In this document: one piece after another, positions 1-64,000 of the stretch
Numbering within the stretch: the first letter of the stretch is position 1
Layout: every line of letters starts with the position of its first letter
Assembly: GCF_001027745.1 (NCBI RefSeq)
Contig: NZ_LECU01000003.1
Span: forward strand, 124,001-188,000
Reading direction: 5' to 3'
Origin: Pedobacter sp. BMA
GTDB lineage: Bacteria > Bacteroidota > Bacteroidia > Sphingobacteriales > Sphingobacteriaceae
Length of the DNA stretch: 64,000 bases
Made by a program: the position numbers and the translations under genes
The notes under the pieces: generated by a model
The model's input: only the letters and a program-made list of their open reading frames with translations
The model's database searches: none
Told to the model about the DNA's origin: nothing

Positions 1-2208
1 AAAACACAGTCGATAAGCATTAATTCGCCAGTATTCACATTTGATGTTAAGGTAAAAGAAATCAGTGATCAGAACCTGCAGGAAGTCAGCGTAGCCGGCA
101 AAACCGAAAAACGAAAAATGGAAACCAGTGGCTTTGCGGTATCGGTTATCGAAACCAAAGAAGCTTCGCTAAGAAATCTGACCACCAATGAACTTTTAGA
201 TCGTGCAGTAGGTGTAAGGGTCCGCCAGAATGGTGGCGAGGGTTCGCCGATAGAATACAACCTTAACGGCATGTCCGGTAGCACCATAGGTCTTTTCCTG
301 GATGGCATCGAGATTTCGACCTATGGTTCTTCTTTTAACCTGAATAACATCCCGCCATCAATGATCGAGCGCATTGAAGTATATAAAGGCGTCCTCCCTG
401 CTCACCTGAGTGGTAATTATATCGGCGGAGCAATCAACGTGATTATGAGAAAAGATGCTTCTGCAAATAACATCACTGCTTCGGCATCTTATGGATCGTT
501 TAACACCTACCGGGGAGACCTGAGCGCATTATACCGCAATGAGAAAAATGGTTTTACCGCCAGGGCATCTGGTTTTTACAGCCATTCTGACAACAACTAT
601 GAAATGTGGGGGAAGTTTTCCAAGTATACCCTACCTGGCGGCAGAATTGTGAGAAACTACCGCATCAAACGGCCTAACGATGAGTTTGAAACCGTAGGCG
701 GACGTTTTGAAGCTGGTTTTACCAATGTCAAATGGGCCGACCAGTTCTTTATTGGTTATAATATTTCAGACTCCTATAAAGAGATTCCACATGGGGTAAC
801 GATGACCAAACCTTACTTTGGAAGATTTAATAAATATCAGGCGCACGTATTTAGCCTTAACTATAATAAGAACAACTTCTTGGTCAATGGACTGGCATTA
901 ACCCTAAATGCAGTGCACAGCAGAAGGAGTACCTACCTGGAGGATACGGTAAGTTTAAGATATAACTGGGATGGAACCTTGCTGGTAAAAAATTCTGAAG
1001 GTCCGCCGGAGACTTATGGTTACAGCCCTGGCCAGGGACAACAGGGCGTTGCGGTAATGAGTAATATTGAAAGGCAAATTTCAAATATCAGGTCTAACCT
1101 GGCGTACACGATTGTAAGCGGACACCGGGTATCCTTAAACCACAAATTTGAAAAATCAGACCGTAATGATCAGGATTTACTCATTCCCGACCGTAGCAGG
1201 TGGATTACACAGAATGGCCTGACCACAAATATCTTCGCCATGAACTATGAGGCAGAACTGTTCAAAGGAAAGTTAAAAACCAACATCTTCGGCAAGTATG
1301 CCATTTATCAGACCGACCAGCGCATCCCCACCAATGAACTGAATGGTGTATTGATTTATCAGCGCAATAGTTCTACCCGCGATAACAAAGGTTTTGGGGG
1401 TACCGCTTCCTACGAAGCGATCAAAAATGGTTTCATTATCTTTTCCGCAGAGAAATCCTTTATCATGCCTACAGACAGGCACATCTATGGTGAGCCGGAA
1501 AACAACCTGCTGGCCAATCCTGAAATCCAGCCTGAGCTTGCCATAAATTACAACCTCGGAGGAAGATATAACTTCATCTCTTCTGGCAAGCATAAATTTT
1601 CATTATACGGAAATGCTTTCTGGCGGAACGGGTACGATAAAATCATTCAGCAAACACGTATAGACCCGGTAATAGAAGGGCGTGAAAATCAAGTCGAAGA
1701 TATCCAGGTGACGCAATTCGTTAATCTCTCCAAAACCCAATCCATCGGGTTTGAGGCCGAAATAAACTACATCTATAATAACAAACTGAACGCTATGCTG
1801 AATTTTTCCAAATTCAATTCACTTTACAAGGTAGAACTGGATGAAAGGGGAAATCCGCATAGCCTGTACAACAAACAAATTCCAAATGAGCCGTATTTTA
1901 CCGTAAACGGCAATATACAGTACCGGTTTAACAACATCTTTCAAAAGAAGTCAGTCACCAATTTCTACTATAATGCAGGCTATGTTGCCTCATTTAGTAC
2001 CATCTGGATGGAATCAGAATGGTTTACCACGCCTAACCAGCTCACGCATGACCTGGGTGCGAGTTACCGCTTCCCCAATGGAAAACTGGTAGCCAGTCTG
2101 GACTGCAAAAACATGCTCAACGCAGAGGTTTATGACAACTTTGGGGTTCAAAAACGAGGGAGAGCAATCTATTTCAAATTAAACTACACCATAAATAACT
2201 TTAAATAA
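1..2208 (+). CDS. TonB-dependent outer-membrane receptor, 5' end cut by window
   Basis: Frame 1 is open from base 1, so the gene begins before the window and the ATG at 118 is internal. The first visible residues are the end of an N-terminal carboxypeptidase-like domain and a TonB-box-like stretch (QEVSVAGKTEKRK). The plug follows (LLDRAVGVRVRQNGGEG, then DGIEIS, IERIEVYKGVLPAHLSGNYIGGA, typical of TonB plugs), then a beta barrel of about 550 residues ending NYTINNFK. Such receptors import metal chelates or other ligands across the outer membrane using TonB energy. The stop is 6 bp before a DUF4374 lipoprotein gene, a pairing often seen in Bacteroidota iron or siderophore uptake loci, so iron-complex uptake is the best guess; the ligand cannot be read from the sequence. 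Confidence 0.93.
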   Translation, partial: KTQSISINSPVFTFDVKVKEISDQNLQEVSVAGKTEKRKMETSGFAVSVIETKEASLRNLTTNELLDRAVGVRVRQNGGEGSPIEYNLNGMSGSTIGLFLDGIEISTYGSSFNLNNIPPSMIERIEVYKGVLPAHLSGNYIGGAINVIMRKDASANNITASASYGSFNTYRGDLSALYRNEKNGFTARASGFYSHSDNNYEMWGKFSKYTLPGGRIVRNYRIKRPNDEFETVGGRFEAGFTNVKWADQFFIGYNISDSYKEIPHGVTMTKPYFGRFNKYQAHVFSLNYNKNNFLVNGLALTLNAVHSRRSTYLEDTVSLRYNWDGTLLVKNSEGPPETYGYSPGQGQQGVAVMSNIERQISNIRSNLAYTIVSGHRVSLNHKFEKSDRNDQDLLIPDRSRWITQNGLTTNIFAMNYEAELFKGKLKTNIFGKYAIYQTDQRIPTNELNGVLIYQRNSSTRDNKGFGGTASYEAIKNGFIIFSAEKSFIMPTDRHIYGEPENNLLANPEIQPELAINYNLGGRYNFISSGKHKFSLYGNAFWRNGYDKIIQQTRIDPVIEGRENQVEDIQVTQFVNLSKTQSIGFEAEINYIYNNKLNAMLNFSKFNSLYKVELDERGNPHSLYNKQIPNEPYFTVNGNIQYRFNNIFQKKSVTNFYYNAGYVASFSTIWMESEWFTTPNQLTHDLGASYRFPNGKLVASLDCKNMLNAEVYDNFGVQKRGRAIYFKLNYTINNFK

Positions 2209-2214
2209 TACGAT

Positions 2215-3633
2215 ATGAAAACAAATTTATTTAAGACCGCATTGTTCGGATCTGTACTGGCGATAAGTGCCATAGCTGGCTGTAAAAAGGATGGTAGCGA
2301 TGATACTGAAACTTCAGTTTCAGGCGCAGACACCTGGGCGAGAAAATACATCACTTTAACCGCAGCTTTTCCCGACGCAGAAGGTACTGCCGGAAATGGT
2401 GGTACCATGGCCTATGCCATTACCCCTGCTCAGGCTATTAATCCAAATTTCGAGGTAAATGTTTTTACCAATGGCTATAGCTTAAGGTCGCAGCGCACAG
2501 CACGTGTACAGGGTTCGGTTAACGGAAATTTCTTATACAACATTCAGTACACTGGTACTGACGGTGGTATATTTAACAAATATAAAGTTGAAGGTGAGAA
2601 AAATTTTGTTGATACCCGTGAAGAAGTAAATACTGAACCCATATTAGGTACTGCGCCAAGATGGGTTGTGGCTGCTGAGGGAGTTGGTATCGGTGTTTTT
2701 GCATCCTCAGTAATTACCGGCGCGCCGGCTACAGGTGCTGGTGCCGATTTTGTTGATGTGAAAAGTACAGCGAAAATAGCGGTATTGAACCTGAATGATC
2801 CGCAAATCACCCGTCAGGTGGAATTTACCATTCCTTTCAGCGCTGACCAAACCAAAGCTGGTTACCAGATCGGCCGTATTGATGTTCCCGTATTAAATGC
2901 AGCTAAAACAAAGATCTTCATTGGTTGCAATGTGAGCAGAACAGATGTGACAAAAAAATCTGGTGTGAACACTGCAGGAACAGCACAAACCTGGTCTAAT
3001 GGTACAAGAGAAATCGGTACTGCAACATTGGTGGTGGATTATCCTTCTTTAGCTAACCCCAAGTTAATTTTTGTAGATCCCGCTATCAGTAAAGTAAATA
3101 ATCATTCATATCGTACCATGACCCAATATGTGGGTACCGATGGAAATGTTTATCAGGCAACAGCAACTTCAGGATCTCAGATTCTGCGAATTAATGCATC
3201 AACAAGTGAGTATGATAACAGTTATAACTTCGATTTGAAAACGGCTCTTGGCACAAGTAACAACGTGGCCATTAGTGCATGGAGATATGTTAAAGATGGT
3301 ATCGGTATTGTACTTTTTACCGAAACAAACGTAAGGGGCGGCTACCTGGCTCTGATTGATTTAAATACCAGGACGGCAACACGATTAACTACAGAGAATC
3401 AAACAGACGGAGGTTTTTCGGGATTAACTGCTGCTCAAAACGGTGGAACCGCTTTAACCGGCACATTTGGTCAGTTTCAGAACATCGGTCTTGCAGGCGA
3501 TAACATCTATGTTCCGTTGAGCCCAAATGGCGCAGACGGAAACCTTTATGTCATCAACTATAAAACCAAAGTGGTTACCAAAGGAGCGAAATTAAAAAAT
3601 CAATCCGGTAGTTTTTATTTGGGTGCTTATTAA
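2215..3633 (+). CDS. DUF4374 domain lipoprotein, partner of the TonB receptor
   Basis: 472 residues. The N-terminus is a lipoprotein signal with lipobox AIAGC, so Cys23 should be acylated and the protein tethered to a membrane, probably the outer one. The mature part has Gly/Thr/Asn-rich repeats, fits the DUF4374 family by overall pattern (WARKYITLTAAFP start, alternating TDGNVYQA / DNIYVPLS strands) and is probably a beta-propeller-like surface or periplasmic protein. It starts 6 bp after the TonB receptor stop and is surely co-transcribed. In other Bacteroidota DUF4374 proteins sit beside siderophore or heme receptors and a PepSY protein; no PepSY gene follows here. A ligand-capture role is inference. 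Confidence 0.85.
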   Translation: MKTNLFKTALFGSVLAISAIAGCKKDGSDDTETSVSGADTWARKYITLTAAFPDAEGTAGNGGTMAYAITPAQAINPNFEVNVFTNGYSLRSQRTARVQGSVNGNFLYNIQYTGTDGGIFNKYKVEGEKNFVDTREEVNTEPILGTAPRWVVAAEGVGIGVFASSVITGAPATGAGADFVDVKSTAKIAVLNLNDPQITRQVEFTIPFSADQTKAGYQIGRIDVPVLNAAKTKIFIGCNVSRTDVTKKSGVNTAGTAQTWSNGTREIGTATLVVDYPSLANPKLIFVDPAISKVNNHSYRTMTQYVGTDGNVYQATATSGSQILRINASTSEYDNSYNFDLKTALGTSNNVAISAWRYVKDGIGIVLFTETNVRGGYLALIDLNTRTATRLTTENQTDGGFSGLTAAQNGGTALTGTFGQFQNIGLAGDNIYVPLSPNGADGNLYVINYKTKVVTKGAKLKNQSGSFYLGAY

Positions 3634-3658
3634 GCGTTATTGTTTATCTTGAATGAAT

Positions 3659-3689
3659 AAAAAGGACAATCATTTTGCTTGTCCTTTTT
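3659..3689 (+). terminator. Rho-independent terminator of the TonB/DUF4374 operon
   Basis: Perfect 11-bp inverted repeat (AAAAAGGACAA / TTGTCCTTTTT) with a 9-nt loop, ending in a T run, 26 bp after the DUF4374 stop. Confidence 0.85.
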
Positions 3690-3714
3690 TGTTGCTTGAC
3701 AGCCAAATACAAAG

Positions 3715-3747
3715 AAAGCCCAACCGGAGTAAATTCGGTTGGGCTTT
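3715..3747 (-). terminator. Terminator hairpin downstream of icd
   Basis: Perfect 12-bp stem (AAAGCCCAACCG / CGGTTGGGCTTT) with a 9-nt loop, 23 bp past the icd stop on the reverse strand. The U-tract is short, so it may act from both sides together with the neighbouring hairpin. Confidence 0.7.
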
Positions 3748-3770
3748 GAACTATATTTTTACAGCTTAGT

Positions 3771-6302
<2,532 letters not shown>

Positions 6303-7505
6303 ATGAGTGAACAAAATTTAACGCAACTGATTAACGAAAGTAAATTTATTGAAGTAATTGAATTGCTTAAGTCAGGAAAAAAACTGCCTGCAACGCTACA
6401 GGAACACCAAAAGTCACAAATCATTGATCAATTGTTCAGGGCAGCACAATACGATATTATTTTTCATCTGCTCCAAGACAAAACCATAGAAACTGATATA
6501 TATGAACTGGAAAACTTTGACCGAAGTGTTTTTCAAAGTGTGATCAGACATCTGATGTCTGACGAAGACGGAACTGCGTTTTTTAACGATTTTATTTCCC
6601 GTTTCGATAATATGAATGATGAGGTGGCCGCACAAACCCTTCTGGGCTATTTTTTTGAAAAGCTTGCACCTTTAGCCTGGATCAAAATTCTCGCAGATGC
6701 AGGCTGTGACACGAATTTTAAAAATAATGCCGACGAAAACTTTATCCATCAGGTGGTAAAAAGCAATGAGCGGCGGTTCGACCTCAACGAAACGGAGCTT
6801 ACCTCCCTCAGAGCATCGTATGTCAACTTCCTCATTAGCCAGGGACTTGACATAAACGAGGGTAATATTGTTGGCGAGACACCTTTGATCTCTGCCATTA
6901 AATCCAATAAAAAAGACCTGATCGATCACCTGCTTGAATCTGGTGCTGACCCTAATCATACCGATAAACAAGGGAATTCTGCATTCTTTTACGCGGTCGC
7001 CCATCTGCAAAGTGAAAAGCTATATGAGGCGCTCCGGGCGCATGCAACACCCGATTTTAATCAGGCTAATAAAAACGGGGAATTACTTCTGTTCGAGTAT
7101 TTGCGAATGATGCAGGGGGGCGAAGCTGGCATAAACTTGCTAAAAAAATTACTCAGTGACGGTGCGGACCTTTATCAGGCCAGTAAGTGGTACAATGCTG
7201 ATAAAACCCCGCTTGATTTGATTGCGGAAAAAAGTGCAGGGTTACTGGAAGCTGTTTTGGAAACCGGGCAGATCGACGTCAACCGGCAGGATAATCAGGG
7301 GAACACCCTATTGCACAAAGTTTCTGCATTCAATGTGAATTACGAACCAGATAGAGCGAAGGAGACTTACAGGAAAGTAAAAGTATTACTGGAGTATGGG
7401 GCAGATGCAGGTGTTACCAATGATCAGGATCAAACGGCACTGATGCTGGCTTCTGATGACAATTTAAAAATAAAAACTGTTGAATTGCTAATGAAACAAT
7501 CTTGA
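6303..7505 (+). CDS. Ankyrin-repeat protein, first of a pair
   Basis: 400 residues with no signal peptide or membrane segment, so probably cytoplasmic. About the first 130 residues are helical and do not look like ankyrin repeats. From about residue 130 there are five to six ankyrin-like units (ADAGCDTNF, GETPLISAIKSNKKDLIDHLLESGADPN, QGNTLLHKVSAF, LLEYGADAGVTNDQDQTALMLAS). Ankyrin repeats bind protein partners; the partner is unknown. The stop at 7503-7505 lies 2 bp before the next ankyrin gene, so the two are co-transcribed and probably act together. No catalytic domain is recognisable. Confidence 0.9.
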   Translation: MSEQNLTQLINESKFIEVIELLKSGKKLPATLQEHQKSQIIDQLFRAAQYDIIFHLLQDKTIETDIYELENFDRSVFQSVIRHLMSDEDGTAFFNDFISRFDNMNDEVAAQTLLGYFFEKLAPLAWIKILADAGCDTNFKNNADENFIHQVVKSNERRFDLNETELTSLRASYVNFLISQGLDINEGNIVGETPLISAIKSNKKDLIDHLLESGADPNHTDKQGNSAFFYAVAHLQSEKLYEALRAHATPDFNQANKNGELLLFEYLRMMQGGEAGINLLKKLLSDGADLYQASKWYNADKTPLDLIAEKSAGLLEAVLETGQIDVNRQDNQGNTLLHKVSAFNVNYEPDRAKETYRKVKVLLEYGADAGVTNDQDQTALMLASDDNLKIKTVELLMKQS

Positions 7506-7507
7506 TT

Positions 7508-8851
7508 ATGTCGATGTCATTTATCATTGCCTGCGAAAGTGGGAAAAGAAAAATTGCTGAATTGTTATTGGCCAATGGAGAAGTAGAGATAGGCTATATC
7601 GATGAGAAAGGGCGGACAGCGCTGCATTATGCGGCCCACAGGGGTTACCTGGATTTGGTGAAGTTATTGATTGAAGGAGGTGCTGATCTGGATTATGAAG
7701 ATCATTCCGGAGAAACGCCGCTCTATTTTGCCTGCTTGCAGAAACAAAAACAAACTGCACTTTATTTGCTGGAGAAAGGTGCAAAGCCAGCTATTAAAGA
7801 CATAAAAGGTAATAGCTTGCTCCACCTCACCGCTCAAAGCGGTCAAATTGAAGTCCTCTCAGTTCTTCTCGAGGATGGGTTGTCTCCCGATACAGAAAAT
7901 AATGAAGCGGAAACGCCCCTGCTCCTTGCCTCAGCTTTGCGCAACAAGGAAATTGCGATGAGATTACTGGATGCAGGTGCAAACGTTAACAGCAGCAATA
8001 AAAATGGCGACTCGCCCCTCCTCTTTGCGGTAAAATCGAATTTTATCCCAATGGTTGAGCTGCTCATCTCACGAGGTGCAAACATCAATCATGTCAACCA
8101 CAATAGTGTTTCAGCTTTGCTATTAGCGTGCTATGATGCCAACCGAATGTTGATTAAAAGCCTCATTGAAAATGGCGCGGATGTATTGCATTCCTCGAAA
8201 GAAGGCCTATCTCCGGTTTGGTATGCCTGTTCGCATAACCAGAAAGAAATTGTTGAGCTTTTTATTTCAGCCGGTGTTGACGTAGATTATGCAAAACCAC
8301 TTTCTGGTAACGACGATTCAATGTATTCATACCTCCAATGGGTAGAAACTTCCAATAATATTTCAGCAGATGCAGCATTTTCCCTCAATAGCAACTACAA
8401 CTATGGCGGGGAAAGCATGTTGCACGTGGCAGCTAAAAGTGGTCATCTGAGTATGCTCAAATTGTTAATTGAAAAAGGTGCGAATGTAAATATCCAGGAT
8501 GAGAGCGGAAATACCCCTTTGCACTATGCTGCAGCGAACGGAAAAAAAGATGCCGTAAAATTTTTACTGGAAAAGTCTGCAGATCCAGGTATAGTTAATG
8601 TCAAAGAACAAAAGGCAATAGATTACGCCAATATCAAAGGCTTTAATGAAATTACTGAATTGTTGTTGAGATTCAGCCCGGCCAATCAGCCTTCCAAAAA
8701 TACTACAGCTGAAATTGCTCAGGCTCAGCCAACAGGCGCAGATCTTTCGTCCAAAAAAAAGGCGTTGATTGATTTAAAAGAATTGTTAGATGCAGGCATC
8801 CTTTCCCAGGAAGAATTTAACTCAGAAAAAACAAAAATTCTGAATCTTTAA
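7508..8851 (+). CDS. Ankyrin-repeat protein with C-terminal SHOCT-like segment
   Basis: 447 residues from ATG 7508; a TTG at 7502 in the same frame would overlap the upstream gene, and ATG 7514 is a third option. About ten ankyrin repeats fill residues 5-390 (GRTALHYAAHRGYLDLVKLLI, GETPLYFACLQ, GNTPLHYAAANGKKDAVKFLL). One insertion of about 40 residues near 265-305 breaks the array. After a Gln/Ala/Pro linker, the last 30 residues (LIDLKELLDAGILSQEEFNSEKTKIL) match the SHOCT motif, a short C-terminal oligomerisation element found on many unrelated proteins. No signal peptide is present. The role is unknown; a scaffold with the upstream ankyrin protein is likely. Confidence 0.9.
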   Translation: MSMSFIIACESGKRKIAELLLANGEVEIGYIDEKGRTALHYAAHRGYLDLVKLLIEGGADLDYEDHSGETPLYFACLQKQKQTALYLLEKGAKPAIKDIKGNSLLHLTAQSGQIEVLSVLLEDGLSPDTENNEAETPLLLASALRNKEIAMRLLDAGANVNSSNKNGDSPLLFAVKSNFIPMVELLISRGANINHVNHNSVSALLLACYDANRMLIKSLIENGADVLHSSKEGLSPVWYACSHNQKEIVELFISAGVDVDYAKPLSGNDDSMYSYLQWVETSNNISADAAFSLNSNYNYGGESMLHVAAKSGHLSMLKLLIEKGANVNIQDESGNTPLHYAAANGKKDAVKFLLEKSADPGIVNVKEQKAIDYANIKGFNEITELLLRFSPANQPSKNTTAEIAQAQPTGADLSSKKKALIDLKELLDAGILSQEEFNSEKTKILNL

Positions 8852-8887
8852 ATTTTAAGCGAGAATACTTATTTTAGGGAATCGGTC

Positions 8888-8925
8888 CATTTAAAGCAGG
8901 TTATATTTTTTGTCTGCTTTAAATG
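8888..8925. terminator. Perfect 12-bp inverted repeat after the ankyrin pair
   Basis: CATTTAAAGCAG at 8888-8899 pairs perfectly with CTGCTTTAAATG at 8914-8925 around a 14-nt T-rich loop. No T run follows the stem, so it is either a weak terminator or an mRNA 3'-end stabiliser. Its right arm contains the ATG at 8923, which argues against that codon as a gene start. Confidence 0.45.
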
Positions 8926-8961
8926 TGCTGTCCTGAGAAGGCCCCTATTAGAAATTTCGCC

Positions 8962-9531
8962 ATGAATAAAACCTTATATCTCACCTTTCTAACCATTGCT
9001 GTGCTTTTTTACAGCTGCTCTTCTTCAAAACTGTATATAGACGAGGAAAAACGCTACGATGCCGGATCGCTAAGCCAGGCACAGCTGGATTCTCTTCACC
9101 ACTACCTCAAACAAAACGATCGGGTTAAACTTAAAGATACCCTCATCATCAAATATGATTTCAACAATGATGCATGCTGGAACGACCTGAACGGACAAAA
9201 CCCTGAGTTTATCAATAATGTACGCTGGGCTTTTCAGAAAAACATTATCGATAAGTCAGCTAAACGATTAATGGTATCCATTTATCAATATAAAGAACAA
9301 GGCAAAAACTTCAGTGATGTAAAGTCATCTGGATTGGAAATTGAAACCGATGCTGGTCTATTACGCAGGATGTTGTTTAGAGAAATCACCACCTGTGGCT
9401 CATCCGCAATTGTATTGCCCGACGGGAAGTATCTACTGGTTAAATCTGATCCTCAATTTTCGGCGCTGCTATTGAGTGCAAAGGATGTGAATGCGAAGAT
9501 TTTACACCACCTTGTAAAGACGCCGGAATAG
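8962..9531 (+). CDS. Small lipoprotein of unknown function
   Basis: 189 residues from ATG 8962. I prefer this start to the in-frame ATG at 8923 because it puts a clean lipoprotein signal at the N-terminus (NKTLYLTFLTIAVLFYSC, Cys about residue 18) and because 8923 lies inside a hairpin. The mature protein contains SSSKLYIDEEKRYDAGSLSQ, and later TTCGSSAIVLPDGKYLL; I do not recognise a family. It stands alone, with a hairpin terminator just after it. Confidence 0.8.
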   Translation: MNKTLYLTFLTIAVLFYSCSSSKLYIDEEKRYDAGSLSQAQLDSLHHYLKQNDRVKLKDTLIIKYDFNNDACWNDLNGQNPEFINNVRWAFQKNIIDKSAKRLMVSIYQYKEQGKNFSDVKSSGLEIETDAGLLRRMLFREITTCGSSAIVLPDGKYLLVKSDPQFSALLLSAKDVNAKILHHLVKTPE

Positions 9532-9536
9532 CATAT

Positions 9537-9573
9537 AAACGAACAACCTATCCGGGATTGCTCGTTTCTTTTG
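9537..9573 (+). terminator. Probable terminator after the lipoprotein gene
   Basis: AAACGAAC / GCTCGTTT forms an 8-bp stem with one mismatch around a 15-nt loop, followed by a T-rich stretch, starting 6 bp after the stop. Confidence 0.5.
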
Positions 9574-9650
9574 TTTCTTTCGCAGCAAACTTCTCAGCCA
9601 TTCAGATGTTATGATTCAAATAATCAACCCATGATCAAAAACATCACAAC

Positions 9651-10970
9651 ATGAGAAAAATCTTTTATTTTAGCTTAAGTGTAGTAAGCTGTACCTTATT
9701 TGCCTGTCAATCATCAAACAAAACGGACAATCAAGGTGATTCCACTACCGTTGCAACAGAAAACACTACCTTAGAACTCCCCGCTCCGGATACCACCGCA
9801 TCAAAAAATAAATTCAGCAAAGTAATTGGCTGGCCGGATGGCAAAACACCTGTCGCTCCTGAAGGTTTTGTTGTCACGAGATTTGCGTCCAATATCAAAA
9901 GCCCAAGGAATACATATATTGCGCCAAATGGTGATGTACTGGTGGCTTTATCGAACTCTGAACGCAGTACTACCGAATCGATTAAAAATGCAGTAACCGG
10001 AAAATCAAAATCAGAAGTTCCGGGTAAAAGTGCCAATACCATTCTTCTTTATCGCGATGCTGATAAAGATGGCAAAGCAGAAACAGTAACCACGTTTTTA
10101 AACGGGTTGAACCAGCCTTTTGGCTTACTCATTATTGGCGATAAGTTTTATGTGGCTAATACCGACGGACTATGGGTATATCCTTATAAAACCGGGGACA
10201 CTAAAATTACCAGTACCGGTAAAAAAATCCTGAGCCTGCCAGCTGGGGGTTACAACAACCATTGGACCAGAAACCTGATTGCCAATTCAGATAAAAGCAA
10301 AATTTATATCACTGTAGGATCAGGAAGTAATGTTGGCGAAAATGGCATGGAGAACGAAAAGAGAAGGGCTAATATTCTGGAGGTCAATCCGGATGGAACA
10401 GGTGAGAAAATTTACGCCAGCGGACTTCGTAATCCGGTAGGGGTAGATTGGGCACCTACAACTAATATGCTATGGACAGCAGTAAATGAAAGAGACGAAT
10501 TAGGCGATGATTTGGTGCCGGATTACATCACCAGTGTAAAACAAGGCGCATTTTATGGCTGGCCATATTCTTACTATGGTCAGAATGAAGATCCAAGACT
10601 TAAAGGGAAAAACCCTGAATTAGTTAAAAAAGCCATTGCACCCGACGTTCCGGTTGGCGCACATACCGCATCTTTAGGTTTGGCATTTTACAAAGCCACA
10701 AAATTCCCGGCTAAATACCAGGGAGGAGCTTTTATCGGTCAACATGGTTCGTGGAACAGATCGGCAATATCGGGCTATAAAGTTGCATTCGTACCCTTCA
10801 AAGATGGTAAACCAAGCGGAAAACTGGAAGATTTCCTGACCGGATTTATTGCAGATACGGATAAAGCAGAAGTTTACGGTCGTCCGGTAGGTATCACCTT
10901 GACACCCGAGGGCGCATTGCTTGTTGCTGATGATGTAAGCGGCGTGATCTGGAAAGTAGCAGCAAAATAA
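9651..10970 (+). CDS. PQQ-type glucose/sorbosone dehydrogenase lipoprotein
   Basis: 439 residues. Lipobox LFAC (Cys19) marks it as a lipoprotein facing the periplasm or surface. The mature part is a six-bladed beta-propeller of the soluble glucose/sorbosone dehydrogenase family: APEGFVVTRFASNIKSPRN, GLNQPFGLLIIGDKFYVAN, YASGLRNPVGVDWAP, WTAVNERDELGDDLVPDYI, FIGQHGSWNRS, GRPVGITLTPEGALLVADD. These enzymes oxidise sugars at the cell surface using PQQ. The next gene is a TonB receptor that resembles PqqU, which suggests the cofactor is imported from outside. The substrate cannot be told from sequence. Confidence 0.9.
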   Translation: MRKIFYFSLSVVSCTLFACQSSNKTDNQGDSTTVATENTTLELPAPDTTASKNKFSKVIGWPDGKTPVAPEGFVVTRFASNIKSPRNTYIAPNGDVLVALSNSERSTTESIKNAVTGKSKSEVPGKSANTILLYRDADKDGKAETVTTFLNGLNQPFGLLIIGDKFYVANTDGLWVYPYKTGDTKITSTGKKILSLPAGGYNNHWTRNLIANSDKSKIYITVGSGSNVGENGMENEKRRANILEVNPDGTGEKIYASGLRNPVGVDWAPTTNMLWTAVNERDELGDDLVPDYITSVKQGAFYGWPYSYYGQNEDPRLKGKNPELVKKAIAPDVPVGAHTASLGLAFYKATKFPAKYQGGAFIGQHGSWNRSAISGYKVAFVPFKDGKPSGKLEDFLTGFIADTDKAEVYGRPVGITLTPEGALLVADDVSGVIWKVAAK

Positions 10971-10981
10971 GTCACCTTATC

Positions 10982-11021
10982 TACAGGTTGCTGAAATTAA
11001 ACCTAATTTCGGCAACCTGTA
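10982..11021 (+). terminator. Hairpin between sugar dehydrogenase and TonB receptor
   Basis: TACAGGTTGC ... GCAACCTGTA with an inner TGAAATT/AATTTCG extension gives a stem of about 17 bp (one G-T pair) and a 6-nt loop. There is no T run after it, so it may attenuate transcription or protect the upstream mRNA rather than terminate fully. Confidence 0.5.
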
Positions 11022-11043
11022 AATCATAGCTAAAAATACCATC

Positions 11044-13098
11044 TTGAAAATACTCTTTACTTCTCTCCTGTTATTCATTTCATATTCCGGAATTTCCCAA
11101 ATAGTCAAAACCGACTCATCAGCTAAGAAACTGGATGAAGTGGTGGTTAAAGGCTATTATAATACCCAACCCTTATTAAGATCAGTCTCTGCAGTGAATT
11201 TGATAGACAGCAGTTTGATCAGGTTACAGAACAGCAGTTCACTTGTCAGCACATTCAATACCGTTCCCGGAGTGAGAATGGAAGAAAGGTCGCCGGGGAG
11301 TTATCGACTGTCCCTTCGGGGAAGTTTGCTGCGGTCGCCTTTCGGCATCCGAAATATTAAGATCTATATGGATGATTTCCCGTTAACTGATGCGGGGGGA
11401 AACACCTATTTAAATGCGCTGGATTTTGCATCCGTCGCCTCTCTTGAGATTTACAAAGGGCCCGAATCGAGCATATACGGTGCCAATACAGGTGGCGCAG
11501 TCCTCATCAGTCCGGTAAACCTGGATCATGATGAAGTTGGTGCATCTATCACTGGTGGTTCATACGGGTTATTGCATCAAACCTTTAATGTACAGCACAA
11601 ATTCAAAAATTATAGTTTCAGCTTAACACAAGGTTACCAACAAAGTGATGGCTACCGGGAAAACAGTGCCATGAAAAGAGCGTACCTGCAAACAAATCAT
11701 AACTGGAATTATAGTAGCAAAGGGACATTGAAATTATTCGCCTTATACAGCGACCTCACTTATAAAACTCCGGGAGGTTTAACAGCTGTTCAGCTGGAGC
11801 AAAACCCCAGAATGGCCCGCCCGGCTACACCAACCATTCCTGGTGCAGTTATGCAACAGGCAGGAATTTATAATAAAACGACCTTTGCAGGGTTATCTAA
11901 TACATTTCTGTTTAATGAGCATTTGAAACATGTGATTGCGGTATTCGGAAGCTACACCGACTTTAAAAATCCATTTATTACCAATTACGAAAAAAGATAC
12001 GAAAGTACGCTTGGGTTGAGAACTTTCCTAGAATACAAGCAAAATTACGGGGCAGTACAATCAAGTTCACAAATCGGATTTGAAAGTTCGTCTACCGGCA
12101 GCGACATTCAAAATTTTAACAATGCTGGCGGCATGGCAACTACCATGCAGGCAGCTGATCATTTAAAAGCAAAGCAAAACTTCGCTTACCTGAGGTTTAA
12201 TTTTGATGTCAGTCAAAAGCTTTTAATTGAGCTGGCCTCAAGTGTAAACTTTTTCAGCTATAAATATGAAAGTTTTTTTCCAACACCAATAGGCGAACAA
12301 CAACGCAGTTTCGATGCTGAATGGATGCCAAAGATCGCTGCTTCGTATTTGTTAATGCCCCAATTAACGGTCAGAGCTTCTGTAAGTAAAGGCTACTCCC
12401 CTCCTACTGTAGCTGAAGTACGTTCCTCAGATAACAACATTAATAACAATCTACAAGCTGAACTGGGCTGGAATTATGAGGCTGGACTTCGATATTCTTC
12501 ATCCGATAACCGGTTTTATGTTAATGCCAACATGTTTAGGTTTAACCTTGATGATGCCATTGTAAGGCGTTTGAATCAAAATGATGCGGAGTACTTCATT
12601 AATGCAGGTGGAACAAGACAACAGGGAATAGAACTGGAAACCACACTTTGGTTAATTAAAAAAACACAGGGATTTTTAACCGGGTTACAATGGAGAAGCA
12701 GCTATACCTTTAGCAACTTTAAATTTAATGATTTTGTTAGCGGTAGCACGTCGTACAGCGGCAATAAACTCACGGGAGTGCCGGATCATATCCTGATCAA
12801 TAGTCTGGAGTTTGATCTCAAAGAACACGTTTATTTGTTTATACAGCACAATCATACATCGGCCCTTCCTTTGAATGATGCCAATACGGTAGTTGCAAAA
12901 AAATATGATTTAGTAGAAGCCAAAGCGGGAATCAGGAAACTAAATGTTTTTAAGATTCCTTTTGACGTTTTCTTTGGGGTAAACAATCTACTGAATGAGA
13001 AGTATAGCCTTGGCAACGATTTAAATGCGGCTAATGGACGCTATTTTAACCAGGCTGCGGAAACTAACTTTTATGGTGGTATTGCTGTAAAACTGTAA
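11044..13098 (+). CDS. TonB-dependent receptor resembling PqqU (YncD)
   Basis: 684 residues. The start is TTG at 11044; it is the only start that keeps the signal peptide (KILFTSLLLFISYSGISQ). A TonB box follows (LDEVVVKGYY), then the plug (SLRGSLLRSPFGIRNIKIY, LEIYKGPESSIYGANTGGA) and a barrel. From memory of E. coli YncD/PqqU, several stretches match: RGxxxRSxxGIRxIxxYxD in the plug, a PGGLT...NP...ARP loop near residue 243, and NGRY near the C-terminus. PqqU imports pyrroloquinoline quinone, and the upstream gene encodes a PQQ-type dehydrogenase 73 bp away. Assignment as a PQQ importer is therefore well motivated but not proven; FecA-like import of another ligand is the alternative. Confidence 0.88.
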   Translation: MKILFTSLLLFISYSGISQIVKTDSSAKKLDEVVVKGYYNTQPLLRSVSAVNLIDSSLIRLQNSSSLVSTFNTVPGVRMEERSPGSYRLSLRGSLLRSPFGIRNIKIYMDDFPLTDAGGNTYLNALDFASVASLEIYKGPESSIYGANTGGAVLISPVNLDHDEVGASITGGSYGLLHQTFNVQHKFKNYSFSLTQGYQQSDGYRENSAMKRAYLQTNHNWNYSSKGTLKLFALYSDLTYKTPGGLTAVQLEQNPRMARPATPTIPGAVMQQAGIYNKTTFAGLSNTFLFNEHLKHVIAVFGSYTDFKNPFITNYEKRYESTLGLRTFLEYKQNYGAVQSSSQIGFESSSTGSDIQNFNNAGGMATTMQAADHLKAKQNFAYLRFNFDVSQKLLIELASSVNFFSYKYESFFPTPIGEQQRSFDAEWMPKIAASYLLMPQLTVRASVSKGYSPPTVAEVRSSDNNINNNLQAELGWNYEAGLRYSSSDNRFYVNANMFRFNLDDAIVRRLNQNDAEYFINAGGTRQQGIELETTLWLIKKTQGFLTGLQWRSSYTFSNFKFNDFVSGSTSYSGNKLTGVPDHILINSLEFDLKEHVYLFIQHNHTSALPLNDANTVVAKKYDLVEAKAGIRKLNVFKIPFDVFFGVNNLLNEKYSLGNDLNAANGRYFNQAAETNFYGGIAVKL

Positions 13099-13131
13099 AA
13101 TGCTCATGCCCGATTGGACATGAGACATTTT
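13097..13131 (+). terminator. Terminator of the PqqU-like gene
   Basis: AAAATG-CTCATG / CATGAG-A-CATTTT, a 12-bp stem with one bulged A and a 10-nt loop, overlapping the stop codon and ending in TTTT. Confidence 0.6.
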
Positions 13132-13201
13132 AACACGCCGCCTCTCAACGCTATTGACATGAACAAAGATTAAAACTTTTCAAGAACATTGTACATGTAG
13201 T

Positions 13202-13241
13202 TTTAAATGCCCCCATGCTGTACTATATGGGGGCAATTTAA
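13202..13241 (-). terminator. Terminator downstream of ssb, possibly two-sided
   Basis: GCCCCCAT / ATGGGGGC is a perfect 8-bp GC-rich stem, flanked by complementary TTTAAA / TTTAAA runs, 9 bp from the ssb stop. It lies between convergent genes and can serve both strands. Confidence 0.75.
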
Positions 13242-13249
13242 AACGTCCA

Positions 13250-13594
13250 TTACTTACTTAGTTCTGCTGCCCTCACAGAAAGTTCGTTTACGATAATTTC
13301 CGTGGTAAAACGGCGGGTACCATCTTTGGCTTCGTAACTCCCAGTCTGGATCCTGCCTTCTACAGTTAAAAAAGAACCTTTTTTAATTTGTGCCTCTGCT
13401 TCGTCAGCTTTTAAATTCCAAAAGGTCAGTGTAATCCAATTTGTTTTACTTACATCCTCTCCTGAGCCATTTCTATAGTACTCATGTACGGCCAGGTTTA
13501 CTCTCGCTAGTTTCTGATTTTCCGATAACTGTTTAACTTCAATGTCTGCACCTGCAAATCCACTCAGCGTTACTTTGTTAATTCCACTTTCCAT
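13250..13594 (-). CDS. ssb: Single-stranded DNA-binding protein, short form without acidic tail
   Basis: 114 residues: one complete OB fold (INKVTLSGFAGADIEVKQL, NWITLTFWNLKADEAEAQIKKGSFLTVEGRI, TTEIIVNEL). SSB covers single-stranded DNA in replication, repair and recombination. Most bacterial SSBs are about 150-180 residues and end in an acidic DDIPF-type tail that recruits partner enzymes; this one stops right after the fold at RAAELSK. It is therefore likely an accessory SSB (for example in transformation or repair), with a full-length copy elsewhere in the genome. It stands alone, with its own terminator. Confidence 0.93.
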   Translation of the reverse strand: MESGINKVTLSGFAGADIEVKQLSENQKLARVNLAVHEYYRNGSGEDVSKTNWITLTFWNLKADEAEAQIKKGSFLTVEGRIQTGSYEAKDGTRRFTTEIIVNELSVRAAELSK

Positions 13595-13776
13595 AATAAT
13601 TCAAATTAAGTTTCTAAATGTTTAACGAACAGTAGCCACCGTGACTACCGACAAAACAAAGTTGCAGGTATATGGAAAACTTACTCGGGTATTAAGTATT
13701 TATAGTCGTTTATAAACGTTTACAAACAAATAATATCGGTTTACAGTCAATTAAAGTGGGGTCTGCAAAAAGTTAT

Positions 13777-14418
13777 TTAAGTATTGATCATGCCCATATA
13801 TGTTGAAGTGGCAATGTTCATTCTATCATCACTAATAAAAGAAACCCAGAGATGATAATTTCTGCCTGCAGTGTAATTTTTATCCAAAATAAGTTGCTGA
13901 TAGCCAACATCCCTCCTGGCTGCACTCAAACACGGTTGGGCATCGTCGTTCTCAAAATCATAAACCAGGAACAATAGCTGATCTTTTGAAGAGGCACTTC
14001 CGTTGCGGCTGTTATCTGTCCAATGAATATGAATTCCTTTGTCATCATGCCTCACAACGCCATCTACTATCCCCGGCAAGCTGCCGTAAGAAATTTCAAC
14101 CTTCTCGTACATGATTTGTCCTTCACTGTTCAAAGCATTGCGCAAAATATTTGATTTTGCTACATTGTGCGCCGACATTTGGTTTTTGATTCCTTCGAGT
14201 CGATAAGTAATCCTGACAAATGATGTAAGCATCTTCAGGAAGTGCTGAACCGTTGCGAAGCGATCGCGGCAGGTTTTTTGCTTTGATGAAGGCTTGCGAT
14301 TTTTCTTAGGTGCTTTAGATAAGCCCCGCACAACCCATTTACCGTAGCGTTTGTATCCTACAACGCTACCAAATTTGCCGCTAACTCCTCCGTTAGGGCC
14401 GTCTACCATAATTCCCAT
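13777..14418 (-). CDS. DUF6266 family protein
   Basis: 213 residues from ATG 14418; a TTG two codons earlier is less likely because family members start MG with a Gly-rich lead (here MVDGPNGGVSGKFGSVVGYK). Next comes a basic segment (RGLSKAPKKNRKPSSKQKTCRDRF), then alternating strands and helices, with a C-terminal half rich in aromatic and Asp residues. DUF6266 proteins are abundant in Pedobacter and relatives; the function is unknown. No signal peptide. A good promoter lies 49-79 bp upstream. Confidence 0.8.
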   Translation of the reverse strand: MGIMVDGPNGGVSGKFGSVVGYKRYGKWVVRGLSKAPKKNRKPSSKQKTCRDRFATVQHFLKMLTSFVRITYRLEGIKNQMSAHNVAKSNILRNALNSEGQIMYEKVEISYGSLPGIVDGVVRHDDKGIHIHWTDNSRNGSASSKDQLLFLVYDFENDDAQPCLSAARRDVGYQQLILDKNYTAGRNYHLWVSFISDDRMNIATSTYMGMINT

Positions 14419-14730
14419 AGTCAATCTTGTTTAAATGTTAAAAAATAAACAGGGATGATTGATATTCAAATATAATAAAGATTTAAAAACAAAACAAGAC
14501 ACATACTACTGATGATCAGAATTTTAACACTCACGACTGTCACAATAGTGTCTGGGATCTGAAGAGGATCCGAAGAGATCCTGTGTAGGTAGATATCACT
14601 TCACACAATCTTTTTTATCTTCTAACATTTTCGGATTGAGTTGATGAATCATTTTTTTTTATTTTTTTTTTAATTTTCAATCATTCTCTTTAAATTAGGT
14701 CATCATCCCATAATAAAAAACCGAATTATT
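14419..14730. other. Intergenic region between DUF6266 and zinc-ribbon genes
   Basis: Holds the DUF6266 promoter near 14467-14497, a small tract of GGATC/GAAGAG near-repeats at about 14558-14582, and a homopolymer stretch of T with single A breaks at about 14651-14672. No credible gene is seen. The T tract directly upstream of the next gene may bend DNA or act as an UP-like element. Confidence 0.5.
14467..14497 (-). promoter_or_regulatory. Bacteroidota-type promoter for the DUF6266 gene
   Basis: On the reverse strand: CTTG (14498-14495), 20 bp, then TATATTTG (14474-14467), a perfect match to TAnnTTTG. Transcription should start near 14460, giving a leader of about 42 nt. Confidence 0.65.
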
Positions 14731-15102
14731 ATGGAACGCTCCTGTTTAGATTGCGGAGGCCTGGTTAGGGGCCGATCCGACAAAAAATTTTGTGACGATG
14801 CTTGTCGCAACAACTACAATAACCGCATTCATGCGGAACATGACCTGCTGGTAAAAAAGATCAACCAGATCCTTCGCCGCAACCGGGCAATTCTGATTAG
14901 TATGGTACCCAATGGAAAATCGAAAATTGCCAAAAGCCGATTAATGAAAGCAGGCTTTGATTTCGATTATCACACTCACTATCTGCATACTCAAAATGGC
15001 AAAACTTATTTTTTTTGTTATGAATTTGGCTATCTTGATCTGGCAAATGATGAGCTACTGCTCATCAAAAGGGAAGAATATAAATGGAAACAGGATAAAT
15101 GA
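14731..15102 (+). CDS. Zinc-ribbon hypothetical protein
   Basis: 123 residues. Four cysteines near the N-terminus (C5, C8, C21, C25; pattern CLDCGG and CDDAC) form a treble-clef or zinc-ribbon motif. A Lys/Arg-rich helix follows (KKINQILRRNRAILISM), then a C-terminal half rich in Tyr and Phe. Similar small proteins are common and unnamed in Bacteroidota. Nucleic-acid binding is plausible from zinc ribbon plus basic helix, but this is inference. Confidence 0.8.
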   Translation: MERSCLDCGGLVRGRSDKKFCDDACRNNYNNRIHAEHDLLVKKINQILRRNRAILISMVPNGKSKIAKSRLMKAGFDFDYHTHYLHTQNGKTYFFCYEFGYLDLANDELLLIKREEYKWKQDK

Positions 15103-15177
15103 TTGGCAAGATAAAAGAACGGGAAAAGATCAAATTGCATACCTACAGTGTGAACATTAATCGTGGAATTTCATTTA

Positions 15178-15207
15178 TTGCAAAGCAGGCGATTTGATTT
15201 ATCTTTG
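15178..15207 (+). promoter_or_regulatory. Promoter of the GNAT transcript
   Basis: TTG at 15178-15180, a 19-bp spacer, then TATCTTTG at 15200-15207, a perfect TAnnTTTG match. Start of transcription is expected near 15213, about 23 nt before a small leader ORF. Confidence 0.7.
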
Positions 15208-15235
15208 TTTGGATTAACTGGCCGCTTGATCCGTT

Positions 15236-15310
15236 ATGAAAAATATTGACAAAAATAGCCTGGAGAATGCATATCGATTATTTGATTCACAAATTATTTC
15301 CACGCTATGA
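15236..15310 (+). CDS. Candidate 24-residue leader ORF overlapping the GNAT start
   Basis: ATG at 15236 opens a frame of 24 codons (starts MKNIDKNSLENAYRL, ends QIISTL) whose TGA at 15308-15310 overlaps the GNAT ATG at 15307 as ATGA. It lies just downstream of a good promoter. The ATGA overlap implies translational coupling, so it may be a regulatory leader peptide. It could also be chance, since AT-rich DNA makes short frames easily. Confidence 0.4.
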   Translation: MKNIDKNSLENAYRLFDSQIISTL

Positions 15311-15831
15311 AAATATTTACGGAGACCGAACGGCTCATTTTAAGGGAAATACTCCCTACAGACATCGAGGGCATGTTCGAACTTGATTCCGATTGTGAAG
15401 TCCACCGCTATTTGGGGAATCAGCCTATCAGCACAAGAGAGCAAGCGCTTGCAAATATTAAGTTAATAAGGCAGCAATATCTCGATAACGGAATAGGGCG
15501 CTGGGCAATTATCGAAAAAAATACTGGTAATTTTTTGGGGTGGTCGGGTTTAAAGTTCATCACCGAGCAAACCAATCGCCACGTCAACTATTATGATCTT
15601 GGCTATAGATTAATCAAAAAATACTGGGATCAAGGATTTGCCACTGAAACAGCAATTGCGACCATAGATTATGCCTTTAATAAACTCAACATTAATGAAA
15701 TTTATGCCATTGCCGATTGTAAAAACGAAGGATCAGATAAAATCCTGAAAAAGGCAGGGCTAAAATTCATTGAATCGTTCGGTCTCAATGGAGTTGAACA
15801 TAACTGGTATGAAATAAAAATACAAATTTGA
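15307..15831 (+). CDS. GNAT family N-acetyltransferase, RimJ/RimL type
   Basis: 174 residues. It transfers acetyl from acetyl-CoA to an amine. The fold is visible in order: TERLILREILPTDIEGMFEL at the start, the GIGRWAIIEK strand, GYRLIKKYWDQGFATE with the acetyl-CoA-binding loop near residue 110-118, and INEIYAIADCKNEGSDKILKKAG at the end. The closest types acetylate ribosomal-protein N-termini or small molecules. It heads a run of four genes (GNAT, AraC, TetX-like, ABC-F) that together look like small-molecule defence, so an antibiotic or amine substrate is possible. Confidence 0.9.
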   Translation: MKIFTETERLILREILPTDIEGMFELDSDCEVHRYLGNQPISTREQALANIKLIRQQYLDNGIGRWAIIEKNTGNFLGWSGLKFITEQTNRHVNYYDLGYRLIKKYWDQGFATETAIATIDYAFNKLNINEIYAIADCKNEGSDKILKKAGLKFIESFGLNGVEHNWYEIKIQI

Positions 15832-15910
15832 AATGATTTAAGAACCAGGTAGTAGATCAAGATAATGTCGTTAACTAATAACATATTAAACTGGGATAAG
15901 TGAGTATCAA

Positions 15911-16666
15911 ATGGATCAAGACCTGGAATATAAAATAATCAAACCCGATGAATCGCTTGCTGATTTTGTGGAGCAATTCTGGTTTCTGAAAAACCATTCC
16001 GACCGGGATGTCGAAACAACCGGGCTCCCTGACGGCCTTGTGGACATCATACTCAACAAATCAGTTACTCAGCCTTTTCATATCATAGAGTTAGGTGGCT
16101 TGACTGAACATGAAAATGCTAAAATACCAGCCGGGTGTATCATGTTTTGTATCAGTTTTAAACTCCTTGCGGTGGAATACGTGATACACCAACCGATTGC
16201 GGATATACTCAATAGTGGCAGATTCCTGCCCGATGATTTCTGGGGATTTGCAGAAAGTGATTTTTTGGATTTCGAGGCCTTTGTTGACAAGGCCAGTAAT
16301 AAAATCAAATCGTTGCTCCCGGCAGAAATCGATGAGCGCAAGCGTAAGCTGTTTAATTTGGTGTATCAAACAAATGGTAATATTGCCATTAAAGAACTCT
16401 CGGAAAAAGTATTCTGGAATTCCAGGCAAATTAACCGCTATTTCAATCAGCAGTTTGGAATTTCACTTAAAGCCTACTGTACCATTCTTCGTTTCCGGGC
16501 TTCGCTCAACCATATCGCAAATGGAAAGCTATCACCTGAAGGAAGCTATTTCGACCAGAACCACTTTATTAAAGACGTTAAAAAATTTTCAGGTGTGGTA
16601 CCTAAAGAACTTTCTAAAAACAAGAACGACCGATTTATACTATTATCGGCCATCAAAGACAAATAA
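15911..16666 (+). CDS. AraC family transcriptional regulator
   Basis: 251 residues. Residues 1-140 form a sensor domain of the type found ahead of AraC domains in Bacteroidota (LADFVEQFWFLKN, GLPDGLVDIILN). From about 155 the double helix-turn-helix follows (IAIKELSEKVFWNSRQINRYFNQQFG, then YFDQNHFIKDVKKFSGVVPKEL). It binds DNA and probably responds to a ligand. It starts 79 bp after the GNAT gene and its stop is 28 bp before the TetX-like gene, so it likely controls one or both neighbours. Confidence 0.9.
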   Translation: MDQDLEYKIIKPDESLADFVEQFWFLKNHSDRDVETTGLPDGLVDIILNKSVTQPFHIIELGGLTEHENAKIPAGCIMFCISFKLLAVEYVIHQPIADILNSGRFLPDDFWGFAESDFLDFEAFVDKASNKIKSLLPAEIDERKRKLFNLVYQTNGNIAIKELSEKVFWNSRQINRYFNQQFGISLKAYCTILRFRASLNHIANGKLSPEGSYFDQNHFIKDVKKFSGVVPKELSKNKNDRFILLSAIKDK

Positions 16667-16692
16667 TTTTGCATCATCATAATCATGCAAAA
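16667..16692 (+). promoter_or_regulatory. Perfect inverted repeat filling the gap before the TetX-like start
   Basis: TTTTGCAT (16667-16674) and ATGCAAAA (16685-16692) pair over 8 bp with a 10-nt loop. The left arm begins at the base after the AraC stop and the right arm ends 2 nt before the ATG at 16695. In RNA this hairpin would block initiation unless ribosomes finishing AraC open it, a translational-coupling layout. As DNA it could be an operator. An ATG in the right arm opens an 8-codon out-of-frame ORF across the real start. Confidence 0.5.
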
Positions 16693-16694
16693 CA

Positions 16695-17855
16695 ATGTTA
16701 ATACAAGATAAACAAATCGCAATTATTGGTGGTGGTCCTGCCGGACTAACCCTGGCGCGACTTTTACAGCTCAAAGGAGTAGCTGTAAAGGTATATGAAA
16801 GAGACCTTCATAAAGGGGTTAGGGTGCAGGGAGCAACGCTCGATCTTCATGAAGGAACTGGACTCGAAGCCATTAAGAGGGCGGGCCTGCTGAATGAATT
16901 TTACAAATATCACCGGCCCACAGCGAGTAAAATGTTGTTGGTTGATAAATCTTTGGATGTAAAATTTAATGACCACAATTTTACAACAGTAACCGCTGAA
17001 ACGCGTCCGGAAATCGACCGGGCACCTTTAAGGGAAATGCTACTGAATGCGCTGGCTCCCGATACAGTGATCTGGGACAGTCAGTTTGTTTCCATGGAAA
17101 AAGAAAATACAGGCTGGCGTATTTTTTTTAAGAACGGGAGGAATGCTTACGCAGATATTGTCATCGCTGCTGATGGCGCAAATTCAAAAGTCCGCCCCTA
17201 TTTAACTGATATCAGACCTGTGTATTCAGGCATTACACTTATCGAAGGCAATATCCACCAGGCAGAAAAATACTCATCCAAACTTTTCTCGCTGGCTAAC
17301 GGAGGTAAAGTAATGGCCTTCGATGAAGAGAAGTTTGTTGGCTACGGAACAAAAGGCGATGGGTCAATTATGTTTGTAGTTAACTTTAAAACTCCGGAAA
17401 ACTGGCTCAACAATAGCAATATTGATTTTAAAGATCCCCAGGCGGTATTAAACTGGTTCAAAACTGAATTCGCCAACTGGAGTGAAGGGTGGCACGAATT
17501 TTTTACTAACGAGGAAGTCTATTTCATTCCCCGTCCGCAATATTATTTTCCGCTGGATCAAAACTGGGAAACAAAAGAGAATCTCATTATTATTGGTGAT
17601 GCTGCTCACTGGATGCCGCCATATGCCGGTGAAGGGGCAAATGTGGCCTTACAGGATGCTTTTGAGCTGGCGGAATCATTAACAGGCAATAGGTATCCGG
17701 ATCTTAAAACAGCCATTTCAAACTTTGAAAAAGACATGATTAAACGTGGTGCTGCGGCAACCAGGGAGACACTTGATAATGCCGAAAGAATGTTCTCACC
17801 CTCTGCCCTGACACAAATGATTGGTTTCTTTGATCAGGTGAAAGACTTAAAATAA
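16695..17855 (+). CDS. FAD-dependent monooxygenase, TetX-like
   Basis: 386 residues, cytoplasmic. The FAD fold is clear: IAIIGGGPAGLTLARLLQ near residue 8, VYERD, TLDLHEGTG, a DxD-like GDAAHWMPPYAGEGANVALQDAF at about 299-321, and a C-terminal helix. Layout and length match tetracycline-inactivating Tet(X), and many segments align (RAPLREMLLNAL, DTVIWD, FKTPENW). However, three positions that in Tet(X) structures contact the drug (Gln192, Arg213, His234, from memory) appear here as Glu, Lys and Met, so tetracycline is probably not the substrate. It follows an AraC regulator and precedes an ABC-F gene. Confidence 0.9.
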   Translation: MLIQDKQIAIIGGGPAGLTLARLLQLKGVAVKVYERDLHKGVRVQGATLDLHEGTGLEAIKRAGLLNEFYKYHRPTASKMLLVDKSLDVKFNDHNFTTVTAETRPEIDRAPLREMLLNALAPDTVIWDSQFVSMEKENTGWRIFFKNGRNAYADIVIAADGANSKVRPYLTDIRPVYSGITLIEGNIHQAEKYSSKLFSLANGGKVMAFDEEKFVGYGTKGDGSIMFVVNFKTPENWLNNSNIDFKDPQAVLNWFKTEFANWSEGWHEFFTNEEVYFIPRPQYYFPLDQNWETKENLIIIGDAAHWMPPYAGEGANVALQDAFELAESLTGNRYPDLKTAISNFEKDMIKRGAAATRETLDNAERMFSPSALTQMIGFFDQVKDLK

Positions 17856-17859
17856 TCCA

Positions 17860-17867
17860 TATATTTG
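17860..17867 (+). promoter_or_regulatory. Promoter -7 element for the ABC-F gene
   Basis: TATATTTG matches TAnnTTTG exactly and is followed by CACC, as at the promoter at 53935. The -33 region is poor. Transcription should start near 17873, leaving a structured leader of about 100 nt. Confidence 0.5.
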
Positions 17868-17881
17868 CACCTAAACAATTA

Positions 17882-17980
17882 TTGCTAAGCATGTAGGATT
17901 TTCTTCTTTCCAGCCTTAAAGATCAAGCTCACAAAGACGCTTGCTATTTTCTAATCTTTAACGAAAGAATTCATGCTTAG
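17882..17980 (+). promoter_or_regulatory. Structured leader sequestering the ABC-F start codon
   Basis: CTAAGCATG (17885-17893) is perfectly complementary to CATGCTTAG (17972-17980), which contains the ABC-F ATG at 17973. Between them lies a second stem, TTAAAGAT/ATCTTTAA (17916-17923 with 17954-17961) plus CAAGC/GCTTG (17924-17928 with 17939-17943). The left arm contains ATG-TAG (17891-17896), and a TTG at 17882 in the same frame would make a 4-residue peptide ending there. This is the layout expected for ribosome-mediated translation attenuation; whether it works so is inference. Confidence 0.5.
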
Positions 17981-19559
17981 TATACAAAATATCTCCTATT
18001 TACATCAGGACAAAAACCTGCTATTTAAAAACATTAGCTTAGCAGTTAATCAACACGATAAAACAGCCCTTATCGGCAATAATGGTTCAGGTAAATCTAC
18101 GCTGCTCAAAATCATAGCAGGCAGTCTGGAAGTTTCTGAAGGGCGGGTGGATATCCACTCCACGCCCTATTACGTACCTCAAATTTTCGGACAATACAAT
18201 CATCTAACGGTGGCAGAGGCACTGAAGGTTGATCGGAAGCTTGATGCGCTGAATCAAATTTTCATGGGTAATGTAGCCGAAGAACTCTATAGCATCCTGA
18301 ACGACGACTGGACTATTGAAGATCGCTGTAAACGGGCACTTGGTACCTGGGAGCTACAAGATGTTGATTTGATGCAAAAGCTGGAAACATTAAGTGGCGG
18401 TCAGAAAACCAGGGTTTTCCTTGCCGGAATCACCCTTCACAACCCCGACTTCATTTTGCTGGACGAGCCAAGTAATCACCTGGATACTGGTGGCAGACAG
18501 CTGCTATATGATTTTATCGCCAATTCAACGGCTACACTATTAGTGGTTAGTCACGATCGTAGCCTGTTAAATCTGGTGGATATGGTTTGCGAGTTAAGCA
18601 AAAATGGCATTAGTAGCTACGGAGGAAATTATAGTTTCTATTTGGAGCAAAAGCAAAATGACATTAATGCACTACATCAGGATGTGCTGAACAAAGAAAA
18701 GGCTCTCCGAAAAGCCCGGGAAAAAGAGCGGGAAACCTTAGAACGGCAACAAAAGCTAGATAACCGGGGAAAGCGCAAACAGCAAAAAGCCGGTGTTGCC
18801 AGGATTATGATGAACACTTTGCAAAATAACGCGGAGAAAAGCAGTTCAAAAATAAGGGATGTTCATACCGGGAAAATAGATGGGATAGCTACCGACCTGC
18901 AAACGTTACGCGCATCGTTACCTGATCTGGATAAAATAAAGTTCGGATTTAACCAATCTATCCTCCACAAAGGGAAAGTACTCTTTAATGCTGAACAAGT
19001 TAATTATCGCTATGCTGATCAGTTTCTCTGGAAAGAAAACTTAAGTCTAAAGATTTACAGTGGAGACCGTATAGCCTTACAAGGCGCTAACGGATCTGGT
19101 AAAACAACGCTCATTCGCATGATCATGAACCTGATCATTCCGGTAACGGGAACAGTAAGCCTGGCTGATAACAAAGTTATTTATGTCGATCAGGATTACT
19201 CATTAATTGAAGGTAAGTTAAATGTGTATGAGCAGGCACAAAAATTTAACGTTTTTGCAATTCCCGAACATGAAATTAAAATCAGGCTGAGCCGCTTTCT
19301 GTTTGCCAGGGATGATTGGGATAAACCGTGCAGCGCCCTGAGTGGTGGCGAAAAAATGCGCCTGGCATTATGCGTTTTAAACATTACCAATCAGGCACCT
19401 GACATCATTATTCTCGATGAACCAACTAATAATCTGGATATTGCGAATATCGAAATTTTAACAACTGCGATAAACGGATATCGGGGTACACTCATTGCGG
19501 TTTCGCATGATATTTCTTTTTTAAAGGAGATTGACATTGAACGGTTTATTCAGTTATAA
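17973..19559 (+). CDS. ABC-F family ATPase (ribosome-associated)
   Basis: 528 residues, two ATPase domains and no membrane segment. Domain 1: Walker A GNNGSGKST (about 37), signature LSGGQKTR, Walker B DEPSNHLD. Domain 2: Walker A GANGSGKTT (about 373), LSGGEKMR, DEPTNNLD. A charged linker of about 100 residues (LRKAREKERETLERQQK ... RKQQKAG) joins them; in ABC-F proteins this arm reaches into the ribosome. Members either regulate translation or protect the ribosome from antibiotics. The neighbours and the attenuator-like leader favour antibiotic protection; drug class is not predictable. Confidence 0.93.
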   Translation: MLSIQNISYLHQDKNLLFKNISLAVNQHDKTALIGNNGSGKSTLLKIIAGSLEVSEGRVDIHSTPYYVPQIFGQYNHLTVAEALKVDRKLDALNQIFMGNVAEELYSILNDDWTIEDRCKRALGTWELQDVDLMQKLETLSGGQKTRVFLAGITLHNPDFILLDEPSNHLDTGGRQLLYDFIANSTATLLVVSHDRSLLNLVDMVCELSKNGISSYGGNYSFYLEQKQNDINALHQDVLNKEKALRKAREKERETLERQQKLDNRGKRKQQKAGVARIMMNTLQNNAEKSSSKIRDVHTGKIDGIATDLQTLRASLPDLDKIKFGFNQSILHKGKVLFNAEQVNYRYADQFLWKENLSLKIYSGDRIALQGANGSGKTTLIRMIMNLIIPVTGTVSLADNKVIYVDQDYSLIEGKLNVYEQAQKFNVFAIPEHEIKIRLSRFLFARDDWDKPCSALSGGEKMRLALCVLNITNQAPDIIILDEPTNNLDIANIEILTTAINGYRGTLIAVSHDISFLKEIDIERFIQL

Positions 19560-19646
19560 GGTAAAAGGGCTTACAACAGAAAGTTATTCTCTAATCAAAA
19601 ATTGCTAACTTAGATTCTAACAAAAGCTAACCCCTTCAATACGAGG

Positions 19647-20174
19647 ATGAAAAAAAACCTGTTTGTAAGCATCGCAATACTGATTGCCTTTAGTTTGGGC
19701 TTCGGTGTAAAGTCGTTCATGGTAAGGGCATCAGCTTCGCCCGATGATTTTAAAAAAGTGACCGGCATTGGTGGGATTTTCTTTAAAAGTAAGGATCCGA
19801 AAAAGATGCGCGAATGGTATAGTACCAACCTTGGCCTAAAAACAAATGCCTACGGTGCCGTTTTTGAATGGTATCAGGGCGCTGATCAGCAGAAAAAAGG
19901 CTTTTCTCAATGGAGTCCATTTTCTGAGCGGACAAAATATTTCGAGCCCTCTGCAAAAGATTTCATGATCAATTACAGAGTTGCAGATTTGGATAAACTG
20001 ATGGTGCATCTGAAGAAAAACGGCGTAACCATAACTGATACGGTTCAAAATGTAGATTATGGCAAGTTTGTGCATATTATGGATAATGAAGGCAACAAAA
20101 TAGAGCTCTGGGAACCGAATGACGCTGCTTATGAAAAATTAGGCAAACAGATGGGGAGCAGTACGACCATGTGA
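19647..20174 (+). CDS. VOC (glyoxalase/bleomycin-like) protein with N-terminal signal or anchor
   Basis: 175 residues. Residues 3-25 are a hydrophobic segment (NLFVSIAILIAFSLGFGV) that should export or anchor the protein. The rest is one VOC domain: GIGGIFFKSKDPKKMREWYSTNLGL, then DFMINYRVADLDKLMVHLKKNGV and VDYGKFVHIMDNEGNKIELWEP, the last carrying the usual metal-binding Glu. VOC domains are normally cytoplasmic, so the leader is unusual. Substrate unknown. Confidence 0.88.
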   Translation: MKKNLFVSIAILIAFSLGFGVKSFMVRASASPDDFKKVTGIGGIFFKSKDPKKMREWYSTNLGLKTNAYGAVFEWYQGADQQKKGFSQWSPFSERTKYFEPSAKDFMINYRVADLDKLMVHLKKNGVTITDTVQNVDYGKFVHIMDNEGNKIELWEPNDAAYEKLGKQMGSSTTM

Positions 20175-20225
20175 TGCCCTTACCAGAAACAATGACTGAT
20201 CATTCTTAAATTTCCTCCTTAACAA

Positions 20226-20777
20226 ATGAAACTAACAGCAGAACAAAACGGAGAACTATTAAGCATTTTAAAAAGCAGATTTGATAAAAACAGTAATCGC
20301 CATGCGGGCATCGACTGGAAAGATGTTCAATCGAGGCTCGAAGCAGATGAAACAAAACTATGGTCGCTGAATGAAATGGAAGTTACCGGTGGAGAACCGG
20401 ATGTGATTGGAAAAGACGAAAATACCGGAGCTTTTATTTTTGTAGACTGCGTTGCTGAAAGTCCGAAAGGCCGGCGGAGTATTTGTTACGACCATGAAGC
20501 ACTGGAATCAAGAAAAGAGCATAAGCCGGGCAATAGCGTAATAAATATGGCCACTGAGATGGGTATAACGGTGTTAAATGAATCTGAATACCGGGCTTTG
20601 CAGCAGCTGGGCAAGTTCGACCTGAAAACTTCGAGCTGGGTGGCAACACCTGCAGAAATTAGAAAACTTGGTGGAGCAATATTTTGCGACCGGCGCTACG
20701 ACACTATTTTTGTTTACCATAATGGTGCAGAATCTTACTATGCTGCCCGGGGCTTTCGTGGAAAACTACATGTGTAA
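20226..20777 (+). CDS. DUF4256 domain protein
   Basis: 183 residues, no signal peptide. It matches the DUF4256 family along its whole length, with typical segments WSLNEMEVTGGEPDVIG, FVDCVAESPKGRRSICYD, MATEMGITVLNESEYRALQ, and FDLKTSSWVATPAEIRKLGG near the C-terminus. The family is widespread and uncharacterised. It lies 51 bp after the VOC gene and may share its transcript. Confidence 0.88.
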   Translation: MKLTAEQNGELLSILKSRFDKNSNRHAGIDWKDVQSRLEADETKLWSLNEMEVTGGEPDVIGKDENTGAFIFVDCVAESPKGRRSICYDHEALESRKEHKPGNSVINMATEMGITVLNESEYRALQQLGKFDLKTSSWVATPAEIRKLGGAIFCDRRYDTIFVYHNGAESYYAARGFRGKLHV

Positions 20778-20854
20778 ATTTAATTTTTTTCAGTTTGTGG
20801 TAATTCGATTATTTTAATGAATTTAGTGTCAATCTAAATTGTTAAAAAAATAAA

Positions 20855-22033
20855 ATGTTGAAAGAGTACAAACTTGGTCGTGGATGGGCAATATTTGCCA
20901 TCATATTCTCTCCCCTATTGATCGCATTGTTTGGCATGCTGCTCGTTATGCCATTTATCCCAGGTCTGAATGACAACCTCAGTCCGTCTATCTTGTGGTT
21001 TTCAGCTCCCCTATCGCTAGGCATGATGTTTTTTGGCGTTGTGACTTTTCTCGATGCGATTAAAGGTAAATTTGTTATCGACTTCGATAGGTTATACAAT
21101 GTGAGCACAATGGGCAACCGGGAGCTGCTTTTTACTGAAATCAAAGGCTACAGAACTGATGATAAGTATATCTATATCGAGCCGAATGTACCACACAGGA
21201 AGAAAGTAAAATTGACTAAATATATTTCCAGCGCTGCTGAAATTGAAAGATGGCTTGGTGAACGATATCCTGATCTGGACCGGCTCAAAGCTGAGGAGGA
21301 AAAGGAAGCAATATTCGCAAATGATGATTTTGGTTTTTCTCCTGAAGAAAGATCGGAAAAATTTAACCAGGCAAGTTCGGTGGCCAAGACAGTGAATATT
21401 ATAGGTGGGCTCATTGGCGCATGGACGATATTTTTCCCAAATCCTTATGAAATAGCGCTGTGGTGTTGTCTGGCAATCCCATTACTTTGTATACCCGTAA
21501 TCAAATACTATAAAGGCTTGATCAGGATTGATAAACGGAAAGATTCTCCTTACCCAAGTATTTTTATCGCTTTTTTATTGCCTTCTGCTGCCGTATTTTT
21601 AAGAGGCCTGCTCGACTACAACATTTTTGATCACACAAAAATCTGGATTCCGATGTTTGTTATCGCCCTGCTTATGACTACAGTTTTTTTTATTAAAAAT
21701 GCAGAGCTTAAATCAGGAAAGAAAGCAATCGGCACTGTCATAGCGTTTATATTATTCAGCCTCGCGTATGGTTTTGGATCGATCATTTTTCTGAATTGTT
21801 ATTACGATCGATCAGCTCCAAAAATGTTCAGCTCGAAAATTTTGAACAAGAGAATGAGTTCTGGAAAAACAACCAGTTACTACCTTGAACTTGAGCCCTG
21901 GGGCGAGAGAAAGACAGCAGAAGATGTTGATGTTTCGAAAGATTTTTATTTTGAGGTAAATGAGAATGATACTGTTAACATTTACTTTATGAAAGGAAAA
22001 TTAGACATACCGTGGTTCGAGCTTTCTAAATAA
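20855..22033 (+). CDS. Multi-spanning membrane protein of unknown function
   Basis: 392 residues. I count about seven hydrophobic segments: near residues 12-34, 45-65, 175-195, 197-213, 229-249, 260-277 and 289-315. Between segments 2 and 3 is a soluble part of about 110 residues that looks like a small PH-like beta domain (IDFDRLYNVSTMGNRELLFTEIKGYRTDDKY). The last 65 residues are soluble. I do not recognise a family and no neighbour explains it. Confidence 0.8.
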   Translation: MLKEYKLGRGWAIFAIIFSPLLIALFGMLLVMPFIPGLNDNLSPSILWFSAPLSLGMMFFGVVTFLDAIKGKFVIDFDRLYNVSTMGNRELLFTEIKGYRTDDKYIYIEPNVPHRKKVKLTKYISSAAEIERWLGERYPDLDRLKAEEEKEAIFANDDFGFSPEERSEKFNQASSVAKTVNIIGGLIGAWTIFFPNPYEIALWCCLAIPLLCIPVIKYYKGLIRIDKRKDSPYPSIFIAFLLPSAAVFLRGLLDYNIFDHTKIWIPMFVIALLMTTVFFIKNAELKSGKKAIGTVIAFILFSLAYGFGSIIFLNCYYDRSAPKMFSSKILNKRMSSGKTTSYYLELEPWGERKTAEDVDVSKDFYFEVNENDTVNIYFMKGKLDIPWFELSK

Positions 22034-22082
22034 ATTAGCCTGTAATTCGGCTGTATTAACACGTCATTTTGAAGCATCATAT

Positions 22083-22691
22083 ATGGATCTTTTCAATCAG
22101 GATATAAACGTTTCACCTAATCTGCTTCCTTATGGTGGAACCGTAAACTACTACGGCCAGCTATTTGCAAACCCTGTTGCGGATGAATATTTTGACTTGT
22201 TGATGAACACCATCGACTGGAAAAATGACGAAGCCTTTATTATGGGCAAACATATTATTACCAAGAGAAAAGTAGCCTGGTACGGTGATGAGGCTTTCTC
22301 CTATACGTATTCAAAGGCAACAAAAACGGCCTTACCATGGACGAATGAACTACTCGAACTTAAGCATATAGCCGAGCAGAAAACGGGTACCACATACAAT
22401 TCATGCCTGCTAAACTTATATCATAATGGCGATGAAGGCATGGCTTATCACAGTGATGATGAGCGTGCATTGGCTGAGCATGCTGCAATTGCTTCATTAA
22501 GCTTTGGCGCTACGCGTAAGTTTCTGTTCAAGCACAAGGAAAGCAAGGAGATGATATCCGTTTTTCTGGAACATGGCAGCCTGCTGGTGATGAAAGATGA
22601 AACACAAGAGAACTGGCTTCACCGATTACCACCAACAAAAAAGGTGCTGCGCCAACGTGTAAACCTCACGTTCAGAACGATGGTGGTTTGA
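22083..22691 (+). CDS. alkB: Alpha-ketoglutarate-dependent dioxygenase, AlkB family
   Basis: 202 residues. It repairs alkylated bases (1-meA, 3-meC) by Fe(II)/2-oxoglutarate oxidation. All hallmarks are present: YNSCLLNLYHNGDEGMAYHSD with the HxD iron ligands (about 123-125), SFGATRKFLFKHK, distal iron His in NWLHRLP (about 181), and the 2-oxoglutarate-binding RxNxTFR at the C-terminus (RVNLTFR). The size is that of the AlkB/ALKBH2-like group. It stands alone and ends at a strong two-sided terminator. Confidence 0.95.
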   Translation: MDLFNQDINVSPNLLPYGGTVNYYGQLFANPVADEYFDLLMNTIDWKNDEAFIMGKHIITKRKVAWYGDEAFSYTYSKATKTALPWTNELLELKHIAEQKTGTTYNSCLLNLYHNGDEGMAYHSDDERALAEHAAIASLSFGATRKFLFKHKESKEMISVFLEHGSLLVMKDETQENWLHRLPPTKKVLRQRVNLTFRTMVV

Positions 22692-22704
22692 AATTCTGTT
22701 AAAC

Positions 22705-22736
22705 AAAAATGGCCTGTATTTAAACAGGCCATTTTT
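22705..22736. terminator. Two-sided terminator between alkB and the reverse lipoprotein gene
   Basis: Perfect 13-bp stem AAAAATGGCCTGT / ACAGGCCATTTTT with a 6-nt loop and A/T runs on both sides, between convergent genes. Confidence 0.9.
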
Positions 22737-22752
22737 GTTTTTTAGGGGTTAT

Positions 22753-23544
22753 CTATTTCTTGAATTCACTGATGTCAACAATACGATCTGAATTTCCGTT
22801 GTATTTTAAGAATGGTGTACCGTGGTTATTGGTTGTCCACGAATAATTTGATGCAATTTCATTCTGAATACCCGCTGCATTGGCCAGTAAACTAGCCGGA
22901 ACCGTCAGGCTTTGTGTTTCGCCATTGCGATAGTTAACCTGATAAAGTTCCTTTTCTGTTAAAAACACGAGCGTAGTTTTGTCTCTCGAATACATTAAAA
23001 ACTTACCTTGAATCCGCTCATCGGGATTTTGTCTCTTAATGGTATTGATTTTCCCACTCACTGAATTTACAATATAATCGTTGTTAATAACGAAATTGGT
23101 TCTGGTCAGCTCAACCAGGCCCTGGGTATATAAACCATCATTTTTTCCTTTGGAAGCCTTATCCAGACTCATCACTTCAACTGAACCATCCTTTAACGCA
23201 AATACATAAAATGGCGCTACGTTTTGGGTAGAATCTACAACTTGTGCCACTACTGCCGTATTCTGGCTGTTCACAAACCTCGCATTTCTAAATTCAACAG
23301 CCAGCTTATTTTTCCCATTCTGAACGGATAAGGTAGTATCACGGTATTGGATTTTGAAGTGTTCTTGTCCGTCGGCACGATTCGAATCAATTTTTACTAA
23401 TGTGAATATGGCTTTTTCTGATTTCGGGATTTCATCAAAGGTTTGATTTGCAGCTATTGGTTCCGGACTGTAGGTTTTCTCCAGATTCCCTTTGCAGGCA
23501 AAAAGTGCAACACAAGAGATGAGGGCTAATAATTTGATTTTCAT
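22753..23544 (-). CDS. Lipoprotein of unknown function
   Basis: 263 residues. Lipobox LFAC (Cys17). The mature chain is a run of short beta strands (FKIQYRDTTLSVQNGKNKLAVEF, APFYVFALKDGSVEVMSLD, LMYSRDKTTLVFLTEKELYQVNY), suggesting a beta-propeller-like or sandwich fold. No family recognised. It stands alone, convergent with alkB. Confidence 0.8.
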   Translation of the reverse strand: MKIKLLALISCVALFACKGNLEKTYSPEPIAANQTFDEIPKSEKAIFTLVKIDSNRADGQEHFKIQYRDTTLSVQNGKNKLAVEFRNARFVNSQNTAVVAQVVDSTQNVAPFYVFALKDGSVEVMSLDKASKGKNDGLYTQGLVELTRTNFVINNDYIVNSVSGKINTIKRQNPDERIQGKFLMYSRDKTTLVFLTEKELYQVNYRNGETQSLTVPASLLANAAGIQNEIASNYSWTTNNHGTPFLKYNGNSDRIVDISEFKK

Positions 23545-23740
23545 ATGTAACTGTTTTTATTTTTTCACGAAGTTATAACCTTTCTGTTTACACATTAAAA
23601 AATCAGCAGAAATACATAAAATTGTTGCACAAATCCGATCCCGATCACCGCCTGCTTTACGCTTAAAAGGTTAAAATACAGCGATGCGGTAATAATGGAT
23701 TAGTTTTTGTTCGTATGAACATAATCATTAAAACTAAGCC

Positions 23741-24139
23741 ATGAAAAACCTCATCTTCTGTAGCCTCATCATCTGTTTATTGAGCGCATGTATTGAAAAA
23801 ATAGATGCTTCCAAGCTGGAAAACACCAAATGGGAACTTACCTCATTACCGGGAATAACTTTACCGCCTACCACCAAAGCCACCTTAAATTTTGCAGACA
23901 GTTTAAAAGTAAGCGGGAAATCGTTTTGTAACAGTTACGGAGGTAAAGCCGAGATTACCGGGGATAAAATTGCCTTGCAAAATTTCTTCGGTACTAAAAT
24001 GTTCTGTCAGGAAACAGATGCAGCAGAACGATTTTATCTGCACACTATTAATCAGGTAGATGGGGCAAAACTAAGTGACAACAAGCTTTACCTGCTGAGT
24101 GGGAAAAAGACATTAATGGAATTTACAAAAGCGAATTAA
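23741..24139 (+). CDS. META domain (HslJ-like) lipoprotein
   Basis: 132 residues. Lipobox LLSAC (Cys17). The mature part is one META domain: LENTKWELTSLPGI, KATLNFADSLKVSGKSFCNSYGG, LQNFFGTKMFCQETDAAERFYLHTINQVDGAKLSDNKLYLLSG. The pattern of FxxxxVSGxxFCNSYGG and the TxMxC turn is diagnostic. HslJ of E. coli is linked to novobiocin tolerance and stress; the role here is unknown. Confidence 0.9.
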   Translation: MKNLIFCSLIICLLSACIEKIDASKLENTKWELTSLPGITLPPTTKATLNFADSLKVSGKSFCNSYGGKAEITGDKIALQNFFGTKMFCQETDAAERFYLHTINQVDGAKLSDNKLYLLSGKKTLMEFTKAN

Positions 24140-24216
24140 CGATCTTTAACATTTGCCAATCTGCATTTTTTGATTAAAAATTAATAATTTCGACCTTTTA
24201 AGTTACGCCCCAAACG

Positions 24217-25143
24217 ATGCCAGTGTCTATTACAGCAGATTTAAAGTTCTTTTTTACCACTGTAAAAAATGCATTTGGTTTATTCCAAAAGAATGACCCA
24301 TTACGCCTGGCTGGCGCCACAGCATTTTTCACAAACTTTGCGCTTCCCCCTATTCTGATTATCCTGATCAGATTGTTTGGTATGTTTACAGACAGGAGAT
24401 TATTGGTTACCCATATTTTTGAGCGGCTGGCCAATATTCTGGATCAGGACAGTATTCAGCAAATCCGATCAACACTTAGAAATATCAGGGGGATTGATCA
24501 GGCATGGTATGTGACGCTACTCAGTTTTATATTTTTCCTTTTTGTTGCCACTACCTTGTTTAACGTGATTAAAAATTCGCTTGAACAAATCTGGAATATA
24601 GGTCATAAAGATAAAAAAGGAATCATTAACACGCTAAAATCAAGGGCCATTTCAGTAACCATCATTCTGCTTGCAGGAATTTTATTTTTCTTTGGGCTTT
24701 TAGCCGATAGCGTCCAGGCTTTCATCGGTTCTTACCTGAAGTCTAACTCTCCATCTTTCGAACTTGTGTTGACCTCTGTTATTAACCAACTGGTATTTAT
24801 TTTTATCGTGACCACCTGGTTTACGATGTTATTCAGGTTTTTGACGAACGGCCGGCCGACATGGCGGGCAGCAATTTCAGGGGGATTGTTAACGGGATGT
24901 TTATTTACCGCAGGAAAATACATCCTCCGGATTCTACTGCCTTTAAGTAACATCAGCAATATTTACGGTTCAGCAGGGTCGATCATTGTGATCATGCTTT
25001 TCGTGTTTTACTCTTCGCTGATATTTTATTTTGGAGCGTCATTTATTAAGGCACTCAGCGTGCAAAGCGCGACGCCCATTATACCTAAAAACGGTTCCTT
25101 TGCTTACGAGCTTACCGAAGTGGAACCAAACCAGCCCAATTAA
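24217..25143 (+). CDS. YihY/virulence factor BrkB family membrane protein
   Basis: 308 residues with six hydrophobic segments, the family's usual topology. Recognisable parts: RLAGATAFFTNFALPPILIILI near residue 28, WYVTLLSFIFFLFVATTLFNVIKNSLEQIWNI near 105, and GSAGSIIVIMLFVFYSSLIFYFGASFIKA near the end. The family was once called RNase BN in error; it is an inner-membrane protein of unclear function, perhaps in transport. It starts 77 bp after the META gene. Confidence 0.93.
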   Translation: MPVSITADLKFFFTTVKNAFGLFQKNDPLRLAGATAFFTNFALPPILIILIRLFGMFTDRRLLVTHIFERLANILDQDSIQQIRSTLRNIRGIDQAWYVTLLSFIFFLFVATTLFNVIKNSLEQIWNIGHKDKKGIINTLKSRAISVTIILLAGILFFFGLLADSVQAFIGSYLKSNSPSFELVLTSVINQLVFIFIVTTWFTMLFRFLTNGRPTWRAAISGGLLTGCLFTAGKYILRILLPLSNISNIYGSAGSIIVIMLFVFYSSLIFYFGASFIKALSVQSATPIIPKNGSFAYELTEVEPNQPN

Positions 25144-25154
25144 TTCTATAAAAA

Positions 25155-25188
25155 ACAAAAGGCAGGTTTAATAAAACCTGCCTTTTGT
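25155..25188. terminator. Two-sided terminator after the YihY gene
   Basis: Perfect 15-bp stem ACAAAAGGCAGGTTT / AAACCTGCCTTTTGT with a 4-nt loop, between convergent genes. Confidence 0.9.
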
Positions 25189-25206
25189 GTAACCTTATAT
25201 GATGGG

Positions 25207-25797
25207 TTAGAAAATTCTATATCCCAATCCTACGGTAAATAAATTAAGCTTTGTGCCAGGATATCCTGATTTATTAATTTTGGATAAACCCAGTTCATAA
25301 CGCGCATCAATGCTTAGTTTTTTAATATCAAGCGCTGCACCAAACTGCCACGCAAGGGCCTGGTTCTTAAAGTCTGCTCTAAAAACACTGCCAGCTGCAT
25401 CTTTCAGGCTTTGGTTTTCATCCAGAATCAATGAAAACATAGGCCCTGTATTTAATCTTACTCCTAGCCCAAGCGCTCCGATTTTGGTTCCTATTAACAA
25501 TGGAACATCCAGACTGGTGAAATTAACCCTGTTAACCTGCCCTGTGGCGTCGCTTACCAGGTTTGCTTTTTTGCCGGATACATAAAGTTCTGGTTGAAAA
25601 TGCACACCCGCAGCACCTATCCTTGCCCAAACACCGCCATAAAAACCTGCACGGTTCTCACTGCTAAAGGTGTTTTCACTATCGAATTTCGAAAAATTTG
25701 CACCTGCTTTCAATCCAAACTGAAATGATGGTAAAACCTGTGCGCTGGCGGCGAATCCAAAAAGCAGGAATGCAGCGGTTAAAGATAAAAGTTTCAT
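25207..25797 (-). CDS. Outer-membrane beta-barrel protein, PorT-like family
   Basis: 196 residues. A signal peptide (LLSLTAAFLLFGFAASAQ) is followed by an eight-stranded barrel: FGLKAGANFSKFDSE, GFYGGVWARIG, VHFQPELYVSGKKA, SLDVPLLIGTKIGALGLGVRLNTGPMF, and the closing strand FTVGLGYRIF with a C-terminal Phe as in outer-membrane proteins. This is the common Bacteroidota outer membrane beta-barrel domain. It starts 23 bp after the small upstream gene and is likely co-transcribed with it. Confidence 0.88.
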   Translation of the reverse strand: MKLLSLTAAFLLFGFAASAQVLPSFQFGLKAGANFSKFDSENTFSSENRAGFYGGVWARIGAAGVHFQPELYVSGKKANLVSDATGQVNRVNFTSLDVPLLIGTKIGALGLGVRLNTGPMFSLILDENQSLKDAAGSVFRADFKNQALAWQFGAALDIKKLSIDARYELGLSKINKSGYPGTKLNLFTVGLGYRIF

Positions 25798-25820
25798 AAT
25801 TTAAGATGATTTAGATTTCG

Positions 25821-26117
25821 CTAGCTTGTGGCATTATTGATGGCCTCTTGTTCTTTAAGGGCATCAACATTGTTTTTATCACCAAAGTTTTGCGTTTTGC
25901 CTGCAAAGTAATCTAAAATTCCTGAGATTGTTTCTAAGTTATCTGCCAAATTTTGATGAACATCAGGTAAATCTTTTTCTAACCTACCGTCGCCAAGCTC
26001 AATATTATCAACTTCAATTTTACCAATTTTCTGAATAAGTGCCTGTTGTGAATTTTGTAAATCTTCTAACTCACGCACAATCTTTTCCATTAATTCAAAC
26101 TTCTTTAAAGTATTCAT
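25821..26117 (-). CDS. Small helical protein of unknown function
   Basis: 98 residues, mostly helical, with a heptad-like start (LKKFELMEKIVRELEDLQNSQQALIQKIGKIE) that looks like a coiled coil and a Gln/Asn-rich end. No signal peptide. No family recognised. It lies upstream of the beta-barrel gene in the same direction. Confidence 0.75.
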   Translation of the reverse strand: MNTLKKFELMEKIVRELEDLQNSQQALIQKIGKIEVDNIELGDGRLEKDLPDVHQNLADNLETISGILDYFAGKTQNFGDKNNVDALKEQEAINNATS

Positions 26118-26221
26118 AGGTTCTTATTTTTAATGTTAAATGTTTCCCTAATAAACCCTTACCTCCCGTTTTTGTTTTATTTTATCTGAATGTTGATCAA
26201 TCACTTGGAATTGTAAAAAAC

Positions 26222-26237
26222 AACTAATAAATTAGTT
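26222..26237. promoter_or_regulatory. Palindrome just upstream of the TPR gene
   Basis: AACTAAT-AA-ATTAGTT, a perfect 7-bp inverted repeat 14 bp before the ATG. It could be an operator, but AT-rich DNA yields such palindromes easily. Confidence 0.25.
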
Positions 26238-26251
26238 TAAAATTAAATTCC

Positions 26252-27406
26252 ATGAAAAAGCTTCTTTTATTATTTTTTCTTCTGGTGATGATGAGCGAGA
26301 GCAGGGCGCAAACTCCTGTGGTGGTTGATAAGGAAAAACTATTTGATTTGTATCAGGCCCAGCGATATGCAGAGGCAGGAGAATACCTGAAAGGGATTTA
26401 TGGATCAGAAAATAGCGACGTGAAGATACTTACTCAGGTTGGCTACTGTTTTTTAATGGGTGGAAATTATCCGGAGGCAGAGAAATTCTATGTGAAAGCC
26501 TACAGCATACAGCCACAAAACTTACCGGTTCTTTTCAGTCTCGGAAGCATCAATACCAGGAGAGGTAATCATGAAAAAGCGAGAAATTATTATGGAGAAA
26601 TTGTAAAGTTAGACAGCAATAATTTTAGCGTGTATAAATTACTGGCAAACCTGTATTCGCATAAAGATTCCATGCGATTGGTCTATTTACTTAAGGCCAA
26701 CAAGCTTAATCCTGGCGACGGAGATGTGGCGGGAGATTTGGCTGAGATTCATGCTGTTTATCAGAATTATGAAAAGGCATATCAGGTGATTGATATTGCA
26801 CTTAAAGCTGACAGTGAAAATCTGGTACTCCAAAGGGCAAAGCTTCCAATAGCCAATCAGCTGAAAAAATACAAGGAGGTAATCCTATCGGGAGAACGCC
26901 TTTTGAGGGACCTTATCGATGCAGGAGTAGTCAAAGATGTCGCCAAAGCCTATTATTATACCCAGGATTATCAAAAAGCAATCAACCTGTTTAAAAAACT
27001 TGAAGCGTTAAATATGCAAAATGAAGCCACGCTTTACTTCACGTCACTAAGTTACCGGGCATTGAAAAACTACCCGCAGGCTACTGCTTATACCATAAAG
27101 ACAATAGCGGAAGCCATATCGCCGAATACCTCCAGCTATTATGGCTTGCTGGGGATGGTTTATCAGGAAAATAATAAACTCGATCTGGCATTGGCTGCAT
27201 ACAAAAAAGGCCTTCAATTTAAGGCCAATCCAACGCTATTCTACAGAATGGGAATTCTTTACGATACAAAACTCGGGAAAAGCAAAACTGCACTCCATTA
27301 CTACAATCAATACCTGAGGAACAAACCTGATGTAACAGATGAAAAAGAGGAAATCGAGTACACAAAAGCCAGAATTGCTCGGCTTGCTTTGGCCAGCACT
27401 GATTAA
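26252..27406 (+). CDS. Secreted tetratricopeptide-repeat protein
   Basis: 384 residues. A signal peptide (KKLLLLFFLLVMMSESRAQ) precedes about nine TPR-like helix pairs: AQRYAEAGEYLKGIYGS, GNYPEAEKFYVKAYSIQPQNL, GNHEKARNYYGEIVKLDSNNF, NKLDLALAAYKKGLQFKANP. TPRs are protein-binding scaffolds and in the periplasm often help envelope assembly. Partner unknown. Its TAA overlaps the stop codon of the convergent DUF4268 gene. Confidence 0.88.
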   Translation: MKKLLLLFFLLVMMSESRAQTPVVVDKEKLFDLYQAQRYAEAGEYLKGIYGSENSDVKILTQVGYCFLMGGNYPEAEKFYVKAYSIQPQNLPVLFSLGSINTRRGNHEKARNYYGEIVKLDSNNFSVYKLLANLYSHKDSMRLVYLLKANKLNPGDGDVAGDLAEIHAVYQNYEKAYQVIDIALKADSENLVLQRAKLPIANQLKKYKEVILSGERLLRDLIDAGVVKDVAKAYYYTQDYQKAINLFKKLEALNMQNEATLYFTSLSYRALKNYPQATAYTIKTIAEAISPNTSSYYGLLGMVYQENNKLDLALAAYKKGLQFKANPTLFYRMGILYDTKLGKSKTALHYYNQYLRNKPDVTDEKEEIEYTKARIARLALASTD

Positions 27407-27864
27407 ACTAAATCCTCGAATACCGGCTTTACATTGTCCCAGAATTCATCTAAAGCAATTATTCTGGGCTTGAAAAAGGAAATCAGATCAGGCCAGTGCT
27501 GTTGGTTAAACACGCTAACACCTTCCAGCGCAGTCCATATTCGGCTAAGAGATTTGCCGTATTCATCACTGGCATCCTTTTGCCAATCCCATTCTTCACC
27601 TAAAGTAGCGGTGAGCATGCCTTTAAATTCCTCGAATTGGTCAAATATCAGCTGTCTGATATCCGCATCTGGATGGGTAAGCTGAATGGATATCATGGCC
27701 TTTTTATTGGTGACATCCATTTTAAAAAAGATGTTTTTTACACCGGTACGATAGTTTACCCAATGTACGGTTGATCCACTTGCTGAGGGTACAGGCTTCA
27801 TATACTGACCTAAACTGATCCAAAACTGTTGCTTTAACCTCGCCGCTTCTTCTTTACTGTACAT
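27403..27864 (-). CDS. DUF4268 domain protein
   Basis: 153 residues from ATG 27864. The frame runs 28 codons further upstream, but that part looks non-coding and the family starts at MYSKEEAARLKQQFWISLGQYM. Other family segments: WVNYRTGVKNIFFKMD, LGEEWDWQ, and VFNQQHWPDLISFFKPRIIALDEFW. DUF4268 also occurs as a C-terminal module of nuclease-like proteins; here it stands alone. Function unknown. Its stop overlaps that of the convergent TPR gene by 2 bases. Confidence 0.88.
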   Translation of the reverse strand: MYSKEEAARLKQQFWISLGQYMKPVPSASGSTVHWVNYRTGVKNIFFKMDVTNKKAMISIQLTHPDADIRQLIFDQFEEFKGMLTATLGEEWDWQKDASDEYGKSLSRIWTALEGVSVFNQQHWPDLISFFKPRIIALDEFWDNVKPVFEDLV

Positions 27865-27989
27865 GTTAACTTGATGGTAAAATAATAATGTGCCTTGCAG
27901 GCAAATCCATTGAAAACGCAAATTTAGGGAAAAAGAGCATTTTAACAACGTTATTGGAAATACTGGCGACTTTACTGAGAATACAGCAC

Positions 27990-28862
27990 TTATTTGTTTA
28001 AGTAGACCTCATTTAGCTGGGCGGTAAGGTATAGATAGGCCTGGGGATATTCCACTACAGGCTCTTTCGTGCTGCCCTCAATAAAAATATATCCCTGATA
28101 ACCGATCGTCTTCAGCGCGCTGAAATATGGTTTAAAATTATCTTTCATTACGCCCGGAAGTGTCCTTTTTTCTTTTTCAGCAAGTTCACACAGGGCGATA
28201 ATATCCCCGTTCATTAACAGATCAGCCGGTGGTTCAGATTGCCTCATCATGTGAAAGATGTCGGCGTTTAAACGGAAGTTGCGGTGATTGATTGCCCTTA
28301 CAATTACCGCAGCTTCTTTTAACGATGTGATAAAGTTGGTTTCCGTTTTCTCTAAGTTTTCCAGTACAATGGTCACCTGATATTTCGATGCGATTTTTGC
28401 AATTTTGTAACAGCGTTTAATGAAATCTGCTTTAGCTTTTTCCCGGTCATAGCCTTCAGGTATATTTCTGGCACTACCACTTCCAAAAACAATGAATTTA
28501 ATGCCAACTTTTCTGGCTCTTGATAGCACCACCCTGGCGTAACTCAATACATTTTCTTCATCTACCTCTCCACCAGCGACTTTCAATTCGGCGGGAAAAA
28601 AAAGGTTAGCGGTAATCACCTTGCACCTGGCTGATTTAACTTCAAGAAGCTTTTCTTCAAAAGCTTCATCGGTTATTTTAGGTGAAAGTAATCCTGTAAC
28701 GGATGCACCAATCATGGTAAAACCCGATGCACGTACTAAACTATCCTGAGAAATATTGGCCACTATACCCAGCCGGGGAACCACAGTTTGACTGGCAGCA
28801 AAACTAACAAACATAAAAATGCAGGAGAACAAAGCCAATGATCTGATTTTCATAATATTCAT
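27990..28862 (-). CDS. Secreted sugar phosphate isomerase/epimerase-like TIM-barrel protein
   Basis: 290 residues; the start may be ATG 28862 or ATG 28853. A signal peptide (RSLALFSCIFMFVSFAAS) precedes a xylose-isomerase-like TIM barrel: KCKVITANLFFPAEL-type strand, IKFIVFGSGSARNIPEGYD, VTIVLENLEKTETNFITSLKEA with the metal-ligand Glu, FRLNADIFHMMRQSE with metal-ligand Asp/His, and GYIFIEGS with a last Glu. The metal site looks intact. It follows the GH78 gene by 63 bp and may act on released sugars in the periplasm. Confidence 0.85.
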   Translation of the reverse strand: MNIMKIRSLALFSCIFMFVSFAASQTVVPRLGIVANISQDSLVRASGFTMIGASVTGLLSPKITDEAFEEKLLEVKSARCKVITANLFFPAELKVAGGEVDEENVLSYARVVLSRARKVGIKFIVFGSGSARNIPEGYDREKAKADFIKRCYKIAKIASKYQVTIVLENLEKTETNFITSLKEAAVIVRAINHRNFRLNADIFHMMRQSEPPADLLMNGDIIALCELAEKEKRTLPGVMKDNFKPYFSALKTIGYQGYIFIEGSTKEPVVEYPQAYLYLTAQLNEVYLNK

Positions 28863-28925
28863 TTATACTGTAATATACTGATAAGCACCCAACAATTTTA
28901 TTCTCCGGCTGACAAATAGCAATTA

Positions 28926-31568
28926 TTAAAGTTTATATTCATAATGATAGGTTCCCGAACCGATTTTTTCTTTCTGATCACCTTTTGGAAGAATTACCGT
29001 TGCCGAGGCATTTGCGGGAACAGATACATCGAGTTTGAAAGTGCCATCAGTGATAGTCCAGGACGACTTTACTGTACCATAAACGGTTTCGAGCTCAGCC
29101 GAGGCGCTGGTTAACTTACCTCCCGGTTTGGGAGCGATCAGAATTTCCTGATAACCCGGTTTAGCTGCCACGGGATTAATGCCGGCGATATTTTTATACA
29201 TCCAATCGCCAATAGCTCCATAGGCATAGTGATTAAATGAATTCATATCTGCAGTCTGGAAACTGCCATCCTGCTTGATTCCATCCCAGCGTTCCCATAT
29301 TGTCGTTGCACCCATTTTAACCGGATATAACCAGGATGGATAACTTTCCTGCAAAAGCAGATCATAGGCCACATTATCGTAACCAAACCTGCTTAATACA
29401 TGGCAAAGGTATGGTGTACCCAGGAAACCTGTTGTAAGGTGATTGCCATAGCTTTTCACATTATCCACTAACCTCTGGGCAGCTTGCTGGCGAAGATCTT
29501 CAGGCAGCATGTCAAACTGCAGGGCCAGCACATAAGCGGTTTGGGTATTGGAAACGAGTTTGCCATTCGGCGTCATATATTCCTGTACATAGGCAGCTTT
29601 GATCTTTTTAATAAGTGCAGTATACTTCTCTTCATCCTCCTTTTTACCAAGTACTTTTGCCGCATTGAGCAATAACTGGGTAGAGTGCGCATAAAAAGTT
29701 TGTGCAATCATGTATTTATCCGTTACTGCTGCCCTACCGTCATTATCATCATTGGGGCGGTAAAACAGCCAGTCGCCAAAGTGATTGCCACTATTCCAGA
29801 GATCGTTTTTGGAAACGGAGGCGATATAATCTACCCATTTTTTCATCCCGGGATATTGGGTTTCCAGCAAGCCTTTGTCAGCATATGCTACGTACATATC
29901 CCAGGGGATGATGGTAGACACATCGGCCCATCCCGAGGAACCTGAATCGCCCTGATTGAGTACATTGGGTATCACATAGGGCACGCTCCCGTTGGGCAAT
30001 TGATCAGCACTTACATCTTTCATCCATTTGGTAAAAAATGCGGCAACATTCATATTGTACGCGGCTGTATTGGCAAAGGCTTGTGCATCCCCTGTCCAGC
30101 CTAAGCGTTCATCGCGCTGTGGGCAATCAGTAGGTACATCAACGAAATTACCTTTTTGTCCCCACTGAATGTTGTGCTGAAGCTGATTAAGCAGCGGGTT
30201 TGAAGTTGCAAATTTTCCTGTTGTCGCCATATCTGAATACACTGCTACAGCTTTAAGGTCATCCAGTTTAAGCTCTCCGGGATAACCTGTAATTTTTACA
30301 TACCTGAATCCCTGAAAGCTAAATGTTGGCTGAAAAGACTGTTCCGCATTCCCTTTTAAAATGTAGGTGTTTGTTTGCTTGGCCGAGCGAAGGTTGGTGA
30401 TGTAGAAATTACCGGCCTTATCCAGTACCTCTGCATGTTGTACATGGATGGCAGTTCCGGCTGGCCCTTTTGCTTTGAGGACAACCCATCCCACCATATT
30501 CTGTCCAAAATCTACTACCGTTTCGCCTGCAGGAGTTTTGAAAATCTTTAAAGCCTTAAATTCCTCATGCGTTCGCACCGGAGGGCCGCTCATCCCAACC
30601 AGCTTTTCTGTTCCTGAAGGAATTACTGCAACTGCTTTCCAGTCTGTTGATTCTTTATATTCACCTTTATTCCATCCCGGAAGCTCTTTTCTGGCATCAT
30701 AAGTATCCCCGTCATAAATATTTGAAGACCGGGTGGGACCATAATTAAATTTCCAGCTTTCGTCACTGCCGATCACCTCTTTACTTCCATCGGTATACGC
30801 CAGTTCCAGTTGAAAAAGCAAGGCTCTGGTATCACCATAAAATTGTTTCTGATTTGCAAATCCAATTCTCCCTTTATACCAGCCATCGCCCAGAGCAACA
30901 CCAATAGCATTTGTTCCTTCTTTTATTGATGCGGTTACATCGTAAACCTGATACTGAATATGATCCTTATAACTCGTCCAACCAGGTGCAAAGTAATGAT
31001 CACTGATTCGCTCACCGTTCAATGAAGCTTCATATAAACCTTTGGCTGTGATATATGCCGTTGCACTGGCAATTTTTTTAACAGATTGAAAGGTTTTTCT
31101 CAGAACCGGGCTGGCATAAGCGCTATCAGCACCTGATACCGTAATCCATTTTGCTGACCAGTCTGCTGTCTTTAAACCGGTTTGAAAGAATTGGACAGCT
31201 GACCATGGGGAAGTATTTCCATGGTTATCTTTTACCCTGAGCTGCCAGAAATATTTTGTTTTGGAGGAAAGTGCAGGTCCATCATAATTGACAAGCACCG
31301 ACTGACTACTTTGATTTTGTGGGTTCCACAATACTTTTTTCGCCGCATTTGTTAAGCGGATTTCGTATTGGCTCTGGGTAGTATTTTTGATATCGCTGAT
31401 CAGTTTCCAGCTGAATCTTGGATGCGGGTTATCTATACTAAAAGGATTTACCAAATGTTCAACAGTTAAATCTCTTACAGCAATTTTTTGTGAATAAACA
31501 TTCCCGGAAATTACAAAGAGACAAATAGCCGTACAAAGGGCAGTAGGAACAAAACGATATTGATTCAT
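28926..31568 (-). CDS. Alpha-L-rhamnosidase, glycoside hydrolase family 78
   Basis: 880 residues from ATG 31568, which gives a good signal peptide (TALCTAICLFVISGNVYSQ); an upstream in-frame start at 31616 does not. Domains: N-terminal Ig-like sandwich (VEHLVNPFSIDNPHPRFSWKL), the accessory beta domain with GDGWYKGRIGF, then the (alpha/alpha)6 catalytic barrel with DVPTDCPQRDERLGWTGDAQAF carrying general-acid residues, WERWDGIKQDGSFQ, and SFNHYAYGAIGDWMY. It releases L-rhamnose from plant or microbial glycans. It lies with the isomerase-like gene downstream. Confidence 0.95.
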   Translation of the reverse strand: MNQYRFVPTALCTAICLFVISGNVYSQKIAVRDLTVEHLVNPFSIDNPHPRFSWKLISDIKNTTQSQYEIRLTNAAKKVLWNPQNQSSQSVLVNYDGPALSSKTKYFWQLRVKDNHGNTSPWSAVQFFQTGLKTADWSAKWITVSGADSAYASPVLRKTFQSVKKIASATAYITAKGLYEASLNGERISDHYFAPGWTSYKDHIQYQVYDVTASIKEGTNAIGVALGDGWYKGRIGFANQKQFYGDTRALLFQLELAYTDGSKEVIGSDESWKFNYGPTRSSNIYDGDTYDARKELPGWNKGEYKESTDWKAVAVIPSGTEKLVGMSGPPVRTHEEFKALKIFKTPAGETVVDFGQNMVGWVVLKAKGPAGTAIHVQHAEVLDKAGNFYITNLRSAKQTNTYILKGNAEQSFQPTFSFQGFRYVKITGYPGELKLDDLKAVAVYSDMATTGKFATSNPLLNQLQHNIQWGQKGNFVDVPTDCPQRDERLGWTGDAQAFANTAAYNMNVAAFFTKWMKDVSADQLPNGSVPYVIPNVLNQGDSGSSGWADVSTIIPWDMYVAYADKGLLETQYPGMKKWVDYIASVSKNDLWNSGNHFGDWLFYRPNDDNDGRAAVTDKYMIAQTFYAHSTQLLLNAAKVLGKKEDEEKYTALIKKIKAAYVQEYMTPNGKLVSNTQTAYVLALQFDMLPEDLRQQAAQRLVDNVKSYGNHLTTGFLGTPYLCHVLSRFGYDNVAYDLLLQESYPSWLYPVKMGATTIWERWDGIKQDGSFQTADMNSFNHYAYGAIGDWMYKNIAGINPVAAKPGYQEILIAPKPGGKLTSASAELETVYGTVKSSWTITDGTFKLDVSVPANASATVILPKGDQKEKIGSGTYHYEYKL

Positions 31569-31681
31569 ATAAGTGGTTAGGGTTAATTCGTATTTCAACC
31601 TTACGATAATGAGCATAATATTTCAGCTGACTATCCTGCACTGTTATGAAAAATAAAAGTTGAATAAACGATAAAGAGAGT

Positions 31682-32266
31682 TTATTTATTCATCAATCGG
31701 GCTACATATTTACCTATAATATCAAACTCCAGGTTAACCTGATCTCCAACTTCAACTTCCTGAAGATTGGTATGTTCGAAGGTATAAGGAATAATAAATA
31801 CAGAAAACTCATCGGCCTCAGAATTTACAACTGTTAAACTGATTCCATTTACACATGCTGAACCTTTTTCCACCGTCACATTTCCTCCGGCTGCATCATA
31901 CTTAAAACGATATTCCCAGCTACCATCCAGTTCTTCTCTTTTGATGCAAATCGCAGTCTGGTCAACATGTCCCTGCACAATATGACCGTCTAACCGTGCG
32001 TTCATTTGCATACAGCGCTCTAGATTGACTTTACTTCCCACCTTTAACTTTCCGAGACTGGTTTTATTAAGAGTTTCATCGATTGCGGTAACCGTATGAC
32101 TATGATCATCAAGTGCCACAACAGTCAGGCAAACGCCATTGTGTGCCACACTCTGATCAATCTTAAGCTCATGGCTGATTGGTGATGAAATAGTGAAGTG
32201 AATATTGGTATGATCGTGCTGGATGGACTTAATTTCGCCCAGGGTTTCTATAATTCCGGTAAACAT
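31682..32266 (-). CDS. ribE: Riboflavin synthase alpha chain
   Basis: 194 residues. It dismutates two 6,7-dimethyl-8-ribityllumazine molecules to riboflavin. The N-terminus MFTGIIETLGEI is diagnostic, and two lumazine-binding barrels follow (first with SVAHNGVCLTVV, second with GSACVNGISLTVV) together with the QGHVDQT segment and a C-terminal helix for trimerisation. It starts 13 bp after the biotin carboxylase stop, so it belongs to that operon rather than to a riboflavin cluster. Confidence 0.96.
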   Translation of the reverse strand: MFTGIIETLGEIKSIQHDHTNIHFTISSPISHELKIDQSVAHNGVCLTVVALDDHSHTVTAIDETLNKTSLGKLKVGSKVNLERCMQMNARLDGHIVQGHVDQTAICIKREELDGSWEYRFKYDAAGGNVTVEKGSACVNGISLTVVNSEADEFSVFIIPYTFEHTNLQEVEVGDQVNLEFDIIGKYVARLMNK

Positions 32267-32279
32267 TGTAAAAATAAGT

Positions 32280-33794
32280 TTAATACTTCAATCTGTTTTT
32301 TCTCCAGGTGGATGAAGGCTCGCTTGTTAATGAAGATGTATCTCCATTTTTTTCCTTCTGGAATAATTTTGTTGCAATTATTGCCGCAATAAAAGCCTCC
32401 TCTTCGTTTTGAGATGATAAGTTTTCAGGTTTAAAATATTTACCAACGAAATGCGTATCAAAATTGCCTGATCTGAATGCTTCATGCTGCATGACAAACT
32501 TACCAAAAGCCAGCGTAGTTTCTATCCCGGTAATCTCATATTCTGCAATTGCTCTAATCATGCGTTCAATAGCTTCCGCTCTGTCTTTACCAAAAGTGAT
32601 CAGTTTGGCAATCATCGGATCATAGTAAATTGGAATTTCCATCCCCTGCTCAAATCCGTCGTCCACTCTTACTCCATTTCCTTTTGGGGTTTTATAGGTT
32701 AATAATGTACCAATATCCGGCAGGAAGTTATTTGCGGGATCTTCTGCATATACCCTCAGTTCTATTGCGTGGCCGCTAATCTTGAGGTCGTCCTGAGTAA
32801 AACTCAATTTTTCTCCGGAAGCGATTCTGATCTGTTCTTTAACCAGGTCTACACCCGTGATGAGTTCAGTAACGGGATGCTCAACCTGCAAGCGGGTGTT
32901 CATTTCCAAAAAGAAAAAGTCAAGATTTTCATCCAGTATGAATTCAACGGTACCTGCACCTGAATAATTTACCGACCGGGCTACATCCACCGCACACTTA
33001 CCCATCGCTTCCCTGATTTCAGGGGTGAGCACTGAAGAGGGGGCTTCTTCTACCACTTTCTGATGGCGGCGTTGCACGGAACATTCACGCTCAAAAAAGT
33101 GAATCACATTGCCATAGTTATCCCCCATTACCTGAATTTCGATGTGCCGTGGAGAACTGACATATCTTTCGATGAATACTGAGCCTTCGCCAAACGCTGA
33201 AATGGCTTCACTTACGGCAAGTTGCATCTGCTCTTCGAAATCTTCTACCTTTTCCACTATGCGCATTCCCTTTCCTCCTCCCCCGGCAGCAGCTTTGATT
33301 AAAATGGGAAAACCAACTTCAACAGCCCGTCGTCTGGCTTCTTCTACATCTCCCACGGCTTCCTCGGTGCCGGGAACCATTGGAATATTGTACTTGAGGG
33401 CAGCAGCTTTTGCAGAGAGTTTATTACCCATAATTTCCATTGCCTTTGGAGATGGGCCGACTAAAATCAATCCTGCATCCGCAACCATTTGTGCGAAAAA
33501 AGCGTTTTCTGAAAGAAAACCGTAACCGGGGTGAATGGCTTGCGCCCCTGTGGTTTTACAGGCAGCTATAATTTTTTCACCGACAAGATAGCTTTGATTA
33601 GAGGGGGCCGGACCGATACAGACGGCTTCATCAGCATAGCGTACATGAAGTGCGTTCCGATCAGCTTCGGAAAAAACCGCTACCGTTTCAATTCCCATCT
33701 CTTTAGCAGAGCGCATGATACGCAAAGCAATTTCGCCCCGGTTGGCAATCAGCAATTTGGAAATTGGTATTGAAGGCCTGGAATCCATCTGCAT
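32280..33794 (-). CDS. accC: Biotin carboxylase subunit (acetyl- or acyl-CoA carboxylase)
   Basis: 504 residues. It carboxylates biotin with ATP and bicarbonate. Segments in order: LLIANRGEIALRIMRSAKEMGI, GYGFLSENAFF, ATP-grasp loop AAAGGGGKGMR (about 165-175), ERECSVQRRHQKVVEEAP, FFLEMNTRLQVEHPVTEL with catalytic Glu/Asn/Arg, and the C-terminal SGHAIELRVYAEDP block. It is about 55 residues longer than E. coli AccC at its C-terminus, as in acyl-CoA carboxylases. No BCCP or carboxyltransferase gene is adjacent. It sits 19 bp after the aldolase gene. Confidence 0.93.
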   Translation of the reverse strand: MQMDSRPSIPISKLLIANRGEIALRIMRSAKEMGIETVAVFSEADRNALHVRYADEAVCIGPAPSNQSYLVGEKIIAACKTTGAQAIHPGYGFLSENAFFAQMVADAGLILVGPSPKAMEIMGNKLSAKAAALKYNIPMVPGTEEAVGDVEEARRRAVEVGFPILIKAAAGGGGKGMRIVEKVEDFEEQMQLAVSEAISAFGEGSVFIERYVSSPRHIEIQVMGDNYGNVIHFFERECSVQRRHQKVVEEAPSSVLTPEIREAMGKCAVDVARSVNYSGAGTVEFILDENLDFFFLEMNTRLQVEHPVTELITGVDLVKEQIRIASGEKLSFTQDDLKISGHAIELRVYAEDPANNFLPDIGTLLTYKTPKGNGVRVDDGFEQGMEIPIYYDPMIAKLITFGKDRAEAIERMIRAIAEYEITGIETTLAFGKFVMQHEAFRSGNFDTHFVGKYFKPENLSSQNEEEAFIAAIIATKLFQKEKNGDTSSLTSEPSSTWRKNRLKY

Positions 33795-33813
33795 AAATCA
33801 GTTAAATTAAATT

Positions 33814-34836
33814 CTATAAGTGTAATATTATATCGATAGCCCGGTCAATCATTTCAGGTGTAAGGTCTAAATGGGTAACCAATCTGATGGTACTTGCACT
33901 TGTTGTGTTACAATGTAAGCCTTTCTCTTTAAATTGATCAACAATTTTTTGTGCGGTACCTGCAGCAACTTCAAAAATCACGATATTGGTTTCAACGGGC
34001 ATTATGGATTTCACGTAACTGGTTCTGGCCAGCGCAACGGAAAGTTCTTTAGCATGATCGTGATCCTGTTGTAAACGTTCAACGTGATGATCCAAAGCAT
34101 AAATTCCTGCAGCGGCTAAAAATCCGGCCTGGCGCATTCCACCTCCAAAAGCTTTTCTGATTTTCCTGGCCTTTGCAATGGTTTGCCTGCTACCAAGCAG
34201 AACCGAGCCTACGGGTGCGCCGAGCCCTTTAGAGAGGCAAACGGAAATTCCATCAAAGTATTTACCATACTCCGCTGCTTTATCTCCTGTAGCCACTAAA
34301 GCATTAAATATCCTCGCCCCGTCCAAATGAAGCTTTAAACCTTTAACGTTACATAAATGATGAATGGGTGCAATCTGGCCAAGGGTATAGCAAGCGCCTC
34401 CACCTTTATTCACTGTATTTTCTAATACAACAAGACTTGAGTTTGGGTAATGAATGTTATCCTCATTGATTTCAGGTTCTATCAGCTCGGGTGTAAGAAT
34501 CCCGCGTTTACCATATAATAGTCTCACAGATGCTGCTGAATGAAAAGCAATACCGCCGATTTCATATCGGTAAACATGGGCAGTCTGATCACAAATCACC
34601 TCATCCATAGGATTAGTAAAACATTTGATGCCGATCTGATTGGTCATGGTTCCTGATGGACAAAACAGCCCCTCTTCCATATGGAATGTTGCAGCCATTT
34701 TGGTTTCAAGATTGTGAACAGTTTCGTCTTCACCGAAAACATCATCACCCACTTTTGCACTCATCATCGCATCAAGCATGCCGGGTGTGGGCTTGGTAAC
34801 GGTATCACTTCTGAAGTCTAAAAATTCCTTATTCAT
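33814..34836 (-). CDS. ltaE: Low-specificity L-threonine aldolase (PLP-dependent)
   Basis: 340 residues from ATG 34836; an upstream in-frame start at 34881 adds 15 residues that do not match the family, which begins at about FLDFRSDTVTKPT. It splits threonine or allo-threonine to glycine and acetaldehyde. Markers: DDVFGEDETVHNLE, FCPSGTMTNQI, HLDGARIFNALVATG, and SVCLSKGLGAPVGSVLLG with the PLP lysine. First gene of an aldolase, biotin carboxylase, riboflavin synthase operon. Confidence 0.94.
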   Translation of the reverse strand: MNKEFLDFRSDTVTKPTPGMLDAMMSAKVGDDVFGEDETVHNLETKMAATFHMEEGLFCPSGTMTNQIGIKCFTNPMDEVICDQTAHVYRYEIGGIAFHSAASVRLLYGKRGILTPELIEPEINEDNIHYPNSSLVVLENTVNKGGGACYTLGQIAPIHHLCNVKGLKLHLDGARIFNALVATGDKAAEYGKYFDGISVCLSKGLGAPVGSVLLGSRQTIAKARKIRKAFGGGMRQAGFLAAAGIYALDHHVERLQQDHDHAKELSVALARTSYVKSIMPVETNIVIFEVAAGTAQKIVDQFKEKGLHCNTTSASTIRLVTHLDLTPEMIDRAIDIILHL

Positions 34837-34931
34837 GCTTATGAATTGTAAAATATTTCTTACGGTTAAAAAAAAGACCAATGCCTTTTCGGGTATAATT
34901 TTAAGGTTTTTGGGCGATTAAGCCCTCTATA

Positions 34932-34950
34932 TAGTGTATTTTTTACACAC
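34932..34950. promoter_or_regulatory. Operator-like palindrome A, shared with two other sites
   Basis: TAGTGTA-TTTTT-TACACAC: the core GTGTA-N5-TACAC is perfect, with one mismatch further out. The same element recurs at 36795 and 40050. It lies between the divergent aldolase and kinase genes, 104 bp before the kinase ATG. It is the likely binding site of the Nudix-family regulator encoded at 36031-36720. Confidence 0.6.
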
Positions 34951-35019
34951 TTAAATTTTCACAACAATAAATTGTTAAAAAATTATTAAAAAAAAGGATA
35001 CAAAATATAAGAGTTTTTA

Positions 35020-35027
35020 TACTTTTA
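35020..35027 (+). promoter_or_regulatory. Probable -7 element for the GlcNAc-kinase-like gene
   Basis: TACTTTTA matches TAnnTTTG at 7 of 8 positions, 26 bp before the ATG at 35054. The -33 element is not clear. Confidence 0.35.
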
Positions 35028-35053
35028 TCGTGCTAAAACCAAAAATAAATAAA

Positions 35054-35911
35054 ATGATAGTAATTGCAGACGGTGGATCAACCAAAACAAATTGGTGTCT
35101 GATTAACGAGGCCGGCAGAAAAATTTACTTTAATACCGAGGGTTACAACCCTTATTTCTCCAAAGGAGAGTACATTGTAAAATCACTGAATGAAACTCTG
35201 CCAGACCACTTGGAAAGAGAAAAACTGACCGGAGTATATTACTATGGTGCTGGATGTTCTACGCCAGGAAATGTGAAAATTGTGGCAGATGCCATGAAAC
35301 AGGTTTTCACCAATGCCGATGTGTTCGTTGGCCATGATTTACTTGCCTCTTGCAGAGCACTTCTTGGGGACGAGCCAGGATTTGCAGCTATTTTGGGTAC
35401 AGGAACAAATTCATGTTTATACGACGGATCAGAAATTACGATGAATATCGATTCACTAGGGTACTTCCTGGGTGATGAAGGAAGTGGTTCATATATTGGC
35501 AAACGTATCCTGAGTGACTACATGAAAGGTTACATGCCTAAAGGATTACGGGAAGCTTTTTATGACAACTACGCATTAACAAATGAAGATATCTTCGATA
35601 ATATCTACAATAAGCCACTTCCAAACCGCTTCTGTGCAAGCTTTAGTAAATTTCTTTACGACTTCAAGGATTCTTACGAGGATTATGCCTTCAGCACGAT
35701 TGACTATGCTTTCACTGCTTTTTTCGAAGCTTTGGTTATCCACTATCCAAACTACAAAGATCATAAATTGAACTGTGTAGGTTCTGTAGGGTATAGCTTC
35801 CGAGATATTTTAAGTATTGTTGCCGATCGTTATGAAATGGGTGTTGGTAAGATTATCCGCTCACCAATAGATGACCTGGTACATTACCACCTGGAAATTG
35901 CAAAAAAATAA
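35054..35911 (+). CDS. N-acetylglucosamine-kinase-like protein, BadF/BadG/BcrA ATPase fold
   Basis: 285 residues from ATG 35054; a GTG 8 codons upstream is less likely because the family begins at MIVIADGGSTKTNW. That phosphate-1 loop with its Asp is intact. Also visible: VFVGHDLLASCRAL with the presumed catalytic Asp (about 97), GTGTNSCLYD (phosphate-2), GYFLGDEGSGSYIGK, and the adenosine motif region CVGSVGYSFRD. ASKHA-fold kinases of this group phosphorylate GlcNAc or glucosamine. It lies downstream of palindrome A. A paralog lies at 37818. Confidence 0.88.
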   Translation: MIVIADGGSTKTNWCLINEAGRKIYFNTEGYNPYFSKGEYIVKSLNETLPDHLEREKLTGVYYYGAGCSTPGNVKIVADAMKQVFTNADVFVGHDLLASCRALLGDEPGFAAILGTGTNSCLYDGSEITMNIDSLGYFLGDEGSGSYIGKRILSDYMKGYMPKGLREAFYDNYALTNEDIFDNIYNKPLPNRFCASFSKFLYDFKDSYEDYAFSTIDYAFTAFFEALVIHYPNYKDHKLNCVGSVGYSFRDILSIVADRYEMGVGKIIRSPIDDLVHYHLEIAKK

Positions 35912-35954
35912 AATATATCTGGTCAGATCGCTGATGCGCCGATCACTATAATGG

Positions 35955-35989
35955 AAACGCCCCGGCTTGGATTTCAAACCGGGGCGTTT
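35955..35989 (+). terminator. Terminator between the kinase gene and the Nudix regulator
   Basis: Perfect 11-bp stem AAACGCCCCGG / CCGGGGCGTTT with a 13-nt loop and a T-rich tail, between convergent genes. Confidence 0.88.
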
Positions 35990-36030
35990 ATTTATATGTT
36001 AAATCCGAAATATCAGATATGAAGACTAGG

Positions 36031-36720
36031 TTAAAATGATATTTCTTTGCCAAATAGTTTGGCATATCGCCGTTTATCAAACCGGTATAACGTGGCAGCA
36101 CGATATGAAACACCCTTTTGCTTTTCATCGAGCTCCTTAAGCACACCAAAGCTCACTATTTTCTTTCTGAAGTTACGTTTGTCGAGCTTTTTACCTAAAA
36201 TCAACTCATACACATGCTGCAGCTGAGTTAAGGTAAATTTCTCTGGCAAAAGTTCAAAAGCAATAGGCTGGTGCTTAATTCTACGCTTTATTTTCTCCAG
36301 ACCTTTATCATAAATTTTCTGGTGATCAAAGGCTAATTTAGGAAGATCTGTAATCGGTAACCAGTTTGCCCGCTTGGCATAGTTACTGATCGGACGAAGT
36401 TCTTTATCACCTCCTAAACGGATAAGGGCATAATAGGCTAAGGTAATTACCCTGCCTTGTGGATGTCGGTTCGGATCGCCAAAAGCATAATACTGTTCCA
36501 TATATATGCCGCGTAAACCCGTGAGTTCATATAGAATCCGGGAGGCAGACTGATCGAGACTTTCATCAGGACCAACAATATTACCAGGCAATGCCCACCA
36601 ATCTTTAAATGGTTCTTCATTTCTTTCAATGAGTAGGATTTTGAGTTCCTTACCATCGAATCCAAACAAAACGCAATCTATTGAGAATACTGAATCTAAA
36701 TGAGGTAAAATTTGTTCCAA
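36031..36720 (-). CDS. Nudix-family transcriptional regulator (NrtR/AraR-like)
   Basis: 229 residues. Residues 10-140 form a Nudix domain (DCVLFGFDGKELKILLIERNEEPFKDWWALPGNIVGPDES in outline, then YYAFGDPNRHPQGRVITLAYYAL). The Nudix box is degraded: the usual RExxEE reads RILYEL, so two catalytic glutamates are missing and hydrolysis is unlikely. Residues 150-229 are a winged helix (FELLPEKFTLTQLQHVYELI, LDKRNFRKKIV, GVSYRAATLYRFD). In NrtR-type regulators the Nudix part senses a sugar or nucleotide metabolite. It is divergent from pfkA, with a palindrome between them, so it probably controls itself and the glycolytic operon. Confidence 0.92.
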   Translation of the reverse strand: MEQILPHLDSVFSIDCVLFGFDGKELKILLIERNEEPFKDWWALPGNIVGPDESLDQSASRILYELTGLRGIYMEQYYAFGDPNRHPQGRVITLAYYALIRLGGDKELRPISNYAKRANWLPITDLPKLAFDHQKIYDKGLEKIKRRIKHQPIAFELLPEKFTLTQLQHVYELILGKKLDKRNFRKKIVSFGVLKELDEKQKGVSYRAATLYRFDKRRYAKLFGKEISF

Positions 36721-36746
36721 GGTAAAAATTAATTATTATTAGCAGA

Positions 36747-36754
36747 TAAAGGTA
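36747..36754 (-). promoter_or_regulatory. Probable -7 element of the Nudix regulator gene
   Basis: Reverse-strand TACCTTTA matches TAnnTTTG at 7 of 8 positions, 27 bp before the ATG at 36720. Confidence 0.4.
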
Positions 36755-36794
36755 TGACTTTCAGGAATAAGTAAAAAAAATAAAAAAAATTACT

Positions 36795-36815
36795 TAGTGT
36801 AAAAATTACACACTA
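36795..36815. promoter_or_regulatory. Operator-like palindrome B between the regulator and pfkA
   Basis: TTAGTGTA-AAAAT-TACACACTA: core GTGTA-N5-TACAC is perfect (36797-36811). It sits immediately before the pfkA -7 element and 77 bp from the regulator ATG, which suits a repressor acting on both genes. Confidence 0.65.
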
Positions 36816-36821
36816 TATTCG
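36814..36821 (+). promoter_or_regulatory. Probable pfkA -7 element
   Basis: TATATTCG (7 of 8 to TAnnTTTG), with TTA 21 bp upstream at 36790. The palindrome fills the spacer. The ATG is only 10 bp downstream, so the mRNA leader would be very short or absent. Confidence 0.45.
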
Positions 36822-36831
36822 TACTATAAAG

Positions 36832-37818
36832 ATGAAGCCAAATATTAAAAATATAGCTGTACTGACTTCTGGAGGTGATGCTCCCGGGATGAATGCTGCG
36901 ATAAGAGCTGTTGTACGTACCGGCATTTACCATGGCATTAATATGTTTGGGGTAATGCAAGGATACCAGGGTTTAATTACCGACAACATAAAACCAATGG
37001 ACGCCCGTTCTGTAAGCAACATTTTACACCTGGGCGGAACGATATTAAAAACTGCACGTTGCCTCGAGTTCAAAACTGAAGAGGGACAACAGATTGCTTA
37101 TAATAACCTAAAGAAAAACGACATTGATGCATTAGTGGTTATCGGTGGAGACGGGACATTTACCGGAGCTAAACGTTTCTCAGAGACTTTTGGTGTTAAA
37201 GTAATCGGGATACCAGGAACTATTGATAATGACTTGGTTGGTTCGGATTTTACATTAGGTTATGATACGGCAATTAATACGGTAATTGAAGCGATTGACA
37301 AAATCAGAGATACTGCAGATGCACACGACAGGTTATTCTTTATAGAGGTAATGGGGCGTGATTCAGGGTGTATAGCACTTAGAAGTTCAATTGCAACCGG
37401 CGCGGAAGCGGTATTATTACCTGAACGTGAAACGAGCGTAACAGAACTGATCGAAAAACTTGCGTTAGGTGCAGCCACGAAAAAATCTTCGAGTATCGTA
37501 ATTGTAGCAGAGGGACATAAACAAGGCGGAGCATACGATATAGCAAAAAAAGTGAAGGAAACTTTTGATCATTATGACACAAAAGTTACCATCCTTGGTC
37601 ATCTTCAACGCGGTGGAAGTCCTAGTAGTTTCGACAGAATTTTAGGCAGCAGACTTGGTTTTGCGGCCGTAAATGCCTTAATTGCAGGCGAAACAGAACA
37701 AATGGTTGGCTTAAAAGGCAACGAGATAAAAATGACGAGCATAACAGAGGCACTTACCTCGCATAGCTTTAAGCTTGAACCAGATTTAATGGAAATGACG
37801 GAGGTACTCTCTATATAA
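36832..37818 (+). CDS. pfkA: ATP-dependent 6-phosphofructokinase
   Basis: 328 residues. It phosphorylates fructose 6-phosphate, the committed step of glycolysis. Family motifs: VLTSGGDAPGMNAAIRAVVR (ATP site, about 10-28), VIGGDGTFTGA with GGDGT, the active-site PGTIDNDLVGSDFTLG with catalytic Asp (about 133), VMGRDSGCIAL, PERET, and GHLQRGGSPSSFDR. A glycine after GGD (GGDGT) is the ATP-dependent pattern. First gene of an operon; its TAA shares one base with the next ATG (TAATG). Confidence 0.97.
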   Translation: MKPNIKNIAVLTSGGDAPGMNAAIRAVVRTGIYHGINMFGVMQGYQGLITDNIKPMDARSVSNILHLGGTILKTARCLEFKTEEGQQIAYNNLKKNDIDALVVIGGDGTFTGAKRFSETFGVKVIGIPGTIDNDLVGSDFTLGYDTAINTVIEAIDKIRDTADAHDRLFFIEVMGRDSGCIALRSSIATGAEAVLLPERETSVTELIEKLALGAATKKSSSIVIVAEGHKQGGAYDIAKKVKETFDHYDTKVTILGHLQRGGSPSSFDRILGSRLGFAAVNALIAGETEQMVGLKGNEIKMTSITEALTSHSFKLEPDLMEMTEVLSI

Positions 37819-38660
37819 TGATAGCAGTTGTTTACAGCGGATCGAGAACGGCATTTTGGAAGTTAACTCAAAATGGGAAAGTGATTGCTCACTGCAATAC
37901 TTCAGGTATAAACCCGTGCTTTGTAGACGCCAAAACAACATTACAGATCCTGAATAAAAAAGTTGCCCTGGTTAACAACGCAGAGAACATTAAAAAAATT
38001 TATTTCTTTGCTGCAGGTGCTTCCTCACCAGACAGGCAGGAGGAACTGGCTAAAACCTTATCATCTTTTTTCAGGTATAGTAAAATATTTGTTCAAAACG
38101 ATTTATTTGGAGCAGCGAAAGCAGCTTGTTACGATAAACCGGGCATAGTAGCCATGCTTGGTAGCGGCGCAAATTGTGCCTACTTCGACGGTAAAAAACC
38201 TCTTAACAACAATTTTGGACTAGGATATATCCTTGGCGATGAGGGATCATCAAATTATTTTGGCAAAATGCTACTTAAAAATTTTTTAAGCAGAGATTTA
38301 CCTGCTGATCTGGAAAAAAAATTCGTCAAAAACTACAATTTAGACAGGCCGCAAATTCTGGAAAGAATTTACAATAAGCCTCAAGTCAATGTCTTTCTAA
38401 CCTCTTTCTTCGACTTCTTTACCCAAAACATTAACAATGACTATATCATTAGAATGATTGATACAGGATTTGAGAAACACTTCGATACTTATATCCTGCC
38501 TATGGTAGAAAAGTATGGAGATAAAGAGCTTCATTTTGTAGGTAAAGTAGCTGCTGAATTGGAAGAACGTTTACAGCTTACCGCAAAAAAATATAATCTT
38601 GAAATAAAAAGCATTATTAAAGAACCTATAGTAAATTTATTAAAACATTACACTAATTAA
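37818..38660 (+). CDS. Divergent GlcNAc-kinase paralog, probably non-catalytic
   Basis: 280 residues, the same BadF/BadG/BcrA fold as the gene at 35054, sharing LGYILGDEGSSNYFGK, ERIYNKP, and overall length. Key changes: the phosphate-1 loop DGGST is YSGSR, with Asp replaced by Tyr; GTGTNS is GSGANC; the GSV adenosine motif is GKV. The presumed base Asp in VQNDL remains. Loss of the first Asp normally abolishes Mg-ATP handling in ASKHA kinases, so this may be a sensor or regulatory pseudokinase, or may use another chemistry. It is translationally coupled to pfkA and lies 9 bp before gapA. Confidence 0.88.
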   Translation: MIAVVYSGSRTAFWKLTQNGKVIAHCNTSGINPCFVDAKTTLQILNKKVALVNNAENIKKIYFFAAGASSPDRQEELAKTLSSFFRYSKIFVQNDLFGAAKAACYDKPGIVAMLGSGANCAYFDGKKPLNNNFGLGYILGDEGSSNYFGKMLLKNFLSRDLPADLEKKFVKNYNLDRPQILERIYNKPQVNVFLTSFFDFFTQNINNDYIIRMIDTGFEKHFDTYILPMVEKYGDKELHFVGKVAAELEERLQLTAKKYNLEIKSIIKEPIVNLLKHYTN

Positions 38661-39668
<1,008 letters not shown>

Positions 39669-39702
39669 GAAAATAAGCTTTCAAGCTAATTTTCAATCAT
39701 TT

Positions 39703-39740
39703 AAGAGGTGATGTTCTAAAAAACATCACCTCTTTATTTT
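39703..39740 (+). terminator. Terminator of the pfkA-gapA operon
   Basis: Perfect 13-bp stem AAGAGGTGATGTT / AACATCACCTCTT with a 6-nt loop and a following TTATTTTT, 35 bp after gapA. Confidence 0.92.
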
Positions 39741-39959
39741 TAAATGCAATATTTATTAATAAATAACGTTAATTTTTAAGTGATAAATTATATCTTGGAT
39801 AAAGTTTTAGGGATCTAAAACACTTATTATTTTAAAAATTAGAGACAATAGTGCGATTTTAAGCACTTAGTTTTGATTTTTAACATAAAATTGATTCTAC
39901 TTGGAGATATAATAACACTTTTTGATAATATTTAACAATTAGTTAACATATTTTCGATG

Positions 39960-39967
39960 TATATTTG
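39960..39967 (+). promoter_or_regulatory. Possible -7 element upstream of the palindrome C region
   Basis: TATATTTG, an exact TAnnTTTG match, 62 bp before the small ORF at 40022. No clear -33 element. Confidence 0.3.
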
Positions 39968-40021
39968 TTCGGTAGTCATTTTTAATCCTTAATCCTTCAG
40001 AAAAGATAATCGTAAATAAAA

Positions 40022-40123
40022 ATGACAAAAAAAATACTTAAAAATTTCTTAGTGTATTTTTTACACTATCAATTTTTTTACTATATTTGTAGAGTAATAA
40101 ACGAACAGGGTTTGTTACCTTAA
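40022..40123 (+). CDS. Possible 33-residue hydrophobic small ORF (doubtful)
   Basis: ATG 40022 to TAA 40123 encodes 33 residues with a Lys-rich start and a Phe/Tyr/Ile-rich middle (KKILKNFLVYFLHYQFFYY), like a tiny membrane peptide. It lies downstream of the -7 element at 39960 but runs through palindrome C and the second promoter, so its composition may simply reflect AT-rich regulatory DNA. Confidence 0.15.
   Translation: MTKKILKNFLVYFLHYQFFYYICRVINEQGLLP
40050..40068. promoter_or_regulatory. Operator-like palindrome C, perfect copy
   Basis: TAGTGTA-TTTTT-TACACTA, a perfect 7-5-7 palindrome and the best of the three copies. It overlaps the expected -33 region of the TATATTTG promoter at 40082, as a repressor site would. 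Confidence 0.65.
40082..40089 (+). promoter_or_regulatory. -7 element of the candidate small RNA
   Basis: TATATTTG, an exact TAnnTTTG match 13 bp after palindrome C. Transcription should start near 40096. Confidence 0.55.
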
Positions 40124-40250
40124 AAAAGATAAATCATTTTCGAGTAATGCGAATAGCCTGAAAGAAAATTAAAGACAAAGCCTGGCTCATAACAGGTTTA
40201 TATTTGGTTAGAAAAAAGAGACACATCTGGATAGAGTGTCTCTTTTCTTT
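40096..40250 (+). ncRNA. Candidate regulated small RNA, about 155 nt
   Basis: Bounded by a promoter with an operator-like site upstream and a strong terminator. I checked all three forward frames: the only ATG frame inside is 4 codons (40147), and TTG/GTG frames are short or run through the terminator. A second 7-bp hairpin lies at 40178-40199 (AAGCCTG / CAGGTTT, one G-T pair). The next gene is on the opposite strand, so this is not a normal mRNA leader. Being RNA with a function is inference; no homology is recognised. Confidence 0.5.
40214..40250 (+). terminator. Terminator of the candidate small RNA
   Basis: Perfect 11-bp stem AAAAGAGACAC / GTGTCTCTTTT with an 11-nt loop and a T-rich tail. 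No ORF ends in the preceding 90 bp. Confidence 0.85.
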
Positions 40251-40380
40251 TATAAGGAATTTTGGGCAACCTTTTTATCAAACAATTCAGAAATGACCGG
40301 GGTATAGAGTTGAGCGTTAAGGGGAAAAAAGATCACACGCAGAATAGTTCAGCTTGCTGCTGGCATAAATTGAAGGAAAT

Positions 40381-40989
40381 TTAGTCTAATTCTTTTATCA
40401 ACTTACTTCTAATACGACTAAGTGTTTCCAATCGCATTCCTAAAAAGCTGGCTAAACATCTTAATGGCACGTTTGAGGTATCGAACGAATTGAGCTCCAG
40501 AAATTTTTCATATCGCCGTTCCGCTGATGGAATCCTCGCCAGGATGGATCTTTCGCAGGCAGCATGATATTGAAGTGCCAGGATTTTCCGTCCAATAATA
40601 TTAGTTTCAGCATACAAGTCATATAACATTTGAATGGCTGCATTCGGAATAGCCACCAGTTCGGTATCTTCCAAAGCCTGCAGGTACTCTATTGAAGGGC
40701 TTATTGATTCACTTGGAGCTTGAATTGCTCCGATGAACTCATTCCCCAAGCTAATCCAGGTGGTAATATCTTTATGATCCTCTTTTATAAATCCCCTCAC
40801 CAAACCATTTACAACAAAATAAACGGATACGTTGTGATCCAAAGGCGAAAGGATGTACTTATTTTTCCTAACCAGCATAGCATGCGAATTATTTTTTACC
40901 TCTTTTACAAAGCCATTGGATATTGGACTTAGGTTGCGGAAATAATCAAGCATAGCATCGACCAGGAAAATCTTACGAGATTCGAGCAT
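40381..40989 (-). CDS. Crp/Fnr family transcriptional regulator
   Basis: 202 residues. The first 120 residues form a cyclic-nucleotide-binding-like barrel (ILSPLDHNVSVYFVVNGLVRGFIKE, LGNEFIGAIQ, ALEDTELVAIPNAAIQMLY). The C-terminal part is a helix-turn-helix (VPLRCLASFLGMRLETLSRIRSKL). No Cys cluster for an Fe-S centre is present. This Bacteroidota-type group usually lacks known ligands. It stands alone with no obvious target next to it. Confidence 0.92.
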   Translation of the reverse strand: MLESRKIFLVDAMLDYFRNLSPISNGFVKEVKNNSHAMLVRKNKYILSPLDHNVSVYFVVNGLVRGFIKEDHKDITTWISLGNEFIGAIQAPSESISPSIEYLQALEDTELVAIPNAAIQMLYDLYAETNIIGRKILALQYHAACERSILARIPSAERRYEKFLELNSFDTSNVPLRCLASFLGMRLETLSRIRSKLIKELD

Positions 40990-41183
40990 ATAATTAATAG
41001 GGATAAACGAATAGACCCATAATTATAGCAAAACATTAGCAGAAAATAAAATAAAGTCGACGATTAAACCTTCATAACGGATGAACCATTAAAAAAAACA
41101 CTTTCTACCACATAAATTACTAATAATCTGGAAGATCCGAAACTATTCAGCTCATTTGATTAGCAGAAAATATTAAACCTGAA

Positions 41184-42164
41184 CTAAAAATAACACTTTG
41201 GCCTCCGGCTTTTCTTAGTCACGAAATAGTAACCCACAGAAATTTCATGAGAACCATAATCATAATTACTCAATTTATTCAGGCTATAATCATAACCATA
41301 GCCTACACGAAGGTTAGTGTTTACGAACAGCTCACCAATGAATCCTATTGCCGCCCGGTCTCTCAAATCATTCTGCAGGTTGGTTTTAGGATAGATTTTA
41401 ATTGAGGTTCTGTAAACTGCTCCTAACCAGAAGCGTTCTTTCACCAACATAAAAGCATTCAAATCCAGAGAAGTTGGCCCCTTTAGGTCGTCCTTAATTA
41501 AAAAGGTGGGTTTAAATACGAATTGGTCATTCAGCGGTAGCGCCAGTCCGGATGTTAAATAGAAATGAGGTTCTATTTTGATATTCAGACTGCTGTAATC
41601 TGCTCCCACAGACAGCGTCTTACTCAAAAGGTTGTCTGCTGAAAAACCGATAAAAAACTTCTCGTTTGAATAATGCATACCTGCACGGATATCCGGCATA
41701 ATCTGACTTACGCTACCTGTTGGAATACGGTTATCACCCAACTCAATTGCATCAAGCTGGCTCCCATCTAATCCTGTTTGAATAACTCCTACCCCCAGCC
41801 CAAAAGCAAGAATATTGGTTTCAGTACGATCTAATTTAATGCGGTATGCAAAATTTGCAGAGGCACTAAGTGTACTTTGCGCACCGATTTTATCTTTTGT
41901 GATGATCCCTCCTATCCCCAGGCTCTCATCATTTATAGCCTCATCGGCGGAAAGGGAAAGCGTTTGCGGCGCCCCCTTAATCCCCGTCCACTGTGCCCGT
42001 GCAAAAGCTTGCAGGTAGAGTTCTTCTTTATATCCGGTATAGGCGGGATTAATGTATATGCCATTGAAAACATACTGGCTGAACTGCGCATTTTGCTGAG
42101 CATCGATTTGCAGTGAACAAATCATAGTCGCAAAAAACAAGATCAAATGCTTTACCGTTTTCAT
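41184..42164 (-). CDS. PorP/SprF family T9SS outer-membrane protein, copy 2
   Basis: 326 residues from ATG 42164, giving a clear signal peptide (KHLILFFATMICSLQIDAQ); the frame extends 22 codons upstream into the end of the previous gene. Family start: QNAQFSQYVFNGIYINPAYTGYKEELY. The barrel ends SLNKLSNYDYGSHEISVGYYF and the tail RRPKCYF. PorP/SprF proteins tether or help export a partner surface protein of the type IX system. It closes the second copy of a duplicated four-gene block and is a close paralog of the gene at 46183. Confidence 0.94.
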   Translation of the reverse strand: MKTVKHLILFFATMICSLQIDAQQNAQFSQYVFNGIYINPAYTGYKEELYLQAFARAQWTGIKGAPQTLSLSADEAINDESLGIGGIITKDKIGAQSTLSASANFAYRIKLDRTETNILAFGLGVGVIQTGLDGSQLDAIELGDNRIPTGSVSQIMPDIRAGMHYSNEKFFIGFSADNLLSKTLSVGADYSSLNIKIEPHFYLTSGLALPLNDQFVFKPTFLIKDDLKGPTSLDLNAFMLVKERFWLGAVYRTSIKIYPKTNLQNDLRDRAAIGFIGELFVNTNLRVGYGYDYSLNKLSNYDYGSHEISVGYYFVTKKSRRPKCYF

Positions 42165-42177
42165 TGTTTTATTCAAT

Positions 42178-43122
42178 TTATCTGATGAGGGTGATATATC
42201 CTTTGTATTCGATCCAGTCACCGTTACCATTTTTTACCTTTACCACATAGAAATACGTACCATCGCTCAAGCCGGGAGCAGTCCAGTCGTTCAGGTAACC
42301 TTTTGATTGAAAAACCGTACTTCCCCAACGGTTAATCACCGTGACATCGTTAAATTCGAAAGCACTCAGGTTCTCCAGATAAAATGTATCATTTTTCCCA
42401 TCCCCGTTGGGAGTAAATACATTTGGTATTCTTAAACCTGAGATTTCTTTCTGATCTGTTGATGTGTTATTAGTGAGTACCGGATCGAACTCTTTTGCGT
42501 TAACTGTTGCCGTATTGGTTACCATTCCAGGCTGTCGCGCGCGAACTTTTACAATCAGTTCGGCAAAATTTCCGTTTGCGAGAAAATCAATATCCCAGCC
42601 AATGGTTCTGGTCGCGGTATTATAGTTCGCTACGCCCACGGTTGGCTCAGATAGGCTTTCGAAAATGAGATTATCCGGCAGCGCATCTTTTATGTTTAAA
42701 GATGTAGCATCACTATTTCCATTGTTTCTCACATCAAGATAATATTCAAAGACCTGATTACTCAGCACATTTCGGCGTTCTGAACGTTTAGTAATGGCTA
42801 CATCGGCAGATGCAATATCCTCTACAACAAGTTCAATTTCGTCTGATAAATCTGATGTACAGCCAAAACTGTTGATGGAGGCTACACGATATATTCCTGC
42901 AGTTGCAGTAACGATACTTTCTTTATTCTGCCCGTTTACAAGTATACCATCCTTATACCAAATGTACGTGGTGGCCCCTCCCGAGTTTGCGCGCAAAGCT
43001 ATCGCCGATCCTTTTTTGATCGTGATTAATTGCCGCCCACCGGGTACGGTCTGGCCAGTTACTGCTGTACCTAAAAACAACAGACAAGCCATAAACAGGA
43101 AGGTATAAAACCTAAGCCTCAT
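42178..43122 (-). CDS. Surface protein with DUF11 and type B T9SS sorting domain, copy 2
   Basis: 314 residues. A signal peptide (FYTFLFMACLLFLGTAVTGQ), an Ig/PKD-like part (KKGSAIALRANSGGATTYIWYKDG), a DUF11-like domain (ADVAITKRSERRNVLSNQVFEYYLDVRNNG), then the CHU_C gliding-motility C-terminal domain with IPNVFTPNGDGKNDTF and INRWGSTVFQSKGYLNDW, ending YKGYITLIR. That C-terminal domain is the type B signal for T9SS export and surface attachment. It starts 33 bp after the small Ig-like gene and 13 bp before the PorP/SprF partner. Confidence 0.93.
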   Translation of the reverse strand: MRLRFYTFLFMACLLFLGTAVTGQTVPGGRQLITIKKGSAIALRANSGGATTYIWYKDGILVNGQNKESIVTATAGIYRVASINSFGCTSDLSDEIELVVEDIASADVAITKRSERRNVLSNQVFEYYLDVRNNGNSDATSLNIKDALPDNLIFESLSEPTVGVANYNTATRTIGWDIDFLANGNFAELIVKVRARQPGMVTNTATVNAKEFDPVLTNNTSTDQKEISGLRIPNVFTPNGDGKNDTFYLENLSAFEFNDVTVINRWGSTVFQSKGYLNDWTAPGLSDGTYFYVVKVKNGNGDWIEYKGYITLIR

Positions 43123-43155
43123 TTAATTGATAAACAGAAATAGAAATTACCTTAA

Positions 43156-43848
43156 TTAAAAAGTAACTGGAGTTGCGCCGCCGATAGCTGAACCAGGTGT
43201 AATGGTTGGTTTCGTTGGTTTAGGTGCAACCACAACATCATGCGTCGCAGTTTCAGGGCAATATTTGTTGGTACCGATTAAGTAACCTGCTCTTAACAAA
43301 TATTTTGTAGTTCCAACGCTTGATGCAGCCACTGTTGGTGTATAATCTTTTTGAGTTGCTCCGGAAATAGGTGTTTCAGTTGAACCAGAAACAGTATACC
43401 ATTGGTAAGCGAAAGTTGTTGTATTGGGATCAGTGCTGCTTACACTTCCTACCTGGGTTAATGGCGATTCGATACAGTAGCTAGCTGAAGTAAAGTCAAC
43501 CGTTAACGGTTTTAGCACATAAACCGGAATCTCCTGCATTTCAGATTCGCAGGATCCCGCAGTAGTCGATTTTGAGCTTAGGTAATAATATCCTGTTTGC
43601 AACGTACCTGCAGGTATCGTATTTCCAGTTGTTAAAGTAATAACCGTAGATGGTGTAGTGGTAGCCGTAGCGCTATACCTTACGATCCAGTCAGTATTTG
43701 ATGCAGCTGGCGGCAAGGTTAAACCGGAACCAGCACAGAAAAGGCTTACGCCTGTGGTAGTTGGCAACACCTGTGCGGAAGATGTTAATGAAGTGCAGGC
43801 TAAGATCACTGCAAAGAATAAAATTGCTTTTGTAATTGTACGTTTCAT
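43156..43848 (-). CDS. Small secreted Ig-like protein, copy 2
   Basis: 230 residues from ATG 43848. A signal peptide (TKAILFFAVILACTSLTSSAQ) precedes Thr/Ser/Pro-rich Ig-like sequence (FCAGSGLTLPPAAS, YQWYTVSGSTETPISGATQKDYTPT, KYLLRAGYLIG). There is no CHU_C or other sorting domain at its end (GGATPVTF), so its route to the surface is unclear. It is equivalent in position to the gene at 48126 and lies in the same operon. Confidence 0.85.
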   Translation of the reverse strand: MKRTITKAILFFAVILACTSLTSSAQVLPTTTGVSLFCAGSGLTLPPAASNTDWIVRYSATATTTPSTVITLTTGNTIPAGTLQTGYYYLSSKSTTAGSCESEMQEIPVYVLKPLTVDFTSASYCIESPLTQVGSVSSTDPNTTTFAYQWYTVSGSTETPISGATQKDYTPTVAASSVGTTKYLLRAGYLIGTNKYCPETATHDVVVAPKPTKPTITPGSAIGGATPVTF

Positions 43849-43873
43849 GGGGACTTTTTTTTGTTTTTTTGAT

Positions 43874-46024
43874 TTAATATTGTGATGAAATAGGAACCAG
43901 CACATGTGGGGCTGGTGGTCTTTGATTTACTTTTAAATTGAAATTGATTGATGTGCTGCAGCCACGATCATTCTTAAGGGTTAAAACTCCTGGATAAGTT
44001 CCTGGGGCAATATGTGCCGGCACATCAAATGGAATCTTATTAGCAGGCAAAGGCTGATCAGTTACAGTTGTAAAATCTGTTGAACTCCAGGTGATGCTAT
44101 AGCTAACCGGATTGTATTGTGAATTTGTATAACTTAAAGACGAACTAATAAAGCCTGCACAGATCTCCGGATCAGCTCCCAAGGTAAGCTCAGGTAGATT
44201 ATTCACGGTAATGGGAAAGTTTGAGCTGTAAGCACAGGCTGAAGGACTATCGGCAATAGTGTATCGAATTGTGGTACTGCCCGCAGAAACACCCGTCACA
44301 ACTCCCGATGCACTAACTATAGCGACGGCTGGATTTACACTCGACCAGGTTCCGCCCGGGGTAGAGTTGCTTAAGGTTCCAGCCGATCCAATGCAAATGC
44401 TTGACGTACCTGCTGTAGCACTTACCGCAGCAAGTGGTTTTACCGTAACTAATACTGGCGACCGGCTACTACTTATACAACCAGTTGTCGTATTATAAGC
44501 CTCAACATAATACGTCCGATTAGCAGTGAGTACAGGTGTGCTGTATGTGGTGGCCGTGGTTAATAATGTACCATTTGTTGCTAAATCATACCAACGGTAG
44601 GCAATGCCTGTAACAGGATTGTCAACATATAATGTAGCAGTTGAACCTGAACATGTCGTTGTATTTGCAGCAGAAACAATTGGTAAGGGATTTACATTGA
44701 TGGTAACTTTGACTCTTTCGGAGATCGAAGCGGTACAGTTATCCCGTTTCGATTGCACATAATAAGTATGGGTACCAACTGACAAGCCAGTGAGGGTGTA
44801 AGTTGGGCCGATATGTAAACTTGTAGTTGTGGTTTGATCCGCATACCAGTTGTATGTGGTACACGATTGGATATTGTTAACTGATAAAACTGTCGACGGG
44901 ACGGCAAAACATACATCCTTTGTCACAGCCAGGGCACCATCAATTAGCGTTACTGGTTTAGGGATAACTTTAGTGACATTATAAACTCTTACGCTCCCAC
45001 TAATCCCCAAAGCACCTCCATAAGAAATGCGGACTCGGTCGAATGAAGAGTTTACGGCAAAGCTTATTTCTGTTAAATTTGGATATCCTGGGACTGATTT
45101 ACTTACGATACCGCTGGCAGTAGTGGCTGAAGTCAAACCGTTCGCACCAAGGTAAGTTTGAATACCTAATCCTCCAAATAAATTTAATCCACCTCCAAGG
45201 TTTTCAATGATCACCTTCGCCGAATCACCAGGAACTGAAGCCCTGGCAAACACAGCCGTCAGGTAAGCAGAGTTTAACACATTTAAACCTGCACTTAGCG
45301 AAGCATAGGTAGTGTAGGGACTTGCATCGATGGCACTTGCCTCGCCTGACACGGAGCCAAAGGCACTACCAATAGGCAAAACTGAATTGTCTGATAATCC
45401 ACTGATGACATCAATTCCTTTGTCGCAATCGGGAATCTGCGTGGTATTTTCCAGTATATAAGCACCATATATATCTGTGGAAATAGGGATAGAAAGAATA
45501 CCCCCGGTAAGCTTCACATAAATACCATTTGCTTGTTCTCCTGAAGTGAGCTGTACAGGAATCTCAACTGTACCAGGACCACCAACCAGCCCAACTACTG
45601 TTGTTCCGTTATATTTTAGGGTTTGTATTTTTGCAGTTCCCGATGTGGTGTACCTGAATGTACCGATTTCAATTGCGCCACCTGCATTCAGAAAAGTTGA
45701 GGGAAGTGAAAGCTTGACATATATTGTATTGGGTCCGCTTATTACTTTCCGGTTAGTTTTGTTTGCATCCCTAAATTCCAGAAACTGCGTAATATCTGCC
45801 CCTAAAACTGCTTGTAAATATAAATTACTACTTGTAAAAGGATCTTCATCAACCGCATTTGAAGGATCATTTACAGTACCGGTTGACAGGAAATTTATAT
45901 TGCGTTCAAAAAATTGTGAATTAGCGTATACGCGCGACTGATTCGCACATGCCTGGGCATACAAATGATAAGGGAGGACTAAAATAAGCCCAAGTACAAG
46001 GGATAGACAGAAATACCGTTTCAA
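43874..46024 (-). CDS. Large secreted multi-domain Ig-like protein, copy 2
   Basis: 716 residues. A signal peptide (SLVLGLILVLPYHLYAQ) precedes an N-terminal region of about 350 residues that is conserved with the paralog at 48889 (ANSQFFERNINFL, DITQFLEFRDANKT, GIYVKLTGGILSIPI). Then come Ig-like repeats with the YYVQS/YYVEAYN pattern and a Big_2-like segment (GTWSSVNPAVAIVSASGVVTGVSAGSTT). No T9SS sorting domain at the end. First gene of the second block; a role as adhesin or matrix protein is inferred from domains. Confidence 0.88.
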   Translation of the reverse strand: MKRYFCLSLVLGLILVLPYHLYAQACANQSRVYANSQFFERNINFLSTGTVNDPSNAVDEDPFTSSNLYLQAVLGADITQFLEFRDANKTNRKVISGPNTIYVKLSLPSTFLNAGGAIEIGTFRYTTSGTAKIQTLKYNGTTVVGLVGGPGTVEIPVQLTSGEQANGIYVKLTGGILSIPISTDIYGAYILENTTQIPDCDKGIDVISGLSDNSVLPIGSAFGSVSGEASAIDASPYTTYASLSAGLNVLNSAYLTAVFARASVPGDSAKVIIENLGGGLNLFGGLGIQTYLGANGLTSATTASGIVSKSVPGYPNLTEISFAVNSSFDRVRISYGGALGISGSVRVYNVTKVIPKPVTLIDGALAVTKDVCFAVPSTVLSVNNIQSCTTYNWYADQTTTTSLHIGPTYTLTGLSVGTHTYYVQSKRDNCTASISERVKVTINVNPLPIVSAANTTTCSGSTATLYVDNPVTGIAYRWYDLATNGTLLTTATTYSTPVLTANRTYYVEAYNTTTGCISSSRSPVLVTVKPLAAVSATAGTSSICIGSAGTLSNSTPGGTWSSVNPAVAIVSASGVVTGVSAGSTTIRYTIADSPSACAYSSNFPITVNNLPELTLGADPEICAGFISSSLSYTNSQYNPVSYSITWSSTDFTTVTDQPLPANKIPFDVPAHIAPGTYPGVLTLKNDRGCSTSINFNLKVNQRPPAPHVLVPISSQY

Positions 46025-46182
46025 TTTGTTTGGGAGAGCACAACTTAAACGTTTACCCCTCTCTTTACGTAAAACTGAATAACGCGGTTTTTCTAATTAT
46101 TCTTTTCGTTCATTATTTTTTCCAAAAAGAACATATCTATACCCAACCCTTCAATTTTAAACCATTTAATTTTTATAAAAAA

Positions 46183-47154
46183 TTAGAAATAACATTTTGG
46201 ACGTCGGCTTTTCGCAGTATTTAAGTAGTAGCCAATCGATATTTCATGCGAGCCGTAATCGTAATTACCGAGTTTATTTAAGCTATAATCATAGCCATAA
46301 CCAATCCTTAAGTTAGACTGCACAAAAAATTCTGCAATTAAGCCTATTGCACTCCTGTTTCTCACGTCAGACTGAAGCAAAGGTTTAGGATATAATTTAA
46401 CTGAAGTCCGGTACACTCCACCAAGCCATAATCGTTCCCGGATCATCATAGAAGCATTAAGATCCAGGGAGGTTGGTCCATTAAGGTCATCTTTGATTAA
46501 AAAAGATGGCTTGAATAAAAAGTCATTGTTCATCGGAAAAACCATTCCGGCGGTTAAATAAAAATGTGGCTTACTGGTAATGCTTAATAAACTGTTATCC
46601 TGAAAAACCGATAAATATTGCGACAACAGGTTATTCGCGGAAAATCCAACAAAAAATTTCTCATTAGAATAATGAACCCCGGCTCTGATGTCTGGAACCA
46701 ACCGACTTTCAAATCCTGTTGGAATCCTGTTATCCCCGGATTCTGTAGGATCAAGCAAACTACCGTTTAAACCCATCTGCATCACGCCTACTCCCACGCC
46801 AAAGGCCAGAACATTTGTTTCAGTCCGGTCTAACTTAATTCGATACGCGAAATTCCCTGATAGATTTAATGAACTCTGTGCACCAATCTTATCTTTGGAT
46901 ACTAAAAGTCCCAAACCCAGTCTCTCATCCTTTACCGCCTCATCAACGGAAATTGAAAGCGTTTGGGGCGCCCCTTTAATTCCTGTCCATTGGGAACGGA
47001 CAAAGGCCTGCATATACAATTCCTCTTTATATCCTGCATAGGCCGGATTAATAAACAGCCCGTTAAACATATACTGGCCAAACTGCGCATTTTGCTGCGC
47101 GATGGTTAACATGCAGCACAAACATAAAAACAGTGTGATCAAAATCCTTTTCAT
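46183..47154 (-). CDS. PorP/SprF family T9SS outer-membrane protein, copy 1
   Basis: 323 residues. A signal peptide (ILITLFLCLCCMLTIAQ) precedes QNAQFGQYMFNGLFINPAYAGYKEELYMQAFVRSQW-type sequence in outline and a barrel that parallels the copy at 41184 almost without gaps (LDRTETNVLAFGVGVGVMQ, SLNKLGNYDYGSHEISIGYY, tail RRPKCYF). The high similarity shows a recent duplication. It starts 12 bp after its CHU_C partner. Confidence 0.95.
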   Translation of the reverse strand: MKRILITLFLCLCCMLTIAQQNAQFGQYMFNGLFINPAYAGYKEELYMQAFVRSQWTGIKGAPQTLSISVDEAVKDERLGLGLLVSKDKIGAQSSLNLSGNFAYRIKLDRTETNVLAFGVGVGVMQMGLNGSLLDPTESGDNRIPTGFESRLVPDIRAGVHYSNEKFFVGFSANNLLSQYLSVFQDNSLLSITSKPHFYLTAGMVFPMNNDFLFKPSFLIKDDLNGPTSLDLNASMMIRERLWLGGVYRTSVKLYPKPLLQSDVRNRSAIGLIAEFFVQSNLRIGYGYDYSLNKLGNYDYGSHEISIGYYLNTAKSRRPKCYF

Positions 47155-47166
47155 ACGCTCATCTTT

Positions 47167-48102
47167 TTATCTGATTACTGTTACATAGCCTTTAAACTCT
47201 TCCCATTCGGATGCTGCATTTTTCACTTTAAGTACATAGAAGTATGTTCCATCCACTAATCCATCGGCAGTCCAGTCATTGAGATAGCCGCTTTTTTCAT
47301 ATACAGTACTCCCCCATCTGTTGATGATGGTGAGCTGGTTTTCACTGTAACTTTCCAAGCGCTCAACAAAGAAAGTTTCGTTTTTCCCGTCCCCGTTAGG
47401 AGTGAACACATTTGGAATTTTAATTCCAATAATTTCTTTTGTATCAGTAGAGGTATTGTTTGATGGGTTGGGATCTACCTCACTGATGGTCACTGTAGCA
47501 CTGTTTACTACTTTCCCAGCTTTCGTGGCTTTCACATTGATCACGAGATCAATAAACTGACCATTGGCCAACGCAGGAATATTCCAGGAGATGGTCCTGG
47601 TTGATTGATCATATTTTGTAGTCCCGCTACCTGGGGCATCAACACTTACCAACACTAAATTTTCCGGAAGAGCATCACTTACTGTAATATTGGTGGCATC
47701 GCCCTGCCCGTTATTGCGGACTAATAATGTGTATTTGAAAGCTTCATTATTCATCACCTGCCTGATTTCTGATCGTTTTACAATTGAAATGTCGGCAGAT
47801 ACTGCAGTTTGCATCGTTACGATCACTTCATCTGAAGGATCTCCACTACAACCGCCCAAACTTAAAGTGATTACGGAATAATTACCCGCTCCGGAGACTA
47901 CATAATCCCGTAGAGTGGCGCCTGCAATGGCTTCACCATTCCGAAACCACTGATAAGAATCGGCTCCTGTGGCATTAGCCCGGAGTTTAACTGTTGAACC
48001 TTGCTTAAGGCTTATGGGCAGCAAAACATTAGATTGCGCGAAGCATGCTACTGTACAAAACAGTAGCACGCTGAGCGCAGTTATCCCTAGTTTGCTGAAC
48101 AT
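47167..48102 (-). CDS. Surface protein with DUF11 and type B T9SS sorting domain, copy 1
   Basis: 311 residues. Same order as the copy at 42178: signal peptide (ITALSVLLFCTVACFAQ), an Ig-like part (KQGSTVKLRANATGADSYQWFRNGE), DUF11-like (ADISIVKRSEIRQVMNNEAFKYTLLVRNNG), then CHU_C with IPNVFTPNGDGKNETFFVE and INRWGSTVYEKSGYLNDW, ending FKGYVTVIR. It is the only member of its block apart from PorP/SprF with a recognisable T9SS feature. Confidence 0.94.
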   Translation of the reverse strand: MFSKLGITALSVLLFCTVACFAQSNVLLPISLKQGSTVKLRANATGADSYQWFRNGEAIAGATLRDYVVSGAGNYSVITLSLGGCSGDPSDEVIVTMQTAVSADISIVKRSEIRQVMNNEAFKYTLLVRNNGQGDATNITVSDALPENLVLVSVDAPGSGTTKYDQSTRTISWNIPALANGQFIDLVINVKATKAGKVVNSATVTISEVDPNPSNNTSTDTKEIIGIKIPNVFTPNGDGKNETFFVERLESYSENQLTIINRWGSTVYEKSGYLNDWTADGLVDGTYFYVLKVKNAASEWEEFKGYVTVIR

Positions 48103-48125
48103 GAAAACTTTCCTGCCAATAGTTA

Positions 48126-48851
48126 TTAAGGCGTAATCGTAACGGTAGCCTTACCTGGCTTAACAGTAACAGTGATGGTTTTATCAGCTGTAGCCGTACA
48201 TGTGGTGGCAGGAACAATCTGTACTCCTCCCGTTGCATAGCTTCCGGTTGCAGTAAATACATACGCTGCCGGTGCCACTCCTGCTTTCAAAGTGAATGTG
48301 TCACCACTAGTTGACGCTGTTCCTAAATCAGTAATGGTTGTAACCGCGGCGCCATCCTTCGTAGCCGTCCATGCGTAAGTCATCGAAACGCCTGTTGGCA
48401 AAGTATAGGTAGTATTTGTCCTTGATGCTGTTAATACTGTCGATGCCGTCTGATCAGTACAATAGGTACTTCCCGGCGCATTTACGGCGATTGCCGGAGC
48501 GGGTAGTTTTTCAATAACCATATCATCGGATGCAGTACTTGGACATAGATTGGCATCGGCCGGCACTACCTGAACAGAGTATTTGTAATTACCAGGAGCT
48601 AAACCTGGATCGATATTATATACGGCATCAGCAGGTACGTTATAATTAACTGGTGTTTGTGCAGTACCATTTATTGACCAAATAATCTTATCTCCGGCAA
48701 CAGGGGCATATCCTGTAAATGTAGGTGTTAATTTTACCGTACCAGTTCCACAAAGGTACGCGTTTGGCGTTTGCGCCAATGCCCCGATAGGCAACAGAAA
48801 CATCAGGAATCCAAAGATTCTCCATTTCAATTTAGTAGCATTAGTTTTCAT
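48126..48851 (-). CDS. Small secreted Ig-like protein, copy 1
   Basis: 241 residues from ATG 48851. A signal peptide (WRIFGFLMFLLPIGALAQ) precedes Ig-like sequence (YLCGTGTVKLTPTFTGYAP, GNYKYSVQVVPADANLCPS, YVFTATGSYATGG). It ends KPGKATVTITP with no sorting domain. It shares position and general character with the gene at 43156, but the two sequences have drifted far more than the PorP/SprF pair. Confidence 0.85.
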   Translation of the reverse strand: MKTNATKLKWRIFGFLMFLLPIGALAQTPNAYLCGTGTVKLTPTFTGYAPVAGDKIIWSINGTAQTPVNYNVPADAVYNIDPGLAPGNYKYSVQVVPADANLCPSTASDDMVIEKLPAPAIAVNAPGSTYCTDQTASTVLTASRTNTTYTLPTGVSMTYAWTATKDGAAVTTITDLGTASTSGDTFTLKAGVAPAAYVFTATGSYATGGVQIVPATTCTATADKTITVTVKPGKATVTITP

Positions 48852-48888
48852 AATCATGGGATTTAGGGTTAATTATTTTCTTTATTTT

Positions 48889-51099
48889 TTATTCGTTTAT
48901 AGATACTGTTGGTTTATGCGGTACAAGCTTTACCCTGAAACTAATCGGGATCTGGCGCTCGCACCCAAATGCATTTTTAATAGTTAAAGTTCCGGTGTAC
49001 ACAGCAACCGGGGCATTCGATGGTACGTTTATAACAATTCTACCTGGTAGTAATGGCTGATCCACCACATTAGATATTGGCCCGCTATTCCAGGTGATAC
49101 CATATGTTGTTGGGGTATTAACCGGATCTGAGTAAGTGACCTCGGTTGAAGTTAAACCTTCACAAATTCCAGGATCCGGGCCAAGTGTCAGATTGGGCTG
49201 AGGCGTAACATTGATATTGAAACCAACTGCTTTAGCACAATAAGTGGCGTCTTCTGCTACACTGTAAGTAATAACAACAGCACCAGTCGTTAATGCGGTA
49301 ACCTTTCCTGTGGCATCAACTGTAGCAATAGTTAAATCTGAACTAGTCCAAACTCCACCTGCATAGGTATTACCAAGTGTTTGAACTGTACCACCGCACA
49401 TTGTATTCTGACCAGTAATTGCAGGAACCGGTGCAAACTGCTTTACTGTTGCGGCAACCGTTTTAAGTCCGCCGGCATTTTTACAACCTGTTAATATATT
49501 GATGGCTTCAACATAGTAATTTGTTGTAGCTGTCAAAGTTGGTGTGGTATATGTTGAACCAGTAGTAATTGGAGTACCACCCGAGGCCAAAGTATACCAA
49601 TTGTATCTATATGCGGCATCTGGACTATCAACTGATAGCACTGCAGTAGAACCTGCACAAATTATTGCCCCATTCAGCGCTAACGGAGGTAAGGGATTAA
49701 CTTTAAGTCTTACCCTTAAACGCTCAGACACGGCGGCGACACAATAGGTACGGCTAGCCTGTACATAGTAATTATAATCGCCTGCCACGAGATTTGAAGG
49801 TGGGGTATAACTCAGGCTGGTGGCTAATAAATTGCCTCCTGTTTCTGCATCATACCATTTGTATTCTGTACAACTCTGCGGATTCTGCACTGAAAACGTT
49901 GCTGTTTCGCCCTGGCACACCACTCGCTCATCAGCTGTTGATGGATCAACCAACGTTCGGGGCTTAGCTAGTTTTCTTTTAATATCATAAATCCTTAACG
50001 AACCCAATACGCCTGCTAAACCACCGGTCGTAATTTCCAGGCGATCGTAGACTGCAGTGATAGGAAAAGTCAGGATATATTTGTCGGTAGAACCCGGAAA
50101 GAGCCTGAGATTTAAAAATGTACCGGTATTGTCGAATGCCGGACCGGCCTTTGCGCCACTTAAATAAGGCTGAATAATAAAACCGGTTAACAAATTAACA
50201 GTTAACAAGCCACCGCCTGGCTTTCCTAAAATAATACTAACTGAATCTGCAGGTTGCGAAGGTTTGTTAAAAATTGCCGTAAGAAATATTTTATTGAGCA
50301 CAGATGCTCCAACATCCATAAGCGCATAACTATCCTGATCGCTATCAATAGCATTAAATGGATCAGTAACTTTTCCTGTTGCATTAAGCACGCCACCAAT
50401 AACAGTTGGCTGAACACCCGACAACACATCAATCACCTCGTCACAGTCGATCTGGCTCGTGGTTAATTCCATGATGTAAGCATGAAATAGCTTTGCTGTA
50501 AGCGCTACCGATAGCGCATTGCCCGAAACCTTAACATAAATCCCATTGTAAATCTGCGCAGGCGTGAGGGTAATCTCTACCTCTCCCGCCCCACTTACTG
50601 CGCCTGCGATGTTTGCAGAAGTGTAAATCGGTGTCATGGTAGCATCTTGTCCGGCGAAATGCCCGGCACCTAAAATGGCAGGCCAGCTTGCCGCAACATC
50701 ATGAAGATTTGTAAAGGATCCGATTTCGACTCCGCTCAACACGCTAAGCACTTCCGTTGGAAGGGAAATTTTCACTACAACAGGCGTGTTTGCTGGGATA
50801 GATCTGGGCGTAAGGCCATTTGTTGTAAACTGTAGAAATTGAGTGCTTGAAGCCAGGCCTAGCAAGCCGGCACCAACTCCCAATGTAGATGCATCTTTAA
50901 CCTGACCATTAACGGCAAATGGGGCATCAGCTATTGTTCCATAGATCAATACCGGGTTACCTAATACCCCTAAACCTGCTCTTAAACTCCCCTGAAAATC
51001 AGCATAAGTCCGCTTTGTATTTTCACACTGCGCATAAATCAAGGCAGGTAAAAAACACAGGGCAAACATCAGGAAAGAGAAAATAGAGCGACTTTTCAA
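48889..51099 (-). CDS. Large secreted multi-domain Ig-like protein, copy 1
   Basis: 736 residues. A signal peptide (FSFLMFALCFLPALIYAQ) precedes an N-terminal domain of about 370 residues, shared with the gene at 43874 (STQFLQFTTNGLTPRSIP, NGIYVKVSGNALSVALTAKLFHAYIMEL, YDRLEITTGGLAGVLGSLRIYDIKRK). Ig-like repeats follow (GDYNYYVQASRTYC, TNYYVEAINILTGC) and a Big_2-like segment (GGVWTSSDLTIATVDATGKVTAL). It lacks a C-terminal sorting domain. First gene of the first block, behind a probable promoter at 51155. Confidence 0.88.
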   Translation of the reverse strand: MKSRSIFSFLMFALCFLPALIYAQCENTKRTYADFQGSLRAGLGVLGNPVLIYGTIADAPFAVNGQVKDASTLGVGAGLLGLASSTQFLQFTTNGLTPRSIPANTPVVVKISLPTEVLSVLSGVEIGSFTNLHDVAASWPAILGAGHFAGQDATMTPIYTSANIAGAVSGAGEVEITLTPAQIYNGIYVKVSGNALSVALTAKLFHAYIMELTTSQIDCDEVIDVLSGVQPTVIGGVLNATGKVTDPFNAIDSDQDSYALMDVGASVLNKIFLTAIFNKPSQPADSVSIILGKPGGGLLTVNLLTGFIIQPYLSGAKAGPAFDNTGTFLNLRLFPGSTDKYILTFPITAVYDRLEITTGGLAGVLGSLRIYDIKRKLAKPRTLVDPSTADERVVCQGETATFSVQNPQSCTEYKWYDAETGGNLLATSLSYTPPSNLVAGDYNYYVQASRTYCVAAVSERLRVRLKVNPLPPLALNGAIICAGSTAVLSVDSPDAAYRYNWYTLASGGTPITTGSTYTTPTLTATTNYYVEAINILTGCKNAGGLKTVAATVKQFAPVPAITGQNTMCGGTVQTLGNTYAGGVWTSSDLTIATVDATGKVTALTTGAVVITYSVAEDATYCAKAVGFNINVTPQPNLTLGPDPGICEGLTSTEVTYSDPVNTPTTYGITWNSGPISNVVDQPLLPGRIVINVPSNAPVAVYTGTLTIKNAFGCERQIPISFRVKLVPHKPTVSINE

Positions 51100-51154
51100 T
51101 TTCGGCTTAGTATATGGACGGAAAAATGGTTGTTTGTTTGTTCGGTAACGTAGA

Positions 51155-51162
51155 CAAAAGTA
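51155..51162 (-). promoter_or_regulatory. Probable promoter -7 element for the first T9SS block
   Basis: Reverse-strand TACTTTTG matches TAnnTTTG exactly, 56 bp before the ATG at 51099. The -33 element is weak. Confidence 0.45.
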
Positions 51163-51295
51163 CAGCCCTGTAATGCCATATTAGTCATTCACTTTATTCA
51201 TTAAACACGCATAACTCATTGGAAAAGCGGGTTTTATTGATAAATATCAAATAACCTTATTCATCTGACATATGATTTGTACTTTTACCGGTACA

Positions 51296-51631
51296 ATGAA
51301 ATTTTTTGCTTACCTGTTTAGTGCTTGCTTTATTCTGCTATCTTGCTTAAGTTGCAAAGACAGTGAGAATTTTGCTGAGTATAAAAAAGATAGACCGGTA
51401 TATTCAGTACTTAAGAATCATGGACATCAGGCACAACAAGATAATTGCTCTCCTTTATGCTCCTGCAACTGCTGTGGCCAGTCGCTGCTTGATCTATTTA
51501 TTGTGCAACAATTTGATTTTTTCCAACCTGATCCTGTAAGCAAAAAGAAAACACTTCACAGTGATGAGTTCATTTCGAATTATCATCAGCGTATATGGCA
51601 GCCGCCAAAATTGAATCCGTTTTACAGTTAA
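51296..51631 (+). CDS. DUF6660-like Cys-rich secreted protein
   Basis: 111 residues from ATG 51296; an earlier in-frame ATG at 51272 would spoil the signal peptide. The leader FAYLFSACFILLSCLSC has a possible lipobox. The mature part carries a dense cysteine cluster (NCSPLCSCNCCGQS) and ends near IWQPPKLNPFYS, the pattern I associate with DUF6660. Such genes commonly sit just before TonB receptors, as here (58 bp). Metal binding is a natural guess from the cysteines and His residues. Confidence 0.7.
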   Translation: MKFFAYLFSACFILLSCLSCKDSENFAEYKKDRPVYSVLKNHGHQAQQDNCSPLCSCNCCGQSLLDLFIVQQFDFFQPDPVSKKKTLHSDEFISNYHQRIWQPPKLNPFYS

Positions 51632-51689
51632 ACTGAAAAATGAAGGTGATCATTAAAATCACCCAGTATTCAATACCTAATAAATTCAC

Positions 51690-53879
51690 ATGCGAAAAAT
51701 TATATTTACGCTATGCATAATACTATGCATAGTGAATGTTTATGCACAAAACAGCTTCCGTGTTTTGGTCAGGGACAACGAAACTAAAAAAGCGATCAGC
51801 GGAGCTACCCTATTAATTAAAGGAACCACATTAATTGCAAAAACTGCTGAAGACGGAATTGCCGTATTCCAGCAAATTCCCAGCGGTAAACAAACCATCA
51901 TCATCAGAAATGTAGGTTACACTGAGCAAACTGCGAGCATCTCCTTTCCTGTAAAACAGGATGGACCTTTAGAAATTCTGCTGTCAATTGCAGAGGATGA
52001 ACTTGAAGAAGTAATCGTTTCGTCTACCCGAACAAGCAGAACAATCCAAAACACACCAACCCGGGTTGAAACAATTGAGCTGGAAGAAATCGATGAAAAA
52101 AGCAATATGCGCCCTGCAAATGTTTCCATGATCCTTCATGAAAGTACAGGGATTTCGGTTCAACAAACTTCAGCCACCAGTGGCAATGCCAGTATCCGTA
52201 TTCAGGGGCTCGACGGAAGATACACCCAACTCTTAAAAGATGGTTACGCCAGCTTCGGTAATTTTGCCAACGGACTAAGTGTACTGGAAATCCCACCTTT
52301 GGACTTAGCGCAGGTCGAAATCATTAAAGGTCCATCCTCAACGCTCTTTGGTGCAGGAGCAATAGCCGGGGTAGTCAATTTCATCTCCCGGACACCAAAA
52401 GAAAAAGCGGAATATAATTTCATCCTCAATCAATCCAATGTTGGTCAAAGCAATATTGGAGGATTTGCCATGCAGCGAAATCGAAGGTTCGGGTATAGCC
52501 TGCTCGCGCTTGGGAACTTCCAAAGTGCTTATGATGTGGACAAAGACGACTTTACCGAACTGCCAAAATCCAGGGATTTTACTATCCATCCCAAGCTATT
52601 TTTCTATCCCAATGAGAAAACGACCTTCATTATTGGCAATTCCTTTACCAGGAGCAACAGAACCGGTGGAGATATTTTTGTAATTACCGACGGTGTTGAT
52701 CTGAACCACCGCTATTTTGAAAAAAACAGCAGCATTAGAAATACTACAACAGTAGATTTCAGCTATCAGACCCCTGAAAAAGATCTACTCAGGGTTAAAA
52801 CCAGCTTCAATTATTTTAATAGGGGAATCGATATTCCTGACTACAGCTTTAAGGGGAAAAATTATAATTCTTATACCGATATCAGCTACCTGAAAAACAT
52901 TAAGAATAATAGCTTAATTTTTGGTGCCAATGTGGTTTATGATGAATTTAACGAACATAAAGTAATAGGTTCAGTAGCCCGGGATTTTACGACCAAAACC
53001 GCCGGGGTTTATGCACAGGACACCTGGGATGTGTCGGATAGGTTTAAATTGGAGAGTGGATTGAGACTGGATGTGGCTCAATATTTCAATACCTACTACG
53101 AAAAGAAACAGGCATTTTTATTACCAAGGATATCAGGCTTGTATAAATTCAACGATAAATGGAGCTCCAGGATTGGTGGTGGCTTAGGGTATAAAACCCC
53201 TACGCTTTTCACCGAACAAACTGAAACTTTTCAATATCAGAATCTTTTGCCTTTAAACAACGTAAAGGCAGAACGAAGTGTAGGTGGAACAGCAGATGTC
53301 AACTATAAGACCAGTATTGGTGAAGATTGGCTGGTTAGCATCAACCAGATGTTCTTTTACACCCGAATCAACAATTCTACCATTTTGCTCCAAAACGCTA
53401 ATGGAAACTTTCATTTTGAAAACACGGCACTTCCTGTTAACAGTTCAGGATTTGAAACCAATGCAAAAATAATTTTCCACGAGTATTTCAAGCTTTTCGC
53501 AGGCTATACCTTCACCGCAGCCAAAGCGGAATATCTACCCATGATCAAGGATATACGGTTGCTTCCAAAAAACAAAGTTAATCTTGCTTTGCTGTATGAA
53601 AAGGAAAGAAACTTTAAAATGGGTTTGGAAGGATATTTTACAGACAGCCAGTATTTGTACAATAACACTCAAACCAGTCCGTTCTGGGAGTTTGGCTTTA
53701 TGGCCGAAAAGGTATTAGGTAAGATTTCTATTTTTGTAAATGCCGAAAACTTCACCGACACCAGGCAAAGCAGATACAAAAGCGTTGTAAACGGATCACA
53801 CTTAAACCCTGGCTTCGATGATATCTGGACCCACACCGAAGGCAGAACTTTCAATGCAGGCATCAAATTAAAACTGTAA
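51690..53879 (+). CDS. TonB-dependent receptor with carboxypeptidase-like N-terminal domain
   Basis: 729 residues. A signal peptide (IIFTLCIILCIVNVYAQ), then a CarboxypepD_reg-like domain (DNETKKAISGATLLIKGTT, GYTEQTASISF), a TonB box (ELEEVIVSSTRTS), a plug (SIRIQGLDGRYTQLLKDG, VEIIKGPSSTLFGAGAIAGVVNF) and a barrel ending FNAGIKLKL. The plug is of the type seen in metal or vitamin B12 receptors. With the Cys-rich DUF6660 gene upstream, a transition-metal complex is the favoured but unproven ligand. Confidence 0.95.
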   Translation: MRKIIFTLCIILCIVNVYAQNSFRVLVRDNETKKAISGATLLIKGTTLIAKTAEDGIAVFQQIPSGKQTIIIRNVGYTEQTASISFPVKQDGPLEILLSIAEDELEEVIVSSTRTSRTIQNTPTRVETIELEEIDEKSNMRPANVSMILHESTGISVQQTSATSGNASIRIQGLDGRYTQLLKDGYASFGNFANGLSVLEIPPLDLAQVEIIKGPSSTLFGAGAIAGVVNFISRTPKEKAEYNFILNQSNVGQSNIGGFAMQRNRRFGYSLLALGNFQSAYDVDKDDFTELPKSRDFTIHPKLFFYPNEKTTFIIGNSFTRSNRTGGDIFVITDGVDLNHRYFEKNSSIRNTTTVDFSYQTPEKDLLRVKTSFNYFNRGIDIPDYSFKGKNYNSYTDISYLKNIKNNSLIFGANVVYDEFNEHKVIGSVARDFTTKTAGVYAQDTWDVSDRFKLESGLRLDVAQYFNTYYEKKQAFLLPRISGLYKFNDKWSSRIGGGLGYKTPTLFTEQTETFQYQNLLPLNNVKAERSVGGTADVNYKTSIGEDWLVSINQMFFYTRINNSTILLQNANGNFHFENTALPVNSSGFETNAKIIFHEYFKLFAGYTFTAAKAEYLPMIKDIRLLPKNKVNLALLYEKERNFKMGLEGYFTDSQYLYNNTQTSPFWEFGFMAEKVLGKISIFVNAENFTDTRQSRYKSVVNGSHLNPGFDDIWTHTEGRTFNAGIKLKL

Positions 53880-53911
53880 AATACCAGGCAGAAAAATAAA
53901 TTCAAATAAAA

Positions 53912-53942
53912 CTTGCGGATGAAGTTACTTATCGTATCTTTG
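53912..53942 (+). promoter_or_regulatory. Strong Bacteroidota-type promoter of the candidate tiny RNA
   Basis: CTTG (53912-53915), a 19-bp spacer, then TATCTTTG (53935-53942), a perfect TAnnTTTG followed by CACCC. It is one of the best promoters in the window, yet no ORF follows on this strand. Confidence 0.7.
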
Positions 53943-53945
53943 CAC

Positions 53946-54008
53946 CCACTTTGAATGCTTCCACTTCAAAGTGGAGAAAGCCTTTCAGCAATGAAAGGCT
54001 TTTCTTTT
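53946..54008 (+). ncRNA. Candidate tiny RNA of two perfect hairpins
   Basis: From the predicted start the RNA forms hairpin 1, CCACTTTGAA / TTCAAAGTGG (53946-53955 with 53965-53974, loop 9 nt), then hairpin 2, the terminator. Total length is about 60 nt, with almost no single-stranded part. It is convergent with glgB, whose stop is at 54014, so its end may also touch the glgB 3' end. Function unknown; a DNA-level role of the first palindrome is also possible. Confidence 0.45.
53977..54008 (+). terminator. Terminator, second hairpin of the tiny RNA
   Basis: Perfect 10-bp stem AAAGCCTTTC / GAAAGGCTTT with a 6-nt loop, followed by TTCTTTTTT. Confidence 0.88.
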
Positions 54009-54013
54009 TTACA

Positions 54014-55975
54014 CTATTTGCTTTTAAAAATCACCACTGCAAGCGGCGGAAGATGAATGTCTATTGAATATTTCTGCCCATTGAACCCATCTTTACCGGG
54101 AACAATATCTCCTTTGTTATTAATACCACTTCCATAATAAATAATGTCGTCGGTATTGAACAGCTCTTTCCATTTCGTTGCAAACGGAACACCAATACGA
54201 AAGTTTTCCCTCACCACCGGCGTTAAATTAATGGCAATCACCAAAGTGTCTTTTGCTTTGGGACCTTTACGCATAAAAGTAAATACCGATTCATTGGAAT
54301 TATCAGCATCGAGCCACTCAAAACCCTCATAACTAAAATTAAAATGATAGAGCGCAGGTTCCTTTCTTAAAAGAAAATTCAGGGCTTTCACTGTTTCTTG
54401 CAAACCTTTGTGAGGGGCAAACTTCAACAGGTGCCAGTTTAATGACTGTGTGAAATTCCACTCACTGGTATCACCAAACTCATTACCCATAAAAAGGAGT
54501 TTGGCTCCGGGATGAGTAAACATGTATCCGTACAATGCCCTTAAATTTGCATATTTCTGCCAATCATCGCCCGGCATTTTATATAACATGGGCGATTTGC
54601 CATGCACCACTTCGTCATGTGAAAATGGAAGCATAAAGTTTTCAGTAAAAGCATAGGTCATACTAAAACTTAATTGATGGTGATAATGCTTACGTCCAAG
54701 CGTATCCACCTTGAAATATTTCAAAGTGTCATTCATCCAGCCCATCATCCACTTCATACCAAAACCCAGCCCACCTGCAAACACCGGGTGGGTAACGCCA
54801 GGATAAGTACTGCTTTCCTCTGCAATGGTTTGGACACCTTCAAAATTGCCATAAACGGCAACGTTTAAGTCCTGCAAAAACTGTATGGCTCCGAGATTTT
54901 CGCTGCCACCATATTCATTTGTTGCAGCATCATCACCCTCCCGTGAAAAGTTAAAATATAACATAGAGGCTACCGCATCCACCCTCAATCCGTCAGCGTG
55001 GTATTGGTCGAGCCAAAACAATGCATTACTGATTAAGAACGAGCGCACCTCATTTCTGTCATAATTGAAGATATACGACTTCCAATCGGGATGAAAGCCC
55101 TTACGCATGTCGGCATGTTCGTAAAGATGCGTACCATCAAATTCATAAAGCCCGTGCCTGTCGCCTGGAAAATGCGAAGGGACCCAATCTAAAATAACCG
55201 CAATATTGGCTTTATGGAGTTCATCAATTAAAAACATTAAGTCTTGTGGAGAACCATATCTGGAGCTTGCACCAAAATACCCGGTAATCTGATAACCCCA
55301 GCTTGGGAAAAATGGAAATTCCATTACCGGCATTAATTCTACATGGGTAAAGCCCATTTCCTTTACATAGGGAATAAGTCTGGAAGCTACCTCCCTGGCA
55401 TTTAATACCCTGTCCGGGTTCTCCGGATCCCGCTCCCATGAGCCCAGATGAATCTCATACACTGAAATGGGTTGATCCAGCGCATTTAACTTCGCACGTT
55501 TGTTCAACCAGGATTTATCCTTCCAGCTATAATCGGTATCCCAAACAATAGAAGCCGTTTGTGGTGGATGCTCCCATCTTCTGGCATAAGGATCTCCCTT
55601 TAAATGCTCTGAATCATCAAAGCCCTTAATGAAATATTTATATACCGTGCCTTTTCCAAGATTTGGAATGAAACCTTCCCATATCCCTGATTTATCCCAA
55701 CGTTTATTTAAAGGGTGAGACTGGTTATGCCAGTCATTAAAATCCCCCGTAACATTTACAGCTTTTGCATTAGGTGCCCAAACTGCGAAATAAACACCCT
55801 TTTCTTCTTCAACTGTGATGAGGTGGGATCCCATTTTGTTGTAAAGCCTGAAATGCTTGCCTACCAAAAACAGATCGACATCGTATTCTGAAAATAAGCT
55901 ATATACCCAAACAGGGTCCGATCGATCAATCTTGGTTTTTAAAGTTTTTACAGGCGCATTTTTTGCTTTTGACAT
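54014..55975 (-). CDS. glgB: 1,4-alpha-glucan branching enzyme
   Basis: 653 residues. It makes alpha-1,6 branches in glycogen. A CBM48 domain (residues 50-150, GVYFAVWAPNAKAVNVTGDFNDW) precedes the GH13 barrel: AVILDWVPSHFPGD, GLRVDAVASMLYF with the nucleophile Asp, IAEESSTYPGVTHP with the acid/base Glu, and LPFSHDEVVHGKSPM with the third Asp. The length is the usual for the short-N-terminus form. It lies 60 bp after a GH31 gene in the same direction, suggesting joint alpha-glucan metabolism. Confidence 0.97.
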   Translation of the reverse strand: MSKAKNAPVKTLKTKIDRSDPVWVYSLFSEYDVDLFLVGKHFRLYNKMGSHLITVEEEKGVYFAVWAPNAKAVNVTGDFNDWHNQSHPLNKRWDKSGIWEGFIPNLGKGTVYKYFIKGFDDSEHLKGDPYARRWEHPPQTASIVWDTDYSWKDKSWLNKRAKLNALDQPISVYEIHLGSWERDPENPDRVLNAREVASRLIPYVKEMGFTHVELMPVMEFPFFPSWGYQITGYFGASSRYGSPQDLMFLIDELHKANIAVILDWVPSHFPGDRHGLYEFDGTHLYEHADMRKGFHPDWKSYIFNYDRNEVRSFLISNALFWLDQYHADGLRVDAVASMLYFNFSREGDDAATNEYGGSENLGAIQFLQDLNVAVYGNFEGVQTIAEESSTYPGVTHPVFAGGLGFGMKWMMGWMNDTLKYFKVDTLGRKHYHHQLSFSMTYAFTENFMLPFSHDEVVHGKSPMLYKMPGDDWQKYANLRALYGYMFTHPGAKLLFMGNEFGDTSEWNFTQSLNWHLLKFAPHKGLQETVKALNFLLRKEPALYHFNFSYEGFEWLDADNSNESVFTFMRKGPKAKDTLVIAINLTPVVRENFRIGVPFATKWKELFNTDDIIYYGSGINNKGDIVPGKDGFNGQKYSIDIHLPPLAVVIFKSK

Positions 55976-55998
55976 AGGTTTGTTTGGCTAGATAGATG

Positions 55999-56028
55999 AA
56001 GCCCCAATGCTAAACAGCATCAGGGCTT
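55999..56028. promoter_or_regulatory. Hairpin between the GH31 and glgB genes
   Basis: AAGCCC / GGGCTT outer stem plus ATGCT / AGCAT inner stem with a small internal mismatch. There is no T run on the reverse strand, so it may separate or protect the two coding segments of one mRNA rather than terminate it. Confidence 0.4.
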
Positions 56029-56035
56029 AAAAGAT

Positions 56036-58498
56036 TTACAAACTTGAGATTTGTATTTCGTTGAAGTTTTTATTGCATTTGAAGTGCAGTACGTTGTGGT
56101 CATCCAGATGAAACTCCTTCACCTCCTGATTATCCACAATTACTTTGGTAACCTGAAATTTAACTCCGATAATGTGGCAGGCATAAAATTCATAGTTTGG
56201 CGTATATAAGCCTTCAACACGCTGGTTAACCTTTAGCCACTGCGCATCACTTTTCACGGTAAATTTTTTCTCCAGATAAATATCCTGCTCAAAAGCAAAA
56301 GTATCACCGTGGTCTTCATACATATATGAGTTAACCTCATAATCACTATGATAAATATTCAAAGCCACTTCAGTGATGGCTTTTTCATCGACGTATTGCA
56401 TTACCGGATATTCCGGAATTACCGAACCTGCTCTGACAAACATGGGCATGCTATCGATTTTCGCATCAACAGTATACTCATTTCCACCTTCCAGTACTTC
56501 ATTCGTCCAATAGTTATACCATGTTCCCTTTGGCAAATATACTTTTCTTGAAATGGCACCTTGCTCCAATACCGGGCAAATCAAAAGTTTATCCCCATAG
56601 CAGAATTCATCCTGACGGAAGCTGTTGCTGATATTTTCCTGCTCCAGCATCACCAATGGCCGAAGGATAGGAAAACCGTAACGGTGATGTTCCCAGAATA
56701 CTGAATAAAGATATGGCATCAGGCGATACCGCAATTCAATAAACTTACGGTTAATATTTTCAAAAAACTCGCCGAAACTCCATGGTTCACGTTCAGCTGT
56801 ATCCCCTGCTGAGTGCGCGCGCATAAAAGGAGAAAATGTACCCAGCTGAATCCATCGGGTAAATAATTCCCCGTCAGGCTCTCCACTAAAACCACCAATA
56901 TCAGTACCACAGAATGGAACCCCTGATACAGATAAACGCTGGCATTGAATGTTTCCGATTTTCAAATGTTCCCATGTGGCAATATTATCACCTGTCCAAA
57001 CACTGGCATAACGTTGCATACCAGAGTATCCGGCCCTTGTGATGGTAAACGGACGCTTATTGCGCATGAGTTTTTTTAGTCCCTCATAAGTAGAGCGTAC
57101 CATTTGCATACCATAAACATTATGGGCTTTCCGGTGCGAACCTCTATAGCCATCATAGTTATGGCGTACATCATTCGGGAAAGTTCCTGAACCAAAAACA
57201 GCAGGCTCATTCATGTCATTCCAGAATCCTGCTACCCCCATATCAACCAACTCCTTGTATAAATTCCCCCACCAGGTTCTTACCTTCGGGTTGGTAAAGT
57301 CAGGGAACTGACAACGTCCGGGCCAAACATGCCCTTCCATATAATAATCATCACTTCTGCGGCAGAAAAACCGTTTTTCTTTGCCTTCTTTAAATACCCA
57401 GTAATCATCATCAACCTTTATTCCCGGGTCAATCATCACTACCGTTTTAAAACCATCGTCAGATAGTTCTTTGATCATTCTACGCGGGTCGGGAAAGTAT
57501 TTTTTGTTCCAGGTAAAGCAGCGATAGCCATCCATGTAATCTATGTCAAGATAAATGGCATCGCAAGGAATTTTTCTGTCCCTGAACTGTTTGGCTATTT
57601 CTTTAACCTTCGTTTCCGGATAGTAGCTCCACCTACATTGTTGGTAACCTAATGTCCATTTAGGTGGCATCGGGTGTGTCCCTGTAAGGGTTGCATAACG
57701 TTTTACCACGTCCATAATATGAGGTCCGTGGATGTAATAGTATTGCAACTCCCCTCCATCGGCCCAAAAGCTCGTTTTACTTACGTCTTCACTACCAAAA
57801 TCAAAATAAGATTTGAAGGTATTATCAAAGAAAATACCATATGCAGCCTGATTATGCAAGCCTATGTAGAATGGAATGGTCCGGTATAAAGGATCCTGAT
57901 TCCAACCGAAGGAATAAGCATCGGTGTTCCAGTTCTCGAACCGGCGTCCACGAAGGTTAAAGTTCCCCGATTTGTCACCCAGTCCAAAGAAGTTTTCTTC
58001 AGGATGGCATTTCTTAGTGGCATAAATATAATATCCTCCAAAATCAACATTTTCTTCCCAGTGCATGGAGTTGGCTTCTTCAACCATCACCAGATTGGTA
58101 ATGTTATCTGAAAAAGAGATGTGGAAGTTTGCTTTCTCTATTTTACAGGTAACTGCACTGGTTGAGATGGTGTAGTATTCATCATGTTCCTGCATTTTAA
58201 AAACAGAAACCTTCTGATCTACTTCGGGTACGGCATAAGAAAAGTCTTCCAGAAAAACCCCATGCGGAGCTAAACGAACGCGGATAATTTCATCGCTGAC
58301 AATACGAACCTCCACCCTGGCGTCACCATCAGAAAAATAAAAACGATTGCCCTCTTTTTTAACTTTTTTTACCTCGCCAAGGTATTGTTTAACAATTGGC
58401 TTAACCGATATATCAACTGGGTTATTTAAGTGTTGTATTTCCTGCTCCTTTTCGATCAGATCACTTACTTCGTTCGGTTTATCGTTTTGCGCTTCCAT
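56036..58498 (-). CDS. Alpha-glucosidase-like enzyme, glycoside hydrolase family 31
   Basis: 820 residues, no signal peptide, so likely cytoplasmic. An N-terminal beta domain (DGDARVEVRIVSDEIIRVRLAPHG) is followed by the GH31 barrel: GLGDKSGNFNLRGRRF, PKWTLGYQQCRWSYYPE, IYLDIDYMDGYRCFTW, nucleophile Asp in FWNDMNEPAVFG, TGDNIATWEHL, and FMRAHSAGDTAEREPW, then the C-terminal beta domains. It releases alpha-linked glucose from maltose- or glycogen-type glucans. Its 3' end lies 60 bp before glgB. Confidence 0.95.
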   Translation of the reverse strand: MEAQNDKPNEVSDLIEKEQEIQHLNNPVDISVKPIVKQYLGEVKKVKKEGNRFYFSDGDARVEVRIVSDEIIRVRLAPHGVFLEDFSYAVPEVDQKVSVFKMQEHDEYYTISTSAVTCKIEKANFHISFSDNITNLVMVEEANSMHWEENVDFGGYYIYATKKCHPEENFFGLGDKSGNFNLRGRRFENWNTDAYSFGWNQDPLYRTIPFYIGLHNQAAYGIFFDNTFKSYFDFGSEDVSKTSFWADGGELQYYYIHGPHIMDVVKRYATLTGTHPMPPKWTLGYQQCRWSYYPETKVKEIAKQFRDRKIPCDAIYLDIDYMDGYRCFTWNKKYFPDPRRMIKELSDDGFKTVVMIDPGIKVDDDYWVFKEGKEKRFFCRRSDDYYMEGHVWPGRCQFPDFTNPKVRTWWGNLYKELVDMGVAGFWNDMNEPAVFGSGTFPNDVRHNYDGYRGSHRKAHNVYGMQMVRSTYEGLKKLMRNKRPFTITRAGYSGMQRYASVWTGDNIATWEHLKIGNIQCQRLSVSGVPFCGTDIGGFSGEPDGELFTRWIQLGTFSPFMRAHSAGDTAEREPWSFGEFFENINRKFIELRYRLMPYLYSVFWEHHRYGFPILRPLVMLEQENISNSFRQDEFCYGDKLLICPVLEQGAISRKVYLPKGTWYNYWTNEVLEGGNEYTVDAKIDSMPMFVRAGSVIPEYPVMQYVDEKAITEVALNIYHSDYEVNSYMYEDHGDTFAFEQDIYLEKKFTVKSDAQWLKVNQRVEGLYTPNYEFYACHIIGVKFQVTKVIVDNQEVKEFHLDDHNVLHFKCNKNFNEIQISSL

Positions 58499-58669
58499 CC
58501 TTAATTTATGTCAAAAATTTAAAAATACTTCTTCTAAAACTGAGAACGCTTAAGAAAGTACTATAATACAAATATTTTATAAAAGGGCTGTAGTAAATTT
58601 ATAAATGGCGAATATAATCACGTGAATGGATTTAAATAGTCGAATTTTTTAACCCGGGCGCAAATATCA

Positions 58670-59278
58670 TTAGAAATCGAAGGCTTTGATATAATCTTCC
58701 AGAAAGGCATCCACTTCTGTAGCAAGTTTAAAGCGATCACCATCTATAACCAGATGCACATAGTATCTGTTTTTGTATAATCCTTCAAAATTCACATACT
58801 TTCCCTTTTCAGGCATCGCAATATAGGATTTATCAAATACTTTGTTCTTGCTGGGATAGGTTCGCAATATTGGGCTAACGCCTGCCAGAAACATAGTTTG
58901 ATACAAATTTAACTGCGATTGCCCTACATCTGTTTTGTAAAAAGGATCATTAAAATCACAAATAGTAATCGTCATATGCAGTCTCGTTTTAGCAATACAG
59001 TATTGAAATTCTAACATTGCACCTGACTTGCTATTCTCACTGCACTGCCTGATTTCATTGAATAAAAAGCCCTTGTAAATCGGAATCTTTGGAAAAATCT
59101 TATATAAATCAGCTTTCTGATCCTTGCACTTTAGCTCAGCTAAAGGTGGTACAGCAATAATTGCCTTATTTGCTGCCTGGCAGCAGCTGATCTTGTTGGG
59201 ATCATCACAGTCGTTTTCCTGAGCGAAAACCGCAAATCCCATGGACATTAACAGCAGGATAACCGAGATTTTTTTCAT
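58670..59278 (-). CDS. Secreted protein of unknown function
   Basis: 202 residues. A signal peptide (VILLLMSMGFAVFAQ) precedes a Cys-containing start (NDCDDPNKISCCQAANKA) and a mixed alpha/beta body (MLEFQYCIAKTRLHMTITICDFND, YYVHLVIDGDRFKLATEVDAFLEDYIKAFDF). No family recognised. It starts 5 bp after the upstream lipoprotein gene's stop and is co-transcribed with it; the two probably act together at the envelope. Confidence 0.8.
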   Translation of the reverse strand: MKKISVILLLMSMGFAVFAQENDCDDPNKISCCQAANKAIIAVPPLAELKCKDQKADLYKIFPKIPIYKGFLFNEIRQCSENSKSGAMLEFQYCIAKTRLHMTITICDFNDPFYKTDVGQSQLNLYQTMFLAGVSPILRTYPSKNKVFDKSYIAMPEKGKYVNFEGLYKNRYYVHLVIDGDRFKLATEVDAFLEDYIKAFDF

Positions 59279-59283
59279 GAGTG

Positions 59284-59916
59284 CTATTTTAGTTCCATTA
59301 AAAATACATTGCCTTGTGCAGAATTTGACTGCACATACATCACATAGCGTTTTCCATCGTTTTTAAATGCGTACAATGCAAAAGGTCCATCATCTGATAA
59401 GCCAACAGTTCTCTTTTTTCCTGTCCATAAATTTTCTTTAAGTTTCAACCTTACCGGTTCGTTAACCGTTTCATTTGCAGGATAATTTCCTTTGTAAAGT
59501 TGTTTAGCTCCTGTTTTATCCAGATAAGCATAAATATCTGCATCAAACTCGCGCTGATTGAAATCATGGTCTTTGCCATCAAAAACAAGCGCAGCCAGTT
59601 TACCTTCGGTGGTGTAAATGCTGCCTCCAAGATAATTTTCCATTTTTTCATAACTGAAAAGCTCAGAGGCTCCGTTATTTTCATCCACAATCCTGAAACC
59701 TTCTTTTGCTTTAATAAAAGGAAAACTTCCGATTTCTTTTAGTTCCGGAACATTAGCCCAATCGATAGAATCCTGGGCGGCGGCTTTAACAGGATCATTT
59801 TCTTTCAATACCACTGTGGATGAGTCTTTTTGATCAGCTTCATTTTCGCTTTTTTTGTTATTAGCGCATGAGGCTAAAATCACGCCCAGCGTGAGAACGG
59901 TAATTAATTTTTTCAT
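59284..59916 (-). CDS. Lipoprotein of unknown function
   Basis: 210 residues. Lipobox ILASC (Cys17). After a low-complexity Lys/Glu/Ser/Asp linker comes a globular part (WANVPELKEIGSFPFIKAKEGFRIVDENNG, YLGGSIYTTEGKLAALVFDGKDHDFNQREF, LKENLWTGKKRTVGLSDDGPFALYAF, RYVMYVQSNS in outline). This resembles the class of domains seen before OmpA domains in Bacteroidota envelope proteins, but I cannot name it. Upstream gene of a pair with the one at 58670. Confidence 0.78.
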   Translation of the reverse strand: MKKLITVLTLGVILASCANNKKSENEADQKDSSTVVLKENDPVKAAAQDSIDWANVPELKEIGSFPFIKAKEGFRIVDENNGASELFSYEKMENYLGGSIYTTEGKLAALVFDGKDHDFNQREFDADIYAYLDKTGAKQLYKGNYPANETVNEPVRLKLKENLWTGKKRTVGLSDDGPFALYAFKNDGKRYVMYVQSNSAQGNVFLMELK

Positions 59917-60060
59917 TAATTTATGTTATAGGTTTGATTTGATGTTGTGTATTGATCCATTCAAAACTCAACATTTTCAACTTAACAAAAACAATGCCTG
60001 TTAACCGGGTCAAATTGTTTTAACAAAATGATCATAAACTAACCTAAACACATTACCCCA

Positions 60061-60092
60061 TAAAAAAAATAGCTTCCCGAATCCGGAAGCTA
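60061..60092 (-). terminator. Terminator of the large TonB receptor gene
   Basis: Perfect 8-bp stem TAGCTTCC / GGAAGCTA with a 7-nt loop; on the reverse strand it is followed directly by TTTTTTTT. Confidence 0.88.
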
Positions 60093-60122
60093 ATTCAATA
60101 AGAATATTCAATTTCAGGCAAT

Positions 60123-63011
60123 CTAAGGATTGAATGTAAAAGCAAGATAATAGATCGCGCCTGCCTGAGGATTTCCGTACGAAGTAATATAATATTTGTT
60201 CAGAATGTTTGAACCACCTAGCTTAACAGTAGACAATACTGAAGGTATTCTTAAGCTAACCTGTGCATCCATTGTACTAAAGGCAGGCACTTGTCCGGCA
60301 GCGAATGAAGAATTCCAGTAAAACTGGTCTTGCCAGCGGTAATTCACATTGAATCCAAAGTTTTTAACAATTTCCCGATTACCCAAGCCTAAGTTATAGC
60401 GAACTTTAGGGGTATTGAAATCATTGATGTAATTCGCCGGAAGGTCACCAATCTGATTATAGGAAACGTTACCACTCACATTCCATTTTTCAATTACGTA
60501 ATCCAAACCTAAAGCGGCGCCATAAGAAGTCACTTCACCTTCTGCATTTACAGGTACGCCGTATTTCACGAAACTTCCGCTACGGTTTTGATATACATTT
60601 ACAGCGGTGATGAAATTTTTATATTGGTTGTAATAACCATATGCATCGATCAACAAATGTGTTCCGAGTAAGCCTTTATAACCAATTTCATAAGACTTCA
60701 CACTTTCAGGCCGAACCCCTCTTGCATCAAATGTATATTTCTGCAATAGGGTTCCTGCAGTAGGGCTGCCTGCAATCGCAGCGGCCAGATATGCCCTGTA
60801 GCTGCTTTCAGTATAGCCTTTAGTAGCTTCGGCGCTCAAACCGTACTTATCTAAAAACTCAGGTAAACCACCAATTAATCTTTGTGATCCGCCCCCTACT
60901 GATAAATCTATGTATTGGTTTTGGGTTGTCGGATTGCGATAACCTGTTTGAAAAGAAACACGGATATTATTGTTTTTAGCCACTGTAAAAACACCCGTAA
61001 TCCTTGGAGTAAAACGTCCTTCAAAATTAGTACTCTTATCATATCTTCCAGATACAGTAAGCTTGAAAATTTCACCAAACTTTTTACCTAGTTGTGCAAA
61101 GCCACCATATTCATCAATGTTAATTTTGCGGTTCAAATCATCGAAGATTGTACCGCCTGATCTCAACTGGTAAATTCTCGATGAAGCACCAACCTGTAAT
61201 TCCACTACATTCTTCAGCGCATTACTGAAATTGTACATTCCTTCGTAATGGTACAGGTTTGTTTTGTCATCAAATTTAGCACCGTATATCCCTTTGCTTG
61301 CATCGCTTGTACTAATGGTCGTATTCATAATCTGCTCTTTTGCAGTTGCGAAATTTGGCGAGCCGGGAGCATATCGTGTCGCATCAGCATTTGCCCTGGC
61401 TGCTGCCTGGGCAGCAACATCACTGGCTCCCTGAGACCGGGCTGCTGAGTAGGCAATGGTATAAGTAGGAAACCAGGTTGAAGCAGTAGGACTTGATTTC
61501 TCATTAATATAACTTCCTAAAATAGAAGCAATGTACGAATCACCCGAACGCTCCTGCGTGGTATAGCCCCTTAAAAAGAAATCCTGCCCTTTTAACTCCA
61601 GTTTATACTGCCCGATGTTAAAGTTTCTCAGCGAGTAACGATCCGAACCCGTATACACAGATGTTCCTGTTCCCCAGTTGGCCTGCGCTATCAGCTGAAT
61701 GGTGGGGGTAAAATTATAATAGGCCGCCCCTGAAACTTTCATTGATTCTGTTTTATAGTCTACCAGATCTTCCTCGTTGTAACCAGTACGCGATACGGTT
61801 TGGCTAGGCGTGGTATTTTTGTTTAAACTATACATCACACCTAAATAGGGCAGTGCCGGCCGCAAAGCAGCATAAGCCGGAATTGTATTCACCATATTAA
61901 CGATCTGGGCATACGTCGCGCCACTGCTTATTAAACCATTAAAGCCGGCAAAGCCGGCTGGAGAAGCAGCCTGAAAAGCAGCCTGCACTGATCTTGCGGC
62001 CCCTAAAAGATTTGAATTCACTTCATCTCCGTAAACATTCACACCATCATAGCCCGGATCTGAAATCCTGTCCCCCGGCTTTACACTGTTTGAAACCCTG
62101 TCGTAGTTAGCGTAGTTATTGCCAAACCAGTCTTTAGCCTGAAGGAATGAAAAAGCACCCTTTATCCCGAACTTATTATTCCATGACTTAGCCACACGAA
62201 CATCAAGCTGATTGAACGGTTGAACACTACTGTTGTCGTCATTTACATGGTTAACCCCCGTTTTATACTGAAAACTGGCGCCCTGGTATTTAAAAGGATC
62301 TTTCGAAGTCATCAGCAATGTACCATTAATCCCCCCGGCACCGTACAATGCAGAAGATGCGCCGGGAAGTAGTTCTACATTATCCACATCAAGCTCTGTA
62401 ATGCCTACAATGTTTCCCACAGAGAAATTAAGCCCTGGGGCTTGATTATCCATTCCATCAATAAACTGATTGAAACGCGTGTTTCCATTGGAATTGAAAC
62501 CCCTCGTATTGATTGATTTAAAAGTCAAACTCTGGGTACTGCCTTCTACTCCCTTCATATTGGTAATCGCATCATAAAATGAGGGTGCTGCAATTTCCCT
62601 TATTGATGCTGCGCTCATTCTTTCAATAGAAACCGGCGACTCCAGGATACGTTCGGGGGTTCTGGATGCAGAAACCACTACATCCCCGCCAAGTACAACA
62701 GCCGTTTCCATTTCGAAAGTAATACCAGCTGTAGATCCGGTTATCTGTTGCTCTACTGTTCCAAAACCCACATATGAGGCGACTAACGTGAACGGAACCT
62801 TTGCCGTTGTAGTAAATGAAAAACTTCCGGTTGCCGATGTAGCACCACCCCCGGTTTGCCCTTTTATGGTTAAACTTACTCCGGCAAGACCTTCTTTGGA
62901 TTGCTTATCTCTTACCGTTCCGCTAACGGTAATATTCTGTGCCTGTGCAGCGAAGTTAAGGGTGCACATCAAAATCGACACAAAAAAGATTTGTGTAAAA
63001 ATTCTGCTCAT
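60123..63011 (-). CDS. Large TonB-dependent receptor with carboxypeptidase-like domain
   Basis: 962 residues. A signal peptide (IFFVSILMCTLNFAAQAQ), a CarboxypepD_reg-like domain (VSGTVRDKQSKEGLAGVSLTIKG), a TonB box region (GDVVVSASRTPERILESPVSIERMS), a plug (TRFNQFIDGMDNQAPGLNF, VDNVELLPGASSALYGAGGINGTLLM) and a long barrel ending YYLAFTFNP. It is longer than iron receptors and has no SusD partner next to it. The ligand is unknown. Monocistronic, with its own terminator. Confidence 0.95.
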   Translation of the reverse strand: MSRIFTQIFFVSILMCTLNFAAQAQNITVSGTVRDKQSKEGLAGVSLTIKGQTGGGATSATGSFSFTTTAKVPFTLVASYVGFGTVEQQITGSTAGITFEMETAVVLGGDVVVSASRTPERILESPVSIERMSAASIREIAAPSFYDAITNMKGVEGSTQSLTFKSINTRGFNSNGNTRFNQFIDGMDNQAPGLNFSVGNIVGITELDVDNVELLPGASSALYGAGGINGTLLMTSKDPFKYQGASFQYKTGVNHVNDDNSSVQPFNQLDVRVAKSWNNKFGIKGAFSFLQAKDWFGNNYANYDRVSNSVKPGDRISDPGYDGVNVYGDEVNSNLLGAARSVQAAFQAASPAGFAGFNGLISSGATYAQIVNMVNTIPAYAALRPALPYLGVMYSLNKNTTPSQTVSRTGYNEEDLVDYKTESMKVSGAAYYNFTPTIQLIAQANWGTGTSVYTGSDRYSLRNFNIGQYKLELKGQDFFLRGYTTQERSGDSYIASILGSYINEKSSPTASTWFPTYTIAYSAARSQGASDVAAQAAARANADATRYAPGSPNFATAKEQIMNTTISTSDASKGIYGAKFDDKTNLYHYEGMYNFSNALKNVVELQVGASSRIYQLRSGGTIFDDLNRKINIDEYGGFAQLGKKFGEIFKLTVSGRYDKSTNFEGRFTPRITGVFTVAKNNNIRVSFQTGYRNPTTQNQYIDLSVGGGSQRLIGGLPEFLDKYGLSAEATKGYTESSYRAYLAAAIAGSPTAGTLLQKYTFDARGVRPESVKSYEIGYKGLLGTHLLIDAYGYYNQYKNFITAVNVYQNRSGSFVKYGVPVNAEGEVTSYGAALGLDYVIEKWNVSGNVSYNQIGDLPANYINDFNTPKVRYNLGLGNREIVKNFGFNVNYRWQDQFYWNSSFAAGQVPAFSTMDAQVSLRIPSVLSTVKLGGSNILNKYYITSYGNPQAGAIYYLAFTFNP

Positions 63012-63210
63012 AAATGATCGTAGATTTGGTTGTTTGTCTAATTAGTTATCTAAACTTAAACCCTTTTTTCCACTTAAGCAAATTATGTTTGCATAATATT
63101 TCGCATCTTGTTTCGTAATTTTGAATGACAAACGAATTATTGCATTTTGCAATGAACATAAATCATCATTTTACGCTAACTTAGTATCCTGAGATTTTCA
63201 GTTAACCACT

Positions 63211-64000
63211 ATGAACAAAGTTAAAGCGCTGTTTTGCATCATCATACCTATTGCCCTTGCTTTTTTATTTAATACCAAACTGGGCAGCACTCCCCCACTT
63301 TTAAAATTTCTGAATCCTTTTATGGGTTTCTGGCAAAATGCCGAGAACAATCATTTTATGTTCAACCATAAGGCGAAAATTAAAGGTGCCATTGATCAGA
63401 TCGAAATCGTATTCGATGACCGGATGATCCCTCATATTTTTGCAAAGAATGATCATGATCTTTACCTTGCTCAGGGATATGTGACCGCTATGCACCGCTT
63501 ATGGCAAATGGATTTCCAGACCAGGTTTGCCGCCGGAAGAATTAGTGAGGTGGTGGGCGAGAAGGCCATTGAGGTAGACCGCTATCAAAGAAGAATGGGC
63601 ATGGTATATGGCGCTGAAAACTCACTCAAGGGAATGATGGCAGACCCAAAATCTAAAGAAATGATCCTGGCTTATACAGCGGGAATAAATGCTTACATCA
63701 AAACCTTATCAAAGGCCAATTATCCATTAGAATATAAAATACTCGATTTTAAACCAGAGGAGTGGACACCAGTAAAATGCGCGTTGCTGCTGAAACAGAT
63801 GTCGGCCGTGCTGGCCATGGGCTCTGATGAGTTCTACATGACCAATATTCTGAAGAAATTCGGACCTGAAATTACAAAAAATCTTTTTCCAGACTACCCT
63901 TTCCGTGAAGACCCGATTATTCCGGTAGGCACCAAATGGGACTTTTCTCCCCTTCCCACTCCTAAAACTCCGGAAAGCTTTACACAGGCACTCACCGGTG
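63211..64000 (+). CDS. Penicillin acylase family protein, 3' end cut by window
   Basis: About 263 codons visible from ATG 63211 to the window end. A hydrophobic N-terminus (ALFCIIIPIALAFLF) exports or anchors it. Then comes the family's alpha-chain pattern: IKGAIDQIEIVFDDRMIPHIFAKNDHDLYLAQGYV in outline, MHRLWQMDFQTRFAAGRISEVVG, YTAGINAYI, and LDFKPEEWTPVKCALLLKQMS. These Ntn-hydrolases cleave amides such as penicillins or acyl-homoserine lactones after self-processing at a Ser. That serine lies beyond the window, so activity cannot be judged. Confidence 0.92.
   Translation, partial: MNKVKALFCIIIPIALAFLFNTKLGSTPPLLKFLNPFMGFWQNAENNHFMFNHKAKIKGAIDQIEIVFDDRMIPHIFAKNDHDLYLAQGYVTAMHRLWQMDFQTRFAAGRISEVVGEKAIEVDRYQRRMGMVYGAENSLKGMMADPKSKEMILAYTAGINAYIKTLSKANYPLEYKILDFKPEEWTPVKCALLLKQMSAVLAMGSDEFYMTNILKKFGPEITKNLFPDYPFREDPIIPVGTKWDFSPLPTPKTPESFTQALTG

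Follow-up and report, generated by a model that had tools for sequence, protein, structure and literature searches.

What is made from a locus in Pedobacter sp. BMA at which a palindrome, a promoter box and a terminator enclose about 155 nt that hold no convincing gene? The locus lies in the window, by which we mean the whole stretch of 64,000 nucleotides that was analysed. An earlier note, made from the letters alone, had taken it for a small RNA (sRNA) gene that is co-regulated with pfkA and gapA and is perhaps a partner of central carbon genes. The features of the locus are as follows.

40050-40068, no strand assigned: operator, an exact palindrome TAGTGTA-N5-TACACTA, with its centre at about -36 from the predicted start
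40082-40089, plus strand: promoter -7 box TATATTTG, by sequence match
40094-40250, plus strand: sRNA gene, with both ends predicted
40097-40115, plus strand: 5' hairpin of the long, gapA-linked form (RNAalifold, 28 sequences)
40136-40169, plus strand: middle helix, variable in sequence (consensus fold, 28 sequences)
40178-40199, plus strand: core hairpin AAGCCUG-GCUCAUAA-CAGGUUU (consensus fold)
40193-40211, plus strand: invariant 19-mer CAGGTTTATATTTGGTTAG, including the unpaired UAUUUGGUUAG, the proposed seed (53 of 53 copies)
40214-40246, plus strand: intrinsic terminator with an 11-bp stem, a bulged purine, two covarying base pairs and a YGGAUR loop

The earlier note had claimed for this unit the best copy of the palindrome, an exact TAnnTTTG promoter, an 11-bp terminator stem, about 155 nt with no reading frame beyond 4 codons, and a next gene on the other strand (40381-40989, minus), and each of these was found again. 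The TATATTTG sequence is presumably a -7 box of the kind found in Bacteroidota promoters. The predicted transcript, which starts near 40095 and is about 155 nt long, contains a single ATG that opens 4 codons, and no frame of at least 5 codons from ATG, GTG or TTG was found within it. The terminator reads AAAAGAGACAC-A-UC-UGGAUA-GA-GUGUCUCUUUU, a stem of 11 bp followed by a bulged A and two more pairs that close a hexaloop. For the fold, the z-score is -3.6, and 1 of 200 shuffles did equally well. Having a promoter box and a terminator and no 5-codon frame, the locus is, as read from its sequence, an independent noncoding transcription unit; it is almost certain that the element exists and is conserved, and these signals predict an sRNA transcript. 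A second TATATTTG box lies upstream of the operator at 39960-39967, and a block ATGACAAAAAAAATA at 40022-40036, before the operator, is conserved in 48 of the 53 full-length copies; this box and block perhaps mark a second start or the site of another factor.

The genes and sites around the locus were annotated by profile searches and pattern matching.

34932-34950, plus strand: operator copy before the first GlcNAc-kinase-like gene
35054-35911, plus strand: GlcNAc-kinase-like gene (PF01869 3e-07, just below the cut-off; NF046058 1.3e-05, far below the cut-off)
36031-36720, minus strand: regulator with NUDIX domain and NrtR/AraR-type winged helix (PF21906 3.4e-29, PF19368 1.3e-15, PF00293 8.7e-13)
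36795-36813, plus strand: operator copy before pfkA
36832-37818, plus strand: pfkA (PF00365 1.1e-110)
37818-38660, plus strand: GlcNAc-kinase-like gene between pfkA and gapA (NF046058 1.4e-04, far below the cut-off; no Pfam match)
38670-39668, plus strand: gapA, the upstream neighbour of the sRNA (profile match)
39703-39734: terminator-like hairpin of gapA itself
40381-40989, minus strand: Crp-type regulator, a weak match (PF00027 1.7e-05, below the Pfam cut-off), convergent with the sRNA and not constant among orthologues

Within the window, palindrome copies with 2 mismatches start at 34932 and 36795, and the count of 3 copies with up to 3 mismatches, compared with 1.98 expected, is not significant alone. 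Across the whole genome the exact pattern TAGTGTAN5TACAC occurs at 9 distinct sites and the reversed pattern at none. Operator sites were found at the sRNA, pfkA, a GlcNAc-kinase-like gene, gnd (TIGR00873, 1e-170) and the pyruvate kinase gene pyk (TIGR01064, 7e-159), and a further site lies between pdhB and an efflux gene. Another (L449, G000:C5:225572) follows a TACATTTG box and immediately precedes the start codon of a gene for outer-membrane efflux; it may be either a regulon member or a chance match; a site inside a reading frame is probably due to chance. Site L447 (G000:C4:638572) is flanked by a LacI-type gene and by a susC gene with TAACCAAAT in its leader (L360), and this susC gene is possibly under double control.

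The product of 36031-36720 has both the NUDIX domain and the NrtR winged helix of its family in Pfam, and its best NCBIfam match, the ADP-ribose-responsive repressor NF050029 (1.7e-44), is below the cut-off of that model. At 1e-20, 95 of 101 family genomes have a homologue, though some of these may not be orthologues. Among the best 30 of these loci, pfkA is beside the regulator in 27 and an operator-like site is present at 25; 400 kb of background held 2 such sites. This neighbouring NUDIX/NrtR-type regulator probably has the palindrome as its operator, would bind it directly and presumably acts as a repressor answering to an effector; the operator sites overlap the predicted pfkA and sRNA promoters, which suits repression. 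A regulon that includes glycolysis genes, gnd and the sRNA is well supported, and the same kind of operator precedes the pfkA-gapA operon, in line with the co-regulation proposed earlier.

A DNA match to the sRNA was found in 142 of 145 genus genomes, the BMA genome included, many of the matches being partial, and 57 matches (again including BMA) were nearly full length with at least 79% identity. The full-length set consisted of 53 of these 57 copies, and full-length copies of lower identity, such as those in G072 and G057, were not counted. The exact palindrome, TATATTTG and the 19-mer CAGGTTTATATTTGGTTAG are kept in 53/53 copies, a 38-nt block in 52/53, and gapA lies upstream on the same strand in all 53, with varying genes downstream; the core is constant among the copies while the flanks diverge. 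An exact scan of species genomes with the 19-mer returned at least 119 stretches, and the 119 listed come from Pedobacter (110), Nubsella (1) and MAGs or strains assigned only to a family, order or phylum (8). Among the matches listed there were 120 places: 47 behind gapA with the operator, 22 in the form of a gapA 3'UTR, starting 19-23 nt behind the gapA end and without the operator, 1 behind gapA where the operator was not found, 12 elsewhere with the operator and 17 elsewhere without it, with 20 at a stretch edge left undecided and 1 not an element. The RNA thus adjoins gapA in 70 of the 99 decided places among the matches listed. The window copy is not itself 3'UTR-derived: an operator and a promoter box stand before it, and gapA is followed by a separate terminator-like hairpin. 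There are then, as far as gene arrangement indicates, two production routes among close relatives: a free-standing unit with an operator, or the gapA 3'UTR. A third class of core, reading CTCCTGGCTCAAACAGG or nearly so, was seen at L054, L057, L070, L103, L121 and L168; the operator was not found within about 230 nt upstream at these six loci, and at L054 and L070 the core appeared by eye to follow the end of an open reading frame.

A covariation search, which the earlier note had suggested, was carried out with RNAalifold, using 28 divergent full-length copies. Of the 33 pairs in the consensus fold, 13 show changes on both sides; such changes affect 6 of 7 pairs in the middle helix and 1 of 6 in the 5' hairpin. 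The core hairpin is invariant in the 28 sequences, so that its pairing is neither supported nor refuted by covariation. The core hairpin of model R1 (RNAalifold), which pairs invariant letters, was set aside. The terminator was compared over 149 rows, less 3 that were left out (L104, which is cut; L099, not an element; and L109, with a GAAT loop), and identical hairpins were merged to give 86 distinct hairpins of the 19-mer elements listed. All 86 keep the inner two pairs, as TC/GA (61), CT/AG (14), CG/CG (8), TC/GG (2) or CC/GG (1), below a YGGATR loop, and the bulged base is a purine in 78. Only 2 hairpins of this form, that of the sRNA included, occur in 464 kb of the BMA genome, so this is not the ordinary local terminator. 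The second of these two, also terminator-like with a YGGATR loop and a 2-bp upper stem, is in the window at about 9540-9575 on the minus strand. The changes on both sides of pairs support the conservation of the element as an RNA and, with its standing as a lone noncoding unit, agree with the small RNA originally suspected.

Model R1 matched 150 of 251 family genomes at E <=0.01. Most of its weak matches inspected in other genera carry the core TTTAGGTTTATAATTGGTTAG or a close variant, which is not clearly present at L233 and L237, and they mostly end in a different terminator, CCTGCCCATCAGG, in place of the YGGAUR hairpin; operator-like TAGTGTTACTTTTACACTA or a variant lies just upstream in six other-genus loci (genera g14 and g3). 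Model R2, built on a wider sequence set, gave matches at E <=1e-3 (weakest 8.8e-4) in 245 of 250 sampled order genomes and 14 of 16 genera. All of the positive genomes belong to Sphingobacteriaceae, the family of Pedobacter itself, with 1-19 matches each (7-19 in genus g16, 8-17 in g4). Across the class, 19 of 395 genomes were matched; 15 belong to the same family, and the remaining 4, with E from 2e-4 to 6.5e-4, are weak and near the level that chance and rough calibration allow. In six g16 copies the core begins directly behind a TAnnTTTG-like box, so that a minimal RNA would be about 60 nt, the core plus the terminator. In three genomes of g16 (G159, G194, G221), the genus in which the sRNA is at its most multicopy, the best regulator match contains one or two internal stop codons.

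Some copies were observed beside tRNA genes or tRNA-like sequences. At L225 a called tRNA-Cys is directly upstream of the element, and at six loci of genus g21 (L228, L229, L230, L232, L235, L236) the element lies, by eye, 3' of a tRNA-Leu-like sequence for which ARAGORN made no tRNA call; the pair is repeated in 5 of these 6 stretches at intervals of 378 to 943 nt, frequently about 400. The BMA genome also contains a weak model match with the same hairpin and a degenerate core (L240, G000:C10:105358-105455). Rfam at the gathering score gave no match in the whole window, and when Rfam 15 was scanned with cmscan at permissive E-values no bacterial sRNA family came up at the sRNA; the matches were weak only, such as snoR07 at 40121-40212 (E 1.1). 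Pedo-repair (from Pedobacter, RF01715) and Flavo-1, RNAs named in the portion of PMC2864571 consulted, were not among the permissive matches, and no published description of the family was found in open-licence PMC or Rfam. We conclude that core and terminator define a new family within a known kind of RNA, unusual in being coupled to glycolysis and to gapA.

One way to account for so constant a core and terminator is that they bind a protein, for instance one of the RbpB-type RRM class, and serve as a stabilising 3' end, a processing signal or a sponge, any match to susC being secondary. The bulged purine and the fixed YGGAUR loop do resemble a protein site, the hairpin is rare in the BMA genome (2 in 464 kb), that genome encodes one RRM_1 protein of 107 aa (G000:C11:42760), and the same module is used as a gapA 3'UTR and directly behind the called tRNA-Cys. 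The other-genus copies, however, keep the core but mostly have the loop of CCTGCCCATCAGG or others rather than YGGAUR, and a protein site gives no prediction of complementarity to susC leaders, so that we regard this explanation as unlikely.

Such complementarity was found. Read as its reverse complement, the core looks like a translation start region (CUAACCAAAUAUAAACCUGUUAUGAGCC), and target prediction, also suggested in the earlier note, was carried out on 48 susC starts of the BMA genome (48 of 49 kept, one having no usable ATG) and on 354 other genes from 464 kb of the same genome, with background reading frames of at least 900 aa or containing N left out. Duplexes with Z < -2 were predicted for 13/48 susC leaders and 19/354 others (Fisher 1.3e-5); the remaining 35 susC leaders fail to reach Z -2. 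Below -18 kcal/mol the native core gave 11/48 against 29/354, compared with 3/48 against 19/354 for the reversed core, 0/48 against 6/354 for the complement and 0/48 against 9/354 for the reverse complement. The word TAACCAAA is present in 10/48 susC leaders and 0/354 others (p 2.4e-10), and AACCAAAT in 12/48 and 3/354. When words were counted regardless of the sRNA, AACCAAA was the commonest 7-mer of the susC leaders and ACCAAAT joint second; AACCAAA stands at changing distances before the start codon, and the 14 leaders that bear it are otherwise dissimilar (mean global alignment score 0.40 of the maximum). In the best case (L323, -25.5 kcal/mol) the pairing involves AUGAGCC over the start codon together with AACCAAAUAA. 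A search for long targets in the same genome, using the 19-nt complement with up to 3 mismatches, gave 3 matches, the sRNA gene included, and the reversed control gave 5. The signal for targets is confined to a short seed and, for the best leaders, added pairing at the start codon. The listed 19-mer stretches contain 2 distinct susC starts, and the target word is in neither.

The enrichment was replicated in G107 (9/15 susC against 11/100 background, p 3e-4) and, with its own core, in G159 (14/40 against 17/164, p 1.2e-5), and 6/15 susC leaders were counted in G072, where no background was used. AACCAAA occurs in 10/30 susC leaders of G072 and G107 together, against 4/100. These figures are based on 30 of 106 susC genes in G072 and G107 (30 kept) and 40 of 49 listed in G159 (40 kept), and a further 20 of 51 listed susC matches were taken from G192 (18 kept). 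The seed reads UUUGG in BMA and AUUGG in G159 and G192, and the ratio of CCAAAT to CCAATT in susC leaders is 14:1 in BMA and 1:6 in G159 and G192 together (p 6e-4). The ratio in the background also differs, at 13:7 in BMA and 4:5 in G159, and AACCAATT, the exact fit to the g16 seed, is not enriched in the G159 leaders (1/40 against 1/164), so the data stop short of strict co-evolution of seed and leader. TAACCAAA is found in 3/40 G159 susC leaders and 1/164 of the background, and neither TAACCAAA nor AACCAATT in the G192 leaders (0/18). The foreign g16 core did no worse than the native one on the BMA leaders (15/48), and the native core reached 7/40 on those of G159. The core complement is enriched in susC start regions as would be expected of a conserved seed for a target class, and the predicted susC targeting is supported by statistics in three genomes with a background and a fourth without one. 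The idea that the sRNA is a partner of central carbon genes found no support in these comparisons, which took susC as their gene class; the core is instead complementary to translation-initiation regions of susC, so that of the earlier reading the sRNA and its co-regulation stand, and the likely targets become importers.

The sRNA could be as described and act mainly on other targets, or could activate susC or other mRNAs. The susC genes were the sole gene class tested, against a background drawn from 464 kb of one genome, and duplexes below -20 kcal/mol were predicted for 13/354 non-susC genes as well as for 7/48 susC. Against this alternative are the enrichment in susC leaders and the best cases, which span the start codon, a position at which binding by the Bacteroides sRNAs GibS and FopS represses, according to the parts of PMC7366714 and PMC11697453 consulted; we likewise hold it to be improbable.

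We consider it probable that the locus encodes a trans-acting, base-pairing sRNA of the Sphingobacteriaceae that is co-expressed with glycolysis and represses glycan importers of the susC type. When the regulator releases its operators, the sRNA would be made alongside the glycolytic enzymes, or in some species as the 3'UTR of gapA. The invariant core (UAUUUGGUUAG and its flanks) would then pair with many susC mRNAs at their leader and start codon, blocking translation of these TonB-dependent glycan importers, so that cells whose glycolysis is fully supplied would cease building them. The sign of the effect on susC is presumably repression, and full pairing would require the core hairpin to open. 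As the tRNA-linked copies and some 3'UTR copies were found without an operator, glycolytic control would not be general. Other points against this explanation are the 35 of 48 BMA susC leaders that miss Z -2, the g16 core doing no worse than the native one on those leaders, and the internal stop codons in the regulator matches of three g16 genomes. More tentatively, and with somewhat less than even confidence, the RNA may be a family-wide arm of carbon catabolite control in which glycolytic activity yields an sRNA that silences dozens of susC genes at once, the terminator serves as a protein site, and the module has been multiplied, also behind tRNA genes, for other signals. If this is true, lineages with up to 19 matches per genome would couple importer control to further signals. 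The finding bears on how Bacteroidota restrain many glycan importers when easy sugar is present, and provides a named seed, target class and regulator that can be tested in culturable Pedobacter, as well as one sRNA that close relatives carry in two forms, as the gapA 3'UTR in some and as a unit by itself in others.

The locus could also encode a short translated peptide or a dual-function RNA, since a 12-codon ATG frame (MFITxKKDKSFS and variants) is present in a subset of the 53 orthologues. This frame is absent from the window, frames from that ATG range from 5 to 28 codons, and the 3'UTR and short forms do not have the region at all, which makes a peptide very improbable. A conserved peptide, the outcome that the earlier note had said would speak against an sRNA, was rejected, the frame being variable in length or missing among orthologues. 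A spreading repeat or general terminator cassette with no regulatory role would fit the multicopy occurrence behind unrelated genes and in repeated tRNA-like arrays, but hardly deserves credence given the fixed place behind gapA, the operator and promoter box in 53/53 copies, the constant core compared with diverging flanks, and the enrichment of seed targets.

The proposed sRNA resembles several known systems in part. The enterobacterial sRNAs SgrS and Spot 42 are tied to glucose metabolism, limit the import or use of sugars and depend on Hfq; the Pedobacter RNA has a similar proposed tie to sugar metabolism with other regulators and targets, a comparison by description. Small RNAs derived from 3'UTRs, which share the terminator of their mRNA, are a known type, and 22 of the 120 listed places are of this form, whereas the window copy and 47 places are separate units with their own operator. 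Bacteroides, according to a passage of PMC7366714, has neither a recognisable Hfq nor a recognisable ProQ. Like the NrtR-family sugar regulators AraR (BT0354) and XylR (BT0791) of Bacteroides, which combine a NUDIX domain and a winged helix (passages of PMC4666351 and PMC3878776), the window regulator has both parts. AraR releases DNA when it binds L-arabinose and has a regulon that includes two susC/susD pairs, as a passage of PMC4666351 describes. Unlike AraR and XylR, the window regulator is a neighbour of pfkA, and among the genes at its sites are those of glycolysis and an sRNA; the words glycolysis, pfkA and Pedobacter are absent from the main text of PMC4666351, and gapA and pfkA from that of the 2013 regulator paper (PMC3878776). 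The closest likeness is to GibS and FopS, for which a conserved unpaired seed, an intrinsic terminator and binding to translation-initiation regions were shown by experiment (PMC7366714 and PMC11697453, in the sections consulted). In those same sections GibS is described as induced by GlcNAc (PMC7366714), and FopS as multicopy (14), binding mostly susC mRNAs, with sigma-ABfr promoters and possibly a bile response (PMC11697453). On paper the Pedobacter sRNA would work as these do, being likened to them by description, not by seed sequence or homology; unlike them, it has no Rfam match above chance and 4 weak class matches outside its family. It shares with both the conserved single-stranded seed (here a proposed one) and intrinsic terminator of a Bacteroidota sRNA, and with FopS the multicopy state and susC leaders as predicted targets, but unlike FopS it has the same operators as glycolysis genes and in some species takes the form of a gapA 3'UTR.
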